A stretch of 64,000 bases of DNA from Weissella soli (GTDB lineage Bacteria > Bacillota > Bacilli > Lactobacillales > Lactobacillaceae): assembly GCF_001761545.1 (NCBI RefSeq), contig NZ_CP017326.1:1240001-1304000 (forward strand), in the 5' to 3' direction. The notes beneath the pieces are model-generated. The model saw nothing but the letters and a program-made list of their open reading frames with translations, had not been told where the DNA came from and searched no databases. Positions 1 to 64,000 of this stretch are shown piece after piece. The translations under genes and the position numbers were made by a program. Positions within the stretch are counted from its first letter, which is position 1. Each line of letters starts with the position of its first letter.

Positions 1-151
1 AGCTTGCCAATAAAGCTAATGCCACCAAATAGCGCAAATCGAAACTCAACATTCCAGCTAAAGTCAATACCAGAAAGGTAATCAACTTGGTCGTCCCGGT
101 CAGCCGGTGAATCATTGAATCACCCGCTTGAAAGCCAAATAAATTATTCAT
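1..151 (-). CDS. ECF transporter transmembrane (EcfT/CbiQ-like) protein, 5' part only
   Basis: Only the first 50 or so codons are inside the window; the gene runs off the left edge. The protein begins MNNLFGFQAGDS and becomes hydrophobic after residue 20, as in EcfT/CbiQ/YkoC-type energy-coupling components. I chose the second of two adjacent ATG codons because it lies five bases after AGGAGG. The start overlaps the end of the upstream double ATPase gene, which indicates translational coupling. EcfT would link the ATPase to the S component encoded by the UPF0397 gene. The identity rests mainly on context, since most of the protein is not visible. Confidence 0.75.
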   Translation of the reverse strand, partial: MNNLFGFQAGDSMIHRLTGTTKLITFLVLTLAGMLSFDLRYLVALALLAS

Positions 152-1847
152 CATGACCTCCTTGAGCAAGGGCGCGGGCCAATTGTTCTGGCCTATCTAA
201 CTGCAAAGCATTTGCTAATGTGTAGACTGATGTCAACCGTAAATCAGCCTGCGCAACCAATGCCGGATTAACCAACAGATCGGCAGGGGCAACGTCAGCT
301 AATAATTGACCATCAACTAAGACTAACGCCCGTGCAGTCATGGCCAACATCAACGCCATGTCGTGGGTAATAATGAGCACCGTTAGTCCGAGCTCTTGAT
401 TCAATTTTTGGACAAAATCCATCATTTCGTGTGCATGACGCAAATCTTGACCAGCCGTGGGCTCGTCCAAAATCAAAAGCTTCGGCTCTAAGACTAGTAC
501 AGCAAGCATTGAGAGTCGTTTCTTTTGCCCGTAGCTTAATACGGCAATGGGCCAGTTGCGCATTTTATATAGACCAGCAATTTTCAACAGGCGATACACC
601 TGTGCCTGGATTTCAGCCTCAGGCACACCTCGTAACTTAAGGCCGATCGCGACCTCATCAAAAATGATTGTCTGGGTCATCATACTATTCGGATCTTGAG
701 CCACATAACCAATGTATTCAGCACGTTCCTTGATTGATAATTGCCGTAAATCAATTTCTTGTTGCCAACGAATTTCACCAGCGGACTCATGCAAAAATCC
801 CACCAACAATTGACTAAGCGTCGATTTGCCGGAACCATTCTTGCCAACCAAAGCGACAATCTGGCCTTCATTTAATGTCAGCGATAATTTGTCGAATAAT
901 TGCCGATGATCTGGATAACTAAAAGCGAGATTTTTAATCTCAAGCAATGGCTTCGTCATCGATTGAGGGCTGTTTTCAGGCAAGGTTGCTTGATATGCCA
1001 GCACTTGATCACGAATTGCCGGTGCCGTGATTTTAGCAGGCTCTTCCAGATTGGCGATCGTACTGAAATCGACCCCGGCCGCATGTAAGATTTGAAGATA
1101 CGCCGGTGTTGATAACCCATAGGTCGTTAACTTATTTTCAAGCAAAACCTCCCGGGCGGTACCTTCAAAAACAATTTGGCCCTCATCAAGAATCACAACC
1201 TTATCGACCCCGGTTTGTAAAATCTCTTCCAACCGATGTTCAATAATAATGACTGTCAAATTTTCTAATGTTTGAATCCGATTCAATAGCTGCATCATGC
1301 GATAACCACTTGCCGGATCAAGACTAGCTAAAGGCTCATCAAACAGCAAAATCGGTGAATCGTCAATTAACACCCCACCCATCGCCACGCGTTGTTTTTG
1401 GCCACCGGATAAAACTTGGGGTGCCAGGTCCAATAATTCCGTCAACTGTAGCTCTTCCGCCCATTTTTTGACCTGGGCGAGCATCGTCGGATGATCGACA
1501 GCATCGTTTTCTAAGGTAAACGCTAAGTCTTCAGCTGTGGTTAACCCGACAAACTGTGCATTAGAATCCTGTAAAACCGTACCGATTTGCAAAGACCGCG
1601 CAAAAACATCACTAGTTGTAACATCCTGCCCAGCTATTTTTATAGTGCCCGTCACCTGACCAGGGAAGGCGTGTGGAATTAAGCCATTTAAAACCCGACT
1701 AAATGTGGACTTACCAGAACCAGAGGGCCCAGCAATTAAAATCTTTTCACCACGATTGATGACCAGATTAATATCTTTCAAGGTTACTTCAGCTTGCGCA
1801 TCATATTTAACCGACAAGTTTTCAATTTCAATCATCGGCTCGCTCAT
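144..1847 (-). CDS. ECF transporter duplicated ATP-binding protein (YkoD-like)
   Basis: This cytoplasmic ATPase of about 567 residues contains two complete ABC domains in one chain and should energise an energy-coupling-factor importer. Domain 1 has Walker A GPSGSGKS at 40-47, LSGGQ near 146-150 and LLFDEP. Domain 2 has GKNGSGKS near 335-342, LSYGQ near 437-441 and LILDEP. The start at 1847 is preferred over an upstream in-frame GTG-like extension because AGGGAG precedes it at a normal distance. It is followed by EcfT (overlapping) and preceded by the S-component gene. Fused ATPases of this kind serve dedicated ECF systems such as YkoEDC-type ones. The substrate is not shown by the sequence. 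Confidence 0.9.
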   Translation of the reverse strand: MSEPMIEIENLSVKYDAQAEVTLKDINLVINRGEKILIAGPSGSGKSTFSRVLNGLIPHAFPGQVTGTIKIAGQDVTTSDVFARSLQIGTVLQDSNAQFVGLTTAEDLAFTLENDAVDHPTMLAQVKKWAEELQLTELLDLAPQVLSGGQKQRVAMGGVLIDDSPILLFDEPLASLDPASGYRMMQLLNRIQTLENLTVIIIEHRLEEILQTGVDKVVILDEGQIVFEGTAREVLLENKLTTYGLSTPAYLQILHAAGVDFSTIANLEEPAKITAPAIRDQVLAYQATLPENSPQSMTKPLLEIKNLAFSYPDHRQLFDKLSLTLNEGQIVALVGKNGSGKSTLSQLLVGFLHESAGEIRWQQEIDLRQLSIKERAEYIGYVAQDPNSMMTQTIIFDEVAIGLKLRGVPEAEIQAQVYRLLKIAGLYKMRNWPIAVLSYGQKKRLSMLAVLVLEPKLLILDEPTAGQDLRHAHEMMDFVQKLNQELGLTVLIITHDMALMLAMTARALVLVDGQLLADVAPADLLVNPALVAQADLRLTSVYTLANALQLDRPEQLARALAQGGHDE

Positions 1848-1919
1848 GACTAGTCTCCCTATTTTTAAATAATATGTATCCGGGCGAACCACCCGGAAAA
1901 ATAATCACTATGTTTGTAA

Positions 1920-2468
1920 TTAATCTTCTTTCGTCAACGAACCACGTTTTACTTGCGTCCGGTTATAGGCGATCAAGAGAATTGTGCCCAAAATCGTGAT
2001 TGACAAAAAGTTTGCGCCGACGGTCACTGCACCTTGCAAGAAAACCTTTTTAGCTGGTTCACCATAAATCAAGATATCACCCAGTGGGGCCACCACTGCC
2101 CAAGCAATCACATTCGCAATTAATTGCCAAATATTGAACTGAATCAATTTACTCGTCGTGAGATTACCATCAGCTAACGCCAAGCGTTGCGTCATCAAAC
2201 CGAGCAACAAACCAAACAATGCATCGGCAATCACCCACGACCACCAGACGGAACCATACGAAACAGCATCATTCAACGTGTGACCAATAAAGGCCACCAA
2301 AGCCCCAACAATCGGTCCAAAAATGGCAGTAATCAATGCTAACCAAGCCTCGGCAACATTGATTTGCGTGTTAGCGACTCCGGTTGGGATCGCGACAAAC
2401 TTGAATAAAATAAAGAATACCGCCGCCCCAATTCCAGTAGCAACGACGTTACGAGTAGATAACTTCAT
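1920..2468 (-). CDS. UPF0397-family ECF transporter S component
   Basis: This 182-residue integral membrane protein has five to six hydrophobic segments and the family pattern: an N-terminal VVATGIGAA helix, a [19 protein letters not shown] stretch, and [16 protein letters not shown]. It resembles the UPF0397 family of substrate-binding S components. It lies between the SAM hydrolase-like gene and the double ATPase in an apparent operon. A GAGGAG ribosome site precedes the ATG. The S component sets specificity. Because the operon is headed by a T-box with a Met-type specifier, a methionine-related or adenosyl compound is a reasonable inference, but nothing in the protein proves it. Confidence 0.85.
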
Positions 2469-2502
2469 AATACAACTCCTCTTCTTCGCAAAAAAATCTT
2501 AA

Positions 2503-3345
2503 TTAAACGCGCTTAATTTCAACAGACCAATCTGGCCCTGCCGTGACATGGTTGGCAGTGGCGAAATTACCAATTCGAATCGCAAAACCAACGGTGTAAA
2601 CTGAATCGATATAAATCAATGATTCACCCGGATGAACATCTGAAAAAGTCTTAACGTATTGAATCTTATTGCTATATTGTAATTCGGCTTGGTGATAAAT
2701 GCGCACCTCAAACCAGTCACCCAATTGTGCCTTAAATTCTTCTGTCCAGATGTGTTCTGGAATATTTGACCAGAGTGAGCCAAAATTAACATCCGTAATG
2801 TCGATATTTCCCGTCAACTTACCATCAATAATCTCTGGCAGATGGGTTGGCAAGGTCACAATATCAGCTGGATTCAGTTCACGACCGACTGCTTCAAATG
2901 TCATCAACCCAGCCGCAAGTCGGGCCCCATTATAGGCATAAATGTCTCGGCCGTGGAACGTTGCTGATTTTTCTGATCCAGGTAACCGGTTGACCGTTTC
3001 ATCAATGACTCGGACTGCTTCAATCCCGTATTCCAGCGCTAAGTGCGTCAGCGTCCCATTATCTGGGGTCACAACGTATTGACCTGTTTTTAACTTTGCC
3101 AGCAATGATAACCGCTTTGAGCCGACACCAGGATCAATGACCGAAACAAACACCGTGCCCTTAGGCCAATATTTAACCGTCTGAGCCAATCGAAATGACC
3201 CTTCAAAAATGTTAAATGGGGTGATGCCATGTGTCAAATCTGCCACGGTGATCTCATCACTAACACCATACGCGACACCATACATGGCAGAAACGGCTCC
3301 ATCTTGGCGACCAAAATCAGTTTGCAGTACTAGATATTTTCCCAT
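2503..3345 (-). CDS. S-adenosyl-L-methionine hydrolase / hydroxide adenosyltransferase family (DUF62)
   Basis: This 280-residue soluble protein has the DUF62/SAM hydroxide adenosyltransferase signatures: QTDFG near 8-12, DLTHGI near 36-41, VIDPGVG near 69-75 and TPDNGTLT near 93-100. Characterised members split SAM into adenosine and methionine using an activated water. It is the first gene after a T-box leader and precedes an ECF importer. Length is normal for the family. AAAGGAGC precedes the ATG. An inferred role is methionine recovery from SAM or handling of an imported adenosyl compound. Confidence 0.88.
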   Translation of the reverse strand: MGKYLVLQTDFGRQDGAVSAMYGVAYGVSDEITVADLTHGITPFNIFEGSFRLAQTVKYWPKGTVFVSVIDPGVGSKRLSLLAKLKTGQYVVTPDNGTLTHLALEYGIEAVRVIDETVNRLPGSEKSATFHGRDIYAYNGARLAAGLMTFEAVGRELNPADIVTLPTHLPEIIDGKLTGNIDITDVNFGSLWSNIPEHIWTEEFKAQLGDWFEVRIYHQAELQYSNKIQYVKTFSDVHPGESLIYIDSVYTVGFAIRIGNFATANHVTAGPDWSVEIKRV

Positions 3346-3359
3346 AATTGCTCCTTTAA

Positions 3360-3620
3360 TACAAAAAAACCTCTATGATCTAAAAAAATCATAGAGGACG
3401 TCATCAACGCGGTACCACCTCAATTTATAATTACCATCAACCCCGGTAATTAACTTAAGTAGCTATAAGGCACCACCCTGATATTTCGTTACCTTCAATA
3501 TCATCAATGCTCCAGACCATCTTCAGCAACACCCGTTTATGTGCTTACACCATTTGCACACTCTCTGGAAAACTTTGGTAACTTACTCATCCTTCAACAC
3601 ATTAAAAAACTATGAGATTT
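3360..3620 (-). promoter_or_regulatory. T-box leader, predicted methionine specifier
   Basis: The transcript strand carries the T-box core AGGTGGTACCGCG (3408-3420) followed by an intrinsic terminator: paired CCTCTATGAT/ATCATAGAGG arms with a T run at 3363-3397. Upstream, CCAGA (transcript, 3564-3568) pairs with TCTGG (3512-3516) to close the lower Stem I. The AGAGAG and GGTG elements are present, and AUG (3518-3520) sits in the specifier position just 5' of the closing stem. Uncharged tRNA binding would favour antitermination of the SAM hydrolase-ECF operon. The T-box call is firm; the Met specifier is inferred from manual folding. Confidence 0.88.
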
Positions 3621-3649
3621 ACTATAATTTAAAAAACATTCTTTGTCAA
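3621..3649 (-). promoter_or_regulatory. Promoter of the T-box/SAM hydrolase/ECF operon
   Basis: On the minus strand TTGACA (3644-3649) and TATAGT (3621-3626) are separated by exactly 17 bases, close to the vegetative sigma-A consensus. Transcription would start near 3614 and run into the T-box leader. Confidence 0.85.
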
Positions 3650-3668
3650 TGCCCATTAAGCAAGACGC

Positions 3669-4151
3669 TTATTTTGCAGCGTCATCATCTGCTGCTGCCA
3701 TTTCGGTCGCCGCGAGTACCGCTTCATTAATCGTTTGTAATTCACGATTATAGAACTCTGAAATTTTGGCATTGACTGAATCTGGGTCATCTAGATAAGC
3801 CGCGACCGATGCTGCTAATTCAATACGCATCCCCGAATGAGTCACCAACGGATGCTCGACATACATATACAGATTCACCTCAGCCTCAGGATCATTGATC
3901 ACGATTTTCCCTAATTGATTAGCATACCGAATCGGCAAATTCACCAAATTCGTTTCTAACGCTAAATGAATCGGCTCATCACCACTCACTAACGTTTCAA
4001 CACTCAACAAATCACCCGCGGCAAGATGTTTTTGGACAAAAGTAAACATCGTATCCAACACAATCGTTGCTTGATCCGCTGCCGTCCAAGTTTGGTGCAC
4101 AAACGTATCGTTGGTCACTTTTTCAATCAAATCATTTCCTGACAATAACAT
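3669..4151 (-). CDS. Hypothetical protein, 160 aa
   Basis: I do not recognise this family. The protein is acidic and apparently cytoplasmic, has no signal peptide or membrane segment, and ends in an alanine/aspartate-rich tail. A GAGGGTGG ribosome site sits before the ATG, and the gene begins 12 bases after the ABC-F stop codon, so the two are probably cotranscribed. The adjacent T-box promoter lies on the other side of its stop codon. A link with ribosome protection by the ABC-F partner is possible from position only. Confidence 0.7.
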   Translation of the reverse strand: MLLSGNDLIEKVTNDTFVHQTWTAADQATIVLDTMFTFVQKHLAAGDLLSVETLVSGDEPIHLALETNLVNLPIRYANQLGKIVINDPEAEVNLYMYVEHPLVTHSGMRIELAASVAAYLDDPDSVNAKISEFYNRELQTINEAVLAATEMAAADDDAAK

Positions 4152-4163
4152 TTGCCACCCTCA

Positions 4164-6107
4164 CTATTCTACTTCTGCCAAAAATTCTTCTAAGGCCATT
4201 GAAGCTTCAGCCCATGCTTCCTCAACGTCACTTAATTCAGCGTTCACTTTTTCAATTTCATTGTTAATTTCGGTTAATTTACCTAGATCACTGCTATTTT
4301 CCGGCGCATTTAATGCCTCGGTTAATTTAGTTTGTTGGTCAGCTAATACCGTCATTTGCTCTTCAGCATTGGTAATGGCCCGTTCTAATTTACGCTGTTC
4401 CTTAGCCCGTTCCTTACTTTGCTGATAGTCAACCACGATACCGGTTGTCGTTGCCTCACCAGTTGGACTTTCTTGCGCAACACTTTGTTCATCGGCTGCT
4501 TTTTTCTCAAGGTAATAATCATAATCACCATCATAGAAAGTCGCTCCCGTGGGTGCTAGTTCAACCACTTCAGTCGCCACTTCATTGATAAAGTAACGGT
4601 CATGTGACACAAATAAAATCGTCCCATTATATTCATTCAATGCGGTTTCTAACACTTCACGTGAATCGATATCTAAGTGATTTGTTGGTTCGTCCAAAAT
4701 TAAGAAATTATCTTGATTCATCGCCAAAACGGTTAACAACAAGCGGGCTTTTTCGCCACCTGATAAGGCACTCACCTTTTTCTCAACGGTATCGCCTGAG
4801 AACAAAAACGAACCTAAAATTGAGCGAATATCTTTTTCTGGTGTGGTTGGATGCAAATCCCAAACTGAATTAAGCACTGTTTTATTAGGGTCAAGGGTTT
4901 GTTGTTCTTGATCGTAATAACCAATTGAGATGTTGGCCCCAAGTTTAATCGTGCCACCCAATAAGGGTAACTTACCCAGCAACGTTTTAATGAAGGTGGA
5001 TTTACCAATACCATTTGGTCCAACTAAAGCAACCGCATGTTGCTTATCGACGTCCATATTGAGATGCTCGGCTAAAATATTTTGCAAATCATAACCTAAC
5101 TTCACATCACGCACCCGTAATACTTCATTACCTGACTCTTCCTTGGCACTGAAGGTAATATGGGCAACACCAGATTCGTTCTTAGGTGCCTCCAAGCGTT
5201 CCATTTTGGCTAGCTGCTTCCGACGCGACTGTGCTCGTTTTGTCGTTGAAGCCCGAACGATATTGCGATTCACAAAGTCTTCTAACTTTGCAATTTCTTC
5301 TTGTTGCTTATTAAACGCTTTTTGCTCGGCCAAAACCTTGGCTGCTTTTTTCGCCATATACGTCGAATAATTCCCCGTATAGTGATCCAGCTGGCCAGAG
5401 TGCATGTCATATACTTCTGTAACTACCCGATCCAAGAAATAACGATCGTGTGAAACAATCAGGAGCGCACCACGATAATTCTGGAGGTAATTTTCTAACC
5501 AGGTCAAGGTCTTCATATCCAAATGATTGGTTGGTTCATCCAAAATCAGCAAATCTGGCGTTTCTAATAATTGCTTGGCAATCGCTAAACGCGTACGTTG
5601 CCCACCTGATAATGAGGCCACCTTGCGATCATAGAAACTCTCGTCAAAATCAAATCCCTGTAAAAAGCTACGAATCGTCGATTCATAGCCATAGCCATTG
5701 CTGGCATTGAAATCATATTGTAATTGATCGTACTGCCGCAACAAATTTTGATATGCAACTGATTCATAATCTGTGGTATTGGCAATGTCGATCTCCAATG
5801 CACGCATTTTTTGTTCCATCGCACGAACTGCCGCAAACGAGTCTAACATCTCATTGTAGACACTCTTATCAGAAGTAAGTCCCGAATTTTGCGCCAAATA
5901 AGCCAGCTTGAGTCCCTTCTTCATCGAAATGATCCCCTCATCAGGTTGGGTTTCCCCAATGAGCATCTTCAACAAAGTTGACTTACCAGCTCCGTTACGG
6001 CCGACTAGGCCGACTCGAGCACCCTCTTGCACTTGCATTGAGATATTATCAAAGAATGTGACCCCGCTAAAACGACGTGCGACATTACTAGCTTGTAAAA
6101 TAATCAT
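4164..6107 (-). CDS. ABC-F family ATPase (YdiF-like)
   Basis: This soluble protein of about 647 residues has two ABC domains without membrane parts. Domain 1 has GRNGAGKST, LSGGQRTRLAIA and LLILDEPTNHLD; domain 2 has GPNGIGKST, LSGGEKARLLL and FLILDEPTNHLD. The interdomain linker is rich in Lys/Arg, and a charged coiled-coil tail follows (about 540-640). This is the ABC-F plan; such proteins bind the ribosomal E site. Size and position next to rex match Bacillus YdiF. Start 6107 (MIILQASNV) is preferred because AGAGG precedes it, although an in-frame ATG lies five codons upstream. A translation-quality or ribosome-assembly role is inferred from the family. Confidence 0.9.
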   Translation of the reverse strand: MIILQASNVARRFSGVTFFDNISMQVQEGARVGLVGRNGAGKSTLLKMLIGETQPDEGIISMKKGLKLAYLAQNSGLTSDKSVYNEMLDSFAAVRAMEQKMRALEIDIANTTDYESVAYQNLLRQYDQLQYDFNASNGYGYESTIRSFLQGFDFDESFYDRKVASLSGGQRTRLAIAKQLLETPDLLILDEPTNHLDMKTLTWLENYLQNYRGALLIVSHDRYFLDRVVTEVYDMHSGQLDHYTGNYSTYMAKKAAKVLAEQKAFNKQQEEIAKLEDFVNRNIVRASTTKRAQSRRKQLAKMERLEAPKNESGVAHITFSAKEESGNEVLRVRDVKLGYDLQNILAEHLNMDVDKQHAVALVGPNGIGKSTFIKTLLGKLPLLGGTIKLGANISIGYYDQEQQTLDPNKTVLNSVWDLHPTTPEKDIRSILGSFLFSGDTVEKKVSALSGGEKARLLLTVLAMNQDNFLILDEPTNHLDIDSREVLETALNEYNGTILFVSHDRYFINEVATEVVELAPTGATFYDGDYDYYLEKKAADEQSVAQESPTGEATTTGIVVDYQQSKERAKEQRKLERAITNAEEQMTVLADQQTKLTEALNAPENSSDLGKLTEINNEIEKVNAELSDVEEAWAEASMALEEFLAEVE

Positions 6108-6184
6108 GCTTACCTCTAACAACCACTGTCTGAGTGGTTTCTTGTTTCTTGTATCTATATCTAATTAGTGTACCATGCCAACTG

Positions 6185-6221
6185 AAAAACCACACCTTAG
6201 CAGCCGCTAAAATGTGGTTTT
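6185..6221 (-). terminator. Intrinsic terminator after rex
   Basis: On the transcript strand, AAAACCACA pairs with TGTGGTTTT with an inner TTAGC/GCTAA pair, and a T tract follows. It lies just after the rex stop codon. Confidence 0.8.
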
Positions 6222-6228
6222 CAAGCAA

Positions 6229-6873
6229 TTACTTGGCTTCGTCAGCACTAAAGTTATTGATGAAGTATAACAATGTTTGTAGTTCATTCGTCAAGTCGAC
6301 GTTTTGCACTAAAACATCCTTGGAAACATCTAAACGCAAGGGCGTAAAATTAAGAATACCCTTCACGCCACATGCCTCTAACCGATGCGCAATGTCTTGA
6401 GCAACGGTCGCAGGCACTGTCAAAATTGCCACCTCAATCCGTTGATCTGAAATTTGCTTTTCTAAATCATCGAGGCTGTAGACGGGAACCCCTGATTTGA
6501 TGGTGTTTACAATGTCAGGATTAACATCAAACGCCGCTGAAATGCGCGCATTAGAGCTTTGATGGAAGTTGTAGTTCAATAGGGCTTGCCCCAAGTTTCC
6601 GACCCCAACTAAAGCGACCGATGCTAAGTCTTCTTGATTTAATACTTCTGAAAAGAAGGCCAATAAGGCTTTAACGTCATAGCCATAGCCACGTTTACCC
6701 AACGCACCAAAGTATGAGAAGTCACGGCGAATGGTTGCAGCATCAAATTTCACCGCATCTGAAAGTTCTGTTGATGAAATTCGGGTGGTACCTGCATCTA
6801 ACAACAACTTTAAATAACGGTAGTAAATTGGTAAGCGCTTTGCAGTAGCGCGTGGAATTTCATGTTCTGCCAT
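6229..6873 (-). CDS. rex: Redox-sensing transcriptional repressor Rex
   Basis: The protein is 214 residues. An N-terminal winged helix (about 1-75, with SSTELSDAV and [13 protein letters not shown]) is followed by a Rossmann fold with GVGNLG at 90-95, the NADH-binding glycine motif. Rex binds DNA when NADH is low and releases it when NADH rises, controlling fermentation and respiration genes. I place the start at the ATG at 6873 (MAEHEIP), as in the family; an upstream TTG at 6897 has no better ribosome site. A Rex-like inverted repeat overlaps its own promoter region (6988-7012). Confidence 0.95.
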
Positions 6874-6987
6874 ATTATATCTGTTCCTATCTCTCAAAAT
6901 TTTATTAATATTTTAACTGAATCGCCTGCTAATTAACTATGAAAGCGATGCTAAATCACACAATTTTTAGACTCATAGCATCAAAAA

Positions 6988-7045
6988 AAGTTTGTGAATA
7001 TTACACAAACTTAGTTTATCATATATTTACTATTTGTGAAACAAT
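6988..7045 (-). promoter_or_regulatory. rex promoter with Rex-operator-like inverted repeat
   Basis: A 9-bp inverted repeat AAGTTTGTG (6988-6996) / CACAAACTT (7004-7012) with a 7-base AT centre matches the half-sites of Rex operators (TTGTGA...TCACAA). The centre is one base shorter than the usual consensus. It lies immediately downstream of a putative minus-strand -10 TATGAT (7018-7023) with a weak -35 ATTGTT (7040-7045). The position suggests autorepression. Confidence 0.6.
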
Positions 7046-7074
7046 AAACATAAAATATTTGTAAATACTGTCAA

Positions 7075-8409
7075 TTAATTATGACTTTTAGGCTTACCTT
7101 TGTTCTTAGAATGCTTACGCTTAGCCTTCTTTTCCTTTTCAAAACGATCCACTCGTGAAACGACTTCGACCTTTTTCACGCCAGGACGGACCTTTTTAAC
7201 TGGGGTTGGCTTTGCCTCAACCACCGCTGCAGCATCATCAAAAGCCTGCACACTCGAAACTAGCCGCTTTTTCTTCACATCTGGCGTCGCTGATCGTGGG
7301 GTGGTCTGAACACTTTCCCTTGGTTCGTCATGACGACGCGCCTCTTGACCATTTGTCGTGGCGATTTCAACCTTAACTAACCGCTTTAAATCACGCAAAT
7401 CATGATCGTTACCAAGCGTTAACACCAAGCCAGCTTTACCCATACGCCCAGTACGCCCGGCACGATGTGTATAGGTTTCCCCATTACGTGGCAAATCAAA
7501 GTTCACCACTGCTGGCAAATCGGCGATATCCAACCCACGCGCTGCCACATCCGTAGTCAGCAAAAATTTAGCTTTGCCATTGCGGAAGTTTTCCAATGAC
7601 TTCGCCCGGGTTGAACTCGAATCACCACTGACCAAGGTGGCCATTGCCACGTGTTCATGGGCTAAGTAACTAGCCGTTGTCTTCAATGCCTTAGTCGTGT
7701 TAAAGAAGATCATGGCTTGAAAATTCTTACGTGAAGCTAATTGGCGTAAGCGTTTCGTCCGTTGGTCATTGGCGGTTGGCCAAAATTCATGCGTAATCGA
7801 TGTGGGCATTGGGACATCCCGTCGATCAATACGTTCAAATTCGCGATCAAACAAACCGGCCGCGACCGTTGGGTCAACCTCTGTCGCCCCAAATAAGGCC
7901 ACTTGTACCTCAGAATCATTAATCGCATCCCAGATACCATCAATCTGATCAGCCGTTTCTTCACGTAACAAAACATCCGCTTCATCTAAAAGGAGTGTCC
8001 GCAACCGGGCTAGCTTAAGCTTACCATTGTGGACCAACTCAGCGACTCGACCAGGCGTACCCACGATAATCTCTGGGTGCTTCTTCAATGACTCGATTTG
8101 TCGTTTAACATTGGCACCACCCGTTAAGGCCAGGACCTTTAAGTCCAGCAAAGTTGCCCATTCCCGGATTACCCGGGTTGATTGCATCGCCAGCTCTTGT
8201 GAAGGTGCCAAGATTAGCAATTGCTCACCATCCCCAGGCTGTAGGTTTGGTAAAAGTGGCCAAGTAAACGCAAGGGTTTTCCCAGTTCCCGTTGGCGCCA
8301 AAGCGTCAATCGAAGCCCCTTCAGCTAATGGTGTCGCCACAGCTTCTTGAATGGGGGTTAATTTAGTGAACCCGATTGTTACCAAACGATTCGCAAATAA
8401 TTCATGCAT
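7075..8409 (-). CDS. DEAD-box ATP-dependent RNA helicase (YfmL/CshC-type)
   Basis: This helicase of about 444 residues has the Q motif (FTKLTPIQ), motif I APTGTGKT (38-45), a diverged motif Ia (APSQELA), motif II DEAD, a GAT in place of SAT in motif III, motif V ARGLDIADL and motif VI HRAGRTGRMGK. A lysine- and arginine-rich tail of about 90 residues probably adds RNA affinity. It should unwind rRNA or mRNA duplexes. Start 8409 (MHELFANRL) follows AAGGAAA; an upstream ATG at 8448 has no clear ribosome site. It is followed by the rex promoter region rather than sharing an operon. Confidence 0.92.
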   Translation of the reverse strand: MHELFANRLVTIGFTKLTPIQEAVATPLAEGASIDALAPTGTGKTLAFTWPLLPNLQPGDGEQLLILAPSQELAMQSTRVIREWATLLDLKVLALTGGANVKRQIESLKKHPEIIVGTPGRVAELVHNGKLKLARLRTLLLDEADVLLREETADQIDGIWDAINDSEVQVALFGATEVDPTVAAGLFDREFERIDRRDVPMPTSITHEFWPTANDQRTKRLRQLASRKNFQAMIFFNTTKALKTTASYLAHEHVAMATLVSGDSSSTRAKSLENFRNGKAKFLLTTDVAARGLDIADLPAVVNFDLPRNGETYTHRAGRTGRMGKAGLVLTLGNDHDLRDLKRLVKVEIATTNGQEARRHDEPRESVQTTPRSATPDVKKKRLVSSVQAFDDAAAVVEAKPTPVKKVRPGVKKVEVVSRVDRFEKEKKAKRKHSKNKGKPKSHN

Positions 8410-8533
8410 ATAATTTTCCTTAATTCTCTCTTGATTGGATGGTCGCATCCACGCGTTCTAATCGATACTTACTATTCTATCATGAATGACGTTGAAATTC
8501 TTGCTGACTAAGGCACTTTCACTGGTCGGAACA

Positions 8534-8564
8534 CAAAAAAATGTCGTCCTATAATGGACGACAT
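8534..8564 (-). terminator. Intrinsic terminator after the Gfo/Idh gene
   Basis: A perfect 9-bp stem ATGTCGTCC/GGACGACAT with a 6-base loop is followed on the minus strand by seven T residues. Confidence 0.88.
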
Positions 8565-8576
8565 TTCACTGATAGC

Positions 8577-9572
8577 TTAGGCTGGATCTGATGGGAAGAC
8601 CACTCCTGCATCTTTTCGTAGGTTTGTCAAAACGGCGTTAACGCGTTGACTGGTCAACAACAATTCATTATAACGTGCTTCATTGGCAACTGGTTCGTTG
8701 ATAATTGCTGCAAAGAGCCGGGCCTCTTCAACCATTGGATTCGCTGGTGCTGGTGTTGAAATAACCGTGCGTGAGCCCTGACCATCGTCATAAATCACTT
8801 CTTCAAGTTCCGCGATGTTATCAATGATGATGGTATCACGGTACCCTAGAATCTCTGATTGCAAGTATGAGTTGGCACCCTTACCAAAAATCAAGGTGAC
8901 ATCAAAGTCTGCATAACGCAAAATCGCTGTCCCACGACCATCAGTATCATTATTCAACAAGGTTGCAAAATAGTGTGAACTCTTAGGCATCCCAAACAGT
9001 GCAATCGCGGCATACAAAGGATAGACCCCTAAATCAGCAAGTGCCCCCGCTGAAAACTCACGATTCAAGACGTTGGGATTTTCACCAGCCAGGTAAGCAT
9101 CAAAGCGTGAAGAATACTTTTCATAAACAAATGTTGCCCCGGAGATATGCTCCATCTCGCCAATCTTCTTAGCAATCGCCTTGAAGTTTGCTTGTTGAAT
9201 GTGCCGGGCAGCTTCAAACACGTGGACGTTATTTTCACGCATCAAGGTATAGATGGCTTCATATTGCTTGGTATTATCAAACGCTGACTTTTCAACGATA
9301 ACTTCAACCCCAGCTTTAAGTGCTTCAGCTGCCTGCGCAAAATGTAACCCATTCGGTGAGGCAATGTAGACAACATCGATCCCACTATTAAAAAATTCAT
9401 TTAAATCAGTATAGACGGTAGCTTCTGTCTCAAATTTATCAGCAAAAGCCGCCCCAGAGTCAGAATGTCGTGAATAAACGGCTGACAATGCATATTCCCC
9501 AGTGATATGCGCAGCTTCGACAAACATCTGTGTGATCCAATTTGTACCAATCGTTCCCAACTTAAGTGTCAT
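8577..9572 (-). CDS. Gfo/Idh/MocA family oxidoreductase
   Basis: The protein is 331 residues with an N-terminal Rossmann domain (LGTIGTNWI, ASPNGLHFAQA) and the family EK motif at VEKSAF, followed by an alpha/beta catalytic domain (GALADLGVYPLYAAIALFG). Members oxidise or reduce sugars and related compounds with NAD(P). The start at 9572 is set by GAGGGCC before the ATG; the longer frame upstream lacks a ribosome site. It is a single-gene unit bounded by terminators on both sides. The substrate cannot be assigned. Confidence 0.85.
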   Translation of the reverse strand: MTLKLGTIGTNWITQMFVEAAHITGEYALSAVYSRHSDSGAAFADKFETEATVYTDLNEFFNSGIDVVYIASPNGLHFAQAAEALKAGVEVIVEKSAFDNTKQYEAIYTLMRENNVHVFEAARHIQQANFKAIAKKIGEMEHISGATFVYEKYSSRFDAYLAGENPNVLNREFSAGALADLGVYPLYAAIALFGMPKSSHYFATLLNNDTDGRGTAILRYADFDVTLIFGKGANSYLQSEILGYRDTIIIDNIAELEEVIYDDGQGSRTVISTPAPANPMVEEARLFAAIINEPVANEARYNELLLTSQRVNAVLTNLRKDAGVVFPSDPA

Positions 9573-9634
9573 GTTGAGGCCCTCTTTTCTTTGAATACCT
9601 CCATTATAGACTGAACTGCATTTCCTGTCGAAAC

Positions 9635-9662
9635 AAAAAACGAACACTGCGAGCAGTGTCCG
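9635..9662 (-). terminator. Intrinsic terminator after the small gene at 9678
   Basis: CGGACACTGC and GCAGTGTTCG pair on the minus strand with a 2-base loop (GU closures included), followed by TTTTTT. It ends the short transcript that starts at the 9874-9902 promoter. Confidence 0.87.
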
Positions 9663-9677
9663 TCCTGGATAATTCGT

Positions 9678-9833
9678 TTACTTGATTTTTTGTGTATTTT
9701 CATCGAAATTCAGTGGTGCTAGCATGCGCATCAACATCACCTTTTCCATCTGCTTAAAATGTCTTGTCATCTGCTTAATCATGAACATATCCTCCTCGAT
9801 CTCATGTCTGTTTCGATTTTGGGAATAGGTCAT
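9678..9833 (-). CDS. Small methionine-rich peptide, 51 aa (or 34-36 aa from internal starts)
   Basis: This is a short unrecognised gene with a complete transcription unit: consensus promoter, AAAGGAGG before the ATG at 9833, and a strong terminator. A second good ribosome site (GAGGAGG) lies inside and could drive starts at 9788 or 9782, giving a 36- or 34-residue form. The product is positively charged toward its middle, has many Met residues in an amphipathic stretch (KQMTRHFKQMEKVMLMRML) and no obvious signal peptide. No known family comes to mind. Which start is used is uncertain. Confidence 0.6.
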   Translation of the reverse strand: MTYSQNRNRHEIEEDMFMIKQMTRHFKQMEKVMLMRMLAPLNFDENTQKIK

Positions 9834-9873
9834 TGACCTCCTTTCATGATTCGACCACAACTTTGTTTTGAGT

Positions 9874-9902
9874 ATATTAATCCAAATGATGAACTTTGTC
9901 AA
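9874..9902 (-). promoter_or_regulatory. Promoter of the small gene
   Basis: Minus-strand TTGACA (9897-9902) and TAATAT (9874-9879) are 17 bases apart, near-perfect sigma-A boxes. It lies just upstream of the mutS stop codon and is independent of the mutS cluster. Confidence 0.85.
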
Positions 9903-9927
9903 CTCAAAATGATAATATGTTCGTATT

Positions 9928-12513
9928 CTACTTGAGCTCCTGCTGCAATTCGTGGAGGAAGAGCATCGTTTCAATTGGTGTCATATTAGCTACATCCGCA
10001 GTCTGCAATTTCAGGAGTACCGTTTGCGTTGCCTGATCGACCGCTGTTGCAAATAAATCTAGTTGTTGGTCGGTTGGTACAGCTTCTGGCGTAGGCGTGA
10101 CATCAGTTGGGCTAACGGTCGCCACCGTTGATGGCGCCACATCTTGATTTTCAAGCATTTTTAGGAGCGTATCCGCGCGGTCAATCACCGCTGTGGGTAA
10201 GCCGGCCAACTTAGCGACGTTAATCCCGTAAGATTGGTCCGCTGGTCCTGGTAATACTTTGTGTGAAAAAATCAATTGACCATTTTCTTCAGATGCCCCA
10301 ACGTGCACATTACGTAACTTAGGTAATGCTTGATCCAAGGTCGTCAACTCATGGTAGTGCGTTGAAAAGAGCGTTTTAGCGTGCACATTTTCATGAACGT
10401 ATTCAATAATCGCCTGGGCCAATGCCATACCATCGTAAGTGGCCGTGCCCCGCCCTAGCTCATCAAATAGAATTAGCGAGTCTTTCGTCGCATTTTGCAG
10501 GGCCGTATTTGCCTCAGCCATCTCCACCATAAAGGTCGAATTACCCGAAATCAAATCATCGGCGGCGCCTATCCGGGTGAAAATTTGATCAAAAATCGGC
10601 AACTTAGCCGCATCAGCTGGTACAAATGACCCAATTTGCGCCAAGATAACCGTCAGTGCTAACTGACGCATATAGGTTGATTTACCTGACATATTCGGCC
10701 CAGTGATTAACTGAATCTGTTCATCGGCAGCCATCATAATGTCATTAGCCACATAGGCTTGGTGGCCAAGCACTTTTTCAATAACCGGATGCCGTCCATT
10801 TTTGATGTCTAGATCGTTGTTTTGTGTAATTTCAGGCCGCACAAACTGATAATTTTCTGCGACCGTCGCTAGCGCCTGCAGCACATCTAATTCGGCAAGC
10901 GTGCTGGCCAATGATTGAATACGCGCAATATTTTGCTTAATCTGTTCGCGCAACGCACTCAACAAACTATATTCAAGTTGGCTCGATTGGGCTTCAGCTT
11001 CCAAAATTTTTTGTTCATGTACTTTCAATTCTGGTGTCACAAAGCGTTCAGCATTCACCAAGGTCTGCTTACGGGTATACCGGTCAACATCTAACTTGGG
11101 AATATTGGCTTTGGTCACTTCAATGTAATAGCCAAAAACCTTATTGAAGCCAATCTTAAGGGAATTAATACCTGTCGCTTCACGCTCAGTGGCTTCCAAC
11201 TCAGCTAGCCAACGCTTACCATTTTTCATGATATCGCGGTAGTCGTCTAACTGTTGATTGTAGCCTGCCTTGATAATGCCACCATCCGTGACTGAAATCG
11301 GTGGTTCCTCCGTAATTGCCTCAGTAATCACTTGTTCAATATCAGTAACGGGGTCCAGATGTGCCACTAAACCACCAAAAATGGCTGTATCCATATCAGA
11401 CAAGATGACCAGAATTGCAGGGACTTGCCGCAATGAATTACGTAGTTGGAGCAAATCACGGCCATTAGCCGTCCCATAGGCGACCCGTCCAGCAATGCGT
11501 TCCAGATCATAAACCTGTTGCAAGGCATCTTGCAAGGCAGCCCGATTAAAGTAATCCTTTAAAAACGCCCCAATTTTATCGTAACGTGCTTCCAACTGCA
11601 TTTGATCTAACAGCGGTTGTTCCAGCCATTGCTTCAACATCCGCCCACCCATGGCCGTCTTAGTCTCATCCAACAGCCATAACAACGTGCCTGAACGCTG
11701 CTGCGTACGTAGATTAACGGTTAATTCTAAATTAGCCCGTGAATTGCGATCCATCTTGAGATATTGCGCAATTTCGTAACTGGTCGCTAATTGGAGATGA
11801 TCTAATGACCGTTTTTGTGTCGTAAATAGATAAGTTAACAAGACTGCTACGGTCTGCGCTTCTTCACCAGATAGTTGTTGGGTGAGATATGAAATCTCGG
11901 CCGAACGGGTCACAGTTGACACATGCGAAATCAAAATGCCTAAATTTGTTAAATTAGCTAATAAATCCTCAGCTAGTTCACTATCAGTCACAATTTCGCG
12001 CGTTTCCAGGCGCGCGATTTCATTGAGAATAGCATTTGTCGAATTGAGCGTCGTGGCGCGCACTTCCCCCGTCGAAAGATCGGCATAACTCAGGCCATAA
12101 ACCGGCTCAGTACCTGATATGGCCACCAAGTAATTATTTTCCTTAGCAGCATCGGCACCCGTTCGCATACGTGTACCAGGTGTTACCAATTGAACAACCT
12201 CTCGTTTAACCATGCCCTCGGCAGTCGCTGGATCTTCCATTTGCTCAACAATCGCCACTTTATAACCTTTATCAACTAAAATATCAATATAATTTTGCGC
12301 GGCGTGATGCGGTACGCCCGCCATTGGTACCGGATTAGCAGAATGTTTATTCCGCTGCGTCAACGTTAGCTCAAGTAATTGTGATCCTTTGATCGCATCA
12401 TCATTAAACAACTCATAAAAGTCACCCAATCGATAGAACAAAAATGCATCTGGATATTGCGCTTTGATGGCATTATACTGCTGCATCATCGGCGTTTCTT
12501 TTACTTTTGCCAT
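9928..12513 (-). CDS. mutS: DNA mismatch repair protein MutS
   Basis: This 861-residue MutS1-type protein has the mismatch-reading Phe-x-Glu motif in [11 protein letters not shown] near residue 30, connector and lever domains, Walker [10 protein letters not shown] around residue 605, a DELGRGT Walker B region and STHYHEL. It recognises mispairs and passes ATP-dependent signals to MutL. AAGGAGTGAGAC precedes the ATG. It is the last gene of a long cluster beginning at yqeG. No mutL follows, unlike the mutS-mutL arrangement of many relatives. Confidence 0.97.
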
Positions 12514-12569
12514 GTCTCACTCCTTAACCTTGATTACTATGTATAGTGGCCATTGCCACTCGCTGTTAC

Positions 12570-13112
12570 TTAATCTTCATCCTTCAACAAATCAGCCAAT
12601 CCGGCCAACGGTGTGTTGGCAGCTTTGGGTTGGTCCACGGTTTGTTGTTGATAATCATCTTCAGAAATAACGACCCAACCATTACCTGCAGGCATTGGTT
12701 CATCTGCTTCACCTGGCGCCAAAACTTGTAGTGGAATTTGCAAAACAATGTATTCAGCGACGGCTTGATCAAAGTCAATCACCTCATCATTAATCAAAAT
12801 CACTGAATCTTCGATTTCATACCGCTCAGCGTTGGCTTCAGCGTTGATGTATACTTCATCAATGTCAAATGATAATGGTAAAGTAACGGGTTTTCCTGAA
12901 CGCGTTGAGGGGGTCACAATCGTGGTCTCAACATGGGCGTGCACGATAATATCAGTCCGATCTGCCTGAGCGAATCCTTTAACTTGAACCGGTTCAATTG
13001 CCTCAATGACATCCCCAAAGTTGGTGGTAAGCTTCTCTGCCAGATCAATGGTTTCCTCAAAGGGGTATGCTTCTTGCTTGTACTTTTGTAATTCAACAAA
13101 TTGCCACTTCAT
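12570..13112 (-). CDS. DUF177 / YceD family protein
   Basis: This 180-residue acidic protein has the YceD/DUF177 pattern: an N-terminal helix with ETIDLAE, a central beta region (HAHVETTIVTPSTRSGKPVTLPLSFDIDE) and a C-terminal IVLQIPLQVLAPGE segment. In many bacteria it precedes rpmF and has been linked to 23S rRNA accumulation. Here it sits between tmcAL and mutS, with no rpmF. The usual cysteines near the C-terminus are absent. GAGGTACTACT precedes the ATG. Confidence 0.85.
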   Translation of the reverse strand: MKWQFVELQKYKQEAYPFEETIDLAEKLTTNFGDVIEAIEPVQVKGFAQADRTDIIVHAHVETTIVTPSTRSGKPVTLPLSFDIDEVYINAEANAERYEIEDSVILINDEVIDFDQAVAEYIVLQIPLQVLAPGEADEPMPAGNGWVVISEDDYQQQTVDQPKAANTPLAGLADLLKDED

Positions 13113-13121
13113 AGTAGTACC

Positions 13122-14300
13122 TCATTCTAAAATAATTGGTATGCGACCAGTGTCTTGGTGCATCCCGTTTGTGCTCGGGTTAGTCATTAATTCATAGAGC
13201 CGACCAGCACGGTAATCTAATTTCTGGAGTCCAGCAATTGCTTGTTCATCCGTGCGATTGACCACTGGTAATGCCACCTGCTGTCGGTGGTCTTTAATGA
13301 ATTGACGGCCCCGACCAGTCGTCCCCAACACGCGTAAATACGGTTGTTGCATCGCCAGTTGCATCTCATCATCTGTGATGTTTAACAGGGTGTATAACAA
13401 ACTACGTTGGAGCCGGGCCTGGGTATAGCGTTTCGATTTATAGCGCGCCATTAACTCGGTCATCGAGGCATTTTTTGGTAACCTGTCCATAACTGTGTGT
13501 AATCGGAAAGCCAGTCCATCATTGAGTTGATAGATCTTTTCTAATGCACTTACCGGTGACATTTGCACCCGGTAGCGCAGCAATGGTAACCACTCATCCC
13601 ACTCCTGAACCACGGCTGGGCTTGCAAAGGCAGCGGCTACTTGCGTGGGGACATACTTGGTCAATTCAGAAAACTGTTCGGCCGCTGCCAACGCCCGAAT
13701 CGTTGTTGCACTCGCGATATGCTCATCTGTGGCAACGACATCATGATACTGGGCTGCAACCCGTTGGATGGGTTGTAGCTGAACTCGATCCGCTAGTCCT
13801 AAATCTAACAGGGCACTGGCATAACTTAACCCCAAAATATCATTTGGATCGGTCAATGAGACCCCCAATTCAGCTTGCAGAACTGTATTTACCGCGGTGG
13901 CATAGGTTTGTGAATAGTCTTTAAACGCGGCTGCATGCGTTAGTTTTTCACGTGCCGCCTTCGCTAAAGCCATGAAATCCCAATCAACATGTTCGGCGCC
14001 AAAAACAATGGCATCAACACCCGCATCAACTAGAATCTGAATGGCCCCACGCGCAAAGATGTGCCCCGGTTGCACCGCAAAAGCCAAGGGCAATTCATAG
14101 ACCACATCGACGCCATGCTCCAATGCAAATCTCGCGCGGGTCCACTTATCAAAAATAGCAGGCATGCCCCGTTGCACAAAGTTACCGCTCATCACTGCCA
14201 CGACGGTCGCCGCACCGGTAAGCTGTTTAGCTTGCTCAATGTGGTAGATATGTCCGTTGTGGAAGGGATTATATTCGGTTACTAGCCCAACTACTGTCAT
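13122..14300 (-). CDS. tmcAL: tRNA(Met) cytidine acetate ligase TmcAL (YlbM)
   Basis: The protein is 392 residues with a nucleotidyltransferase fold: VTEYNPFHNGH at 7-17 carries the HxGH motif, with MSGNFVQRG following. TmcAL uses ATP and acetate to acetylate the wobble cytidine of elongator tRNA-Met. Size matches Bacillus YlbM (about 415). It starts 12 bases after yqeM and ends 9 bases before the DUF177 gene, so cotranscription is likely. AGAGGATAGCAGG precedes the ATG. Confidence 0.93.
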   Translation of the reverse strand: MTVVGLVTEYNPFHNGHIYHIEQAKQLTGAATVVAVMSGNFVQRGMPAIFDKWTRARFALEHGVDVVYELPLAFAVQPGHIFARGAIQILVDAGVDAIVFGAEHVDWDFMALAKAAREKLTHAAAFKDYSQTYATAVNTVLQAELGVSLTDPNDILGLSYASALLDLGLADRVQLQPIQRVAAQYHDVVATDEHIASATTIRALAAAEQFSELTKYVPTQVAAAFASPAVVQEWDEWLPLLRYRVQMSPVSALEKIYQLNDGLAFRLHTVMDRLPKNASMTELMARYKSKRYTQARLQRSLLYTLLNITDDEMQLAMQQPYLRVLGTTGRGRQFIKDHRQQVALPVVNRTDEQAIAGLQKLDYRAGRLYELMTNPSTNGMHQDTGRIPIILE

Positions 14301-14312
14301 CCTGCTATCCTC

Positions 14313-15062
14313 TTATTTTTTTGTTGCCGAAAAGAACCAACGCGGCGTGGCGTCATCTATCTCGGTTTGCCGGCCAAAATCACCCGTCACCTGAATGTTT
14401 TCAAAACCAGCTGTTTCCAGTAAACGCATATAGGTTGCTACCGGATAAGTCCGCTCGGTATGGATTTCTTGAATTTGTTTATAACCATCAATGGCTTCAT
14501 CATAAACAAAAAAGGTCAATTCATGTTCGGCCGTGTGCGCTTGTTCCTCAATCCCATATGAAGACCACATAAAGGCGGTCTCTTCATCATGCCAGTTATA
14601 CATATACCCTGGATAATAAACATCCGTTTGGTAGGGTGAAATGACATCAAAGACAAACTGACCGGCATCTTCCAAATGGGCCGCGACCTGTTTGAAAGCC
14701 ATGAGCATCTCATCTTCATTGGCCAAATAATTAAATGAATCCGCAAACGAAGTAATCGTAGCAAACTTTTCAGGATAATCTGACCACTCCCGCATATCGC
14801 CTTGAATCAACGGCAAATCAACGCCCGCTTCACGAGCATGTTGCATCGCCAAAGTGAGCATCTCTTCAGATAAGTCAAAGACGGTGACGTCAAACCCAGC
14901 CTGCTTCAACATAATGGCCAAACGTCCAGCCCCACCAGCTAATTCCAACAACTTACCTTGTGGATTCACAATGGTCTTCAAAGCATATTGAAACCAATCT
15001 TCATATGCTGATTCATCAAATAAATCATCATACAACTTAGCAAATGTTGCGTAATTAGCCAT
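14313..15062 (-). CDS. yqeM: Class I SAM-dependent methyltransferase (YqeM-like)
   Basis: This 249-residue cytoplasmic protein has motif I LLELAGGAGRLAIML near 38-52, an acidic post-I region (VTVFDLSEEML) and IQGDMREW. The fold is that of small-molecule methyltransferases. Its place after rsfS matches yqeM in Bacillus and Lactobacillus, where the substrate remains unassigned. AAGGAG precedes the start, and the gap to rsfS is 14 bases. Confidence 0.88.
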   Translation of the reverse strand: MANYATFAKLYDDLFDESAYEDWFQYALKTIVNPQGKLLELAGGAGRLAIMLKQAGFDVTVFDLSEEMLTLAMQHAREAGVDLPLIQGDMREWSDYPEKFATITSFADSFNYLANEDEMLMAFKQVAAHLEDAGQFVFDVISPYQTDVYYPGYMYNWHDEETAFMWSSYGIEEQAHTAEHELTFFVYDEAIDGYKQIQEIHTERTYPVATYMRLLETAGFENIQVTGDFGRQTEIDDATPRWFFSATKK

Positions 15063-15076
15063 GTGTACTCCTTAGC

Positions 15077-15445
15077 TTAGAATTCTTCTTTGACAATCCA
15101 GTTTTCGATATCGATATCCTTACCTTCGGCACCCCATAGTTTTTCGAGGTTATAGAAGCTACGCGTATCCTTTTTGAAGATGTGAACGATGACATCCCCA
15201 AAGTTCATCAACACCCACTCACCCTCACGGCGACCTTCATGCTTAATTAATGGATAACCAGCTTCCGCCATCTTGTCTTCAATTTCGTCAGCGATCGCGA
15301 CAACTTGACGATTTGTGGGCGCATCCAAAATCACGAAGGCATCAGCCAACAATGAGATTTCGTGGATATCAAGCGCAACAATATCTTCAGCGCGCTTTTG
15401 GTCAGCTGCCTTCACAGCAACTTCTAACATATTTTCTAATGACAT
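15077..15445 (-). CDS. rsfS: Ribosome silencing factor RsfS
   Basis: This 122-residue Iojap/YbeB family protein contains the expected core (KAEDIVALDI-like start, LADAFVILDAPTNRQVVAIADEIEDKM, GEWVLMNFGDVIVHIF, SFYNLEKLWG). RsfS binds L14 and blocks subunit joining when nutrients are short. It begins 10 bases after yqeK, within the yqeG-mutS cluster. Confidence 0.95.
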   Translation of the reverse strand: MSLENMLEVAVKAADQKRAEDIVALDIHEISLLADAFVILDAPTNRQVVAIADEIEDKMAEAGYPLIKHEGRREGEWVLMNFGDVIVHIFKKDTRSFYNLEKLWGAEGKDIDIENWIVKEEF

Positions 15446-15454
15446 AATTTTCCC

Positions 15455-16063
15455 TTACTTCGTGGCCCAAGCATTATAGGTGTAAACCGATGCTGGGTAA
15501 ACTTTGGTTTCTTTTTTCAATAAGTATTCAAGCGTGTGTTTGGCTTGCCAACCAACACTGGCATCTAAATCAGCCATGGTTAGTTGACGAACTTCTGCCA
15601 CCCCTGGAAAATCGCGACCAATTTCAACGAAATCAGCCATATAAATGATTTTAGCCAATGGCGTCATGTAAGGCGCCCCCGTCGTGTGTTGCCGGATGGC
15701 ATCCAAAATCTCTTGATCATAGATGTGTAACTCATCAGCCACCATTTCAGCGCCAACGACACCATGCCAAATGTAATTACCCCAATTAACCAAATCAGCA
15801 TCCAAATGCTTGGCTGCAATCACGGCTAAGAAATCAGCATCTGAGCGTTCCTTAGCATAGTCATGGGTCAAAGCACCAATTGACGCCTTTTCAGGATTAA
15901 CATCCCACTTTTGAGCTAACGCAATGGCCATGGCTTCAACACGTAATACATGATTAAAGCGGTATTCTGACAACCCGCTTTGCACCTTAGCAATAAGTTC
16001 GGCACGACTACCATCAAAGTAGCGGCCGGTGTAAATCATTTCGCTCATCTTGATATAATCCAT
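15455..16063 (-). CDS. yqeK: HD-domain phosphohydrolase YqeK (Ap4A hydrolase type)
   Basis: The protein is up to 202 residues with an HD metal site: YRFNHVLRVEAMAIALAQ, GALTHDYAKE and WHGVVGAEM. Bacillus-type YqeK proteins cleave diadenosine tetraphosphate symmetrically. The reading frame overlaps the nadD end by 50 bases. The exact start is unclear: ATG codons at 16063, 16048 and 16042 all have weak ribosome sites, and homologues favour the shorter forms. Confidence 0.9.
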   Translation of the reverse strand: MDYIKMSEMIYTGRYFDGSRAELIAKVQSGLSEYRFNHVLRVEAMAIALAQKWDVNPEKASIGALTHDYAKERSDADFLAVIAAKHLDADLVNWGNYIWHGVVGAEMVADELHIYDQEILDAIRQHTTGAPYMTPLAKIIYMADFVEIGRDFPGVAEVRQLTMADLDASVGWQAKHTLEYLLKKETKVYPASVYTYNAWATK

Positions 16064-16688
16064 TCTCTAATATATACGCTGCAACTAAATCTGGTAATAA
16101 ATATCGCACACTGCGATTGGTCGCGAGTCGCTGACGAATATCCGTCGAACTCACTGCCAAATCCGGAATTTCAACCCACTCAATTGGATAGTTACTCTGT
16201 CGTGGCTGACCAGGTCGGTTCACACCCACGAACGTCACCAGTTTTAAGAGATCATCAATCCGGTACCAGGTGGGCAAATAGGCTACTTCGTCACCGCCGA
16301 CAATGAAGTAATATTCATAGTTAGGATGTTCCAATTTTAATTGTAACATCGTGTTATATGAATAACTCTTCCCGCCTCGCTGCACTTCAAGCAACTCAAT
16401 GCCAAAACGACTATTCCCCTGAATAGCTGCTTTAACCATGCGCGCTCGATGCCAGGGATCAATGGCCGCTTTCAGATCGACATGGGGGGGCTTAGCATTC
16501 GGCATAAAGTAGACTTTATCCAATCCCAGCTGGTCCGCGACTTGTTCAGCAATCACCAAATGGCCCATATGTGGTGGGTTAAATGTCCCTCCCAAAATAC
16601 CAATTTTTTTCTTTTCTTGGACAAAAGCCTGGCTAGGTTGGGTTTGCGTGAATGTGTGTTCAATTTTCATATCCAGAGTTTGTGCCAT
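16014..16688 (-). CDS. nadD: Nicotinate-nucleotide adenylyltransferase NadD
   Basis: The protein is 224 residues with GGTFNPPHMGH at 33-43 (nucleotidyltransferase HxGH) and SSTDIRQRL near the C-terminus. It adenylates nicotinate mononucleotide in NAD synthesis. About 28 residues precede the first beta strand, longer than many homologues, but GGAGGTTCTCAT directly precedes this ATG. It is cotranscribed with yhbY and yqeK. Confidence 0.95.
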   Translation of the reverse strand: MAQTLDMKIEHTFTQTQPSQAFVQEKKKIGILGGTFNPPHMGHLVIAEQVADQLGLDKVYFMPNAKPPHVDLKAAIDPWHRARMVKAAIQGNSRFGIELLEVQRGGKSYSYNTMLQLKLEHPNYEYYFIVGGDEVAYLPTWYRIDDLLKLVTFVGVNRPGQPRQSNYPIEWVEIPDLAVSSTDIRQRLATNRSVRYLLPDLVAAYILENGLYQDERNDLHRPLL

Positions 16689-16726
16689 ATGAGAACCTCC
16701 ATCATGACTACGGATACATGATTGAA

Positions 16727-17041
16727 TTAAATCTTCTGCACTGCAGCTGAGTAGTGCCGATTTTCGGCTTCTGATGACTCGCCAAACAAAACCAGGGTAT
16801 GACCGATTGTTTGCACAACTTGAATGCCAGTTTCCTCTTCAATCATTGTCTTTAATTCATTAACCGCAACGTCTGAATTATTTAAGATATTAACCTTGAA
16901 TAATTCGCGCTTGTTAATCGCTGCTGATAGTTGTTCCAACCATTCAGGCGTCAAACCTTGCTTTCCAACACTGAAAAGAGGCTTCATTGTGTGTGCCTGA
17001 GCACGTAACCAGCGCTTTTGCTTACCGCGTAATGCTATCAT
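16727..17041 (-). CDS. yhbY: YhbY-type CRM-domain RNA-binding protein
   Basis: This basic protein of 104 residues is a single CRM domain: LRGKQKRWLRAQAHTMKPLFSVGKQGLT at the N-terminus includes the GxxG-like loop. The family associates with pre-50S particles. It begins one base after the yqeH stop codon, so translation is probably coupled. Confidence 0.93.
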   Translation of the reverse strand: MIALRGKQKRWLRAQAHTMKPLFSVGKQGLTPEWLEQLSAAINKRELFKVNILNNSDVAVNELKTMIEEETGIQVVQTIGHTLVLFGESSEAENRHYSAAVQKI

Positions 17042-17042
17042 T

Positions 17043-18185
17043 TTAAATCATTGCCTTTCGTGTGAGGACAGAAACGCCTTTAGGGGCCCAACCAGCAATC
17101 ACGGTCTCGGCTGGCACAGTAATCCAACCGAGGCCATCAATCACTAAATCAGTTTTTTCTGTCGTTTTAAATTCGTGTCGTTGCAACGGTGGCAAGGCTG
17201 CCAACCCCTCCGTTGTGGGTGGTAACAGCAGTTCACCGGCATGCTTGCTGTAGAAGTCATCCGCATTGGCCAACTTCGTGCGGTGCAACATCAAGTTATT
17301 TTCAAAGTACGCTGTGATACCTGTCTTTGGTCCTTGAATATAATCAAAACGAGCCAATGCCCCCATGAACAAAGTCTGTTCTGGGTTTAGTTGGTATGTT
17401 TTAGGCTTCAATTCCTTTTGCGGTGACACATACTTCAAATCATTTGGTGTCAGGTAATGTGCCATTTGATCGGCATGGATAATACCAGGTGTGTCAATAA
17501 TATTTGACGCATCATCCAATGGAATTTCGATACGATCCAAAGTTGTGCCTGGGAAACGTGATGTCGTAATGACATCCTTTTTGTCGCCAGTCACATACTT
17601 AATGATTTGATTAATCAAGGTTGACTTACCGACATTCGTGACACCCACGACATAGACTGACCGACCATCACGATACTCCTCGATCAGATCCAATAAGTGT
17701 GGGATATCATCCCCATTCTTACCTGAAGTCAATGCGACATCCACAGGCCGTAAACCGGCCATATTAGCTTGTTGCCGCATCCAATCACGAATTTTAGTCC
17801 GCTTCAAAGAACGTGGTAACACATCTACTTTGTTTCCAACCAATAAGACCGGATTAGAACCAACAAATCGGTGCAATCCTGGAATTAATGACCCACTGAA
17901 GTCAAAGACATCCATCACATAAACCACCAATGAATTAGTAGCTGAAATCTGGTCCAACAAGCGACGGAAATCATCGTCTGTCAAATCAACTGGTTGAATT
18001 TCGTTATAGTGGCGCAACCGGAAACAACGTTGGCATAATACTTCATCATGCTCAAAGCCCTTTAACAATGCAGACATTGGTGTGTAACCCAATTCACCTT
18101 TTTTGGTGGTTTGAATTAAGGCGCCACACCCAATACAGCGCAAGCCATCAGCTAGTAATCCTTGTACTTCTGTTTCACTAATCAA
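17043..18185 (-). CDS. yqeH: Ribosome biogenesis GTPase YqeH
   Basis: The protein is 380 residues. An N-terminal zinc finger (CIGCGALIQ ... CQRCFRL) is followed by a circularly permuted GTPase order: NKVD, then GVTNVGKST, then DTPG. It functions in 30S assembly. The start is a TTG, supported by GGAGG seven bases upstream; it overlaps the yqeG stop by 8 bases. Start choice is confident because the zinc finger begins about 18 residues in. Confidence 0.95.
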   Translation of the reverse strand: MISETEVQGLLADGLRCIGCGALIQTTKKGELGYTPMSALLKGFEHDEVLCQRCFRLRHYNEIQPVDLTDDDFRRLLDQISATNSLVVYVMDVFDFSGSLIPGLHRFVGSNPVLLVGNKVDVLPRSLKRTKIRDWMRQQANMAGLRPVDVALTSGKNGDDIPHLLDLIEEYRDGRSVYVVGVTNVGKSTLINQIIKYVTGDKKDVITTSRFPGTTLDRIEIPLDDASNIIDTPGIIHADQMAHYLTPNDLKYVSPQKELKPKTYQLNPEQTLFMGALARFDYIQGPKTGITAYFENNLMLHRTKLANADDFYSKHAGELLLPPTTEGLAALPPLQRHEFKTTEKTDLVIDGLGWITVPAETVIAGWAPKGVSVLTRKAMI

Positions 18186-18705
18186 GGTTAGTCCTCCATG
18201 TTAATTCGGGGTGATTTTTCAACATATTCTTCTTTACCCCTTTTTCAAAGAATCGATTAATTTTTGTATTCCATTGATCTGTTTCAATTAATGGTTTCAC
18301 CAAAATGCTGCGAATACCGAAATTATTTGCAGCCCATACGTCAGTGAGTAACTGATCACCCACCATGACCACCTGCGCCTTGTCGACTTGTAGACGGTCG
18401 ACAGCTTCATGTAATCCGCGCGTCAATGGCTTGAATGCACGTGATACGTAGTCTAAACCTAAGGGATTAGCAATACGGGCAATTCGTTCGGCCTTATTGT
18501 TTGAGACGATCATCACGCCAATATCAGCTGCAGACATGGCATCTAACCATTGATGTAATTCTTTAGTGCCATCCGGATTATTCCAGGCAATCAACGTGTT
18601 ATCTAAGTCAGTTAAGATGACTTTAATCCCCTGGGACTTTAGGTTTTCTGGAGTTAGTCGATAAATTGCATCAACCATCCAAGTAGGCGTATACTTTTCG
18701 CTCAT
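18178..18705 (-). CDS. yqeG: HAD-superfamily phosphatase YqeG
   Basis: This 175-residue cytoplasmic HAD IIIA phosphatase has motif I DLDNTLIAW, motif II VSNN and the motif III/IV region VMVGDQLLTDV. It leads the conserved yqeG-yqeH-yhbY-nadD-yqeK-rsfS-yqeM series. Its in vivo substrate is unknown. Upstream there is a TATAAT box near 18779 and a short inverted repeat near the expected transcript start. Confidence 0.93.
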   Translation of the reverse strand: MSEKYTPTWMVDAIYRLTPENLKSQGIKVILTDLDNTLIAWNNPDGTKELHQWLDAMSAADIGVMIVSNNKAERIARIANPLGLDYVSRAFKPLTRGLHEAVDRLQVDKAQVVMVGDQLLTDVWAANNFGIRSILVKPLIETDQWNTKINRFFEKGVKKNMLKNHPELTWRTNLD

Positions 18706-19055
18706 TTAATCTTCTCTCGTAATTTATTAGTCTACTTCAGCACGATGTCAGAGGATCTCTGACGTTATCCAATTCATTATACGCTAAAAAGCCCTATCGA
18801 TAAAGGCGCGGGTTGACATCTGTTAATGTTTAAGGTTTTTTTGAATCCTTTGCGCCTTATATAAAATCATTTGGGATACCTAAATTTTCCTGCGATTTCA
18901 TGCTAAAATAAAGTGGATTAATAAAAATGACCCCTTTCATTAACACTGCCTTTTTGAGACAGTCTAGCGCGAGTTATGATATCCGTCCTTATCGGTTTGG
19001 TAAGACGAATACGTAGCGCCATTTATGAAATAACAATTGGGAAAAGTGAGTAGCT
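18706..19055. other. Divergent intergenic region between yqeG and the LysM gene
   Basis: No gene is seen. The minus-strand side holds a TATAAT box near 18774-18779 and a perfect 7-bp inverted repeat GTCAGAG/CTCTGAC (18747-18763) in the expected yqeG leader. The plus-strand side has an extended -10 (TGCTAAAAT near 18901-18909) and then about 140 bases that can fold, including CGTCCTTA/TAAGACG around 18984-19007. The arms AAGGCGC and GCGCCTT near 18803 and 18852 form a longer-range repeat. Confidence 0.45.
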
Positions 19056-19496
19056 ATGAATAAAAATAATCTTGTTAAAAATACCAAATTAGTCGGGATT
19101 GGAATTGGTGGGTTCATCATCATGGCCATGATTGCATTTGGTGTGACCACCACTTTTTTAAATATTACCAGTCCCACCTCTAACAGTGCCACTTCTTCTA
19201 GCAAGGCGACCACGTCTGCTAGTTCAAGTAGTAGCTCAACTGCCACTACATCTGACAGTAGTTCTTCTAGCTCTACTACATCTTCGGCATCATATGCCTC
19301 AGCATCGACAACTGCCGTTAAAACATACACCGTTGCCAGTGGGGAAACATTAACGTCCATCTTCCGTAATTTTGCCACCAATCACGGCCTGACTACCGCA
19401 GAAGCACAAGCGCAAATTTTAGCTGTCAATTCAAATTTGACGGTTACTTCAGACTTACAAACGGGGCAAGTGATTAACTTACCCGATTTACCATAA
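19056..19496 (+). CDS. Membrane-anchored LysM-domain protein
   Basis: The protein is 146 residues: a short cytoplasmic N-terminus, one hydrophobic anchor (about 12-36), a long Ser/Thr-rich linker (about 38-90) and a C-terminal LysM domain (YTVASGETLTSIF ... INLPDLP). LysM binds peptidoglycan glycans, so it probably sits at the outer membrane face. No catalytic domain is attached. AGTGAG lies seven bases before the ATG. It is one of few plus-strand genes here and ends at its own terminator. Confidence 0.85.
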   Translation: MNKNNLVKNTKLVGIGIGGFIIMAMIAFGVTTTFLNITSPTSNSATSSSKATTSASSSSSSTATTSDSSSSSSTTSSASYASASTTAVKTYTVASGETLTSIFRNFATNHGLTTAEAQAQILAVNSNLTVTSDLQTGQVINLPDLP

Positions 19497-19503
19497 ACGA
19501 CTC

Positions 19504-19543
19504 AAAAAGGGTGCCGACGATATTGTTTCGTCGACACCTTTTT
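19504..19543 (+). terminator. Terminator after the LysM gene
   Basis: AAAAAGGGTG...CGACGA pairs with TCGTCG...CACCTTTTT with a single mismatch, ending in a T run on the plus strand. Confidence 0.82.
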
Positions 19544-19600
19544 AGTTCACAGCGTACTTCGCGCTAGCTTCCATTTTGAAAACTGCCAGTTGCTAACATT

Positions 19601-19637
19601 AAAAGTCTTCTTGCCAGTAACTGGCAAGAAGACTTTT
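19601..19637 (-). terminator. Terminator after pgk
   Basis: Perfect inverted repeat with 18-bp arms (AAAAGTCTTCTTGCCAGT and its complement) around a one-base centre. It lies 25 bases after the pgk stop codon and could act on both strands. Confidence 0.85.
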
Positions 19638-19662
19638 CGTGCTTCAGGATGATTGTGAGATG

Positions 19663-20886
19663 TTACTTTTCGGAAATAGATGCAATACCTGGCAAAGTCT
19701 TACCTTCCAAGTATTCCAATGAAGCGCCACCACCAGTTGAGATGTGTGACAAACGATCAGCTACACCCAATTGTTGAACTGCGGCTGTTGAATCACCACC
19801 ACCAACGATGGTTGTCGCACCATTTTCTTCAGTAACCTTAACAAGTTCTTCACCAATGGCCAAAGTTCCCTTAGCAAAGTTTGGCATTTCGAAGACACCC
19901 ATAGGTCCATTCCAAACAACAGTCTTTGCATCAGCCAAAACAGACTTGAACAATTCAACAGACTTAGGTCCAATATCTAGACCCATGTAGCCATCCTTAA
20001 CACCATCTTCAGCGATGTAAGTATCAGCGTCATTGTTAAATGCCGCTGCAGCAATTGCGTCAACTGGCAAAACCAACTTGTCACCTGCTTCAGCAATTAA
20101 TTGCTTAGCCAATTCAACCTTGTCTTCTTCAAACAAAGAGTTTCCAATGGCCTTGCCGTTGGCAGCATCGAATGTGAAGGCCATACCGCCACCAACGATG
20201 ACCTTATCAGCCTTCTTTAACAAGTTTTCAATGATTGTAATCTTGTCTGACACCTTAGCACCACCGATAATGGCAACGAAGGGACGCTCTGGCGCTTCAA
20301 CAGCACCACCCAAGAACTTGATTTCTTTTTCCATCAAGAAGCCGGCAGCTGTTTGTGCAATGTTAGCAGCAATTCCGGCGTTTGAAGCGTGCGCACGGTG
20401 TGCAGTTCCAAAGGCATCGTTAACAAAAACATCGCCCAATGAAGCCCAGTACTTACCCAACTCAGGATCATTCTTAGACTCACGCTTAACTTCAACACCG
20501 TCTTTGACATCTTCATAACGTGTGTTTTCAAAGATCAAAACTTGACCGTCTTCCAACGCATCGATAGCATTTTCCAATTCGACACCTTCAGTTGCTGGCA
20601 CGAAAGTAACTGCTTGTCCAAGCAAGTCAGCCAACTTTTGTGCAACTGGGCGCATTGACAAACCTGGCTTGTCATCTTCACTCTTAATACGTCCCAAGTG
20701 AGAGAACAATACGGCACGTCCGCCTTGAGACAAAACGTACTTGATAGTTGGCAATGCAGCTACGATACGATTGTCATTTGAAACAACCACTTCACCGTTT
20801 TCTTCCTTCAAAGGAACGTTGAAGTCGACACGCATCAAAACTTTCTTACCCTTCAATTCCAAGTCTTCAACAGTTAACTTAGCCAT
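19663..20886 (-). CDS. pgk: Phosphoglycerate kinase
   Basis: The protein is 407 residues with the signature [11 protein letters not shown] near the N-terminus, GGAKVSDKI and the C-terminal nucleotide region [13 protein letters not shown]. It transfers phosphate from 1,3-bisphosphoglycerate to ADP in lower glycolysis. AGAGG precedes the ATG. It lies just downstream of gap but is separated by a terminator, so it may have its own promoter. Confidence 0.97.
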
Positions 20887-20990
20887 TGTGAGAAATCCTC
20901 TTTTTCTTTAAGTATGTTTATATTTTAACAAATTTACGGCTATAAAAGTATAGACAATCCGTTAAAACCGCTAAATGTTTTTTGATTTTA

Positions 20991-21025
20991 AAAAAAAGAC
21001 TACTAGTCCAGGACTAATAGTCTTT
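20991..21025 (-). terminator. Terminator after gap
   Basis: AAAGACTAtTAGTCC and GGACTAgTAGTCTTT pair on the minus strand and are followed by eight T residues, just after the gap stop codon. Confidence 0.87.
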
Positions 21026-21041
21026 AATCCAACGAATCGGA

Positions 21042-22061
21042 TTACAAAGTTGCAAAGTGCAACAAAGTACGGATCATGTTTGAAGTGAAACCATACTCGT
21101 TGTCGTACCAAGCAGCAACCTTAACCAATTGTTGTCCATCACCTTCAACGATTTCAGTTTGAGTTGGGTCAAAGACAGTTCCGTGAGTGTCGTTAATGAT
21201 ATCTGATGATACCAAACCGTCACCGTTGTAACCGAATGAGTCTGACTCGTACTTCTTCATTGCAGCATTAACTTCTTCAACTGTAACGTTCTTCTTCAAA
21301 ACAGCAGTCAATTCAGTGATTGATCCATCAGGAACCGGAACACGGATAGCTGAACCAGTCAACTTGCCATCCAATGAAGGCACTACTGATCCGATAGCCT
21401 TAGCGGCACCAGATGAGTGTGGCAATGAGTTTGATGCAGCATCGCGGTTAGCTTGACGCTTTGCGAAGTTAGCTGACTTAGGTCCGTCTTGCAAGCTTTG
21501 TGAAGCAGTGTAAGCATGAACAGTCAACATCAAACCAGTCTTAACACCAAATTCTTCTTCCAATGCATAGGCCATAGGAGCCAATGATTGAGTCGTGCAT
21601 GAACCGGCAGAAACGATACGATCATCTGCAGTCAAAGTGTCTTGGTTAACACCGTACACAACTGTAGGGATCGCACCAGCTGGAGCAGAAATCAAGACCT
21701 TCTTGGCACCTGCATCCAAATGAGCTTGTGACTTTTCGGCTGAAGTATAGAAACCTGTGGCTTCCAATACGTACTCAACACCGTCATTTTCTACCCACTT
21801 CAAGTCAGCAGCATTACGCTCTGAGTAAACTGAGTAGTGCTTACCATTAACGATAATACCATTCTCATCTGATGATACTTCAGCGTTCAAAGTACCGTGA
21901 ATTGAGTCATACTTCAACAAGTATGCCAACATTTCAGGTGAAGTCAAATCGTTAATCGCAACAACTTCGATGTCTGAAGCGGTGTCAGCCAACTCCAAGA
22001 TACGACGGAAAGCCAAGCGACCGATACGGCCGAAACCGTTGATACCAATCTTAACAGTCAT
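21042..22061 (-). CDS. gap: Glyceraldehyde-3-phosphate dehydrogenase
   Basis: The protein is 339 residues with NAD-binding INGFGRIGRLAFRRIL at the N-terminus, catalytic Cys near 155 (SCTTQSLAP) and catalytic His in TVHAYTASQ. It oxidises glyceraldehyde-3-phosphate with NAD and phosphate. The Asn that usually follows SCTT is Gln here. GGAGG lies before the ATG and a promoter is visible upstream. Confidence 0.96.
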   Translation of the reverse strand: MTVKIGINGFGRIGRLAFRRILELADTASDIEVVAINDLTSPEMLAYLLKYDSIHGTLNAEVSSDENGIIVNGKHYSVYSERNAADLKWVENDGVEYVLEATGFYTSAEKSQAHLDAGAKKVLISAPAGAIPTVVYGVNQDTLTADDRIVSAGSCTTQSLAPMAYALEEEFGVKTGLMLTVHAYTASQSLQDGPKSANFAKRQANRDAASNSLPHSSGAAKAIGSVVPSLDGKLTGSAIRVPVPDGSITELTAVLKKNVTVEEVNAAMKKYESDSFGYNGDGLVSSDIINDTHGTVFDPTQTEIVEGDGQQLVKVAAWYDNEYGFTSNMIRTLLHFATL

Positions 22062-22311
22062 TATTAAGATACCTCCATATATTCTTAATGTAACTTCTTA
22101 TTACAAGTCTTATTTTACTACTATGTACATTTTTTAGCAAACGCCTTCATCGAGAGTGACCAGCGGGGATGTACCCGTTCAGATATCCCATAGTACACCT
22201 TCTGCAGGCTCACATCAGGTGCTGATTTAAAATATAAACGTTTCACCTTGGATAGAACTTTAATTCTGTACATTTTCCCCTAAGCCGTTGTGTTCCACGC
22301 TGTACTAAGGG
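22062..22311. other. Intergenic region between gap and the disulfide reductase gene
   Basis: No gene is seen. The gap promoter occupies 22112-22140. The rest includes pairable segments on the minus strand: CACCT/AGGTG, GGGAT/ATCCC and a palindrome AGAATTAAAGTTCT. There is no clear promoter for a separate RNA, so this is only a structured spacer candidate. Confidence 0.4.
22112..22140 (-). promoter_or_regulatory. gap promoter
   Basis: Minus-strand TTGCTA (22135-22140) and TAAAAT (22112-22117) are 17 bases apart. The leader to the ATG is about 45 bases and ends in a GGAGG ribosome site. Confidence 0.7.
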
Positions 22312-23628
22312 TCAAATATCAAACACATCATTCAAATTTTCAGACATCGTGGGATGCGTGAAAACTTGATCACGTAGATAGGTATATGGCACGTGATTGT
22401 CCATTGCCAGTTTGATCAAGTTAATAATTTCTTCAGAGTTGACTCCCAAAAGAGTTGCTCCTAGAATGGCTTTGCTTTCTGAATTCACCACCACTTTATA
22501 CATGCCACGTAAATCATTATTGACATGGCCACGTGGCATCGTAGCAACGGCCAAAGTCTTAGCCATATATGGTAACCCTGCTTCGGCAGCCTGAGCTTCT
22601 GTGAGACCTACTTGCGCCAGCGGAGGATTGATGAAGAGGGTATGCGGCACATTCACGCGATCACTACGTTTGTAGTTACCATCATGCAGTAATTTATGCA
22701 AAACAATGCGTGAGTCATCTAATGAAGTGTATGTGAACTGTGGTCCACCAGTGACGTCACCAACAGCATAGATCCCTGGTACGCTGGCTTCCAGATCATC
22801 ATTGACTTCAATTGCACCATTAGCCGTTAGTTTAATTTCTGTATTTTCAAGGCCAAGCTGCTGCGTAGCTGGCTTTCTACCTAACGCATATAAGAGGGCA
22901 TCATAGGTTTCTTCATGACCGTCAACTGTGACAATCACAGACGCACCCGCATTTTCTAAGGCCGTAATTGAAGTCGCCAGGCGGACTGAAATCCCAGCAT
23001 CTGCCAGATATGTCTGAGCCAAAGCAGCTATCTCAGGCTCATAGTGGCTCAATATTTCACTGTGTTGTTCAAACACTGTCACCTGACTACCTAACCGAGC
23101 ATAAAGACTGGCGAATTCCAAACCAATACTACCTCCGCCAATAATCGCTAGGCGTTCAGGTAATTTTTCCAACCGTTGGATACCCGTACTGTCAAAAACG
23201 TTTTTAAGCGCTGTGGCACCTGCAATCGAGGGTATATTCACCACAGCACCTGTGTTAATAATAATTGTGTCTGCAGTCAAGGTTTCTAAATCTTCACCCA
23301 AAGTAATCTCCACGATTTTATTTTCAATAAAACGAGCGTGTGCATTATATAGATCAACCCCTGCGCCTACCAAAGCTTTTTTGTTTTTATCATTAAGACG
23401 ACTAACAACTGTTTCTTTAAGCGTCATTGCTGCTTGGAAAGATAGTCCCTGTTCGGCTGCATGGATCAAAGTTTTAGTTGGAATACAACCGATATTAATG
23501 CATGTACCACCAAACATTTCACTGTCTTGCTCAATTAGGGCCACTTTTTGACCCGATGCCGACATTTTCGCGGCTATTGTTTTCCCAGCCTTACCAAAAC
23601 CGATGACAATCAAATCGTAATGTAACAT
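22312..23628 (-). CDS. FAD-dependent pyridine nucleotide-disulfide oxidoreductase
   Basis: The protein is 438 residues with FAD-binding VIGFGKAGKTIA, the redox-active pair in GGTCINIGCIPTK, an NAD(P) motif IIGGGSIGLEFA, and the C-terminal dimer domain (MPRGHVNNDLRG, FTHPTMSE). It belongs with the YkgC/mercuric reductase-like enzymes, not with glutathione or lipoamide enzymes in a defined operon. Start 23628 (MLHYDLIVIG) follows AAGGAGATGTTT. It is a single-gene unit with TTGACG and TAAAGT boxes upstream. The substrate is unknown; a reactive-chlorine or thiol stress role is a family-based guess. Confidence 0.88.
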   Translation of the reverse strand: MLHYDLIVIGFGKAGKTIAAKMSASGQKVALIEQDSEMFGGTCINIGCIPTKTLIHAAEQGLSFQAAMTLKETVVSRLNDKNKKALVGAGVDLYNAHARFIENKIVEITLGEDLETLTADTIIINTGAVVNIPSIAGATALKNVFDSTGIQRLEKLPERLAIIGGGSIGLEFASLYARLGSQVTVFEQHSEILSHYEPEIAALAQTYLADAGISVRLATSITALENAGASVIVTVDGHEETYDALLYALGRKPATQQLGLENTEIKLTANGAIEVNDDLEASVPGIYAVGDVTGGPQFTYTSLDDSRIVLHKLLHDGNYKRSDRVNVPHTLFINPPLAQVGLTEAQAAEAGLPYMAKTLAVATMPRGHVNNDLRGMYKVVVNSESKAILGATLLGVNSEEIINLIKLAMDNHVPYTYLRDQVFTHPTMSENLNDVFDI

Positions 23629-23681
23629 AAACATCTCCTTAAATAACACTTTATTTAATTGTATCAGTCTCGTCAATGACC

Positions 23682-23730
23682 AAAAAGACCTGTTATACCC
23701 GCAACAAAGGTTGGCATAACAGGTCTTTTT
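23682..23730 (-). terminator. Terminator after tRNA-Arg
   Basis: AAAAAGACCTGTTAT and its exact complement flank a 19-base loop, with a T tract. It lies 12 bases after the tRNA 3' end. Confidence 0.85.
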
Positions 23731-23741
23731 AATAATTTAAC

Positions 23742-23813
23742 TGCGGCTAGGGGGAATCGAACCCTCATCTCAAGAACCGGAATCTTACGTGATATCCATT
23801 ACACTATAGCCGC
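23742..23813 (-). tRNA. tRNA-Arg (anticodon CCG)
   Basis: A 72-base cloverleaf reads on the minus strand: acceptor GCGGCTA/TAGCCGC, D arm, anticodon loop TTCCGGT giving CCG, and T arm AGGGTTCGATTCCCCCT. The CCA end is not encoded. It reads CGG codons and has its own terminator. Confidence 0.95.
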
Positions 23814-23905
23814 GCAACAAAAATCATTATAACACAATTCAGCAAGGATATGAAATGAAATCATATCCTTTAGTTAAACATGATTAAACAAATCAAGTCA
23901 TTAAA

Positions 23906-24361
23906 TTACTCTGACAGGCCATAACGTTGATAATAAGCAATCGTTTCTGCGGCAAAATCATGCGGATAACCCCACTCCTCCTCCAACATCCATGCTGCTA
24001 AGGGTTGGTTATCGTAGCTGGCCATCAAACGATGTAAGTCAGTCGCAGACGTCATGTAAGTGATCACATTGGTACGGGCTTCAACTTCATCGTTATGTGC
24101 ATGTTTTGCATCATAATCTAAATGATTACCAATATCTGAAATGGCATGAAAATATTCTTCGACTAGTGTTTTAGCTTTGTCAAACAAATCTAAATGTTTG
24201 TCAACAAAGATAAAAACATTCGTGCCTTTAATAAAGGTCACCCCATCTAAGCCCGTATTTTCATGCAGTGGTACTGTATCTGAAATGACTGGATTCATTT
24301 GACGGGCGGTCAAATCATTCTCGACCCGAATCAGTAAATCCTCATATGAAGCGCTATGCAT
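23906..24361 (-). CDS. ImmA/IrrE-like putative metalloprotease
   Basis: The protein is 151 residues and resembles compact ImmA/IrrE proteins. The helix VEEYFHAIS gives an E-E-x-x-H arrangement, where many family members have H-E-x-x-H or E-E-L-G-H, followed by a second helix rich in E and R (NDEVEARTNVITYM). ImmA-like proteases cleave a partner XRE repressor. The start MHSASYEDL overlaps the XRE gene, with GAGGACC upstream. Whether the site still binds zinc is unclear. Confidence 0.65.
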   Translation of the reverse strand: MHSASYEDLLIRVENDLTARQMNPVISDTVPLHENTGLDGVTFIKGTNVFIFVDKHLDLFDKAKTLVEEYFHAISDIGNHLDYDAKHAHNDEVEARTNVITYMTSATDLHRLMASYDNQPLAAWMLEEEWGYPHDFAAETIAYYQRYGLSE

Positions 24362-24731
24362 GATGGTCCTCGTAATCAGCAATCAATCCTTCAACATAAG
24401 CCTTCGCTTTATCAACCACCCGCTGCCGTTCGACTTCCGGTAAACCAGTGATGTCGAGACCCCAATGAGCAGCCATTAAAACTGGCTCTTCAGAGGAACT
24501 ATTACTGATAGTTTGTGGATCTTCAACCAACTCTGCCTTGGAAACACCAAAATAATCAGCAATGAACTCTAATTTATCGATGCGTGGATATGTCTTACCA
24601 TTTGACCAATCTGAAACGGTCGCTGTTGAAACTCCAACAACTTCTGCTAATTTAGCTGCTGTCATCCGATTTTGCTTTAAGAGGCGCTTGATATTCGCTC
24701 CCATAACTTGCTTTCCTTCTGAAGAAGCCAT
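24354..24731 (-). CDS. XRE-family transcriptional regulator
   Basis: The protein is 125 residues with an N-terminal helix-turn-helix (IKRLLKQNRMTAAKLAEVVGVSTATVSDWSNGKTYPRIDKLEFIADYFGV) and a C-terminal segment of about 60 residues likely for dimerisation or protease contact. It overlaps the ImmA-like gene, a pairing typical of phage and ICE repressors but also of host stress switches. A GTG at 24740 is an alternative start. Four direct AACCTAATT-like repeats lie between it and the divergent membrane gene and are likely operators. Confidence 0.85.
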   Translation of the reverse strand: MASSEGKQVMGANIKRLLKQNRMTAAKLAEVVGVSTATVSDWSNGKTYPRIDKLEFIADYFGVSKAELVEDPQTISNSSSEEPVLMAAHWGLDITGLPEVERQRVVDKAKAYVEGLIADYEDHHA

Positions 24732-24755
24732 AATACTCACCCATCTTTCTTTAAT

Positions 24756-24832
24756 AACCTAATTATAAAATACAACCTAATTTTTAACAAGGTTAAACTT
24801 AATTTAGGCTTGTTTTTAACTTAAACCTAATT
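24756..24832. promoter_or_regulatory. Direct repeats, putative operator of the XRE regulator
   Basis: Copies of AACCTAATT occur at 24756-24764, 24774-24782 and 24824-24832, with a variant AACTTAATT at 24796-24804. All face the same way inside the AT-rich divergent promoter region. Spacings are 18, 22 and 28 bases. The repeat unit is not found in neighbouring spacers that I read. Confidence 0.55.
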
Positions 24833-24902
24833 TATAATTAGATTAATCAAGTAATAACCAATGTTAATTAGCCTAAATTTGATTTCACGACAGGAGTTTA
24901 CT

Positions 24903-25109
24903 ATGAATAATGCCTTTTTCTCATCACTATTATTGTTCTTTTTCGCGATTGCTATTGTTATCGGTACCCTCGTTATCTCGACTGCCCTGATTTCAGTTGC
25001 ACAACAATTTTTGTTAGCTCTTTACCGTTTGTCACGATATAGCTACATGCGTTTACGCGGTCACTCAGATGGCGAAGCATTTGATTTCGCTTTGAAACAT
25101 GCCCGTTAA
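24903..25109 (+). CDS. Small membrane protein, 68 aa, divergent from the XRE/ImmA pair
   Basis: The start MNNAFFSS follows AGGAGTTTACT. Residues about 3-38 are strongly hydrophobic (one long or two short helices) and are followed by a basic, amphipathic tail (YRLSRYSYMRLRGH). No family is recognised. The divergent position over the repeated operator suggests that the XRE protein controls it. It might be a stress-induced membrane-active peptide; that is inference. Confidence 0.7.
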   Translation: MNNAFFSSLLLFFFAIAIVIGTLVISTALISVAQQFLLALYRLSRYSYMRLRGHSDGEAFDFALKHAR

Positions 25110-25117
25110 TAACATAG

Positions 25118-25155
25118 AAAATGCGGCAGAACACTGATGTTCTGCCGCATTTTTT
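25118..25155. terminator. Bidirectional terminator between the small membrane gene and the nuclease
   Basis: AAAATGCGGCAGAAC/GTTCTGCCGCATTTT form a 15-bp stem with A and T tracts on the two sides, serving the converging genes. Confidence 0.88.
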
Positions 25156-26020
25156 AATTGACTAACTTTGCATGACCTGTTGCATAATCGATCACAACGC
25201 CCGGTTGAACATTTGGAATGAAGACATTAAATTCTAACGATCCATCTGAAGATTTCGCCTCGAGGTGATTGCCTGCAGGCACGAGATTGTTGCCATCATA
25301 AGTTGGCGTCACACGATACCGCACTTTTTTATTCGCGTCCAAGGCGCGGCGAATCAATGTTTCATAATAATTTTGGCCAGTATTGGCAGCGTCCCCATTT
25401 GAAGACTGATTAGCCCAGGCTGTTTGAGCGGTGATGTTTTGTGCATTTGCCTCACTGGCATCAAAGCCCTTGATATTCCCCGCCAGTGCATACCCCACAG
25501 AGTGTCCTCGGTTGTACAAGGTACTATACCGCCCACTTAACTGTAATTGATGCCAACCAACGGGTTCGATCGTTCGGTTATTACCCGTTTCCGTACGGTT
25601 TTGATACTGTCGGCCTGCCTTCGTCAACCAAGCATTGGCCATGCCAGCACGTCCCAAACTGTCAATTTTTGAGAGTTGCACATAGGGGGCTGACGACACC
25701 TTCGTATTTAATGTCGTTTGATTATTATTCAATAAAAAAGCACCGGTACCATTAAATCTAATACTCTTCGCTTTTAGTGTTTGTTTTACTTTATCAGATA
25801 ACACGGTCGAAGCTAAGGCCTCAGTGGGATGATCATCGCTGGTCGAACCATAATCCACACCACTCTTGGTGGCCACTGATACACTAGCATAATTAGTGTT
25901 TGAGCCCTGCGTACCAGACAGATTGGTCTGTTCGTCAATCATCTTGAAGATGATTCCAGCAACAATCACTAAGATAGCCCCACCCAGAGATAGTTTAGTT
26001 TGTTTCCGCCGTCGTGCCAT
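25154..26020 (-). CDS. EndA/NucA-type DNA/RNA non-specific endonuclease, membrane-anchored
   Basis: The protein is 288 residues: a cytoplasmic RRRKQTK start, one membrane anchor (about 12-26), a spacer and the beta-beta-alpha-metal nuclease domain. NRGH at 170-173 supplies the catalytic His, and NITAQTAWANQ at 195-205 the metal-binding Asn. Related EndA enzymes degrade extracellular DNA or one strand during transformation. The gene overlaps the 125-residue membrane protein gene by one base, so the two are coupled. Confidence 0.88.
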   Translation of the reverse strand: MARRRKQTKLSLGGAILVIVAGIIFKMIDEQTNLSGTQGSNTNYASVSVATKSGVDYGSTSDDHPTEALASTVLSDKVKQTLKAKSIRFNGTGAFLLNNNQTTLNTKVSSAPYVQLSKIDSLGRAGMANAWLTKAGRQYQNRTETGNNRTIEPVGWHQLQLSGRYSTLYNRGHSVGYALAGNIKGFDASEANAQNITAQTAWANQSSNGDAANTGQNYYETLIRRALDANKKVRYRVTPTYDGNNLVPAGNHLEAKSSDGSLEFNVFIPNVQPGVVIDYATGHAKLVN

Positions 26021-26397
26021 TATTGTTGTCCCTTCGCCTGCTTATTTTTCCAAATTAGGATTCCAAACCAAAGTAACGCCAAAATGACAGCCGTGCTAAC
26101 TAAGCCCTGGACAACCATCGGTGCATTAAAAACCATCGTGACCCACCAAAAGACAACGACTAAGACCAACGTAATTACCTGCAACACCATCTTTTCCAAG
26201 GCCCGCGTGTCATTGACAATTTTTTGGAACTCTTTTTCTTTGACACTGAAGATCTCGACAACTTCCCGACCACCATTGGCGCGTAACTTCAGCGCACATG
26301 CTTGGGCCTCGTTCCAAGTTTGGAACTCTTCATAAATCACGCGTTTATTACCATCACCCACGGTGACGATATATTGAAAATTAATCTTTTTTGCCAT
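26020..26397 (-). CDS. Two-TM membrane protein, 125 aa, coupled to the nuclease
   Basis: This is an unrecognised protein with a soluble N-terminal part of about 65 residues and two predicted membrane helices (about 71-89 and 96-115), ending in KNKQAKGQQ. Its stop overlaps the nuclease start (TAATG), which points to coordinated translation. Upstream boxes TTGGGT and TAAACT, 17 bases apart, may be the promoter. A role in placing or regulating the nuclease is inference from the overlap only. Confidence 0.75.
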   Translation of the reverse strand: MAKKINFQYIVTVGDGNKRVIYEEFQTWNEAQACALKLRANGGREVVEIFSVKEKEFQKIVNDTRALEKMVLQVITLVLVVVFWWVTMVFNAPMVVQGLVSTAVILALLWFGILIWKNKQAKGQQ

Positions 26398-26471
26398 CTG
26401 TCAATCCATTCTTTTACTACTAATAATATTTAGTTTAACATAATTTTGGGGTCCACCCAATTTGACAGCAC

Positions 26472-26504
26472 AAAAAGACGCAAGAACAATTTGCTCTTGC
26501 GTCT
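26472..26504 (-). terminator. Terminator after eno
   Basis: AGACGCAAGA/TCTTGCGTCT stem with a 9-base loop and TTTTT on the minus strand. Confidence 0.88.
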
Positions 26505-26523
26505 AATCAAAACTAATTAGAAA

Positions 26524-27864
<1,341 letters not shown>

Positions 27865-27904
27865 TTACTTTGCATTGAAAAGTTTTATTTTTTTAGGAAA
27901 ACAA

Positions 27905-27963
27905 ATAAAGTTATCCTGTACACGTTTAGTATACCACACTTAACGAGGACAAGATAACTTTAT
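27905..27963 (-). promoter_or_regulatory. eno promoter embedded in an 11-bp inverted repeat
   Basis: Minus-strand -35 TTATCT (27952-27957) and extended -10 TGGTATACT (TATACT at 27928-27933) with 18-base spacing. The arms ATAAAGTTATC (27905-27915) and GATAACTTTAT (27953-27963) enclose it. The repeat may act as an operator or as a weak terminator of tpiA. Confidence 0.6.
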
Positions 27964-27982
27964 ATGCTCATAGATATACAAA

Positions 27983-28768
27983 CTAGTTTGCCTTACTACG
28001 CGTGGCCTGACGCGCTAATTGAACTAATTCAACAAAGGTACTTGGATCCAAAGCAGCATCGCCTACGAGTACGCCATCAATGTCTGGTTGGCGCATTAAT
28101 TCAAACGCATTGGTAGGTTTGACTGAGCCACCGTACATAATGCGTACTTGATTGGCAATTTCCCAACCATACATATCAGCCAAGGTTAACCGAATGCGCC
28201 GCAAACTGAATTGTGCTAGTTCCGGCGTCATGGCTTGACCGCTACCAATCGCGGCTGTCGGTTCATAAGCCAACACTAATTTGACGACATCGGGAGCGCT
28301 AATTCCCTCAAGCGATTCAATCACTTGATTCACCACCCAATGCACATGATCACCTTCAGACTCGGTGACAATGGCCTCATCAATCGCGATGATTGGCACT
28401 AAGTGATGTTGGATGGCGGCCAACGCCTTTAAATTAACCATTTCGTCAGTTTCACGGAAATAATTACGGCGTTCTGAGTGGCCAATAATGACATAGGCCA
28501 CCCCTAGGTCTTCCAGGGCTGCCGGTGAAGTTTCACCTGTGTAAGCACCCCGTTCTTGCCAATAAACATTCTCAGCCCCGATGGCAATGGTCGACTCCCG
28601 GGCTGCTTTCACCATCTTACTAAGTAACACATCTTGCCCAGCCAACACTGTTTCAACATCATCTTGGCCAGCTAAAGTAACTTGCACTTTTTCAATATAT
28701 TCCTTTGTTTCACTGGGCAATTTGTTCATCTTCCAATTTGCCACCACTAGTGGTTTGCGAGTTGTCAT
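27983..28768 (-). CDS. tpiA: Triosephosphate isomerase (divergent)
   Basis: The protein is 261 residues with ANWKMNK (Lys13), IIGHSERR (His97), catalytic Glu169 in AYEP and phosphate-binding MYGGSVKP. It interconverts DHAP and glyceraldehyde-3-phosphate. Several usually conserved residues differ: the loop-6 hinge after the Glu reads PTAAIGSG instead of P-x-W-AIGTG, and the segment that normally contains C-x-G-E reads AIDE. Start 28768 is set by GAGGAGG ten bases upstream. It lies between ptsI and eno. Confidence 0.93.
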   Translation of the reverse strand: MTTRKPLVVANWKMNKLPSETKEYIEKVQVTLAGQDDVETVLAGQDVLLSKMVKAARESTIAIGAENVYWQERGAYTGETSPAALEDLGVAYVIIGHSERRNYFRETDEMVNLKALAAIQHHLVPIIAIDEAIVTESEGDHVHWVVNQVIESLEGISAPDVVKLVLAYEPTAAIGSGQAMTPELAQFSLRRIRLTLADMYGWEIANQVRIMYGGSVKPTNAFELMRQPDIDGVLVGDAALDPSTFVELVQLARQATRSKAN

Positions 28769-28801
28769 CTGGACAACCTCCTCTGTCACTTTTTTCCGAT
28801 G

Positions 28802-28830
28802 AAAAAAGAGGAGTATGAACTCCTCTTTTT
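28802..28830 (-). terminator. Terminator after ptsI
   Basis: AAAAAGAGGAGT/ACTCCTCTTTTT with a 4-base loop, directly after the ptsI stop codon and before tpiA. Confidence 0.87.
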
Positions 28831-28833
28831 AGA

Positions 28834-30561
28834 TTATTTGTCGTAAACTTCCGCTTCAACTAATGCCTTAACTTCGTCATTAGTTTCCATATCCAAGGCC
28901 TTTTCGGCCAATACGGCCATTTCAGCAGTTGATAAACGCTTCATCAATGAACGAGTTTGCAAAACTGAAGTTGCTGACATAGAGAATTCATCTAATCCTA
29001 AGCCCATCAAGATAGGCACGGCGATTTGATCACCCGCCATTTCACCACACATCGCCACGAACTTATTGTACTTATGTGCGGCATCAATCACGTTCTTAAT
29101 TAAGCGCATGATTGATGGGTTGTATGGTTGGTACAAATAAGCGACATGTTCGTTACCACGATCAGCAGCCATTGTGTAGGCAATCAAGTCATTGGTTCCG
29201 ATTGAGAAGAAATCGACTTCTTGCGCAAATTTATCAGCAAGCATCGCTGCGGCTGGAATTTCAATCATGATACCCAACTTGATGTCGTCAGCAACGGCAA
29301 CACCATCCGCAATGAGCTTTTCCTTCTCTTCATTAAAGATTGACCGAGCCTGACGGAACTCGCCAAGTGTAGCAATCATTGGGAACATAATCCACAAGTT
29401 TCCGTAAACAGAAGCTCGCAATAATGCCCGCAATTGTGTGCGGAAAATGTCTTGCTTGTCCAATGAAATACGAATGGCGCGATAACCCATGAATGGGTTT
29501 TCTTCTTCAGGAAGTGGCATATATGGTAAGTACTTATCCCCACCAATGTCCATCGTACGAATCGTGACGGGCTTGCCATCCATCCCTGCAAGAACTGTCT
29601 TGTAGGCTTCGAATTGATCATCTTCAGTTGGCAATTCTTGTGAGTCCATATATAGGAACTCAGTTCGATATAACCCAATTCCTTCTGAACCGTTAGCCAA
29701 GACACCATCCAAATCCTTTGGTGTACCAATGTTGGCACCAGTCATGAATTCCTTACCATCGGCAGAAACTGTCTTCTCATTCTTTAATGCAGCCCATTCC
29801 GCCTTTTGTGCCAAGTAAGTCTCACCCTTTTGAGTGTATTCCTTAACTTGCTCGTCAGTTGGATTGACGATAGCTTGACCATCTAGGCCGTCCAAGATGA
29901 CCAAGTCACCTTCATTAATCTTAGCTGTTGCTGTACCACTTCCAACTACGGCTGGGATTTCAAGTGTACGTGCCATGATAGCTGCGTGCGCTGTCCGCCC
30001 CCCAAGGTCAGTAATAAAGCCTTTAACGTACTTACGATCAAGCTGAGCAGTATCAGAAGGTGTCATATCCTTTGCAATGATTACAACTTCATCTTGAATC
30101 AAGGCTGGGTTAGGCAACTTCTTACCCAACAAGTGGGCGAGCACACGCTTAGTGACGTCACGAATATCTGCTGCACGTTCAGCCATGTATGGGTTATCAT
30201 CCGCCATTGCTTCAAACATACCAATATACGTGTCGGTAACATTTTTCAAGGCTGCTTCTGCGTTAATCTTCTCAGACTCAATTGCATTGTGAATCCCACC
30301 GATCAATTCAGGGTCTTCCAATACCATGATATGCGCGGTGAAGACTTCGGCCTCTTCTGCACCCATATTTACTTTTGCTTTGTCGCGAATAACTTCCAAA
30401 TCTGTCTTAGATACAGAAAAGGCCGCAGTTACGCGGTCCTCTTCAGCTTGAACATCATCAATAGTGACCTGTTCAAAAGACAAATCTGGATCCACGAGCT
30501 TATATGCTTTTGCAATTGCGACACCATTTGATGCTGCAATTCCCTCAATCACTTCTGCCAT
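28834..30561 (-). CDS. ptsI: PTS enzyme I (PEP-protein phosphotransferase)
   Basis: The protein is 575 residues with the phosphorylated His in [36 protein letters not shown], the PEP-binding [19 protein letters not shown] and the catalytic Cys in AMCGEMAGD. It passes phosphate from PEP to HPr. It starts 47 bases after ptsH and is cotranscribed with it from a cre-containing promoter. Confidence 0.97.
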
Positions 30562-30608
30562 CGTCGTTTCCCCTGATCCGTACTTAATCTCGTAAATTAA
30601 ACTGATTA

Positions 30609-30875
30609 TTAGTCAGTCAAGCCTTCAGCTGCCATAGTATCGGCGATTGCTGAAAGTGCTTCAGCTTCGTCATCACCTTCTGCAGAAATAGTTACATCAG
30701 CGTTTTGACCAACACCCAATGACATAACGCCCATGATTGACTTCAAGTTAACATCTTTACCTTGGTATGACAAAGTAACGTTTGAAGCAAACTTTGATGC
30801 TGCTTGTACCAACAATGTTGCAGGGCGAGCGTGGATACCAGTTTCGGCTACAATGTGAAACTCACGTGATTCCAT
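30609..30875 (-). CDS. ptsH: PTS phosphocarrier protein HPr
   Basis: The protein is 88 residues. GIHARPA carries the catalytic His (about 15), and [11 protein letters not shown] carries the regulatory Ser (about 46-47) used by HPr kinase, which is encoded at 35542-36471. HPr is both a PTS carrier and, when Ser-phosphorylated, the CcpA co-effector. A cre box overlaps its promoter. Confidence 0.97.
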
Positions 30876-30953
30876 GATTCTATTCTCCTCTAAACCAATA
30901 ATTAATTTTATTAATAATAACTAAGGCAACGACGCCCCGGTTCTATGTTGTAT

Positions 30954-30991
30954 ATAGTAGCAGTTTTTGATTTCTTTTGCAAGCGTTTTCA
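30954..30991 (-). promoter_or_regulatory. ptsHI promoter with overlapping cre box
   Basis: Minus-strand TTGCAA (30977-30982) and TACTAT (30954-30959) are 17 bases apart. TGAAAACGCTTGCA (30978-30991) fits the catabolite-responsive element pattern TGNAANCGNNNNCA and covers the -35. It also overlaps the stop codon of the small gene upstream. Confidence 0.78.
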
Positions 30992-31162
30992 TTCCTTTTT
31001 CACATACGTGATGCTCCCACCTTGTGCTGCAATTCCACGAATCGCATTTTGGTAGGGATAGTCACGCCAGACTTCATAGAACTGCGGAAAGTCTTGCGCT
31101 TCAAGCACAAACTGTTCAAGTTCACCATTTCGCACTTGATTTAGCAACGCTTCAAAATCCAT
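30989..31162 (-). CDS. Hypothetical small protein, 57 aa
   Basis: A complete short frame begins MDFEALLNQVRNGELEQF and ends ITYVKKE, with AAAGGAAG seven bases before the ATG. It is acidic, soluble and contains aromatic residues in FPQFYEVWRDYPYQ, and looks like a folded small domain rather than random translation. Its stop codon lies within the ptsH cre box. Family not identified. Confidence 0.62.
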   Translation of the reverse strand: MDFEALLNQVRNGELEQFVLEAQDFPQFYEVWRDYPYQNAIRGIAAQGGSITYVKKE

Positions 31163-31242
31163 CTCAACTTCCTTTCTAAAAACAACTATCTACATTCTAA
31201 CAAATTTTTTATGAAACCGTTATCTTATTTTCACCAGAACTC

Positions 31243-31284
31243 AAAAAAGATTGATTGATTACTCCATAATCATCAACCTTTTTC
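31243..31284 (-). terminator. Terminator after fabH
   Basis: GGTTGAT-GATT pairs with AATC-ATCAATC (one bulge) on the minus strand and is followed by TTTTTT. Confidence 0.7.
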
Positions 31285-31288
31285 AATG

Positions 31289-32266
31289 TTAGAATTGCAA
31301 CAAAAGACTACCGTATGTGAAGCCCGCACCAAAACCAGTCAACAATACTTTTTTACCTGTTAAATCTTCTTTACGGTTTAATTCATCAAATGCCATCGCA
31401 ATACCAGCTGATGAAGTATTACCATAGTACACCACGTTAGCGGCAAACTTAGCCATCGGTTGCACCAATTGATCAGCAATGTTTTCAATGATGCGTAAAT
31501 TAGCCTGGTGTGTGATATAAAAGTCAACGTCATCAGGTGACAAATTTTGGTCAGCCAAGAATTCAGTAATGTGTTGGGGGATTAATTCGGTGACTTCCGT
31601 GAACACTTGGCGGCCAAGCTGTGCGAAGGCGTCCGTCTTAGGATAATTATCCGCTGACAATTCAGTCAACGGCGCCACACGTCCAGAATGAACCACCTCA
31701 GCATCGCCAATTGTACGCATCCGCTCAGCAACTACTTGATTTTCGTCTTCATCAACCGCACTGACAATCACTGCACCGGCACCATCACCGAAGAAAACAG
31801 TCGACGTGCGATCTTTAAAATCCATCATTTTTGAATTCACTTCAGCAGAAATCACCAACGCATACTTATATTGTCCGGAACGGATAAACTTATCCGCCGT
31901 ACTCATCCCAAAGACAAACCCGGCACAAGCCGTTGAGATATCATAGGCCCATGCATGCTCAGCTTGCAGATTTCGTTGGACTAAGGCTGCCGTCGAAGGT
32001 GCTAACCCATCCGGCGTAAAGGTCGTCACAATAATTAAATCGATATCAGCTGGTGTGAGATCAATTTGGGCTAACGCCAAGCGTGCCGCTTGTGTTGCCA
32101 AATCAGACGTATTTTCACCCTGTAAAGACATCCGCCGTTCTTTAATACCAGTGTGTGCTTGAATCCATTCGTCGTTTGTTTCCATGATGGCTGCTAAATC
32201 ATCGTTCGTAACGACATCAGATGGCACATAGTGCGCTGATGCAATGATTTTAGTACCTAGTGTCAT
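31289..32266 (-). CDS. fabH: 3-oxoacyl-ACP synthase III (KAS III)
   Basis: The protein is 325 residues with catalytic Cys114 (STACAGFVFG), His in ITHQANLRI and Asn in YYGNTSSAG, the complete KAS III triad. It condenses acetyl-CoA with malonyl-ACP to start fatty acid synthesis. It stands alone between trxB and the ptsH region, without the acpP/fabD/fabG genes that usually follow. AGAGAGGAAG precedes the ATG. Confidence 0.94.
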   Translation of the reverse strand: MTLGTKIIASAHYVPSDVVTNDDLAAIMETNDEWIQAHTGIKERRMSLQGENTSDLATQAARLALAQIDLTPADIDLIIVTTFTPDGLAPSTAALVQRNLQAEHAWAYDISTACAGFVFGMSTADKFIRSGQYKYALVISAEVNSKMMDFKDRTSTVFFGDGAGAVIVSAVDEDENQVVAERMRTIGDAEVVHSGRVAPLTELSADNYPKTDAFAQLGRQVFTEVTELIPQHITEFLADQNLSPDDVDFYITHQANLRIIENIADQLVQPMAKFAANVVYYGNTSSAGIAMAFDELNRKEDLTGKKVLLTGFGAGFTYGSLLLQF

Positions 32267-32378
32267 AGTAACTTCCTCTCTCTTTGCTCTATATTAGGAC
32301 CATAATGTTTGATCTTGATTCAAACATTCAATTATCCAATCTTACACTATCCTTTGCAGATATTAAACTAATCAGTAC

Positions 32379-32413
32379 AAAAAAGACTCCTTGTCCGAAA
32401 ACAAAAAAGTCTT
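32379..32413 (-). terminator. Probable terminator after trxB
   Basis: Outer arms AAGACT/AGTCTT and inner TTGT/ACAA pair on the minus strand, with TTTTTT after the outer arm. Weak but well placed. Confidence 0.6.
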
Positions 32414-32423
32414 GCTAAAATAC

Positions 32424-33374
32424 TTATTCAGTTACCGCACTGGCGACATCTTTTAACGCTTCGACATAACCGTATGCCGCTTGGCCGGCAATCGCAGCAT
32501 CCCCAACGGCGGTGGTGATTTGACGTAGTTCCTTCTCACGAACATCACCAATCGCAAAGATACCCGGTTGGTCCGTTGCCATCCTGTCATCAGTTAGCAC
32601 CCAGCCTAAGTTATTGGTCACACCTAAGTCATTGAATGGCTCTGAGATTGGCAACAAGCCCACATAGATAAAGACACCGGCGGCTGCCAAAGTTGAAATT
32701 TCATCAGTTTGATTATTGCGAATACGGACACCCGTCACGCGGTTATCTGCCCCTAAAATTTCTTCCACTTCAGAATTCCAGATAAAATCGATTTTGTCGT
32801 TGGCAAACGCCCGATCTTGAATGATTTGTAAGGCGCGCAACTTGTCACGGCGATGCACAACTGTGACCTTGTCAACGATACCAGCTAAGTACGTTGCTTC
32901 TTCAATGGCTGAATCACCGCCACCAACGACAATGACATGTTCCCCTTTGAAAAAGGCACCATCACAAACTGCACAATACGAAACACCACGGCCAGTGAAC
33001 GTTTCTTCACCAGGCACACCCAACTTCTTGTAGGCGGCGCCGGTCGCCAAAATCACTGAGCTGGCTGTATATTCATCCATGTCGGTGATAATCCGCCAAG
33101 TTTGTGCATCTGCAGCAATGACGTGTTCAACAGAGCCAAAAGCGTACTCTACCCCGAATTTAGTCGTGGAAGCGAACATTTTTTCGGCTAATTCAGGTCC
33201 CAAAACACTTGGAAAGCCTGGGTAATTCTCGATTTCAGCAGTATTATTCATTTGACCGCCATAAATGCCACGATCAACCATCAATACTGACATGTTTGCA
33301 CGAGCCGCATAGGTTGCCGCAGTCATACCGGCAGGCCCAGCCCCGATAATTACGACATCATAGTGTTGTGTCAT
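32424..33374 (-). CDS. trxB: Thioredoxin reductase
   Basis: The protein is 316 residues with FAD motif GAGPAG at 11-16, redox site CAVC at 134-137, NADPH motif GGGDSAIEEA and a C-terminal FAIGDVREKELRQITTAVGDAAIAG. It reduces thioredoxin with NADPH. Start 33374 is set by GGAGG eight bases upstream. An 8-bp inverted repeat ATATTCAC/GTGAATAT (33401-33408, 33431-33438) lies in its leader. Confidence 0.96.
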   Translation of the reverse strand: MTQHYDVVIIGAGPAGMTAATYAARANMSVLMVDRGIYGGQMNNTAEIENYPGFPSVLGPELAEKMFASTTKFGVEYAFGSVEHVIAADAQTWRIITDMDEYTASSVILATGAAYKKLGVPGEETFTGRGVSYCAVCDGAFFKGEHVIVVGGGDSAIEEATYLAGIVDKVTVVHRRDKLRALQIIQDRAFANDKIDFIWNSEVEEILGADNRVTGVRIRNNQTDEISTLAAAGVFIYVGLLPISEPFNDLGVTNNLGWVLTDDRMATDQPGIFAIGDVREKELRQITTAVGDAAIAGQAAYGYVEALKDVASAVTE

Positions 33375-33484
33375 GGTTGTTTCCTCCATATTCAAGATTT
33401 ATATTCACAAAATGATCTTTTATTAAATTAGTGAATATTTTACCCTGCTTAACCCCGTTTGGCTATATCTATTTCATTACAGAA

Positions 33485-33521
33485 AAATGAGAGGTTACTA
33501 CAATGCAGTAACCCCTCACTT
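33485..33521 (-). terminator. Terminator after galU
   Basis: GAGGGGTTACT/AGTAACCTCTC with one mismatch pair and a short T tract on the minus strand. Confidence 0.78.
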
Positions 33522-33534
33522 TCTTCCACCAGGC

Positions 33535-34410
33535 TTAGTCCAAAGTGGCCGCTAAATCCTTAATGTATTGCTTCAAGGCATCCTTTGTTTGGGGATGTTC
33601 CAAACCAAATTCAATATTGGTCATCAAAAAACCAATCTTTGAACCGACATCGAATCGCTTACCCTTGAATTCATGAGCGTAGACGTGTTGCCGTTGATTC
33701 AATGAATCAATCGCATCCGTCAATTGAATTTCATTCCCCTTACCAGGAGCAGTGTGTTCCAACTCTTCGAAAATCTCTGGCGTTAGCAAGTAACGACCAA
33801 TGATCGCCAAGTCAGAAGGGGCATCTTCTGGCTTTGGCTTTTCAACGAATGAAGTCACCTTGAACAAACCATCGCTGACTTCAGCTTCAGGGTTGATCAC
33901 CCCATATTCAGAAACCTGCTCATGAGGTACTCGCATAACGGCCAAGGTTGAATCACCCGTCTGCTCGTAACGATCAATCAATTGCTTGGTCAAAGGTACT
34001 TCGTCAGTCATCAAATCATCACCTAACATGACCACGAAAGGTTCGTCACCGATAAAGGCTTTAGCAGTCAATACGGCGTCACCCAAACCACGTGGGTGTG
34101 ATTGACGAATGAAGTACAAGTTGATATCCGTTGTTTCTTCAACAATCTTCAACAACTCGTCCTTTCCCTTTTCTTTCAAGTTGTTTTCCAACTCAGGATT
34201 TGAATCAAAGTGATCTTCAATTGAACGCTTTGACTTACCATCCACGATCACGATGTCTTCGATACCTGAGGCCAAAGCTTCTTCAATGATAAATTGAATC
34301 GTTGGCTTATCAACAATCGGCAACATTTCCTTAGCTAATGCCTTGGTAGCAGGCAAAAAACGTGTTCCCAACCCTGCAGCTGGGATAACAGCTTTACGTA
34401 CTTTCTTCAT
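33535..34410 (-). CDS. galU: UTP-glucose-1-phosphate uridylyltransferase
   Basis: The protein is 291 residues with the nucleotide signature [37 protein letters not shown] and MLGDDL. It makes UDP-glucose for polysaccharide, glycolipid or galactose pathways. Its ribosome site AAGGAG lies in the end of gpsA, so it is coupled to it. Confidence 0.96.
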
Positions 34411-34416
34411 AACTCA

Positions 34417-35436
34417 CTATTCTCCTTCTTGGTGTACGGGACGGCCCATCAATTCTGCAATGGCATCCTTGGGATCTTGATTTTCGTACAACACTTGATA
34501 AATTGCTTTTGTAATTGGCATATCGACGTGCTTTTGCTGTGCGAGTTCATGCACAACCTTAGTCGTTGAGATACCTTCAATAACCATTCCCATGTGAGCA
34601 ACAATCTCATCAAGGCTTTTGCCTTCACCAAGCTGTAGCCCAGCACGGAAATTACGAGAATGCACGGATGTAGCGGTGGCATATAGATCACCAACCCCCG
34701 CCAGACCCATAAAGGTCAATGGGTTAGCACCCAAGGCTTGACCTAGACGCGCAATTTCGGCCAAACCACGCGTGAACAAGGCAGCTTTCGCATTAGCATC
34801 ATAACCAAGGCTTTCAAGAGCCCCCGCGCCAATGGCGATGACATTCTTCAAGGCACCCCCAATTTCAGAACCAACTAAATCATCATTAGTGTAGACACGG
34901 AAACTAGCATTGGTAAAGACTGCTTGCACACGTTCGGCAACTTTCAGATCATCACTGGCGACACTCACCAAAGTGGGATCATGTTTAATCGTCCCCTCAG
35001 CATGTGAAGGTCCTTCGATCACCGCAACCGCTTCGCGATACTTGGGATCGACCTCTTCAGCCAACATTTCAGATGTTCGCTTATAGGTACCCGGCTCTAA
35101 GCCTTTTGTCGCACCAACGAGAATCACCTTTTGACCAATATTGGCCAGCGTTTCCTGTAACTTATGGGCCACTTCGCGTGTGGCCTTCGTTGGCACAACA
35201 CTTAAAATGATTTCAGCACCGGCAACAGCTGCGCGCAAATCAGTATAGGCGACAACACCTTCATGCAATGGATTTTCACCCAAGTATTTACTATTTAAGT
35301 GGGTTTCGTTAATTTCAGCTACTTGGGCAGCCCGATGGGACCATAACCGAACGTCATGATGATTCTCCGCCAAGACGTTTGCTAGTGCAGTTCCCCATGA
35401 ACCGGCACCAAGCACAGCAATTGATGTTGTACTCAA
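34417..35436 (-). CDS. gpsA: NAD(P)-dependent glycerol-3-phosphate dehydrogenase
   Basis: The protein is 339 residues with the nucleotide site VLGAGSWGTALANVLAEN, GATKGLEPGT and a C-terminal GLAGVGDLYATATSVHSRN. It reduces DHAP to sn-glycerol-3-phosphate for phospholipids. GAGGCTTATTTTG precedes the start. It follows hprK after about 105 bases; the lgt gene often found between the two is absent. Confidence 0.96.
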   Translation of the reverse strand: MSTTSIAVLGAGSWGTALANVLAENHHDVRLWSHRAAQVAEINETHLNSKYLGENPLHEGVVAYTDLRAAVAGAEIILSVVPTKATREVAHKLQETLANIGQKVILVGATKGLEPGTYKRTSEMLAEEVDPKYREAVAVIEGPSHAEGTIKHDPTLVSVASDDLKVAERVQAVFTNASFRVYTNDDLVGSEIGGALKNVIAIGAGALESLGYDANAKAALFTRGLAEIARLGQALGANPLTFMGLAGVGDLYATATSVHSRNFRAGLQLGEGKSLDEIVAHMGMVIEGISTTKVVHELAQQKHVDMPITKAIYQVLYENQDPKDAIAELMGRPVHQEGE

Positions 35437-35491
35437 AATAAGCCTCCTAATTTGCTATTTATGAACAGCAATAACAGAATAATTTTATCAC

Positions 35492-35528
35492 ACAATTAAA
35501 AATTGTATATAAATCAAATTTTAATTGT
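35492..35528 (-). terminator. AT-rich hairpin after hprK, weak terminator
   Basis: ACAATTAAAA/TTTTAATTGT arms of 10 bp with a 17-base loop. The stem is all A/T except two pairs, so termination is probably partial. Confidence 0.45.
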
Positions 35529-35541
35529 TTTCATTTTTTAA

Positions 35542-36471
35542 CTAATTTGAATTCTCAGTAATTAACGAATTCAGATGACTATTAAACGTTTCCGTGGCAT
35601 CAAAGCCCATCTGCTTGGCCCGAAAATTTTTAGCCGCCGTTTCAATCAAAATAGCCAAATTACGACCCGTTTGCACCGGTAGCACCAATCGTGGTAAGTC
35701 AACGTCCAAAATTCGGATAGAATCCTCACCATTACCTAACCGATCGACCACTTGACCATCCTCCCATTTTGCTAGATGCAAATTAAAAGAAATGGTCGCA
35801 TGATTACGCACTGCACCGGCACCAAATAAGTTTAAGACGTCAATGATACCCACACCGCGTAATTCCATGAGATTCTTTAAAATTGCAGGAGCTTCCCCGA
35901 CCAGCCGTTCTTCATCTTGTTGATAAATATCAACGCGGTCATCTGCGATCAACCGGTGGCCCCGTTGGATGAGTTCAAGCGCAGTTTCTGACTTACCAAC
36001 ACCGGAATCACCAGTAATCAGGACGCCTAAGCCGAAGATATCAACCAAAACACCATGTACTGATTGCCGTTCTGCCAGTTGTCCTGATAGAAAGTAAGTC
36101 ATATTGGACAAAATTCGTGATGACGTGAGCTCAGTCGCCAAGACCGGTATCTGAGCTTCATTTGCCGCTTGCATGAACTCTTCTGGTAATTGACGTCCAG
36201 TCGACACCACAAAAACCGGCGTCTCAGCTGACATCATCTTACGGGCAACTAACAATTTCTCTTCATGGCTCATCCGTTGTGCAAAAGACGTTTCCGTTAT
36301 GCCCATGAGTTGCACACGTTCTGCAGCATAATAATTGAAATAGCCGGTCATTTCTAGCCCTGGACGGGAAATGTTTTCCGTCGTGATGGGACGATCCAAA
36401 TATTCGCCACCCGTCACCACCGTCAAACGCGTATTGTCTAATAAATCTTTTACTGTAATTTTTTTTGCCAT
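35542..36471 (-). CDS. hprK: HPr kinase/phosphorylase
   Basis: The protein is 309 residues with the P-loop GDSGVGKS at 154-161, His139 in SVHG, and the C-terminal signature ELRGVGIIDVLNLFG. It phosphorylates HPr at the regulatory Ser in glucose and removes it otherwise. Start 36471 (MAKKITV) follows GTGAGAAA, just after the YvlD-like gene's stop. HPr itself is encoded 5 kb away at 30609-30875. Confidence 0.97.
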   Translation of the reverse strand: MAKKITVKDLLDNTRLTVVTGGEYLDRPITTENISRPGLEMTGYFNYYAAERVQLMGITETSFAQRMSHEEKLLVARKMMSAETPVFVVSTGRQLPEEFMQAANEAQIPVLATELTSSRILSNMTYFLSGQLAERQSVHGVLVDIFGLGVLITGDSGVGKSETALELIQRGHRLIADDRVDIYQQDEERLVGEAPAILKNLMELRGVGIIDVLNLFGAGAVRNHATISFNLHLAKWEDGQVVDRLGNGEDSIRILDVDLPRLVLPVQTGRNLAILIETAAKNFRAKQMGFDATETFNSHLNSLITENSN

Positions 36472-36479
36472 AGTATTTC

Positions 36480-36848
36480 TCACTTGTTGTTTCGAACTAG
36501 ATAACTTGACAGGATTGCGTTAATCACCGACATAATCACCGAAATTAGCAAGGCCCACCCAAAACTTGCGAATTGGAATCCAGCACCCACGATCCAACTT
36601 GTCAGCCACAAAATTACCGCGTTAATCACAAAACCAAATAGGCCAAAGGTTAACAAAGTTAATGGTAAGCTAATTAATTGTAGAAATGGACGCAAGATGC
36701 CATTTAAGATACCCAGTACCAAGGCTGCTAAGATCCCTGTCGTAAAGTTTTCGATATAAAGACCGTTCTTAAAAAATCCTGCCAACGCCAATAACATAAT
36801 TACATTAATTAGTAATCGTTGGAGGAATGAAAATCGATTAAACATCAT
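36480..36848 (-). CDS. YvlD-like membrane protein (phage holin superfamily IV-type)
   Basis: The protein is 122 residues with four hydrophobic helices (around 8-25, 30-46, 55-80, 90-115) and the pattern GILNGILRPFLQLISLPLTLLTFGLFGFVINAVILWLTSWI. Bacillus YvlD and related proteins are cell-envelope stress-linked membrane proteins whose function is not settled. Its stop abuts hprK. An extended -10 (TGGTATAAT) lies upstream at about 36893-36901. Confidence 0.82.
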   Translation of the reverse strand: MMFNRFSFLQRLLINVIMLLALAGFFKNGLYIENFTTGILAALVLGILNGILRPFLQLISLPLTLLTFGLFGFVINAVILWLTSWIVGAGFQFASFGWALLISVIMSVINAILSSYLVRNNK

Positions 36849-36988
36849 ATAATTCCCCAGCTTTCCTTATAATTATTACCATACACAATTCCATTATACC
36901 AGTAATGAAAGCGTTTTTTTAATCAAAGTGTGTAATTTTACAGATTCCCTAAGCTCGGGACAACTCGGCTGGATTTAGTTAGTGCAAT

Positions 36989-37230
36989 AAAAAAACGTCA
37001 AGGACAAGTCCTTGACGTTTAGTTTGGCAATGCTATTGTAATGACCGGCAATAGCTCCGGTGATAGATTACTCTACCAGTCAACGTACACCAATTCCGAA
37101 AAATTGCAGTCATGTGCAGAGGGGGAGTTCCACAACGTCCGTCCTCACCTACCACTAATACGCGTGTTGAGATTTAACTCAGTAGGCCGTATATAAAGAT
37201 CGAAACATGATCTTCTCGACTCATCGCATA
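36989..37230 (-). ncRNA. Candidate structured non-coding RNA, about 240 nt, unidentified
   Basis: A complete transcription unit without an open frame lies here: a sigma-A promoter upstream and a strong terminator at 36989-37020 (13-bp perfect stem AAACGTCAAGGAC-type, then seven T). Folding by eye gives several hairpins (AAGATC/GATCTT, CCTAC/GTAGG, CAATT/AATTG) and near the 3' end an H-type pseudoknot: ACCGG/CCGGT (5 bp; 37044-37048 with 37057-37061) plus GCTATTG/CAATAGC (7 bp; 37032-37038 with 37049-37055). The ends GGTTATGC and GCATTGCC can pair. It does not carry tmRNA, RNase P, SRP or 5S signatures that I recognise. A Lacto-usp/6S relation is possible, since a usp gene is adjacent on the other strand. 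Confidence 0.6.
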
Positions 37231-37236
37231 ACCATA

Positions 37237-37265
37237 ATTATACAGAATTCTATTCGGTTTTTCAA
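37237..37265 (-). promoter_or_regulatory. Promoter of the candidate ncRNA
   Basis: Minus-strand TTGAAA (37260-37265) and TATAAT (37237-37242) have a 17-base spacer, one mismatch from consensus overall in the -35. Confidence 0.8.
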
Positions 37266-37536
37266 GTGTTAAATGCCGTGATGGCCGATTTCTAACCGTT
37301 TTCTCACCGTTCCAGCCACGTTAGCAGACCTAGATTGATGCCTTATTTGGTGAGGTTTTTAGGACCAGGAGCAGCAGCCAGACTTGTATCTCTTAAACAT
37401 TTGATCTTGGGATTACTGAAAATTGAAAACCCTTTCATATCATTCTGATAAAAGATATAATGTAAGTACAAATAACTGGTATGGCATCGTACCACTTTTA
37501 GAACGATGCTAACCTTTTAAAAATCGGGGGAATCTT
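37266..37536 (+). other. usp upstream region: promoter and leader hairpin
   Basis: No annotated gene. A plausible plus-strand promoter is TTTCAT then 17 bases then TATAAT (-10 at about 37457-37462). The leader has a hairpin GCATCGT/ACGATGC (about 37485-37510) before GGGGGAATCTT and the usp ATG. The segment 37262-37410 can also fold with GTTAAATG paired to CATTTGAT and CTCACC paired to GGTGAG, which is a loose long-hairpin pattern. Short frames of 31-36 codons occur on both strands but lack ribosome sites. Confidence 0.45.
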
Positions 37537-37986
37537 ATGGCTAACGAATTAGAGTACAAGAATATTTTAGCACCTGTTGACGGTTCTGCCGTCTCTGAAC
37601 ATGTGGCGTTAAAGGCTGCCGCAGTGGCCCATCGCAACGATACGCGGCTGGACTTACTATATGTCATTGACACCAACGCTTTGTCAGGCGTGGCTGGCAT
37701 GTCCATTACTGGAGATGTTGTCTACCATTTGGTCCAAGACTCCGAAGACAAGCTCAACAAATTAAAAGAACAGGTTCTAGCAGCATTCCCAGGGTTGGAA
37801 GTCGACATCCACATGCGTTTTGGCTCACCAAAGAAAGTGATTGTATCCGAATTTCCAAATGACCACGATACTGGTTTAATCTTGATTGGTAAATCAGGAC
37901 TGAATGCCCTGGAACGTTTGATTGTGGGTTCAGTGACAACGTTCGTCGTGCAAAATGCTAAAACTGACGTATTGATCGTCCAATAA
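37537..37986 (+). CDS. Universal stress protein (UspA family)
   Basis: The protein is 149 residues with an N-terminal ILAPVDGSAVSEHVALKAA and the ATP-binding C-terminal pattern GKSGLNALERLIVGSVTTFVVQNAKTDVLIV. Such proteins accumulate under starvation and acid or oxidative stress and bind ATP. GGGGG precedes the ATG. It is on the plus strand, divergent from the candidate ncRNA and followed by another plus-strand gene with its own promoter. Confidence 0.93.
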   Translation: MANELEYKNILAPVDGSAVSEHVALKAAAVAHRNDTRLDLLYVIDTNALSGVAGMSITGDVVYHLVQDSEDKLNKLKEQVLAAFPGLEVDIHMRFGSPKKVIVSEFPNDHDTGLILIGKSGLNALERLIVGSVTTFVVQNAKTDVLIVQ

Positions 37987-37993
37987 TTATAGT

Positions 37994-38039
37994 TTGATTA
38001 GAATGAAATAAGTATTATAATAGAGCTTAATACTTATTT
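37994..38039 (+). promoter_or_regulatory. Promoter with flanking 11-bp inverted repeat
   Basis: TTGATT (37994-37999) and TATAAT (38016-38021) are 16 bases apart. AAATAAGTATT (38006-38016) and AATACTTATTT (38029-38039) are perfect inverted copies with a 12-base gap and straddle the -10 and start region, an arrangement expected of a repressor operator. Confidence 0.7.
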
Positions 38040-38052
38040 AGAGGGGCTACTT

Positions 38053-38424
38053 ATGAAAATTATTGGTAACAACCTTGAAACAATTCACAAGTTCCGACAC
38101 GAGAACATCAGTGAACGCTTCTTACAGGATCCAATGTTGTCAGTTATGGCTGGCTTAACAACGGCAAACAATCCTCATCGTTTAGTGCTATTATACCTAG
38201 ATTCAAATAAAACCTTCTATCTAGTCGATAATACTTCTTCACTAGCCCATTCATTGACCTATATCGATGGTGCCATTGCTGTTCGCGAATGGAGTCCTGC
38301 AGATTTAATGGCGCTTATTCGTGGCTATCCAGGTGGTGGTTTTGATAACTACTTCCAAATTTTGGTTAATAATACGGCCGAGGCCCATGAAGCCGTGGCA
38401 ACGCAAGAAACCCCTATTCAATAA
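38053..38424 (+). CDS. Hypothetical protein, 123 aa
   Basis: I do not recognise this protein. It is soluble, mixed alpha/beta, with HRLVLLYLDSNKTFYLVDNTSSLAHSLTYIDGAIAVREWSPADLMALIRGYPGGG in the centre and a flexible C-terminus. GAGGGGCTACTT precedes the ATG. It follows usp but uses a separate, apparently regulated promoter. A role in stress adaptation is suggested only by this neighbour. Confidence 0.75.
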   Translation: MKIIGNNLETIHKFRHENISERFLQDPMLSVMAGLTTANNPHRLVLLYLDSNKTFYLVDNTSSLAHSLTYIDGAIAVREWSPADLMALIRGYPGGGFDNYFQILVNNTAEAHEAVATQETPIQ

Positions 38425-38428
38425 GCAC

Positions 38429-38463
38429 AACGCCCCCCAAGCTCTGTGGTTTGGAGGGCGTTT
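38429..38463 (+). terminator. Probable terminator after the 123-aa gene
   Basis: AACGCCC-CCA pairs with TGG-GGGCGTT with one mismatch; the T tract is short. Confidence 0.55.
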
Positions 38464-38501
38464 GCTATTTTCCAAGCCAGGTTATCCTTAAATACCAACG
38501 C

Positions 38502-38539
38502 AAAAAAGCACCTAAGTATAAATACTTAAGTGCTTTTTT
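38502..38539. terminator. Terminator after fusA, possibly bidirectional
   Basis: AAAAAAGCAC-TAAGTA/TACTTA-GTGCTTTTTT with a 4-base loop: near-perfect stem with A and T tracts on both sides. Confidence 0.88.
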
Positions 38540-38557
38540 CGGTAATTCTAAATAGAA

Positions 38558-40675
38558 TTAACCTTCTTGCTTACCATACTTGGCGATAATTTGTTCTTGA
38601 ACATTCTTAGGAACAGCTTCGTAATGGTCAAAGGCCATTTGGAAAGTTCCACGTCCTTGAGTAGCAGAACGCAAAGTAGTAGCATAGCCGAACATTTCAG
38701 CCAAAGGAACCTTACCATGGACCATGATTGAGTTTCCACGTTGCTCTTGACCTTCGATCATACCACGACGAGATGAGATATGTCCCATAACATCACCAAG
38801 GTTGTCTTCAGGTGCAACAATGTCAACCTTCATCACTGGTTCAAGGATAACGGCACCGGCAGTCTTAGAAGCTTCACGCAAAGCCAATGAGGCAGCGATC
38901 TTAAAGGCAGCTTCTGATGAGTCGACATCGTGATAAGATCCATCGTACAACTTGGCCTTCAAGTCAACCAATGGGAATCCTGCCAAAGGACCGTTGTTCA
39001 ATGAGTCACGCAATCCAGCTTCAACTGAAGGAATGTATTCACGAGGAACCACACCACCGACGATGGCATCTTCGAATTCGAATCCGGCACCCTCTTCATT
39101 AGGTGTGAATTCGATCCAAACATCACCATATTGTCCCTTACCACCTGATTGACGCTTAAAGTATCCACGTGCCTTAACAGATTGAGTAAAGGCTTCACGG
39201 TAGGCAACTTGAGGTGCCCCAACGTTAGCTTCAACATTAAATTCACGCTTCATACGGTCAACGATGATATCCAAGTGCAACTCACCCATTCCTGAGATCA
39301 AAGTATCACCAGTTTCAGGGTTAGTTTCGGCACGGAATGAAGGATCTTCTTCAGCCAACTTTTGCAAAGCATTTGACATCTTGTCTTGGTCAGCCTTTGT
39401 CTTAGGTTCGATAGCCAATTGGATAACTGGGTCAGGGAATTCCATAGACTCCAATACCAATGGGTGATCAACGTCAGTCAAAGAATCACCAGTGGTAGTA
39501 TCCTTCAAACCGATAGCGGCTGCGATATCACCAGAGAAAACTTCTTCGATTTCAGTACGGTTAGTTGCGTGCATTTGTAGCAAACGACCAACACGTTCAC
39601 GCTTGCCCTTTGAAGTGTTCAAAACGTATGAACCTGATTCCAAAGTACCAGTGTAAACACGCAAGAACGTCAAACGACCAACGAATGGATCAGTCATAAC
39701 CTTAAATGCCAAAGCCGCAAATGGCTTGTCATCATCGGCAATCAAGTCAACTTCTTCATCAGTATCAGGATCGTTAGCAATATATGGCTTAACGTCCAAA
39801 GGTGATGGCAAGTAGTCAACAACCGCGTCCAACATCATTTGAACACCCTTATCCTTGTAGGCTGAACCTGCAAGTACTGGGTAGAATTCCAATGACAAAA
39901 CGGCACGACGAATGGCAGCCTTCAAGTCAGCTTCTGAGATTTCTTCTCCACCAAGGTACTTATCCATGATGTCATCATCAACATCAGCGATGGCTTCAAC
40001 TAATTCTGAATACTTTTCTTCAACCAAATCAACGTAATCTGCAGGAATATCATGCTTCTCCCACTTCTCACCTAATTCATCGACTGGGAATAAAGCTTCC
40101 TTAGAGATCAAGTCAATGATCCCTTCAAAGTCATCTTCGGCACCGATTGGCCATTGAATAGCCTTTGCGTTAGCACCCAAACGTGACTTAATTGAGTCAA
40201 CTGACATTTGGAAGTCAGCACCCATCTTGTCCATCTTGTTAACGAAAACAATACGTGGTACTTGATAAGTTTCAGCTTGACGCCAAACAGTTTCAGTTTG
40301 TGGTTCAACACCAGCAGCACCGTCAAGGACGGCAACAGCACCATCCAACACACGCAATGAACGTTCAACTTCGATTGTGAAGTCCACGTGTCCTGGGGTG
40401 TCAATGATGTTAACACGATATGGTTCCTTGGCGTATTGGTCGTGGAAACCATGCCAAACTGCAGTCGTAGCAGCAGATTGGATTGTGATTCCACGTTCCT
40501 TTTCTTGATCCATAAAGTCCATTTGTGAAGCTCCATCGTGAGTCTCACCAATTTTGTGGATTTTACCAGTATAGTACAAGATACGTTCAGTCGTAGTTGT
40601 CTTACCGGCGTCGATGTGGGCCATAATACCGATATTTCGAGTACGGTTCAATGGGTATTCACGCTTGTTAGCCAT
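38558..40675 (-). CDS. fusA: Elongation factor G
   Basis: The protein is 705 residues with GTPase motifs [17 protein letters not shown] and NKMDKMGAD, and five EF-G domains ending in [26 protein letters not shown]. It drives ribosomal translocation. AGGAG precedes the start at a distance of 11. It lies after rpsL-rpsG but is separated from rpsG by a terminator and has a TATAAT box upstream, so it is a separate unit. Confidence 0.98.
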
Positions 40676-40819
40676 TGTGAAAAATTCTCCTATGTTAATA
40701 TTCGATTTTCGATTGTAGAAAACCGCTTACGTTAAATTATACCGCAAAAATCACGTATTGACTAGTTGAATCCCAGTCTCACTTGACTAGATGCAACTTG
40801 GCCACTTTGTGAAATTTAC

Positions 40820-40855
40820 AAAAAAAGAGATTTTAGCCGAAGCTGAAATCTCTTT
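40820..40855 (-). terminator. Terminator after rpsG
   Basis: AAAGAGATTTCAGC/GCTAAAATCTCTTT stem with TTCG-type loop and seven T residues on the minus strand, separating rpsL-rpsG from fusA. Confidence 0.85.
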
Positions 40856-40878
40856 CAATACCAATTGATAAGAAAAGC

Positions 40879-41349
40879 TTACCAACGGTAGTGTGCAAAG
40901 GCACGGTTGGCTTCAGCCATCTTGTGTGTGTCTTCGCGCTTCTTGACAGATGCACCAGTGTTATTGGCAGCATCCATAATTTCCTTAGCCAAACGCTCTT
41001 CCATAGTGTGCTCACCACGGAGACGTGAATAAGAAACCAACCAACGCAATCCCAAAGTAACTCGACGTTCTGGACGAACTTCGACAGGAACTTGATAGTT
41101 AGATCCACCAACACGACGTGCGCGGACTTCCAATACAGGCATGATGTTGTTCATGGCCTCTTCGAAGACTGCTAGTGGTTCTTGATCAGTAGATTCCTTA
41201 ATACGATCGAACGCATTGTACAAAATAGTTGAAGCAGTTCCGCGCTTTCCATCAAGCATCAAGCGGTTGATCAAACGTGAAACTAGCTTTGAGTTGTAAA
41301 TTGGATCAGGCAGAACTTCAGCCTGCTTAGTATAACCCTTACGTGGCAT
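40879..41349 (-). CDS. rpsG: 30S ribosomal protein S7
   Basis: The protein is 156 residues with the family hallmarks [31 protein letters not shown] and [10 protein letters not shown]. It nucleates assembly of the 16S 3' domain. It begins 20 bases after rpsL. Confidence 0.98.
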
Positions 41350-41369
41350 TTTATATGTCCTCCCTTAAA

Positions 41370-41786
41370 TTACTTCTTCTTAGGACGCTTTGCACCGTAC
41401 TTTGAACGGCTTTGCATACGTCCGTCAACACCGGCAGTGTCCAACGCACCACGAATAACGTGGTAACGAACTCCTGGAAGGTCCTTAACACGACCACCAC
41501 GAATCAAAACGACCGAGTGTTCTTGCAAGTTGTGACCAATACCTGGGATGTAAGCAGTAACTTCAATAAGGTTTGACAAGCGCACACGAGCGTACTTACG
41601 CAATGCTGAGTTAGGCTTCTTAGGTGTCATAGTTCCCACACGAGTAGCAACTCCACGCTTTTGTGGAGCAGATAGCTTAGTGGCCTTCTTCAAGATTGAG
41701 TTATATCCGAAGTTCAAAGCTGGTGAGTTTGACTTCGTGCTCTTTGACTTACGGGGCTTACGAACCAGTTGGTTAATTGTAGGCAT
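41370..41786 (-). CDS. rpsL: 30S ribosomal protein S12
   Basis: The protein is 138 residues with [31 protein letters not shown] and [24 protein letters not shown]. It controls decoding fidelity at the A site. The lysine and proline in TPKKPNSA, where streptomycin-resistance changes occur, have the wild-type form. Confidence 0.98.
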
Positions 41787-41877
41787 GTCTAAGAGTCCCC
41801 TTTCGATTTTTTGTATTTGTAGTCCACAATTCCGGGCGTATCGTTAAATAACTCGAAATAATAGCTTAATTCGGCTA

Positions 41878-41973
41878 TCCGCAATCAGTTCAGCACGTCT
41901 CGCGAACCGATCGCGGACACTAAATTGCTTTAAGCACAAAGAATATATTACCATTCCCAGGTTTTAATTGCAA
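41878..41973 (-). promoter_or_regulatory. rpsL promoter and long leader hairpin
   Basis: Minus-strand TTGCAA (41968-41973) and TAATAT (41945-41950) are 17 bases apart. The roughly 150-base leader contains a 14-bp continuous hairpin (with two G-U pairs), TCCGCGATCGGTTC against GAACTGATTGCGGA, loop 12 bases, at 41878-41917. This may be a feedback site for S7 or S12, by analogy with str operons; no direct match was tested. Confidence 0.6.
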
Positions 41974-42096
41974 GCATTTATCCAAAACAAATGCCCTTTT
42001 CACAACTTTTGTTTTGCAAACCACCCCGGGCGTGTCATTTGTACAAATTTATACCCTTCGATTCTCTTTCTTGCATACGTTATAAGGAGATCTCAT

Positions 42097-42471
42097 ATGG
42101 TGCTCACGTTGTTTTTTGCCATTCTATGTATTGAAAGTTGTTTTGATCTGCGTTCTCAAACAATTATTTGGGGCTTGCTTTGTCCATTTTATGGCTTAAT
42201 TTTTGTTTCGCCACATGCATTGTGGTCATTGCTACTGATGACCCTCCTGTATATTGCCGGATCCTTGTTCAATACACTCTACGAGACAATGATTGGCAAT
42301 GGTGACTTAGATATCATCTATTTGGTAGCCTTAGTAACTGATTTCTATCACTTTAATCTCTGGCTGACTATTGCTTGTGCCCTCGCATTGATTCCAGCAA
42401 TGGTTTATAGAACCAGGATTCCTTTTGTCCCCTTTTTAACAATCAGTTTTGCGGTGATTCAATGCCTTTAA
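42097..42471 (+). CDS. One-domain prepilin peptidase (A24 family)
   Basis: This 124-residue membrane protein has the two aspartates of A24 peptidases: Asp17 in SCFDLRSQTI and Asp70 in IGNGDLDII (GxGD), and ends with RIPFVPFLTI, matching the conserved PFxPF segment. Four to five hydrophobic helices. It corresponds to the C-terminal catalytic domain only, without the N-terminal zinc/methylase domain of ComC-type enzymes. AAGGAG precedes the ATG. It is likely to cleave pseudopilin precursors for DNA uptake. Confidence 0.8.
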   Translation: MVLTLFFAILCIESCFDLRSQTIIWGLLCPFYGLIFVSPHALWSLLLMTLLYIAGSLFNTLYETMIGNGDLDIIYLVALVTDFYHFNLWLTIACALALIPAMVYRTRIPFVPFLTISFAVIQCL

Positions 42472-42477
42472 ATGCAC

Positions 42478-42505
42478 AAAAAAACCATCATTTCTGATGG
42501 TTTTT
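42478..42505. terminator. Bidirectional terminator between the peptidase gene and rplT
   Basis: AAAAACCATCA/TGATGGTTTTT with a 4-base loop, A and T tracts on both sides. Confidence 0.88.
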
Positions 42506-42514
42506 AACTAAGCA

Positions 42515-43078
42515 TTAAACCAATGCCAATAATTCTGCCTTCTTAGCTGAAGCAGCGTATTCAGTGCCTTGAGCATCCAAATATGCCTTAATTTCAGCAA
42601 CAGTATTCTTAGCTGATGGCTTTTCTGAAGAAACGGCAACAGTCTTAGTAGCCTTTTCAGCAACCTTGATTTCTACTGAAGTTTCCAAAGTAGCTGGAGT
42701 TGCTACACGGAAGTCTTGTCCGTTATCTGCCAATGCCTTCTTTGAAGCTTCTGCCAAAGCTGCAAATGCGGCTGAGTCAGAAACAGCCAAGTCTGCCAAC
42801 ATCTTACGGTTCAACTTTGAACCCAACAATGACAAACCGTTCATGAAACGTGAGTATGACAAACCGTTCATACGTGCTGCAGCGTTGATACGTGCAATCC
42901 ACAACTTACGGAAGTTACGCTTAGTAGCCTTACGGTCACGGAAAGCGTAAACCCAACCCTTCCAAACTTGTTGCTTAGCAACCTTATAGTTAATATGACG
43001 TTGACCACGGTATCCCTTGGCCAACTTAATCATCTTTTTGCGACGTGCGCGTGTAACAGTTCCACCCTTAACTCGCAT
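42515..43078 (-). CDS. rplT: Ribosomal protein L20 with C-terminal HeH/SAP-like domain
   Basis: Residues 1-118 are a normal L20 ([41 protein letters not shown]). The protein then continues for about 69 residues: a low-complexity Ala/Thr/Val/Glu linker (120-157) and a short helical module at 158-187 ([30 protein letters not shown]-like, seen as [10 protein letters not shown] and [10 protein letters not shown]). This resembles HeH/SAP-type nucleic-acid-binding modules. The frame is uninterrupted and the fusion is natural as written. L20 is an early 50S assembly protein and the usual autoregulator of this operon. Confidence 0.93.
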
Positions 43079-43144
43079 GGGTAAATTCCTCCGATAATTT
43101 TTCTAAAATTCAACGTGTCAAATCTAATTACTTAAAGAAGTTGA

Positions 43145-43342
43145 TTAGATGTTGTACAACAAGTGAGTGTAAGTCTTCAAAGTTGTGTGGTTCATAGTTG
43201 AAGTTCCACGTAATTGACGACGTTGCTTCTTAGTCTTACCGTGGAAACGGTGTGACGTAAAGGCGTTACCCGACTTCAAAGCACCCTTAGCAGTCTTCTT
43301 GAAACGCTTTGCTGAAGCGCGGTGTGTCTTAAACTTAGGCAT
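43145..43342 (-). CDS. rpmI: 50S ribosomal protein L35
   Basis: The protein is 65 residues, starting [20 protein letters not shown], with the usual basic composition. GGAGGATATTTTA precedes the ATG at 43342; an upstream in-frame ATG adds five residues without a site. It sits between infC and rplT as expected. Confidence 0.97.
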
Positions 43343-43367
43343 TAAAATATCCTCCAAACTGGTTTAA

Positions 43368-43901
43368 TTACTTAGTTTCCTTAGGGGCAAGCACCATAAA
43401 CATGCTGCGGCCCTCCATCTTCGCCTTGGCTTCGACCTTTGCGATCTCCTCCAAGTCGGTAGCAAGCCGGTTCATTACTTCGCGTCCGATTTCCTTGTGC
43501 GTAATTGCACGGCCACGGAAACGAATTGAGACCTTAACTTTGTTACCTTTTTGTAAGAACTTAATTGCATTGTTCTTTTTAGTGTTAAAGTCGTTGTCGT
43601 CTATTGTTGGGCTCAAACGAATTTCCTTAACGCTAACGATTTTTTGATTTTTGCGTTGCTCCCGTTGCTTCTTTTGGCTATCAAATTTGAACTTACCGTA
43701 ATTCAAGATTTTGGCAACCGGTGGCTTGGCGTTAGCTTGCACTAATACCAAATCCAATTCAGCTTCGTCAGCGATGCGTTGTGCATCTGCTGTATCCATT
43801 ACACCTTGATCACCGTCATCAGTAATCAAACGAACTTCACGAACACGAATGTGATCATTAATCAAATCTTGTTGTTGTTGTGGTTGACGCGCGTTTGCTA
43901 T
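43368..43901 (-). CDS. infC: Translation initiation factor IF-3, AUA start
   Basis: The protein is about 177 residues with two domains: [43 protein letters not shown] and [19 protein letters not shown]...[21 protein letters not shown]-3 checks initiator pairing and prevents 70S association. No ATG precedes the conserved part. The best start is an ATA at 43899-43901, eight bases after GGAGG, giving [15 protein letters not shown]; a TTG at 43865 has no ribosome site. Rare start codons are the classical IF-3 autoregulation signal. Confidence 0.93.
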
Positions 43902-43930
43902 GGTCCTAACCTCCGTAAAAACTTGTGTGA

Positions 43931-44097
43931 AAATAATAAAAGCGAGCTACCGTAACAATACGATATCCCGCCAATCATCTACTCTAAATGAAAGTTGATT
44001 TACCCGCAGATGAAAATCTACAAGGTGAATGACGGGATGCCATTACTTCTTTTCTCTAACGGAATATAACTATACTCGCTTATCTTTAGAACGTCAA
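43931..44097 (-). promoter_or_regulatory. infC operon promoter and terminator/antiterminator leader (L20-leader type)
   Basis: Promoter: TTGACG (44092-44097), 17 bases, TATAGT (44069-44074). In the leader ATCCCGTC (44031-44038) pairs with GGCGGGAT (43965-43972), with a nested pair TCATCTGC (44006-44013)/GTAGATGA (43975-43982). Alternatively GCGGG (43967-43971) pairs with CTCGC (43942-43946) around TATCGTA/TACGGTA, making a 12-bp hairpin followed by TTTTATTATTTT. Both forms use the GCGGG segment, so they exclude each other. This is the logic of ribosomal-protein attenuators of infC operons. Confidence 0.75.
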
Positions 44098-44502
44098 TAC
44101 TTTTCCTAAAACGCCGTTGATAAACTTACCTGACTTCTCATCAGAAAATTCTTTGGCCAAGTTCAAAGCTTCGTTAACCGAAATCTTAGCAGGAGTGTCT
44201 GTGTAACGGGCTTCGTATATTGCCAAACGTAATAAGACGACATCGATCAAATTTAAACGATCAAGGGTCCAACCGTCCGCCAAGTTTTCAGCAATCAACA
44301 GGTCGATCTCATCTTGATGTGCCAAAACAGCTGTCACCAAGTCAATCAAGTCAGCAGGTAAAGCACCCTCCCACTTAATTTCTGGATCACCAGCCATGAC
44401 TTGCGCTACTACTACTTCCAAATCAGCATCTGGATTCATTGACAAGCCAAATAAAGATTGTAATGCACCTTGACGTAACTGGTGTCGATTTAAACTAGCC
44501 AT
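44086..44502 (-). CDS. nusB: Transcription antitermination factor NusB
   Basis: The protein is 138 residues and all helical: RHQLRQGALQSLFGLSMNPD at the N-terminus and LAIYEARYTDTPAKISVNEALNLAKEFSDEKSGKFINGVLGKV at the C-terminus. It binds boxA of rRNA leaders with S10. Its start overlaps the stop of the Asp23-like gene (TAATG). Confidence 0.95.
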   Translation of the reverse strand: MASLNRHQLRQGALQSLFGLSMNPDADLEVVVAQVMAGDPEIKWEGALPADLIDLVTAVLAHQDEIDLLIAENLADGWTLDRLNLIDVVLLRLAIYEARYTDTPAKISVNEALNLAKEFSDEKSGKFINGVLGKVLTF

Positions 44503-44936
44503 TACTTATCCCCATTCGCTTCTGTCTTCTCACCAAACAAATCATTTGGATCAATTGATACTTCAGGCTTCAATGAAACGACGCCGGCAATGTGCACATT
44601 AACCATATCCACATGCAATTCAGTCATAGCCGCCACTTGATTGGCAATGTGTTCTTGAATCTTATGAGCTACCTTAGTGACGCTCACCCCATAATTCAAA
44701 TCCACATAGACATCAACTTCCAAACCATCGGCAGTTTGGCGCATTTCGACACCCTTACCGTGGACATGACGTCCAAAGGCTTCCTTGGCGCGTTCACTAA
44801 TTGAACCACGCAAACGAGCAACCCCTTCGACTTCTTCTGCTGCCAAGCCGGCAATGATTTCTAGCACGCGTGAATTCACTCGCGTTTCACCGTTTGCTTC
44901 GCCCTCATGAGCAAGTAAAATTGTCTCTTCAGCCAT
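44502..44936 (-). CDS. Asp23/Gls24 family protein (YqhY-like)
   Basis: The protein is 144 residues with the Asp23 core VNSRVLEIIAGLAAEEVEGVARLRG and VDVYVDLNYGVSVTKVAHKIQEHIANQV. In Firmicutes YqhY sits next to nusB and accBC; here it is between efp and nusB. Members are membrane-surface or envelope-stress associated; the molecular role of YqhY is linked to acetyl-CoA carboxylase control. Confidence 0.9.
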   Translation of the reverse strand: MAEETILLAHEGEANGETRVNSRVLEIIAGLAAEEVEGVARLRGSISERAKEAFGRHVHGKGVEMRQTADGLEVDVYVDLNYGVSVTKVAHKIQEHIANQVAAMTELHVDMVNVHIAGVVSLKPEVSIDPNDLFGEKTEANGDK

Positions 44937-44978
44937 GTTTTTTACCTCCGTTTGATGTCAATTAACGTCATCTCTAAC

Positions 44979-45012
44979 AAAAAGCACCGGCCGGCAACCG
45001 GTCGGCGCTTTT
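44979..45012 (-). terminator. Terminator after efp
   Basis: GC-rich hairpin GCGCCGACCGG/CCGGCCGGTGC with a 3-base loop, followed by TTTTT, upstream of the Asp23-like gene. Confidence 0.85.
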
Positions 45013-45028
45013 ACCATCTAATAAATAA

Positions 45029-45592
45029 TTAGGCACGTGCTGAGTAAGTTCCACCATTATCAGTGTTCACAACCAACTTGTCACCTTGGTTAACAAAGTC
45101 AGGCACTGTGATCACAAGGCCTGTCTCCATAGTAGCAGGCTTACCACCACCATTAGCAGTAGCACCCTTGATACCAGGTTGTGTTTCAGTAACTGTCAAT
45201 TCAACAGTCTTTGGCACTTCAACACCCAATAGTTCGTTACCATAGTAGGTAACCTTTACTTCAGTACCTTCCAACAAGAACTTCATAGCATCTTCAATCT
45301 TGTCAACAGGAATCGCTACTTGATCGTAAGTTTCCATATTCATGAACACACGGCTATCACCATCAGCATATGAATATTGCATTTCTGAAGTTTGGATATC
45401 AGCTTCTTCAAACTTATCACCTGGTCGGAAAGTATATTCGTTAACCGCTCCGTTACGCAAGTTCTTTAACTTTGAACGCATGAAGGCGCCACCCTTACCT
45501 GGCTTAACGTGTTGGAAGTCCAACACCTTCCAAATACCATTGTTATATTCAATGTGCATTCCGTTCTTAATATCATTCATTCCGATTGACAT
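45029..45592 (-). CDS. efp: Elongation factor P
   Basis: The protein is 187 residues in three beta domains. The acceptor loop [17 protein letters not shown] carries the Lys that may be modified. EF-P rescues polyproline stalling. AGGAG lies nine bases before the ATG. It is a separate unit upstream of the asp23-like and nusB genes. Confidence 0.97.
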
Positions 45593-45687
45593 GATTCATA
45601 TCTCCTAGAGTTTTCTTGAAATCTATTTTTCAAAACAGCTATAAAGGCCGTTTCTCCATCACTTTACAATATTACCAGAAGTTTAAT

Positions 45688-45725
45688 AAAAAAACTAGTT
45701 ATGCCCTGATTTTTGCATAACTAGT
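45688..45725 (-). terminator. Terminator after pgi
   Basis: ACTAGTTATGC/GCATAACTAGT perfect 11-bp stem and seven T residues on the minus strand. Confidence 0.88.
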
Positions 45726-45734
45726 ATCATTTTC

Positions 45735-47078
45735 TTACAAACGTGCCCGTAATTCAGCCGTCAATTCTTCATAACCTGGCTTACCAAGCAAACCAAACAT
45801 ATTCCGCTTATAGGCTTCAACACCTGGTTGATCAAATGGGTTGATACCATTTAAGTAACCAGAAATAGCCACAGCAACCTCAAAGAAGTAGATCACATAA
45901 CCCAAATGGTAGGCATCTTGCTTTTCTAATTCGACAACCATATTTGGAACCCCACCGTCAACATGGGCCAACATGGTCCCATCTGAAGCTGTTCGGTTCA
46001 CATAGCTCATCGTCTCACCTTGCAAGTATCCCAAGCCATCCTCAGCATCCATTTCTGGAATAACCACATCTGACACGGGTTCAGTCACACGTAACAAGGT
46101 TTCAAACAAATTACGCCGACCATCCTGGATATATTGTCCAAAGGAGTGCAAATCGGTCGAGAAGTTTCCGGTAGCTGGGAAAATTCCCTTACCATCCTTA
46201 CCTTCAGATTCACCCTGCAATTGTTTCCACCATTCACCAAATTGCACTAACGTTGGTTCATAGTTGATCAATAACTCTGTGACATAACCCTTGCGATAGA
46301 GAATATTACGATAAGCCGCGTACTGGTAAGCTGGATTCTCGGCCAGCTTAGCTGAGACCAACTCACCTTCAGCTTGAGCAGCACCAGCCAGCAAAGCCTC
46401 GATATCACCACCACCAACTGCAATTGGTAACAATCCTACAGCAGTTAACACTGAGAATCGACCACCGACACCATCAGGCACCACAAACTTTTCAAAGCCC
46501 TCGGCATCAGCGAACGACTTTAAAGCGCCCTTATTGGCATCAGTCGTGGCATAGATGCGTTCGCGAGCACCCGCAACCCCATACTTTTCTTCCAACTTTT
46601 GCTTAAACACTCGGAAAGCAATCGCTGGTTCTGTCGTCGTACCTGACTTTGAAATCACATTCACTGAAAAATCGCGCTCACCGATCACTTTGAGCACTGA
46701 ATTCAAGTATTGGCCCGAGATGTTATTCCCCACAAACAACACCTGCGGATAATCACGATCACTATCGGCGTACGCATTGACGAAATAATCATTCAAAAAG
46801 TCTAATGCCGCACGAGCACCCAAGTATGATCCCCCAATACCGATCACCACCAAAACCTTCGAGTCGGCTTGGATTTTCTTAGCTGCAGCTTGAATACGGC
46901 TAAATTCTTCACGATCATATGCTGTTGGCAAATGCAGCCAGTCGGTATAGGCCGCACCTACCCCAGTACCCTTGCGTAGCAATTCATCGGCCACCGTCAC
47001 CATTGGTTGCATCATTGCTAGTTCATCTTCAGAAACAAACGATGCCAACTTACTAGCATCAAAAGTCAAAGTACTCAT
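45735..47078 (-). CDS. pgi: Glucose-6-phosphate isomerase
   Basis: The protein is 447 residues with [18 protein letters not shown], the [14 protein letters not shown] phosphate-binding segment, catalytic Glu in GDQ-like [11 protein letters not shown], and a C-terminal His/Lys region. It converts glucose-6-P to fructose-6-P. Start 47078 ([10 protein letters not shown]) has GGAG eight bases upstream; longer frames lack a site. Confidence 0.95.
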
Positions 47079-47198
47079 CACTACATCTCCATTCATAATT
47101 GGTATAGTCCAATTATACATCATTAACCGCTAAATGAAAAGCAAGACTGACGACAATTCTCACAATCTTCACAGTCTTACCCAGTCACCTTTCACGCA

Positions 47199-48233
47199 TC
47201 AGATGTTCTTGAAAACATAGCGTGTTTCATAATGCTTTTCAACACCCGCTGGCAAGACAATATCCCCAAATTCCGGATGATGAATCGCGTCAGACAGGGT
47301 TTGTGCTTCCAAAGCCACACCGTTAAAGGGGTTTTCAGCCAAAAACGCGGCCTGGTCTTCGTACTTATCCACGTCAGGATTCGTAATAAAGAAAATCACC
47401 CCATTACGATCCGTTGACACCTCAACAGTCCGTCCTGAAACGGGATCGGTCAAAATAGCTGCCGGTGCATCCGTTCCAGTGGCCACTTCAAAGGCATCAT
47501 CAAACTTGGCATCAAAAGCATCCGTCTCTAACTTCGCAATATTATCACCGATTTTAGTTTTCGTTTGGAAGTCAAACGCTGTTCCAGCCGTCTCTAAGAG
47601 CTTACCTGTTGGCAACTGGTCAGGCCGAAATTCTAAATGGCGCGATGCATTCAGCTGTAGCTCTAACTCGCGCGCATCGGCACCTAAGCCAGCCATATTA
47701 AAGTAAACATGAGAGGTTGGGTTGTACAATGTGTCCGCATCCGATGTGGCCCCAAAGTCCAACTTAACTTCATCATCATCCGTTAGGGTATAGGTAACCG
47801 TGGTCTTGAGGGTGCCTGGAAAATGGTCTTCAGCCTCAGTCATCGTGGTAGAAAACGTGACCGAATTGTTTGCTTCATCAACAGTTGCAATTTCCCAATT
47901 TTTGTGTGAAAAATTCTTTTCCCCGCCGTGCAATGTGTTTGCACCCTCGTTCGCATCCAAATGATAGGTCGTACCATTTAAGTCGAACTTGGCTTGGTCT
48001 AAACGACCACCTACCCGGCCAACGATATTACCGAGGTAATAGTCATTATCCAAATAGCTAGCAACATCATTGAAACCCAATACCAAATCCACACCAGCCG
48101 CTGTTTTGAAGGACTGCCATGAAGCCCCCCACGAAACGAGGCCAAGCTGATGACCATTCGCATTAGTGATGACCACGTGTTTAATTGTTTCACCTGCTGG
48201 AGTATTACCAAAATCAGTTACTGATACTGTCAT
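47199..48233 (-). CDS. galM: Aldose 1-epimerase (mutarotase)
   Basis: The protein is 344 residues with the beta-supersandwich motifs GRVGGRLDQAKF, ANEGANTLHGG and NPTSHVYFN. It interconverts alpha and beta anomers of galactose and glucose, ahead of galactokinase or hexokinase. AAGAAGG precedes the ATG. A cre box overlaps its promoter, so it is probably under CcpA control. No gal operon lies next to it. Confidence 0.93.
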   Translation of the reverse strand: MTVSVTDFGNTPAGETIKHVVITNANGHQLGLVSWGASWQSFKTAAGVDLVLGFNDVASYLDNDYYLGNIVGRVGGRLDQAKFDLNGTTYHLDANEGANTLHGGEKNFSHKNWEIATVDEANNSVTFSTTMTEAEDHFPGTLKTTVTYTLTDDDEVKLDFGATSDADTLYNPTSHVYFNMAGLGADARELELQLNASRHLEFRPDQLPTGKLLETAGTAFDFQTKTKIGDNIAKLETDAFDAKFDDAFEVATGTDAPAAILTDPVSGRTVEVSTDRNGVIFFITNPDVDKYEDQAAFLAENPFNGVALEAQTLSDAIHHPEFGDIVLPAGVEKHYETRYVFKNI

Positions 48234-48262
48234 GTGAGATGCCTTCTTCCATATACTAAGAT

Positions 48263-48298
48263 ATTTTACACCTTCATTTTAACATGTAAACGCTTCCA
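48263..48298 (-). promoter_or_regulatory. galM promoter with cre box
   Basis: TTTACA (48285-48290) and TAAAAT (48263-48268) are 16 bases apart on the minus strand. TGTAAACGCTTCCA (48285-48298, plus-strand reading) fits TGNAANCGNNNNCA and covers the -35. Confidence 0.75.
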
Positions 48299-48324
48299 CG
48301 ACACGTCGAATCTGATGTAACAAT

Positions 48325-48360
48325 AAAAAAAACGATTACGTCATCCCCGACGTAATCGTT
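48325..48360 (-). terminator. Terminator after the glucose permease gene
   Basis: AACGATTACGT/ACGTAATCGTT 11-bp perfect stem and a run of eight T on the minus strand. Confidence 0.9.
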
Positions 48361-48387
48361 ACTTGTTGATTGCTAATTAATATACAA

Positions 48388-49350
48388 TTACAAACTCTTC
48401 AAAACCGAAATCATGATACCACCGATCACAACCAGGATGGCACCGATGACGATAAACACCATTTGACGTGAGGTTTTCTTCTCGCCCAAGATGTAGATAC
48501 CACCAAATGTTCCAACGATGATCCCCATTTGAGAAAGGGTGGTCGCAACTGCTTGACCAACGTTAGGGTTAGCAGCTGAGATAAACATGAATACGTTTCC
48601 CAAAGCCCATACTAAACCAGTAACAATGTTACGCCAAGTAGCGGCTTGGAACATCGTCTTACCTTCCTTCATAAAGAAGATAACGATGATGAAGGCACCC
48701 AATACTTGACCAATTGATTGTGGTCCCACGATTGAAGTCATGTAGTACAATCCTGTGTCATGTGGTGCAGCCTTAGTTGCAGCTGAGATGTAACCCACCT
48801 TAGCCAACAAATTAGGGAAGACGAAGTACATCATGTATCCCAAAGTTGAGATGATAACTGCGATCAAACCACCGCGGAAATCATGCGCTGGATTAACTTC
48901 AGCCACGCTTGACTTTGAGTCAGGCAAAGCAGTGAAAACCGCACCAACGATAACTGCGACAATGGCTATTGAACCAAACAACCACATACGACCAGTTGTC
49001 CATTCGCCCAAAACAGCCGCTGCCATAATCGCGTTGGTCGCGATTTGACCAGCTGTTGACAATGGGTTACCAACTGAGACACCCAACTTCTTGAATCCAA
49101 CGAATTGACCAGCTGTACCAACAGCCCAGAACAATCCTGAAACAAAACCAACGACCCAGATACGACCATTAAAGGCAAAATCTGAACCAGCTGTTGGCAA
49201 CACGTAGAAAAACATTGTTGCCAAACCAAAAAGCAAGGCACCGAACGTCATCCCCAACGTTCCTTGAGCGGCTGTGCCGCCCATCTTGCTCGTAACAATA
49301 CCAGTTGATCCCCAAGCTAACGCTGGAATCAACGCAATAAGAATTGACAT
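48388..49350 (-). CDS. GRP-family sugar transporter (GlcU/RbsU-type)
   Basis: The protein is 320 residues with ten predicted helices and the GRP/DMT signatures: ALIPALAWGSTGIVTSKMGG at the N-terminus, SGLFWAVGTAGQFVGFKKLGVSVGNPLS, and a C-terminal AATTLSQMGIIVGTFGGIYILGEKK. Such permeases take up glucose or ribose by proton symport. A cre box in its promoter supports use of a sugar. The specific substrate (glucose likely) is family inference. Confidence 0.9.
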   Translation of the reverse strand: MSILIALIPALAWGSTGIVTSKMGGTAAQGTLGMTFGALLFGLATMFFYVLPTAGSDFAFNGRIWVVGFVSGLFWAVGTAGQFVGFKKLGVSVGNPLSTAGQIATNAIMAAAVLGEWTTGRMWLFGSIAIVAVIVGAVFTALPDSKSSVAEVNPAHDFRGGLIAVIISTLGYMMYFVFPNLLAKVGYISAATKAAPHDTGLYYMTSIVGPQSIGQVLGAFIIVIFFMKEGKTMFQAATWRNIVTGLVWALGNVFMFISAANPNVGQAVATTLSQMGIIVGTFGGIYILGEKKTSRQMVFIVIGAILVVIGGIMISVLKSL

Positions 49351-49393
49351 AAATAATACCTCTAAACAAACTCTCTAATAATCAACGTTATAT

Positions 49394-49422
49394 ATACTAT
49401 CATGATGTAAACGTTTTCACAA
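49394..49422 (-). promoter_or_regulatory. Sugar permease promoter with cre box
   Basis: TTGTGA (49417-49422) and TAGTAT (49394-49399) are 17 bases apart on the minus strand. TGTAAACGTTTTCA (49406-49419) matches the cre consensus on both strands and covers the -35 and spacer, a repressing position. Confidence 0.75.
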
Positions 49423-49566
49423 GTGATTTGTTCAAGGTTTTGCCAACTTAAATTAAATTAATTCAAAACAAATCTAATTACACGTTAATTGCCTATAATA
49501 GTTATAATTTAATATAGTGATTGAAGTGTAACTTTTTTACATCGAACCTTAAAATTGTAATGAAGA

Positions 49567-50622
49567 TCACTGATTTTCCGGCAAGTCAGGGAGAGTCACC
49601 GCAAAAATAGTGCCTTGACCAACTACCGAGTGCACACTGATTGTGCCACCATGAGCTTGGACTAACTGGCGGACAATTGCCAGACCGAGGCCGGTCTCAC
49701 CGCTTTGGATGCGGGTTGGATCAGCTTTATAGTAAGGTTCCCAAATTTTGGTGACTTGTGCCGATGTCATCCCAATGCCTGTGTCGGAAATGCGGATGAG
49801 CGTCTGGCGCGCCTCACGCCAAGTTTTAATTGTAATGGTGCCATTTGCTGTGAATTGAATCGCATTATTGACCAGATTATATAAAATTTGAATAAAATAA
49901 TCTTGATCAGCGTGGATAATCACTGGCGCAGCCTGCTCGTAAATCAGGTGGTCCTTTGCTAGACGCGCCTTATCGGATAGTTGGTCAATTAACGCATTGA
50001 TCAACGGCGTCACATCAAACGTTTGCCGTTGCAATCGGATCTGACCCTGCTGTAAGCGCCCATAATCCAGGGTGTGCTTCACCAGACGTGCTAGACGATC
50101 AGCTTCATTTTTAATCATGGCATAGGCATGTAACTTATCTTGTTCAGCAATCACATCATATTGAAGTCCTTCAACGATACCCGAAATCGTCGTCAAAGGG
50201 GTCCGCATTTCATGCGCAGCATTGGCCATCAACGTCCTATATTGGGCTGTTTGCGTGTCAATTTCCTGTTTTTGGTGGGTCAAAGTATTCGACAAAAGAT
50301 TAATCGCCTGGGCCAAATCGCTGATTTCATCATGACCGTTGGCGGCTAGTGTCGTTTTGTAATCACCCCGCGCGATGCAGCGCGTGCCTTCCTGGATCGT
50401 TTGCAACCGTTTGCTGAGCCGCTGCACGCTAACCATCCCCAAAATACTCACCAACAGACCGACCATCAAAAAGATCATCACTAAACTTTGACAAAAGTGA
50501 CCTAACTGACTTACCACCACCATGTGTGCTGTCAGTTGCATTAAAAGAAGTCCGGCAGCGAACAACACAATCATGATGATCGCGATAAACGTTAACATTT
50601 GTTGTCTTAATCTCATCATCAA
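49567..50622 (-). CDS. Sensor histidine kinase
   Basis: The protein is 351 residues: two membrane helices (about 11-31 and 44-65) with only a short external loop, HAMP (66-118), dimerisation helix with His137 in NAAHEMRTPL, and a HATPase with NNAIQF, DTGIGM and GETGLGLAIV. The lack of an external sensor domain points to membrane or intracellular signals, or to a partner protein. It follows the response regulator gene, with a terminator between them. GGGAGAG precedes the start. Confidence 0.93.
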   Translation of the reverse strand: MMMRLRQQMLTFIAIIMIVLFAAGLLLMQLTAHMVVVSQLGHFCQSLVMIFLMVGLLVSILGMVSVQRLSKRLQTIQEGTRCIARGDYKTTLAANGHDEISDLAQAINLLSNTLTHQKQEIDTQTAQYRTLMANAAHEMRTPLTTISGIVEGLQYDVIAEQDKLHAYAMIKNEADRLARLVKHTLDYGRLQQGQIRLQRQTFDVTPLINALIDQLSDKARLAKDHLIYEQAAPVIIHADQDYFIQILYNLVNNAIQFTANGTITIKTWREARQTLIRISDTGIGMTSAQVTKIWEPYYKADPTRIQSGETGLGLAIVRQLVQAHGGTISVHSVVGQGTIFAVTLPDLPENQ

Positions 50623-50649
50623 CTCTCCCTGATATCAGACTGCATTAAC

Positions 50650-50679
50650 AAAAAAACGAGGACCACGCTAGCCCTCGTT
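50650..50679 (-). terminator. Terminator between the response regulator and kinase genes
   Basis: AACGAGG/CCTCGTT stem on the minus strand followed by seven T residues. It would reduce kinase expression relative to the regulator. Confidence 0.78.
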
Positions 50680-50694
50680 CATTTTGCTCTTGAT

Positions 50695-51420
50695 TTAATC
50701 AGCGCCATTTACACTAGAATCGTCGAATTTATAGCCCACACCCCACACAGTCTGAATCACTTGGGGGCCAACTTTTTCAATTTTTTGCCGTAATTTTTTG
50801 ACGTGCGCATCAACAGTGCGTTCATCACCAAAATATTCATAATCCCAAACCAATTGCAATAATTGTTCACGCGAGAAAACTTGCCGTTGCTTCCTGGCTA
50901 AAGCGCGTAATAAGTCAAATTCCTTGGGGGTTAAATCTTGAATCAATTGACCATTCAAGTATGCTTCCCGCGTTGATGAATTTAATTTCATTGTACTGGT
51001 AACCACATCAAACTCTTCATGAACATCAACCGGACCAATCGTGCCGTTCGCGATTTCAGCACGCCGGTAGATTGCTCGCATCCGTGCAATTAATGTGATT
51101 GGTGAAAAAGGCTTTGTGACGTAATCATCTGCGCCCATTTCCAGTCCGAGTACTTGATCGGATTCTGTGTCACGCGCGGTTAACATCATAATGAGGACTA
51201 GTTTGGAAACCTCACGGATTTTCATTGCAACTTGCATCCCATCTAATCCCGGCAAATTTAAATCGAGTAAAATTAAATCCCAAGACTGTGGGGCCGCATT
51301 AAAGGTGAGCACTGCATCGTTGCCATCAGTGACATAAGTCGCTTCCCAACCTTCTTTTTTGAAGAACATACTCATCATTTCTGATACGGATGTATTATCT
51401 TCGACCATTAAAATTCTCAC
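50695..51420 (-). CDS. OmpR-family response regulator
   Basis: The protein is 241 residues. Receiver domain: MVEDN, phospho-acceptor Asp53 (LLDLNLPG), MLTARD and Lys in VTKPFSP. Winged-helix effector: LTPKEFDLLRALARKQRQVFSREQLLQLVWDYEYFGDERTVDAHVKKLRQKIEK. The start is a GTG at 51420 with AAGGTGG eight bases upstream. It is paired with the kinase at 49567. Direct repeats TTAAATTC at 51507 and 51524 lie upstream. Confidence 0.93.
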   Translation of the reverse strand: MRILMVEDNTSVSEMMSMFFKKEGWEATYVTDGNDAVLTFNAAPQSWDLILLDLNLPGLDGMQVAMKIREVSKLVLIMMLTARDTESDQVLGLEMGADDYVTKPFSPITLIARMRAIYRRAEIANGTIGPVDVHEEFDVVTSTMKLNSSTREAYLNGQLIQDLTPKEFDLLRALARKQRQVFSREQLLQLVWDYEYFGDERTVDAHVKKLRQKIEKVGPQVIQTVWGVGYKFDDSSVNGAD

Positions 51421-51783
51421 CAGTATATCCACCTTAAATTTATTTAGTATGATTTTAATTGCTTTGCTAATGCTAAATTGGCGTCGCACTAATTATTTGC
51501 AACGAATTAAATTCTCAGATGATTTAAATTCATTCTAATTTGTAGCAGAAAAACTAAGATTCTCTCACAAAATCTATCGGTCCTTCAAAAAAACATCACA
51601 CCATGTGAAACTTTTCTCTATATGCCACATTTTACTCCTTTTACCATTATTTGGTCTGACAATCAGACGTTTTCCACGATTTGCACAATGTCTGCAGTGC
51701 TTCCCGTCTGGGGGTTGACGCATCCGCCTTTAAACGCTAAAAAAGCAGCCAATTGCAAACAATCAGCTGCTTAATATTGATGA
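51421..51783. other. Response regulator upstream region
   Basis: No large gene. The glnHP terminator is at 51739-51773. Other elements are inverted repeats TCACA/TGTGA (51597-51609) and GTCTGA/TCAGAC (51654-51668), direct repeats TTAAATTC (51507-51514, 51524-51531), and on the minus strand a possible 18-codon frame (51574-51630) with a strong AAAAGGAG site. Confidence 0.4.
51739..51773 (-). terminator. Terminator after the fused ABC transporter gene
   Basis: AAGCAGC/GCTGCTT stem with a 17-base loop and six T residues on the minus strand. Confidence 0.8.
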
Positions 51784-53250
51784 CTAATTTGACTTAGCTA
51801 ACTTCTTTTCCGCCAAATTCAACAAACGACTCAAGACGAATGTCAACGTAAAGTAGATCAGGGCCGTGATCATCAATGGCAAGAATGGCTTAAATGAGAC
51901 ACCTTGAACCAATGACGTCTGGAAGGTCAACTCACCGACACCGATAACAGATACCACTGAACCTTCCTTGATAACGGTCACGAACTCATTACCTAATGCT
52001 GGCAGGATATTCTTAACCGCTTGCGGCAAGACCACATAGCGCATCGCTTGCTTCTTTGACAAACCAAGTGAACGAGCGGCCTCGGTTTGTCCCTTGGCAA
52101 TTGAATTAATACCAGAACGAATAATTTCTGCGACATACGCAGCCGAGTTCAAAGACATGGCGACTGCACCAGCGACGAAGCCAGCCACATTCAACCCAAT
52201 CAATTGGGTACCGAAAAATACGATGAACACTTGGATTAGCAAAGGCGTACCACGAACGAACTCAATGTAGACATTCGCGATGGCCTTTAATACCCAAACA
52301 TTTGAGGTCTTCATCAAGGCTAACAAGGTTCCCAAGATGGCACCAGCTAAGACACCGATTACGGCTAGGCCTAATGTGTAACCAGTTCCCTTAACAAAGT
52401 ATGACCAGTACTTATCAAAAAAACTTTCCTTCTTATTAAGCAGAGCAATTGCGTCACTCTTCCAACCTTGCAAAGGCGCACCTACCACATCATTTTTGAT
52501 GATCTGATTAACTTTAGCCTTCAAAACAGGCGAATTTTTAGGCATGGCAATTGTTGAACCATTTGAATTAGATGGCAACTTGACCTTTGAAACCGCAAAT
52601 TGGCTTGATTGTTGCAGATAAGTATCCGCTGTTGTTGAAACAACAACCATTCCGGCGACTTTACCCTGTGCCACTTGGGTTGCTTGATCAGTCACTTTCT
52701 TCAAAGCCACAACCTGAGCGCCCTTCATTGTAGCCTTAGCGATGTCGTATTGCGTAGAAGCCATTTGTGCGACGACCTTCTTGCCTTTGAAATCAGCAGC
52801 CGTTTTTAATGAGTTAACATTGGTCTTCTTGACCAACATCACGTTCTTATCCTTGAAATAAACATTCGAGAAATCGACCACCTTAGCACGCTCAGGGGTC
52901 GCTGTCATACCGGCAATGACCATATCAACCTTACCAGTTGTGACCGCACCTAACAAAGCATCGAAACTCATGTCTTCAATTTTGATTTTAACACCTAATT
53001 TTTTAGCAATCGTGCGTGCCATCGTCATGTCAAAACCAACAATTTTATCCTGCCCATTCACCGTAGAATGAAATTCATATGGTGCATAGTCGGCAGAGGT
53101 TCCAACAATCAGCGTCCCCCGCTTTTGAATTTTTGCCCAAGTCTTGTCGGTGGTTGCCGCATTCGTTGTACTCGAAATACCCACCAAGCTCATCAATGTT
53201 GACATTACAATCAACAGCGTCATCATTAATGTACCAATTTTCTTATTCAT
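51784..53250 (-). CDS. Fused amino acid ABC transporter: substrate-binding plus permease (GlnHP type)
   Basis: The protein is 488 residues. It has a signal peptide (about 1-32), a periplasmic-binding-type domain (about 35-265, with TSADYAPYEFHS and GFDMTMARTIAKKLG), then a permease with about five helices and the EAA loop EAARSLGLSKKQAMRYVVLPQA. Such fusions import polar amino acids, for example glutamine. The partner ATPase (GlnQ) is not adjacent on either side. Start 53250 has GGGAGAG before it. Confidence 0.92.
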   Translation of the reverse strand: MNKKIGTLMMTLLIVMSTLMSLVGISSTTNAATTDKTWAKIQKRGTLIVGTSADYAPYEFHSTVNGQDKIVGFDMTMARTIAKKLGVKIKIEDMSFDALLGAVTTGKVDMVIAGMTATPERAKVVDFSNVYFKDKNVMLVKKTNVNSLKTAADFKGKKVVAQMASTQYDIAKATMKGAQVVALKKVTDQATQVAQGKVAGMVVVSTTADTYLQQSSQFAVSKVKLPSNSNGSTIAMPKNSPVLKAKVNQIIKNDVVGAPLQGWKSDAIALLNKKESFFDKYWSYFVKGTGYTLGLAVIGVLAGAILGTLLALMKTSNVWVLKAIANVYIEFVRGTPLLIQVFIVFFGTQLIGLNVAGFVAGAVAMSLNSAAYVAEIIRSGINSIAKGQTEAARSLGLSKKQAMRYVVLPQAVKNILPALGNEFVTVIKEGSVVSVIGVGELTFQTSLVQGVSFKPFLPLMITALIYFTLTFVLSRLLNLAEKKLAKSN

Positions 53251-53376
53251 AGACGTTCTCTCCCAATCCAACGATCGCTTTTGATCGTGTAACTTTATTC
53301 ATTAATTGATGTATTTTAGTATATTATCCTTTGTAATTTTATGCAACAACTTCTTTTGTTTTTGCATAAAATATAC

Positions 53377-53403
53377 AAAAAAAGCTCTGCTTCATGCAGA
53401 GCT
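53377..53403 (-). terminator. Terminator after codA
   Basis: AGCTCTGC/GCAGAGCT 8-bp stem with a 5-base loop and seven T residues on the minus strand. Confidence 0.88.
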
Positions 53404-53409
53404 GTTCGT

Positions 53410-54648
53410 CTAATCAACATGTAATTGAATTTCAGCTGGCTTAGTTTCCACCAAGATATGACCGTTATGGATTGAATAGAGAACCTCTGCCCGTTCATTC
53501 AAGGCATTATAAAAGTTATCGCTATTCATAATCAAGAACGAGGCTGGCTTACCCACTGCAATCCCATAATGATCTTGCACGTTCATCGTCCGTGCGCCAT
53601 TATGGGTCACAAATCGGTACGACTGCATAATTTCAGAGTAACCCATAATTTGCGTGGCATGCAGACCCATATGCAAGGAATCTAACATATTACCATTCCC
53701 CATTGGATACCATGGATCCTTAATATCATCTTCTCCAAAAGCTACATTAATCCCGTTAGCATCCAACTCCTTTACCCGTGTCAAACCACGACGCTTTGGA
53801 TAGGTGTCAAAACGACCACCAAGATACATGTTGATTAAAGGATTCGACACAAAGTTGATGTCCGCCAGCTGCAATAAGCGCATCAACTTATAGACATAAG
53901 CATCATTATACGATCCCATGGCTGTCGTGTGTGAAGCAGTCACCTTTTCCTTTAGACCCGTTTCTAAAGCCAGTGTGGCTAACGTTTCCAACCCGCGCGA
54001 TGCCGGATCGTCAATTTCATCCGTATGTGCATCGATCATCAAATGGTACTTTTTGGCTAACTCGGTCACAAAATGTAAAGATTCAACCGCGTACTCCCGG
54101 GTAAATTCAAAGTGTGGAATGGCACCCAAAGCATCAACCCCTAATTGAGCAGCCGTTTCCATGAGTTCCTTACCATGTGGAAATGACAAGATGCCCTCTT
54201 GCGGAAACGCGACCAACTGTAATTCCATCCATGGTTTAACTTCTTCACGCACCTCTAGCAATGCCTTTAACGCAACTAACTCCGGGTCCGTCACGTCCAC
54301 ATGTGAGCGAACAAATTGCAAGCCATGCGCCGCCTGAATTTTTAGCGTTTGCAGCGCACGCTTTTTAACATCATCATGGGTGAGCGTTTGCTTGCGTTCT
54401 GACCAAATCCGAATCCCATCAAACAACGTCCCCGTTTCATTCCACTCAGGATCACCCGCAGTTTGCGTTGAATCTAGATGCACATGCGGGTCAACAAACG
54501 GTGGAATCACTAACTTACCCGTTGCGTCGATAACTTTCTCATCCTGCAATGGGGCTAAATGCGTTGCAATTTCAGCAATGCTGCCCTCAGTGACGCGAAT
54601 ATCCTGTAATTCAGCGTTATTTTCAATTGATACTTGCTTAATGAGCAT
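53410..54648 (-). CDS. codA: Cytosine deaminase (amidohydrolase superfamily)
   Basis: The protein is 412 residues with metal ligands in PPFVDPHVHLD, His in RSHVDV, DAHTDE and the Asp in FGEDDIKDPWYPMGNG. It hydrolyses cytosine to uracil and ammonia for pyrimidine salvage. It lacks a neighbouring codB permease. Start 54648 has TGGAG six bases upstream; a longer form begins 12 bases earlier. Confidence 0.92.
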   Translation of the reverse strand: MLIKQVSIENNAELQDIRVTEGSIAEIATHLAPLQDEKVIDATGKLVIPPFVDPHVHLDSTQTAGDPEWNETGTLFDGIRIWSERKQTLTHDDVKKRALQTLKIQAAHGLQFVRSHVDVTDPELVALKALLEVREEVKPWMELQLVAFPQEGILSFPHGKELMETAAQLGVDALGAIPHFEFTREYAVESLHFVTELAKKYHLMIDAHTDEIDDPASRGLETLATLALETGLKEKVTASHTTAMGSYNDAYVYKLMRLLQLADINFVSNPLINMYLGGRFDTYPKRRGLTRVKELDANGINVAFGEDDIKDPWYPMGNGNMLDSLHMGLHATQIMGYSEIMQSYRFVTHNGARTMNVQDHYGIAVGKPASFLIMNSDNFYNALNERAEVLYSIHNGHILVETKPAEIQLHVD

Positions 54649-54690
54649 GTCTATCTCCATTGATTACATTTAGTTTTTCATCATTATATC

Positions 54691-54727
54691 AAAAAAGGGC
54701 CACCCTCACGCGAAACCCCTTGCGTTA
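54691..54727 (-). terminator. Probable terminator after the topoisomerase gene
   Basis: Partly paired AAGGGG/CCCTT stem with TTTTTT on the minus strand, in the 80-base gap before codA. Confidence 0.55.
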
Positions 54728-54731
54728 ATCA

Positions 54732-56804
54732 CTATTTTGATGACTTGCGTGGTTTAGGATTCAACTTGAACCCATAGAAAGTGGCCCCTTTAAAGGTTTG
54801 CTTGGCTAACTTACCGGTTGCCGTATATGATTTGCCACGCTTACTTTTTGACGCAAACGAGATTTCCTCGCCACGTAATAGACGAGCAATTTCTTCATCC
54901 GTAAAGGTATGATCGCTCCAAGTCTTAGCAAAGGCCACTTCCTGCCCTTGCCAGACACCGGTGACTTTTTCCACTACTTTGCGTGGCTTGGCTGCAACTG
55001 GTTTCGGTGTCCCTAATTTTGGCGCCAGCTTATCCGCATTGGCCACCATAATCGGCATATCGTGTTCAACGACTTTAGTCACCGAATCTAATAATTCTGT
55101 CATTGGCATTTTAAATTCCCCGACGGCATGCATCATATCAAACAGTCGCTTGGTAATTTTTGGCGACGCAATCCAGGTATCCGCCACCATGATGGCGGAT
55201 ACATAACCTGTATCAGTCAACGTTAAACGCCCACGGGCTTCCTTCATCATAGAACCAGGCCGGGTCATCTCAGACAAAGTTGAGACACGGGTCGCTCCAG
55301 TACCAACATTGTGTTTCTCCAAAAAAGCCATAATCCACTTCGTAGAGGGGTGCGTTGGTTTCTTGTTGGCCCCTTCTGCTAGATAAGGCTGGGCAGTTGG
55401 CCCAACTTCTTTGGATGTTGGGCTACTTTCTTGTTCATCATCCGTTTGATAGGTTGCGTAGGTGTCGTAAACTGCTTTGTAATTCAACGCCACTGGCACA
55501 TTAAACATGGTGACAAACTCTGGATAATCCGCCAAATTAGCAGTCACGTGATCATATATATAGTTTTCAGCTAACGTTGCTAAATAATTTTTCGCCAGTG
55601 TCTCATAGATTGCTGGTCCACTCTTACCATATTTACTCAATTCGCCTAATGTTGCTGGGATCTTGGAACCAGGACGATTGGCTCCGTGCGAACCTTCATT
55701 ACGCACATGCGAGCCAAATCGGGGTTCCCGATGGGTCAATAAATGACGATCTACGCCAACAACGGCAGCAATTTGATCAATCAGCGGTAACAATTCAAAA
55801 AATTGTCCCGGCGTGACATTCTTATCTTCTGTCCGCGGATAAGAAACAATTTGGGCCTCATACATCTTCTGATAAGTCGTTAACACCTCTTTGGAAGCAA
55901 ATCCCTTAGGGGCCAACACAGCCGCTAACCCGGCCAAATCCAAGAGCCGGCCCGGAATTTGCGTTTTCTGCTCATGTTTTTCATTAACAACTGGTGATTC
56001 GTGGAAATTTGCTAAATCGCCTGTGCCAGCCGTCTTATTTGGGTAGCGCCAGGGGACGATGTCACCTTCAGGCAACTTGCGCCCATAAATATGACCTGCT
56101 GGGTCTTTAAACTTGACTTCAAAGAACGGGGTCTTCACATAACTGGCAATCGCTTCAAGTTGATCATAAACCTTCCAAACAATCACTGACTTCAACCGAC
56201 CTTCGCGGGCCACTACTTTGAAGCCCGCCTTCTTCGCTGCAGTCGTGGCAATGCGCGTCAGTTGCATCGATGCAAAGTCCCAACGACTACGACTTTCACC
56301 TTTGACATAATCACCGTCACGCCATTGGTCTGATACGTCACGAAGATGATTCATCGCCGCTTGAATGCCCCGCTTAGACTCATCTAAAAAGTTAGCCCGC
56401 AGAACTTGACCTGACCAACGAATTGCATTAATCGCCTCCCAAGCCAGCAACTCCCCTTCACCAGAGGGATCGGTATCTGTCGCAATGATCAACGCGTCAT
56501 AGCCTGATCGCGCTTGTCGGCGTAAATCGTCCAATAATGCTTTGGTGCCATTGCGGCCTTTGATATATGTACGCGACCAATTCATCTGTGAAAGATCCCA
56601 TGGTAATCGTTTCAACGCCCAAGATTTATATGCGGTCGTCAGGTCAGCCGGGACCATCTCCTCAGGTTCCTTGAACTGCATCACATGACCACGCAAATTA
56701 GTGATGGTGTAGTCGAAATCTGCATAATGACCACTCTGTCCCCCTAATGCTTTGGCGAAATTTTTGGCCGCACTAGGCTTTTCCGTGATGATGAGATAGC
56801 GCAT
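54732..56804 (-). CDS. Type IA DNA topoisomerase (TopB-like)
   Basis: The protein is 690 residues: TOPRIM (1-140; ITEKPSAAKNFA, ATDTDPSGEGE around 108-118), catalytic domain with active Tyr322 in IVSYPRTEDKN, and C-terminal basic repeat (TWSDHTFTDEEIARLLRGEEISF...GKLAKQTFKGATFYGFKL). It relaxes negative supercoils or decatenates. No zinc fingers are present. The TOPRIM acidic motif reads DTDPSGEGE instead of the usual DPDREGE. Relatives occur in plasmids and ICEs as well as LAB chromosomes. Confidence 0.88.
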   Translation of the reverse strand: MRYLIITEKPSAAKNFAKALGGQSGHYADFDYTITNLRGHVMQFKEPEEMVPADLTTAYKSWALKRLPWDLSQMNWSRTYIKGRNGTKALLDDLRRQARSGYDALIIATDTDPSGEGELLAWEAINAIRWSGQVLRANFLDESKRGIQAAMNHLRDVSDQWRDGDYVKGESRSRWDFASMQLTRIATTAAKKAGFKVVAREGRLKSVIVWKVYDQLEAIASYVKTPFFEVKFKDPAGHIYGRKLPEGDIVPWRYPNKTAGTGDLANFHESPVVNEKHEQKTQIPGRLLDLAGLAAVLAPKGFASKEVLTTYQKMYEAQIVSYPRTEDKNVTPGQFFELLPLIDQIAAVVGVDRHLLTHREPRFGSHVRNEGSHGANRPGSKIPATLGELSKYGKSGPAIYETLAKNYLATLAENYIYDHVTANLADYPEFVTMFNVPVALNYKAVYDTYATYQTDDEQESSPTSKEVGPTAQPYLAEGANKKPTHPSTKWIMAFLEKHNVGTGATRVSTLSEMTRPGSMMKEARGRLTLTDTGYVSAIMVADTWIASPKITKRLFDMMHAVGEFKMPMTELLDSVTKVVEHDMPIMVANADKLAPKLGTPKPVAAKPRKVVEKVTGVWQGQEVAFAKTWSDHTFTDEEIARLLRGEEISFASKSKRGKSYTATGKLAKQTFKGATFYGFKLNPKPRKSSK

Positions 56805-56885
56805 GGTTATTCCTCCACTTCGATCAGTCGTAACGTTTGTATTGATAACAAAAGGCCACCCAGCTTCCTGAATGACCTCCTTGCT

Positions 56886-58448
56886 TTATTTAGCGTATTC
56901 AATTGAGCGTGATTCCCGGATAACCGTGACCTTAATATGACCAGGGTAATCCAAATCATGTTCAATTTGTTCTTTGATGTCGTGAGCCAAAACTTGACTC
57001 TCCAAATCAGACACCGCGGCTGGTTCCACCATCACTCGAATCTCACGACCAGCTTGGATCGCAAACGACTTTTCAACACCATTGAAGGCATTTGCAATAC
57101 CTTCAAGTTGTTGTAGTCGTTGAACGTAATTTTCAAGTGATTCTGAACGAGCACCAGGTCGGGCAGCTGAAATTGAATCAGCCGCTGCGACCAAGACAGC
57201 GATAATTGACTCAGGTTCGACATCCCCGTGGTGAGAAGCAATTGCGTTAATGACAACTGGCTTCTCATGATACTTGGTCGTCAATTCAACGCCAAGTTCC
57301 ACGTGTGAGCCATCAACTTCATGGTCGATGGCCTTTCCAATATCGTGTAATAATCCTGCGCGCTTGGCAAGCGTAACATCTTGACCTAACTCGGCAGCCA
57401 ACATGCCAGTTAGTTTTGCAACCTCAATTGAGTGAACTAACACATTTTGACCATAACTAGTACGGTAATTCATGCGTCCAATCGTCTTAACCAAATCGGG
57501 ATGGATATTATGCAATCCCAAGTCGAAGACCGTTTGTTCACCGACTTCACGAATATGCTCGTCCATCTCCTTGCGAGCCTTATCCACCATCTCTTCAATA
57601 CGAGCTGGGTGGATACGACCATCTGCAATCAACTTCTCCAAGGCATTCTTCGCAATTTCACGACGAACCGGATCAAATCCACTCAATACGACCGCTTCGG
57701 GAGTATCATCGATGATCAGATCAATCCCCGTCACCGTTTCGATAGCCCGGATATTACGACCCTCACGACCAATGATGCGACCCTTCATGTCGTCATTTGG
57801 TAATGTTACAGTCGATACAGTCGTTTCAGCGACCATATCGGCAGCCGAACGCTGAATAGCTTGCACAACCAAATTCTTGGCGCGCTTGTCTGCTTCAGCA
57901 GCCGCTTGCTCTTCGCTCTCCTTGATCATGACAGCACGTTCCTTGACAAGAGACTCCCGCGTTTCACGCAAGATTTTCTCACGCGCATCTTCACGAGATA
58001 ACTCGGCGACTTCTACTAACTTTGCTTCACGCGCGGTTACTAATTCATCAGCCCGGTGTTCCTTATCGTGGACACTTTGTCGTTGTTGATCAAGTTTCTT
58101 TTCTTTCTCCACAATCACGTCTTCACGCTTTTGCAAAGATTCATCTTTACGATCCAGTACAGATTCACGGCTTACCAAGCGCTCTTCTTGTGTCTTGACT
58201 TCACTACGACGTTCAGCCAAATCACGTTCGAGACGATCTTGATATCGTTGGCTTTCATCACGGGCCTCAACCAGAGCAGTTTTTTTCAACTGTTCGGCAT
58301 CGATAACCGCTTGATCCGTGATATCTTGTGCTGTTTTATTTGCTAGTTGCAACGCGTTGTTAATCTTAATCTTAGCAACGGTATATCCAACCACAAATAC
58401 AATTACGATTGCGACAAGCGACAACAGGATGACCATTGCAATGTTCAT
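56886..58448 (-). CDS. rny: Ribonuclease Y
   Basis: The protein is 520 residues with an N-terminal membrane anchor (about 4-24), a long charged coiled coil (about 25-195), a KH domain ([15 protein letters not shown]) and an HD domain ([12 protein letters not shown]). It is a membrane-bound endoribonuclease that begins mRNA decay. CAGGAGATAAAG precedes the ATG. Confidence 0.97.
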
Positions 58449-58519
58449 CTTTATCTCCTGTCTGTTAAGTTAATTATTAAAGTCAACTTATAGTTTTTTG
58501 CGCTTATTAACACTGTTTA

Positions 58520-58548
58520 ATCATAAGAAATTTTTATGGTATTGTCAA
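58520..58548 (-). promoter_or_regulatory. rny promoter
   Basis: TTGACA (58543-58548) and TATGAT (58520-58525) are 17 bases apart on the minus strand. The leader is about 65 bases. Confidence 0.8.
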
Positions 58549-58600
58549 TGAAACACATGCATTACATATGTAGAGTTTAAAAACCCTTGATATATAAAAT

Positions 58601-58634
58601 AAAAAAATCGCCATTGCCAGCTCAGGCAATGACG
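58601..58634 (-). terminator. Terminator after the degenerate P-type ATPase gene
   Basis: CGTCATTGCC/GGCAATGGCG with a 6-base loop and seven T residues on the minus strand. Confidence 0.88.
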
Positions 58635-58651
58635 AAGCATTCTCATTAACT

Positions 58652-60226
58652 TTAATCTTCCGAGACAACTGCACTCAATGTTAGCGACAATACCAACCGA
58701 ATACCGACGGCAAAAATTGGGGCAATAAACAACCATGATGAAAAGAAAACACCCACACCAGCAGCTAAAATGATTAACAAGGCTGATAAAATCGTGGTAA
58801 TTGTTAACACACGGTGATCATTTTGCTGCAACAAATCGGCCGTATCCCACAATTCGTGCAACTGGGCAATGCCTGGTGCCTTAATATCTGCAAATTCTAG
58901 TGCGCCATTGACACCAACGACCATGGCATCCTCAATTTCAACTGGAACAGCTTGATTAGTGACCAATAAAGTATGATCATTCCTCAATAAACTGGCTTGG
59001 GCAGCTAATTTAGCTTCAGGCGTTAGATTAGCCTGTGGTTGAACCAGGGTACGTAATGTCTTTTGCATCTCAAACAATGAACCATTCGTGTCCGCCGTGA
59101 CAATATGCAGATTGATGTGTCGGCTGGCCAAGAAGCGATCAAACTTCAACAAGTCCGCATTGAACGTTGCCGCATAAGTCAAAATACCAATAATTTGCAC
59201 ACCATCGATGATATAACTTACTGAATTGCCTAATGCAATAAGCTGGTCTAACGTAGCTTCATTGATTTCATAATGTTCTGATGCATAACTGGCTGAAACA
59301 ATTTGGAAACGCTCGTTGTTGATGACACCACTGGCACCCACGTATGGTATCTTCTCTTGTTCACTAGCTTCACTTGGATACACATTATATTCACGCGCGT
59401 ATTGCAACAGCGCCCGAGCCATCGGCGTATCAGTACCCGCCAACAAACCAGCGGTAATGCCCAAAACATCATAATCACTATACCGATCATCAACGCTTGT
59501 GATGGAGCGAATTTTGAGGTCATCACTCGTTAACACCCCTGACTTTTCAGCCACAATGTCCGTAATTTTAGGTAAATCATCTAACGCGCGTGGGTTTTGA
59601 AATTTCAATCCCTGATCCGCTAATTGACGTAACAAGCGAAAGCGTCGGTAAGCCGACCACATCGCTGGCCAACGAGGATCGATGATAATCAACACAGAAA
59701 CCGCCACCGTCAAACCTGATTGCCAATTCAACGTGATGCCATAGAACAGAGTTGCATACACAGCAGCCACCAAAGCCACTGATTCCAAGCGCATGGCTGA
59801 TTTAATACCAGCCTCGTCTAAAGCGATCGCCCGTTCACGACGTTGCAACAGCCCTAATGAAATCATCAACCCGGCCCAGCCTAGCAACATCATTGGCAAT
59901 GTCATCGTTTTAACAAAATTACCCAACGCTGGCGTTAACAGCAACCAGGTCAAGACGACAAACCATAAGGTCTGCCCAATAATTGGTAACCATAACGTCG
60001 TCACCCCTTCTTCACGTTGTTGTGCCAAGGCCTGCCTAATCATGCCATAGTCCAACCAAATAATCAGCGCTGCTGGAATCGCTAGCATCGCTTTAGTAAG
60101 GTACGGAATATTAACGGACAAAATTGGTTGCATACCGATCAAAATCGGCAACACAACGGCAGTGAGCAAAGCCATCACAAAAGCCCCCGCTGCATAACGC
60201 AAGTATTTTAATTGTACTGTGAGCAT
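58652..60226 (-). CDS. Degenerate P-type ATPase-like membrane protein (probable pseudoenzyme)
   Basis: The protein is 524 residues, with TM helices at about 10-32, 44-60, 78-98, 108-127, 148-166, 172-182, and two near the end (476-495, 499-520). It aligns by motif with P-type ATPases, for example LKFQNPRALDDLPKITDIVAEKSGVLT against LLIQNRTALEQVDRLRYVVLDKTGTLT of the copper ATPase nearby. All catalytic signatures are altered: CPx is DPR (183-185), DKTGT is EKSGV (227-231), TGD is TAD (377-379), and GDGxND is lost near VVGVNGAL. The actuator (TGE) domain between helices 4 and 5 is absent. The start has GAAGGAG upstream. It probably cannot hydrolyse ATP; a structural or regulatory function is inference. 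Confidence 0.78.
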   Translation of the reverse strand: MLTVQLKYLRYAAGAFVMALLTAVVLPILIGMQPILSVNIPYLTKAMLAIPAALIIWLDYGMIRQALAQQREEGVTTLWLPIIGQTLWFVVLTWLLLTPALGNFVKTMTLPMMLLGWAGLMISLGLLQRRERAIALDEAGIKSAMRLESVALVAAVYATLFYGITLNWQSGLTVAVSVLIIIDPRWPAMWSAYRRFRLLRQLADQGLKFQNPRALDDLPKITDIVAEKSGVLTSDDLKIRSITSVDDRYSDYDVLGITAGLLAGTDTPMARALLQYAREYNVYPSEASEQEKIPYVGASGVINNERFQIVSASYASEHYEINEATLDQLIALGNSVSYIIDGVQIIGILTYAATFNADLLKFDRFLASRHINLHIVTADTNGSLFEMQKTLRTLVQPQANLTPEAKLAAQASLLRNDHTLLVTNQAVPVEIEDAMVVGVNGALEFADIKAPGIAQLHELWDTADLLQQNDHRVLTITTILSALLIILAAGVGVFFSSWLFIAPIFAVGIRLVLSLTLSAVVSED

Positions 60227-60325
60227 CGCGTTCTCCTTCATTCTAGCTGGTATTAACCACTCATTTTTAACTATATACCTCATAAATTACCGTGTTTAGA
60301 ACAGAAATTCAACGATATCCAAAGA

Positions 60326-60354
60326 AAAAAGCCATTTCCTTAAGAAACAGCTTG
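60326..60354 (-). terminator. Terminator after tRNA-fMet
   Basis: AAGCTGTTTC/GGAAATGGCTT (10 bp with G-U pairs) and TTTTTT on the minus strand. Confidence 0.78.
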
Positions 60355-60358
60355 AAGA

Positions 60359-60432
60359 TTGCGGGAGTAGGATTTGAACCTACGACCTTCGGGTTATGGG
60401 CCCGACGAGCTACCAGACTGCTCCATCCCGCG
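60359..60432 (-). tRNA. Initiator tRNA-fMet (anticodon CAT)
   Basis: A 74-base cloverleaf on the minus strand with the initiator features: C1 opposite A72 (unpaired top of the acceptor), three G-C pairs (GGG/CCC) in the anticodon stem, and anticodon CAT. The loop reads CCCATAA, so position 33 is C instead of the near-universal U. No CCA is encoded. It shares a transcript with tRNA-Ser. Confidence 0.93.
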
Positions 60433-60462
60433 ATAATATTAAATTACGCCTCACAGCGTATA

Positions 60463-60552
60463 AGGAGATGGTGGGATTCGAACCCACGCGCCGGTTTCCC
60501 GACCTGACGGTTTTCAAGACCGTTCCCTTCAGCCAGACTTGGGTACATCTCC
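60463..60552 (-). tRNA. tRNA-Ser (anticodon TGA)
   Basis: A 90-base class II tRNA with long variable arm. Acceptor GGAGATG/CATCTCC, anticodon loop CTTGAAA giving TGA, reads UCN codons. The base following the acceptor (discriminator) reads T, where G is usual for tRNA-Ser. No CCA is encoded. Confidence 0.93.
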
Positions 60553-60592
60553 AGATAGATCAAGTAATTTCTTAACGAAAACTACTCTATCT

Positions 60593-60621
60593 ATACTAAT
60601 GATTGAGTCACATTTTGTCAA
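60593..60621 (-). promoter_or_regulatory. Promoter of the tRNA-Ser/tRNA-fMet unit
   Basis: TTGACA (60616-60621) and TAGTAT (60593-60598) are 17 bases apart on the minus strand, about 40 bases before tRNA-Ser. Confidence 0.82.
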
Positions 60622-60627
60622 CTCTTT

Positions 60628-62772
60628 TTAAACATTTTCTTTCAAGCGCAAGGTCATCGCATTCAACGCCACAATCACTGTTGAAAGTGACATGATGATT
60701 GCACCAACCATCGGACTTAAAGTAAAGCCGAATGGAATCAATAAGCCAGCTGCCAATGGAATTGCGATGACATTATAACCGGCACCCCAGGCCAAGTTTT
60801 CTTTCATCTTGCGGTTAGACTGATGTGCTAAGTCAAGCAAGGCCAGGATATCAATGGGGTTAGAGTTCACTAACACGACGTCAGCAGCATTGATCGCCAC
60901 TTCGGTTCCTGACCCAATCGCCACCCCCAGATCAGCTGTAGCTAAAGCCAATGAATCATTCACCCCATCACCAACAAACATCACTAAACCGCTCTGCTGA
61001 TATTGTTGTACCCGTGTGGCCTTATCCTCAGGCTTCAAACCGGCTTCAACGTGGGTAATTCCCAATTCAGTCGCAATTGCTTGGGCAGCTTGTTCATTAT
61101 CACCAGTCAACATCACGGGGATCAGTTGCCGCGCCTGCAAGGCTGTAATAAAGGCTGCGGCTTGCGGCTTGATTTGATCGCCTAGGGCAATGGCTCCTAA
61201 CACTTCATCAGCTTGCGTAACGAGGTAACTGACCGTGTATGGACCAGTGAGCAAGGCAACTGATTGGCCGTGCTCCTGGAGATATTGGCCACTCACAATT
61301 TTTAGTGATTGGCCGTTAATCGTTCCCTGCACCCCGACACCAGTGATACTAGCCACATTTTCCGCACTTGGAACCGGTACCTGTTGAGCTTGGGCATAAG
61401 CCATGATACTCTGACCAATTGGATGCACACTACCAGCTTCCAATGCCGCAATTTGCGCCAAAATTTCTGATTCAGGGGCATCATTATAGGCAACCACTTG
61501 TTGGACGGTGAATTTTCCTTCGGTTAACGTGCCTGTCTTATCTAGCACAACATAGCGGAGACGATCAACCTGCTCTAAGGCCGTACGATTTTGAATCAAT
61601 AGACCACGACTAGCGGCCAAACCGGTTAGCCGCGCCACGACCAAAGGAACAGCGAGTCCCAGGGCATGGGGACAGGCAATAATAAAGACGGTGACAGCAA
61701 TTGGCAACGCAAAGCTCATCCCGTTAAGCACCGTCCAAATAATCAATGCCAAAACACCAATCATCGTGGCTGCGTAAAACAACCAGCTAGCCACTTGATC
61801 AGCCAAATTTTCGACACGTGACTTATTCTTTTGTGCGACGGCAACCAGTTGCTGCACTTGTGAAACATAACCCGCATCGGCTTTTTTCGTCACCATCATG
61901 ACGAATGGTTGATTACCATTCAGCGAGCCACCAACCACATCATCCCCGGTCTTTTTCGCGACTAATGCTACTTCACCCGTCAATAATGATTCATCAATTT
62001 GGGCACTCCCCTCAACAATCATCCCATCTAGTGGGACACGTTCGTTTGCCTTGACTAGTACGCGATCATGGACCGCCAGTGTATTCGTTGGGACATCATG
62101 TACCATGTCTTGCATCTGCATGTGTGCCACATCGGGCATCAAATCACTCAAGGCATCAACCGCTGAACCTGCTCGCATGACTGCATTCATTTCGACAATA
62201 TGCCCAATGAGCATAATGATGATTAATGATGCCAGTTCCCAAAAGAAGTTCATCCCCATTTGTTCTGGGTGTAGCATCTCTTGAATCGTTACATAGACAC
62301 TATAAACATATGCCACACTGATTCCCATGGTGATTAACGTCATCATGGCTGGCTTACGTGCCGCAAGTTCACCGCGTGCTCCTTGATAAAACGGCGAACC
62401 ACTGTAGAAAAAAATAATCGATCCCAGTAACAAAATTAACCACGATTGTCCTGGCCGATCAGTCACGGTGAATGGCAGATACACCCCCATCATTGGCGTT
62501 AAAATCAACAGTGGAATTGTCAAAATGACTGCGACAATTAACTTCAACCGCATATTTCCCATATGCATCATCTGGCCACCATGGTCCATCATATCCATAT
62601 GGTCATGGCCACCATGCTGCATTTGGTGATGGTCCATCGTAGCCATTGTATCCTGTTTGTCCTGCATAGCGGCTTGCCCCATATCATGAGCTTCATTGCT
62701 CATTGAATGCATATCCATCTGATGGTCGTGCATCGTCATGGATCCATGCTGCATTTCATTATCTTTTTTCAT
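60628..62772 (-). CDS. copB: Copper/silver-exporting P-type ATPase (CopB type)
   Basis: The protein is about 715 residues. The first 75 residues are extremely His/Met-rich and bind metal instead of an HMA domain. Then come membrane helices, TGE (265-267), CPH (367-369) in TM6, phosphorylated Asp in DKTGTLT (411-417), TGDN and GDGVNDSLAL. CPH marks CopB-type Cu/Ag export. Start 62772 (MKKDNEM) has AAGAGG seven bases upstream; a GTG two codons earlier is possible. The divergent TetR gene probably controls it. Confidence 0.94.
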   Translation of the reverse strand: MKKDNEMQHGSMTMHDHQMDMHSMSNEAHDMGQAAMQDKQDTMATMDHHQMQHGGHDHMDMMDHGGQMMHMGNMRLKLIVAVILTIPLLILTPMMGVYLPFTVTDRPGQSWLILLLGSIIFFYSGSPFYQGARGELAARKPAMMTLITMGISVAYVYSVYVTIQEMLHPEQMGMNFFWELASLIIIMLIGHIVEMNAVMRAGSAVDALSDLMPDVAHMQMQDMVHDVPTNTLAVHDRVLVKANERVPLDGMIVEGSAQIDESLLTGEVALVAKKTGDDVVGGSLNGNQPFVMMVTKKADAGYVSQVQQLVAVAQKNKSRVENLADQVASWLFYAATMIGVLALIIWTVLNGMSFALPIAVTVFIIACPHALGLAVPLVVARLTGLAASRGLLIQNRTALEQVDRLRYVVLDKTGTLTEGKFTVQQVVAYNDAPESEILAQIAALEAGSVHPIGQSIMAYAQAQQVPVPSAENVASITGVGVQGTINGQSLKIVSGQYLQEHGQSVALLTGPYTVSYLVTQADEVLGAIALGDQIKPQAAAFITALQARQLIPVMLTGDNEQAAQAIATELGITHVEAGLKPEDKATRVQQYQQSGLVMFVGDGVNDSLALATADLGVAIGSGTEVAINAADVVLVNSNPIDILALLDLAHQSNRKMKENLAWGAGYNVIAIPLAAGLLIPFGFTLSPMVGAIIMSLSTVIVALNAMTLRLKENV

Positions 62773-62849
62773 ATCCACACCTCTTTACATAATATCTTAC
62801 ACTGTCTATACTAAATACCAATAAACAAAAATAGACAGAGTGTTGATTT
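62773..62849. promoter_or_regulatory. Divergent copB/tetR control region
   Basis: The 77-base spacer contains inverted half-sites TGTCTAT and ATAGACA, extended by ACAC/GTGT on the outer flanks, separated by about 21 bases. It is a likely TetR-type operator for both genes. No CopY-type TACANNTGTA box was seen. Confidence 0.55.
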
Positions 62850-63389
62850 ATGAAAATAGCATCTAGCAAACCAAAGATCAAAGCAGCTTTTGCCGCGTTA
62901 TTAACGACCGAACCCTTCGAAAAAATTACCGTTGCCCAAATTGTGAGCCAGGCAGAAATTAACCGGGGCACTTTTTATCTCCATTATTCTGATAAATATG
63001 CCTTAGCTGAAGAACTGTCTCATGAAACTCTGCAACAGCTCTCTGAAATCACGACCAACTATACTGGGGGCGATAACCAACTACTATCAACAGAAGGTAT
63101 TCATCAATTGCTTCACTACCTGCGTGAGAATCGTAACACGTTACAAGCCCTGTTATTTGGTGGTACCGATCGCTCATTTGGGGATGCCTTCAAAGCCTTA
63201 TTGCTGCAAAATATCCAAATTAACGAGTCACCCTTACCTGAAATTTATCTACGTGAAATGCTGGTGGCGCACTTCATGAGCATTATTATTCTTTGGCTAA
63301 AACGTAACACTAAAGAATCAATCGCTGAAATCGCTGATCTGCTCGAAACTGGCCGTATGTCCGACGAGTGGCACCACTTATATCATTAA
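62850..63389 (+). CDS. TetR/AcrR family transcriptional regulator
   Basis: The protein is 179 residues with an N-terminal helix-turn-helix (KIKAAFAALLTTEPFEKITVAQIVSQAEINRGTFYLHYSDKYALAEEL) and a helical C-terminal ligand domain (TetR_C-type with LLFGG and MSIIILWLKR). It is divergent from copB and likely its repressor, though no metal-binding residue cluster is obvious. A weak GAGTG ribosome site precedes the ATG. Confidence 0.85.
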   Translation: MKIASSKPKIKAAFAALLTTEPFEKITVAQIVSQAEINRGTFYLHYSDKYALAEELSHETLQQLSEITTNYTGGDNQLLSTEGIHQLLHYLRENRNTLQALLFGGTDRSFGDAFKALLLQNIQINESPLPEIYLREMLVAHFMSIIILWLKRNTKESIAEIADLLETGRMSDEWHHLYH

Positions 63390-63488
63390 CTTGTCGTTAG
63401 ATATATTGCATCTAACCCCCCATTGTATTAATCTCAAAGTAACCGGAGGGCCTATCTCCAAACACTATTTAAGAAGGAGCCTAACCAT

Positions 63489-64000
63489 ATGAAAGCAATC
63501 GTTGTGACTGATCCCGGCACCCCAGAAGTGCTCAATTACACTGATGTTCCTACGCCAGCTGTTAAGCCCGGCTGGTCACGAATAAAAGTCATGGGCTTTG
63601 GTATCAATCGTTCTGAAATTTTTACCAGAGAGGGCAAATCTCCCTCAGTACAATTTCCAAGAATATTGGGCATTGAGGCAGTCGGTATCATTGATGAAAC
63701 AACTGATCCTGAAAGATTACCCATCGGCCACAAAGTAATTTCAATCATGGGTGAGATGGGGCGTGCCTTTGATGGTAGCTACGCCGAGTACACCTTATTG
63801 CCAAATGAGCAAATTTATCCAATAACGACTGAGCTAAGTTGGCCTGATCTCGCCGCTGTACCAGAAACTTTCTACACCGCTTTTGGTATTTTTAAAAGTC
63901 TACAAATCCGGGCAACTGACAAAATTCTCGTACGCGCTGCAACTAGTGGGGTTGGAATTGCTGTTCTAAAGCTAATCAAAGGATTATCCACCGATATTCA
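63489..64000 (+). CDS. Zinc-type alcohol dehydrogenase/quinone oxidoreductase family, 3' end missing
   Basis: The first 170 codons are in the window. MKAIVVTDPGTPEVLNYTDVPTP and GINRSEIFTREGKSPSVQFPRILGIEAVGII match medium-chain NADPH:quinone oxidoreductase-like enzymes, with the start of the cofactor domain (ILVRAATSGVGIAVLKL). The zinc ligands of true alcohol dehydrogenases are absent in this part. AAGAAGGAG precedes the ATG. An inverted repeat GTTAGAT/ATCTAAC lies upstream at 63396-63416. Confidence 0.85.
   Translation, partial: MKAIVVTDPGTPEVLNYTDVPTPAVKPGWSRIKVMGFGINRSEIFTREGKSPSVQFPRILGIEAVGIIDETTDPERLPIGHKVISIMGEMGRAFDGSYAEYTLLPNEQIYPITTELSWPDLAAVPETFYTAFGIFKSLQIRATDKILVRAATSGVGIAVLKLIKGLSTDI

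Follow-up and report, generated by a model that had tools for sequence, protein, structure and literature searches.

Two groups of small RNAs provide the background for this locus: MarS, known from work on streptococci, and Ref68, which Rfam lists as enterococcal. According to the published accounts, the Streptococcus pyogenes RNA termed SSRC21, MarS, or asd RNA is expressed and has had its ends mapped by Northern blotting and circular RACE, deletion of the S. pyogenes ortholog changed 142 transcripts and raised ntp genes 4.2-7.4 fold, and reduced mga was reported in the work on MarS, as was a gel shift of MarS with the mga 5' UTR that is lost upon changing CC 88-89 (PMC5613026). Published work likewise describes the asd RNA of S. 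agalactiae as visible on Northern blots and dropping in late stationary phase, and identifies the asd RNA of S. pneumoniae as srf-17 (further sources: PMC10117718, PMC2864571, PMC6431027, PMC6212727, PMC4448216). In the literature searched, no paper was found that names Ref68, Lacto-3, or RF02840; RF01732 is named in one paper and the asd RNA motif in two.

Here, an RNA gene of Weissella soli is compared with these systems. It occupies the minus strand at 36989-37265 of the window (the whole stretch of 64,000 nucleotides that was analysed), where a promoter is followed by ~240 nt and then by a 12-bp intrinsic terminator. The window RNA is a diverged Weissella version of a known RNA, with an extra pseudoknot tail. 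The best explanation, and one that we hold to be reasonably probable, is that it is a free-standing, trans-acting sRNA orthologous to the order-wide Ref68/Lacto-3 and asd/MarS RNA. The features of the locus, from the promoter to the terminator, are as follows.

37237 to 37265, minus strand: sigma-A type promoter, with -35 box TTGAAA at 37265-37260, a 17-nt spacer and -10 box TATAAT at 37242-37237.
36989 to 37228, minus strand: structured RNA of ~240 nt, fold z-score -3.2.
37125 to 37228, minus strand: match to RF02840 (Ref68, Lacto-3 RNA), 39.1 bits, E 8.9e-7, gathering score 44.
37216 to 37228, minus strand: nearly invariant 5' tail UGCGAUGAGUCGA, present in 47 genera and complementary to 23S rRNA.
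37195 to 37215, minus strand: hairpin P1, from the fold.
37147 to 37187, minus strand: branched stem P2, 8/10 pairs changed on both sides.
37119 to 37146, minus strand: hairpin P3, with invariant UUGUGGAA at 37135-37128, 7/10 pairs changed on both sides.
37086 to 37118, minus strand: stem P4, 1/5 pairs changed on both sides.
37079 to 37083, minus strand: UUGAC, possible partner of G9-A13 in the 5' tail, 99.1% of cells paired and no double change.
37061 to 37078, minus strand: hairpin P5, 5/6 pairs changed on both sides and every cell paired.
37032 to 37060, minus strand: H-type pseudoknot with covariation, whose conserved stems have 4 + 6 bp and could extend to 5 + 7 bp in this sequence.
37023 to 37028, minus strand: GCCAAA, of which GCCAA is invariant in Weissella and also present in Periweissella and genera g16 and g8.
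36987 to 37020, minus strand: intrinsic terminator, a 12-bp stem (37020-36993) and T run, 8/11 aligned pairs changed on both sides.

A scan of the window with Rfam at gathering thresholds matched no family at the RNA locus, and the RF02840 match falls short of that family's cut-off of 44 bits. Above the cut-off are three of the four same-genus survey genomes (G024, 56.3 bits; G178, 50.2 bits; G259, 46.4 bits) together with W. minor (63.9 bits), and the fourth, G032, lies just below it at 43.9 bits. In the order, RF02840 was matched at E<=1 by 185 of the 295 genomes surveyed, with 74 above cut-off. A survey of the class, covering 299 genomes, gave 18 matches at E<=0.01, comprising 17 from Lactobacillales and a single borderline match outside the order (E 0.0099) that is counted as unproven. 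None of the 13 listed genomes of genus g2, which is of the same family, was matched in the order survey; the RNA is seemingly absent or unrecognisable in families f8 and f9 as well as in this genus. When the window RNA is aligned to RF02840, the first model letters match 17/17 at its transcription start and four pairs are non-standard, two in the last hairpin and two in the middle one. The consensus hairpins are kept, and P2 and P3 covary in Weissella. The Rfam comparison that the first-pass annotation had suggested thus yields a match, albeit one below gathering score, and the novelty implied there is not supported, since the RNA belongs to Ref68/Lacto-3 and, more broadly, to the group that includes MarS/asd (RF01732).

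The Rfam clan column is empty for both RF01732 and RF02840. It is nevertheless concluded, on overlap and shared sequence, that the two would constitute one RNA group, because they fall at the same place in most non-streptococcal genomes that have RF01732 at E<=1e-3 and because a third model bridges them. RF01732 at E<=1 was found in 73 of 290 genomes. Outside Streptococcus, 21 genomes carried RF01732 at E<=1e-3, and RF02840 was at the same place in 18 of these; of the remaining three, G214 and G181 have no listed RF02840 match and for G044 the place is not listed. In the window's genome, RF01732 gave no match at E<=1 (family cut-off 84 bits). At one Streptococcus locus (L147), RF01732 scored 113.8 bits and RF02840 scored 27.6 bits from the same start, and the SSRC21 primers matched exactly in four of five cases, the fifth with 3 mismatches. 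A published deletion primer for SSRC21 of S. pyogenes carries the complement of the conserved 5' end (PMC3675131). The bridging model, R2, represents the order-wide core and was built without Weissella and Streptococcus. It is a sequence-only model because RNAalifold found no pair on its MAFFT alignment (A2), the sequences of which were chosen for a UGUGGA/UGUGAA/UGUGUGA motif, such that invariance of the motif in A2 is by selection; one locus (L080) was excluded because of an unexpected start position. Searches with R2 recovered the window RNA (E 1.8e-4), L147 (E 1.3e-3), and 8/8 Weissella loci, along with 5/12 Streptococcus loci, the other seven being missed at E<=1.

As consensus matches alone, the promoter and terminator are not beyond chance. 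The promoter agrees with the consensus at 11/12 letters and the terminator stem is the sole terminator-like site within 36000-38600; a consensus scan returned 11 promoter-like sites versus 6.2 in shuffles and one terminator versus 2.3. Both elements are considered real because they are conserved across homologous loci. Among 114 such loci gathered by structure search, a -10 box lies 4-9 nt upstream of the conserved 5' end in 111, compared to 370 of 2280 random positions. The RNA starts at 37228 or one base upstream, the preceding A being suggested by MarS numbering. A DNA search recovered the RNA gene in 25/25 same-genus genomes (the window's included) and, at the same sensitivity, in 0/16 other genomes. 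A leaderless small protein starting from the AUG at +5 was considered and rejected: it would span 6-39 aa in 26 Weissella sequences, in a frame that is not conserved, and the AUG reads ACG in enterococcal-type relatives. A tRNA and tmRNA search of the unit found neither, and tmRNA, RNase P, SRP, and 5S were all without an Rfam match in the window, in keeping with their dismissal in the first-pass annotation. That annotation's description of an isolated structured RNA without a protein frame, with its own sigma-A promoter and terminator on the minus strand, is borne out by conservation, covariation, and the fold z-score, and transcription of a ~240-nt RNA in Weissella may be inferred. Elsewhere, the window holds a T-box leader (RF00230, 105.1 bits) at 3391-3606 on the minus strand and tRNA genes at 23742-23813, 60359-60432, and 60463-60552.

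The structure was examined on an alignment (A1) of 23 of the 26 Weissella loci, from which L034 and L035 were left out as near-identical to L033, as was L039 due to its broken 3' end; a further alignment (A3) comprised 21 sequences. In L039 (1501-1677), either a rearrangement or a join in the assembly interrupts the RNA inside the pseudoknot, and the surrounding frames are broken. For the 23 sequences, RNAalifold predicted 56 pairs, 33 of them with compensatory change. In a 60-pair structure that includes the pseudoknot, 95.9% of cells are paired, falling to 31-43% when the structure is slid along the alignment, and there are 218 double changes versus 60.1 in shuffles. The H-type pseudoknot that had been proposed for the 3' part is confirmed: considered alone, it is paired in 230/230 cells (100%) across the 23 sequences, with 45 cells changed on both sides versus 12.2 in shuffles. 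The two ends of the RNA are also complementary in 23/23 sequences, and the end pairs are never changed on both sides. Hence, joining of the tail to the 3' half by pairs 2-4/220-222 and 9-13/164-168 is possible, not proven.

The 3' module has a narrow distribution. Model R1 was used to look for it in 80 other sources and in a further 31 loci, either named or MarS, and gave clear matches only in L025 of genus g16 in the same family (E 8.3e-7), L134 of Periweissella fabalis (4e-4), and L143 of W. minor. In genus g8, AUGACUAACA and GCAUGCCAAACU occupy the expected position, but the scores are weak. The pseudoknot module is therefore found only in Weissella, Periweissella, and genus g16, and weakly in genus g8. 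A holin-family (PF04020) gene and/or hprK is close by in 25/26 Weissella loci, the exception being L032, which could suggest that the RNA is a riboswitch-like 5' leader of a downstream holin-family/hprK operon. Such a role is very improbable, given that a strong terminator closes the RNA and that the examined loci of other genera have neither a holin-family gene nor hprK, their only shared neighbor being an isolated usp in L027, L126, and L127. Since neighbors differ between genera, the gene moves freely, fitting a trans-acting RNA. The usp neighbor noted in the first-pass annotation is not a family feature, as usp adjoins the RNA gene in only 12/26 Weissella loci. The annotation's term antisense describes the strand alone, the RNA being divergent from usp, which starts at 37537, and not overlapping it. 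Additionally, a 123-aa protein without a Pfam match is encoded at 38053-38424 on the plus strand and has a homolog near the RNA in 17/26 Weissella loci.

Proximity to usp is also what raises the question of 6S RNA. Lacto-usp (RF01710) and 6S (RF00013) RNAs likewise occur near usp, with a position and fold that differ from those of the window RNA. Lacto-usp was rejected as a candidate, having no match in the whole genome. That the RNA is an unusual 6S RNA of Weissella might be entertained because it adjoins usp and because canonical 6S was reportedly not found in most Weissella (PMC8414754), yet RF00013 is also without a match in the whole genome and the candidate published in that report sits downstream of rarA (PMC8414754). 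In the present genome, rarA is found at 318.7 kb, 0.96 Mb from the RNA, and has a promoter-terminator gap and a usp of its own. Moreover, S. pneumoniae carries both ssrS and asd RNA. A 6S identity is thus exceedingly improbable, and the first-pass annotation was right to set Lacto-usp aside. As a separate observation, the ~300-nt gap between rarA and a second usp (L150:2030-2330, corresponding to G000:C1 ~319.2-319.5 kb) contains TATAAT and a strong terminator and has no Rfam match; it is the place of the non-canonical 6S-like Weissella RNA described in PMC8414754.

With homology, gene unit, structure, and covariation in hand as observations, a base-pairing function with a seed and targets in Weissella may be proposed by analogy. 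The window RNA is a single-copy gene. Its predicted fold has a compact core in which the conserved 5' tail is followed by P1, the branched P2, and P3, the last bearing the UUGUGGAA loop; in the Weissella lineage, a 3' module with the H-type pseudoknot stands ahead of the terminator. The exposed P3 loop, by inference from MarS, would act as the seed, annealing to the 5' untranslated regions of target mRNAs and thereby altering their translation or stability, and the 5' tail and pseudoknot would shield the ends or keep the loop exposed. A base-pairing sRNA with a P3 seed is proposed because of the contact of MarS with mga and because the P3 loop is conserved. It is invariant in 23/23 Weissella sequences, UGUGGA or UGUGAA is present at nt 40-190 in 43/47 genus representatives, and the loop is the counterpart of the mga-binding loop in MarS, where CC 88-89 falls within the UGUGAACC stretch of P3. 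Locus L147 has this CC at 87-88, inside UGUGUGAACC of P3. Use of the conserved UGUGGAA loop for trans base-pairing, as by MarS on mga, is most likely on this analogy, and the seed shared with MarS is presumed, mga being specific to the host of MarS. Alternatively, the invariant loop and tail, presented on a strong structure, might be kept for contacts with a protein such as KhpA/KhpB or another partner, with the RNA acting as a scaffold or sponge; in enterococci, KhpB has been put forward as a candidate for binding sRNAs. This is rather unlikely, since KhpB RIP-seq highlights other sRNAs and since MarS has a supported mRNA contact.

A further alternative concerns the 5' tail. In the whole genome, the complement of the tail is matched perfectly only by itself and with one mismatch only by the six 23S rRNA copies, with which each of the 13 nt forms a pair, one of these being G-U. 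The target presumably corresponds to 2506-2518 in E. coli numbering, in helix H90. The RNA might then act mainly via its tail on this strand by the peptidyl transferase center, engaging 50S that is unfolded or still maturing and serving in assembly or hibernation. Shuffled tails equalled the observed rRNA pairing in 1/4000 cases, the five tail positions that face C of 23S are unchanged in 47 genera, changes elsewhere in the tail mostly keep a pair, and the three genera with C6 for which 23S was found carry G at the partner site. However, shuffled whole RNAs reached the score in 24/300 cases, and hence it is not rare; 64/4000 shuffles were as good when the first 9 nt alone were considered; and about two one-mismatch occurrences of a 13-mer are expected in the genome. 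Further, several genera have nt 10-14 engaged in pairing at the base of P1, U10G (three genera), A13U, and U1C break the pairing, and C6 is confined to one family, such that its occurrences are not independent, with 23S not found in 2/5 C6 genera. Of 10 further genomes searched for the 23S segment, 8 yielded none or just a 2-mismatch site. Additionally, the target strand is paired inside H90 in the mature 50S. A primary action on 23S is accordingly judged improbable. The same holds for a bolder version, to which we give little credence, whereby MarS/Ref68 RNAs across the order would act on the ribosome first, via the 23S-antisense tail, and as mRNA regulators second, with the Weissella pseudoknot module and 3' UUGAC possibly masking the tail and thus making it a switch.

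The preferred reading of a trans-acting, base-pairing sRNA bears on how the known systems are viewed. If MarS and Ref68 are one RNA group, it would belong to a small number of sRNAs retained in most of the order, harmless food bacteria included, and mga regulation could therefore not have been its original function. The Weissella form adds a pseudoknot proven by covariation, and its conserved tail and loop are candidate sites of action in non-pathogens. E. faecalis sRNA_112 and E. faecium sRNA_005, described in PMC7724050 as a conserved enterococcal sRNA with the first 50 nt highly conserved, resemble Ref68 by description alone and are only a lead. Ref68/Lacto-3 itself has the same 5' end, the same hairpins over 124 model positions, and a free-standing gene with terminator, whereas the window RNA has a reduced P1 and an extra ~110 nt, including the pseudoknot, beyond the Rfam model. 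Similarly, asd/MarS/SSRC21 of Streptococcus shares with the window RNA the 5' end, the P1-P2-P3 order, the UGUG loop in P3, and the terminator but, at ~150 nt, is without the pseudoknot module that the Weissella RNA carries.

Follow-up and report, generated by a model that had tools for sequence, protein, structure and literature searches.

A very likely non-pumping relative of the CopB-type copper ATPases is present in all examined genomes of the genus Weissella

In almost every account, P-type ATPases figure as pumps. Their fold can also be part of a larger complex, as with KdpB in KdpFABC, which keeps the full catalytic cycle. In the guanylate cyclase beta of Plasmodium a degenerate P4-ATPase domain was described that has lost most of the signature residues (PMC6592433), and the high-affinity copper site of AfCopA is likely made up of CPC and M711 of helix M6 (PMC9433437). 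A cyclase of Toxoplasma was considered as a precedent for an Asp-to-Glu replacement and rejected, as the match concerned the cyclase domain and not the ATPase domain. No description of a family like the one reported here was found in a literature search that had most subscription journals outside its coverage, and the parts of a review of open questions on P-type ATPases (PMC10654040) reached by a term search held no passage on dead members.

The gene under study (here called the pseudo-ATPase gene, encoding a pseudo-P1B-ATPase) lies on the minus strand, like all other features given below for the window, the whole stretch of 64,000 nucleotides of Weissella soli DNA that was analysed. Its coding sequence (58652..60226) was delimited on the basis of the open reading frame and orthologue comparison; it encodes 524 aa (stop included in the coordinates), its start residue is that of the closest orthologue, and an alternative, longer reading from an upstream ATG yields 543 aa. 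An earlier sequence-only reading of this DNA had reported an intact frame of 524 codons with a good ribosome site and a strong terminator, and we found these elements as described: the ribosome binding site AAGGAG is located at 60233..60238 and the strong intrinsic terminator (11-bp stem and T7) at 58608..58635, in the interval between the gene and rny (encoding RNase Y, 56886..58448).

That the product is a homologue of P-type ATPases, as had been claimed, was borne out by several comparisons. NCBIfam family TIGR01525 matched the window protein at E=3.5e-21 (75.7 bits, the cut-off being 346) and matched all 28 members of the family, with the orthologues among the matches listed all scoring below the 346-bit cut-off. 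CopB of Archaeoglobus was found in the PDB at E=3e-9 with the single sequence (other CopB and CopA matches being no better) and at E=1.5e-21 with the family profile, and profile-profile alignment with CopB by hhalign was collinear over the full length (probability 100, E=1e-58). The single large gap in this alignment falls exactly at the actuator domain, the absence of which had been noticed before and is consistent with the lack of PF00122 in all 28 members. In the Pfam scan of these members PF00702 was lacking too and no P-type ATPase family was matched; Frag1/DRAM matches at 2.4e-7 in two of them are probably due to the membrane helices. AlphaFold2, run on the 28-member alignment, gave a P1B-like fold without an actuator domain (mean pLDDT 84.9), with six membrane helices ahead of the P and N domains and two behind. 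At the site of the missing domain and its TGE motif the model has a six-residue M2-M3 loop (aa 132-137, 59816..59833) between helices 110-131 and 138-165, and helix 168-204 is interrupted at 182-185 in the manner of the CPx kink. Among the PDB matches listed, a structure search with the model returned P-type ATPases only (Z 24.7 and rmsd 3.2 over 253 residues for the P and N domains of CopA, Z 16-20 for whole P1B pumps).

Each of the 28 genomes of Weissella, the source genus, carries exactly one full-length orthologue, and the gene is retained even in genomes of 1.3-1.4 Mb (the genus spans 1.3-2.4 Mb). The orthologues share 27-62% identity and none of the 28 contains an internal stop. Outside the genus no orthologue was found among 395 genomes at the level of the order and 398 at that of the phylum (~790), with no match beyond 1e-70, and the profile search shows a break between the members of the genus (E<=1e-175) and the best protein of another genus (1e-60). 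The non-genus matches listed are frames of full P1B size except for one of 363 aa, which may be a partial gene. A scan of plasmids for orthologues yielded solely P1B pumps, aligned over part of the query, and one locus was found in the single GTDB contig that was scanned. The small replicon of one Weissella genome (G155) bears two P1B pumps, and a segment with one of these pumps (L159, G155:C3:500-2950) matches a Weissella confusa plasmid at 98.8% identity and closely resembles tcrB carried by plasmids of Enterococcus and Leuconostoc.

The best matches outside the genus are CopB proteins of a second genus with five genomes (g19), which we infer to be Periweissella. In a maximum-likelihood tree, the deeper nodes of which are weak, the family forms one clade (support 100) inside the CopB-type clade and near the g19 proteins. 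This position, together with the N-domain signatures YSDxDILxI, NNxRFA and GNSVSYLV common to both, suggests a single origin from an old CopB copy that predates the radiation of the genus. The g19 CopB proteins differ from the family in their size (710-750 aa) and their intact DKTGT, and one of them, a partly degenerate CopB paralogue of 710 aa (L010, G019:C2:107300-108361), is without CPx and TGE. It has NITNNN for TGE and LPN for CPH, with the A domain present and DKTGT, TGD and GDGxND intact; its placement as sister of the family (support 81) was set aside, as it may reflect long-branch attraction.

The state of the motifs was read from an alignment of the 28 orthologues with 64 P1B pumps. 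The phosphorylated Asp of DKTGT is Glu in all 28, where EK.G.LT is invariant (EKSGVLT in the window protein, aa 227-233, 59528..59548). The first Cys of CPx is acidic throughout (Asp in 27 and Glu in one; DPRW in the window protein, aa 183-186, 59669..59680, at a predicted break of M4), and the metal-binding Met of M6 in CopA and CopB (PMC9433437) corresponds in the profile alignment with CopB to Arg510 (58697..58699), which is Arg in 27 of the 28. The Mg-binding GDGxND is found in none of the orthologues and is replaced by TNQ in 26 (aa 423-425, 58952..58960), while the His of the nucleotide-binding HP motif is absent from the N domain (aa 237-352, 59171..59518) of all 28 in the alignment. 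The TGD motif reads [TS]xD in every member (TAD in the window protein, aa 377-379, 59090..59098), with the Gly retained in six only, and Lys406 (59009..59011), the lysine of HAD motif III, is kept in 26. The earlier claim that all catalytic motifs are lost holds for the nucleophilic Asp, GDGxND, HP, TGE with the actuator domain and the metal ligands, but not for the Lys, Gly and Leu-Thr of DKTGxLT, the Thr/Ser and Asp of TGD and the motif III Lys; with both motif Lys residues (I and III) and the TGD Asp still in place, some residual chemistry is possible. An acid-base pair appears to occupy the former copper site (the positions of the CPx Cys and the M6 Met), and Asp183 and Arg510, close to each other as judged from the alignment, could pair in a salt bridge that substitutes for the metal. 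We consider it very likely that the pseudo-ATPase, to judge from its sequence, is a non-pumping paralogue of the CopB-type P1B copper ATPases.

In close pairs the pairwise dN/dS of the pseudo-ATPase gene is 0.04-0.08, across all regions, as compared to 0.03-0.04 for intact CopB in the same species pairs; judged by these ratios the gene is preserved by selection about as strongly as the working CopB. Loss of catalytic residues is thus found together with purifying selection, which supports the status of a putative pseudoenzyme. Regional conservation was compared with that of CopB over the 78 pairs formed by the same 13 species. In the pseudo-ATPase no region is as conserved as the N domain (43% mean identity versus 31-39% elsewhere), which in CopB ranks last (40% versus 58-72% elsewhere). 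Its identity is higher than the average of the remaining large regions in 77 of the 78 pairs for the pseudo-ATPase and in none for CopB, a reversal between paralogues of the same species that is clear even though the pairs are non-independent through shared ancestry. Conservation is lowest, and divergence fastest, in the membrane helices of the pseudo-ATPase. The inverted conservation is the best clue to function and speaks for a role played by the cytosolic N domain rather than for transport, although the signal could come from binding of a ligand (e.g. a nucleotide) instead of docking.

We propose, and give an even chance to the idea, that the pseudo-ATPase serves, anchored in the membrane, as a docking or regulatory module whose N domain binds a partner protein or a ligand. 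A CopB-type ancestor would have lost its actuator domain, its phosphorylated Asp would have been changed to Glu and its Mg and ATP ligands would have been lost; the metal ligands in the membrane (the CPx Cys and the M6 Met) would have been exchanged for the Asp/Arg pair, a candidate salt bridge replacing the metal. Selection would now keep the cytosolic N domain best, with the eight helices holding it at the membrane, and binding of a partner protein or ligand by this domain would constitute the docking or regulatory role.

The tRNA pair and the CopB gene that had been reported next to the pseudo-ATPase gene were recovered (the tRNAs at 60357-60552). Upstream of the gene lie a terminator-like hairpin (60329..60353), tRNA-Met(cat) (60357..60433), tRNA-Ser(tga) (60463..60552) and an intact CopB-type P1B-ATPase gene (60628..62778, 716 aa, with CPH, TGE and DKTGT present), which is a neighbour in many other species but not in every one. 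The tRNA-Ser/tRNA-Met group is found directly upstream and co-oriented in 25 species; inserted genes intervene in two (G163 and G164) and the group is inverted in one (G168). In many species the start codon comes only ~20-40 bases after the tRNA terminator. A promoter of the gene's own would hardly fit into this interval, and expression may come from read-through of the tRNA operon. In many species (L081, L095-L107) a tmRNA gene is found no more than 10 kb from the locus. Three related species carry a second actuator-less P1B relative of 444-570 aa, located immediately ahead of the tRNAs and the pseudo-ATPase gene (L102:5887-7599 in G086, L103:9913-11250 in G153 and L105:6267-7601 in G161), which keeps DKTGT (DKTET in G086), HP, TGDN and GDGxND, has a dN/dS of ~0.19 in one pair and groups in the tree with CopB of G018/G168; its AlphaFold model is poor (pLDDT 49).

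On the downstream side rny follows the pseudo-ATPase gene directly and on the same strand in 28 of 28 species, while the genes farther out vary by species, and the linkage, broken on the tRNA side in three species, is broken on the rny side in none. In the outgroup genera examined the gene ahead of rny is usually recA or another gene, which makes the linkage a feature of this genus. Such an arrangement would fit a protein that partners RNase Y at the membrane: its N domain would dock RNase Y or a factor of RNase Y and thereby tune RNA decay. This is a specific case of the docking or regulatory explanation. We offer it tentatively and judge it unlikely, since the terminator that intervenes in the window and in most species argues against a simple operon and the adjoining tRNAs are also well conserved, so that the synteny may be inertia. 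Replacement of a lost YlbF, the cofactor family of RNase Y, is unsupported: YlbF is present in 28/28 genomes, which leaves no missing cofactor to replace on that count. That the genus has reused the copper-pump fold as a non-pumping N-domain regulator, possibly of RNase Y, is in our opinion doubtful. The pseudo-ATPase could instead be a regulatory subunit that hetero-oligomerises with active P1B pumps (CopB or others), inhibiting or stabilising them. The adjoining CopB gene and the presence of at least one intact P1B-ATPase in every genome of the genus are in line with this, but we found no CPH-type CopB in G086, G153, G151 and G137, all of which retain the pseudo-ATPase gene, and the low conservation of the membrane helices is contrary to what is expected of a transmembrane heterodimer; we therefore rate such a subunit as distinctly unlikely. 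The sequence-only reading had suggested a scaffold, sensor or partner subunit; each of these may apply, but an obligate partnership with CopB is disfavoured, and the inverted conservation points to the N domain rather than to transport.

The former metal site, with its acid in 28/28 and Arg in 27/28 and with the predicted M4 break preserved, might suggest an ATP-independent protein that senses or passively conducts a cation or proton by way of the M4 acid and the M6 Arg; with the membrane domain diverging fastest and an acid-base pair that could equally well be structural, this seems quite improbable. Still less can be said for an enzyme of another kind, in which a HAD core with a Glu nucleophile, Lys and Asp would perform non-pumping catalysis: the invariant EKxGxLT and TGD Asp and the motif III Lys in 26/28 would agree with it, but the Mg-binding motif is lost in all species and we know of no Glu nucleophile in HAD phosphotransferases, and we regard it as very improbable. 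A decaying pseudogene, to which the missing catalytic motifs and the missing domain might point, is refuted by the conservation across the 28 genomes and has a probability close to nil. The earlier view that the gene is maintained, not decaying, is strongly supported by the intact orthologues, despite their divergence, by a dN/dS of ~0.05, far below 1, and by the conserved replacements, with an Asp-to-Glu change that is more uniform than could be known from one sequence and DKTGT intact in none of the 28; all structure matches listed being P-type ATPases, an unrelated membrane family did not appear among them.

If the docking or regulatory role is true, this stand-alone, genus-wide family would plainly exemplify a primary pump put to a different use, marked by the absence of the actuator domain, the uniform Asp-to-Glu replacement, Asp/Arg for the metal ligands and the constraint on the N domain. 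Automatic annotation of the protein as a heavy-metal ATPase would be wrong. With the CopB-type (P1B, CPH) copper ATPases the pseudo-ATPase shares MA-M6 and the P and N domains in collinear order, as well as the fold; it differs from CopB in lacking the actuator domain, the His-rich N terminus, CPH, the catalytic Asp, GDGxND and HP, in having Arg for the M6 Met and in the shift of constraint to the N domain. KdpB is similar in its P-type fold, and was also a structural match of the model, but its catalytic cycle is intact. The likeness to the Plasmodium cyclase is that a defunct P-type ATPase unit is kept in a protein with another function (PMC6592433); in that case, however, the unit is a domain fused to a protist cyclase, whereas the pseudo-ATPase, a bacterial P1B relative lacking the actuator domain, stands alone.
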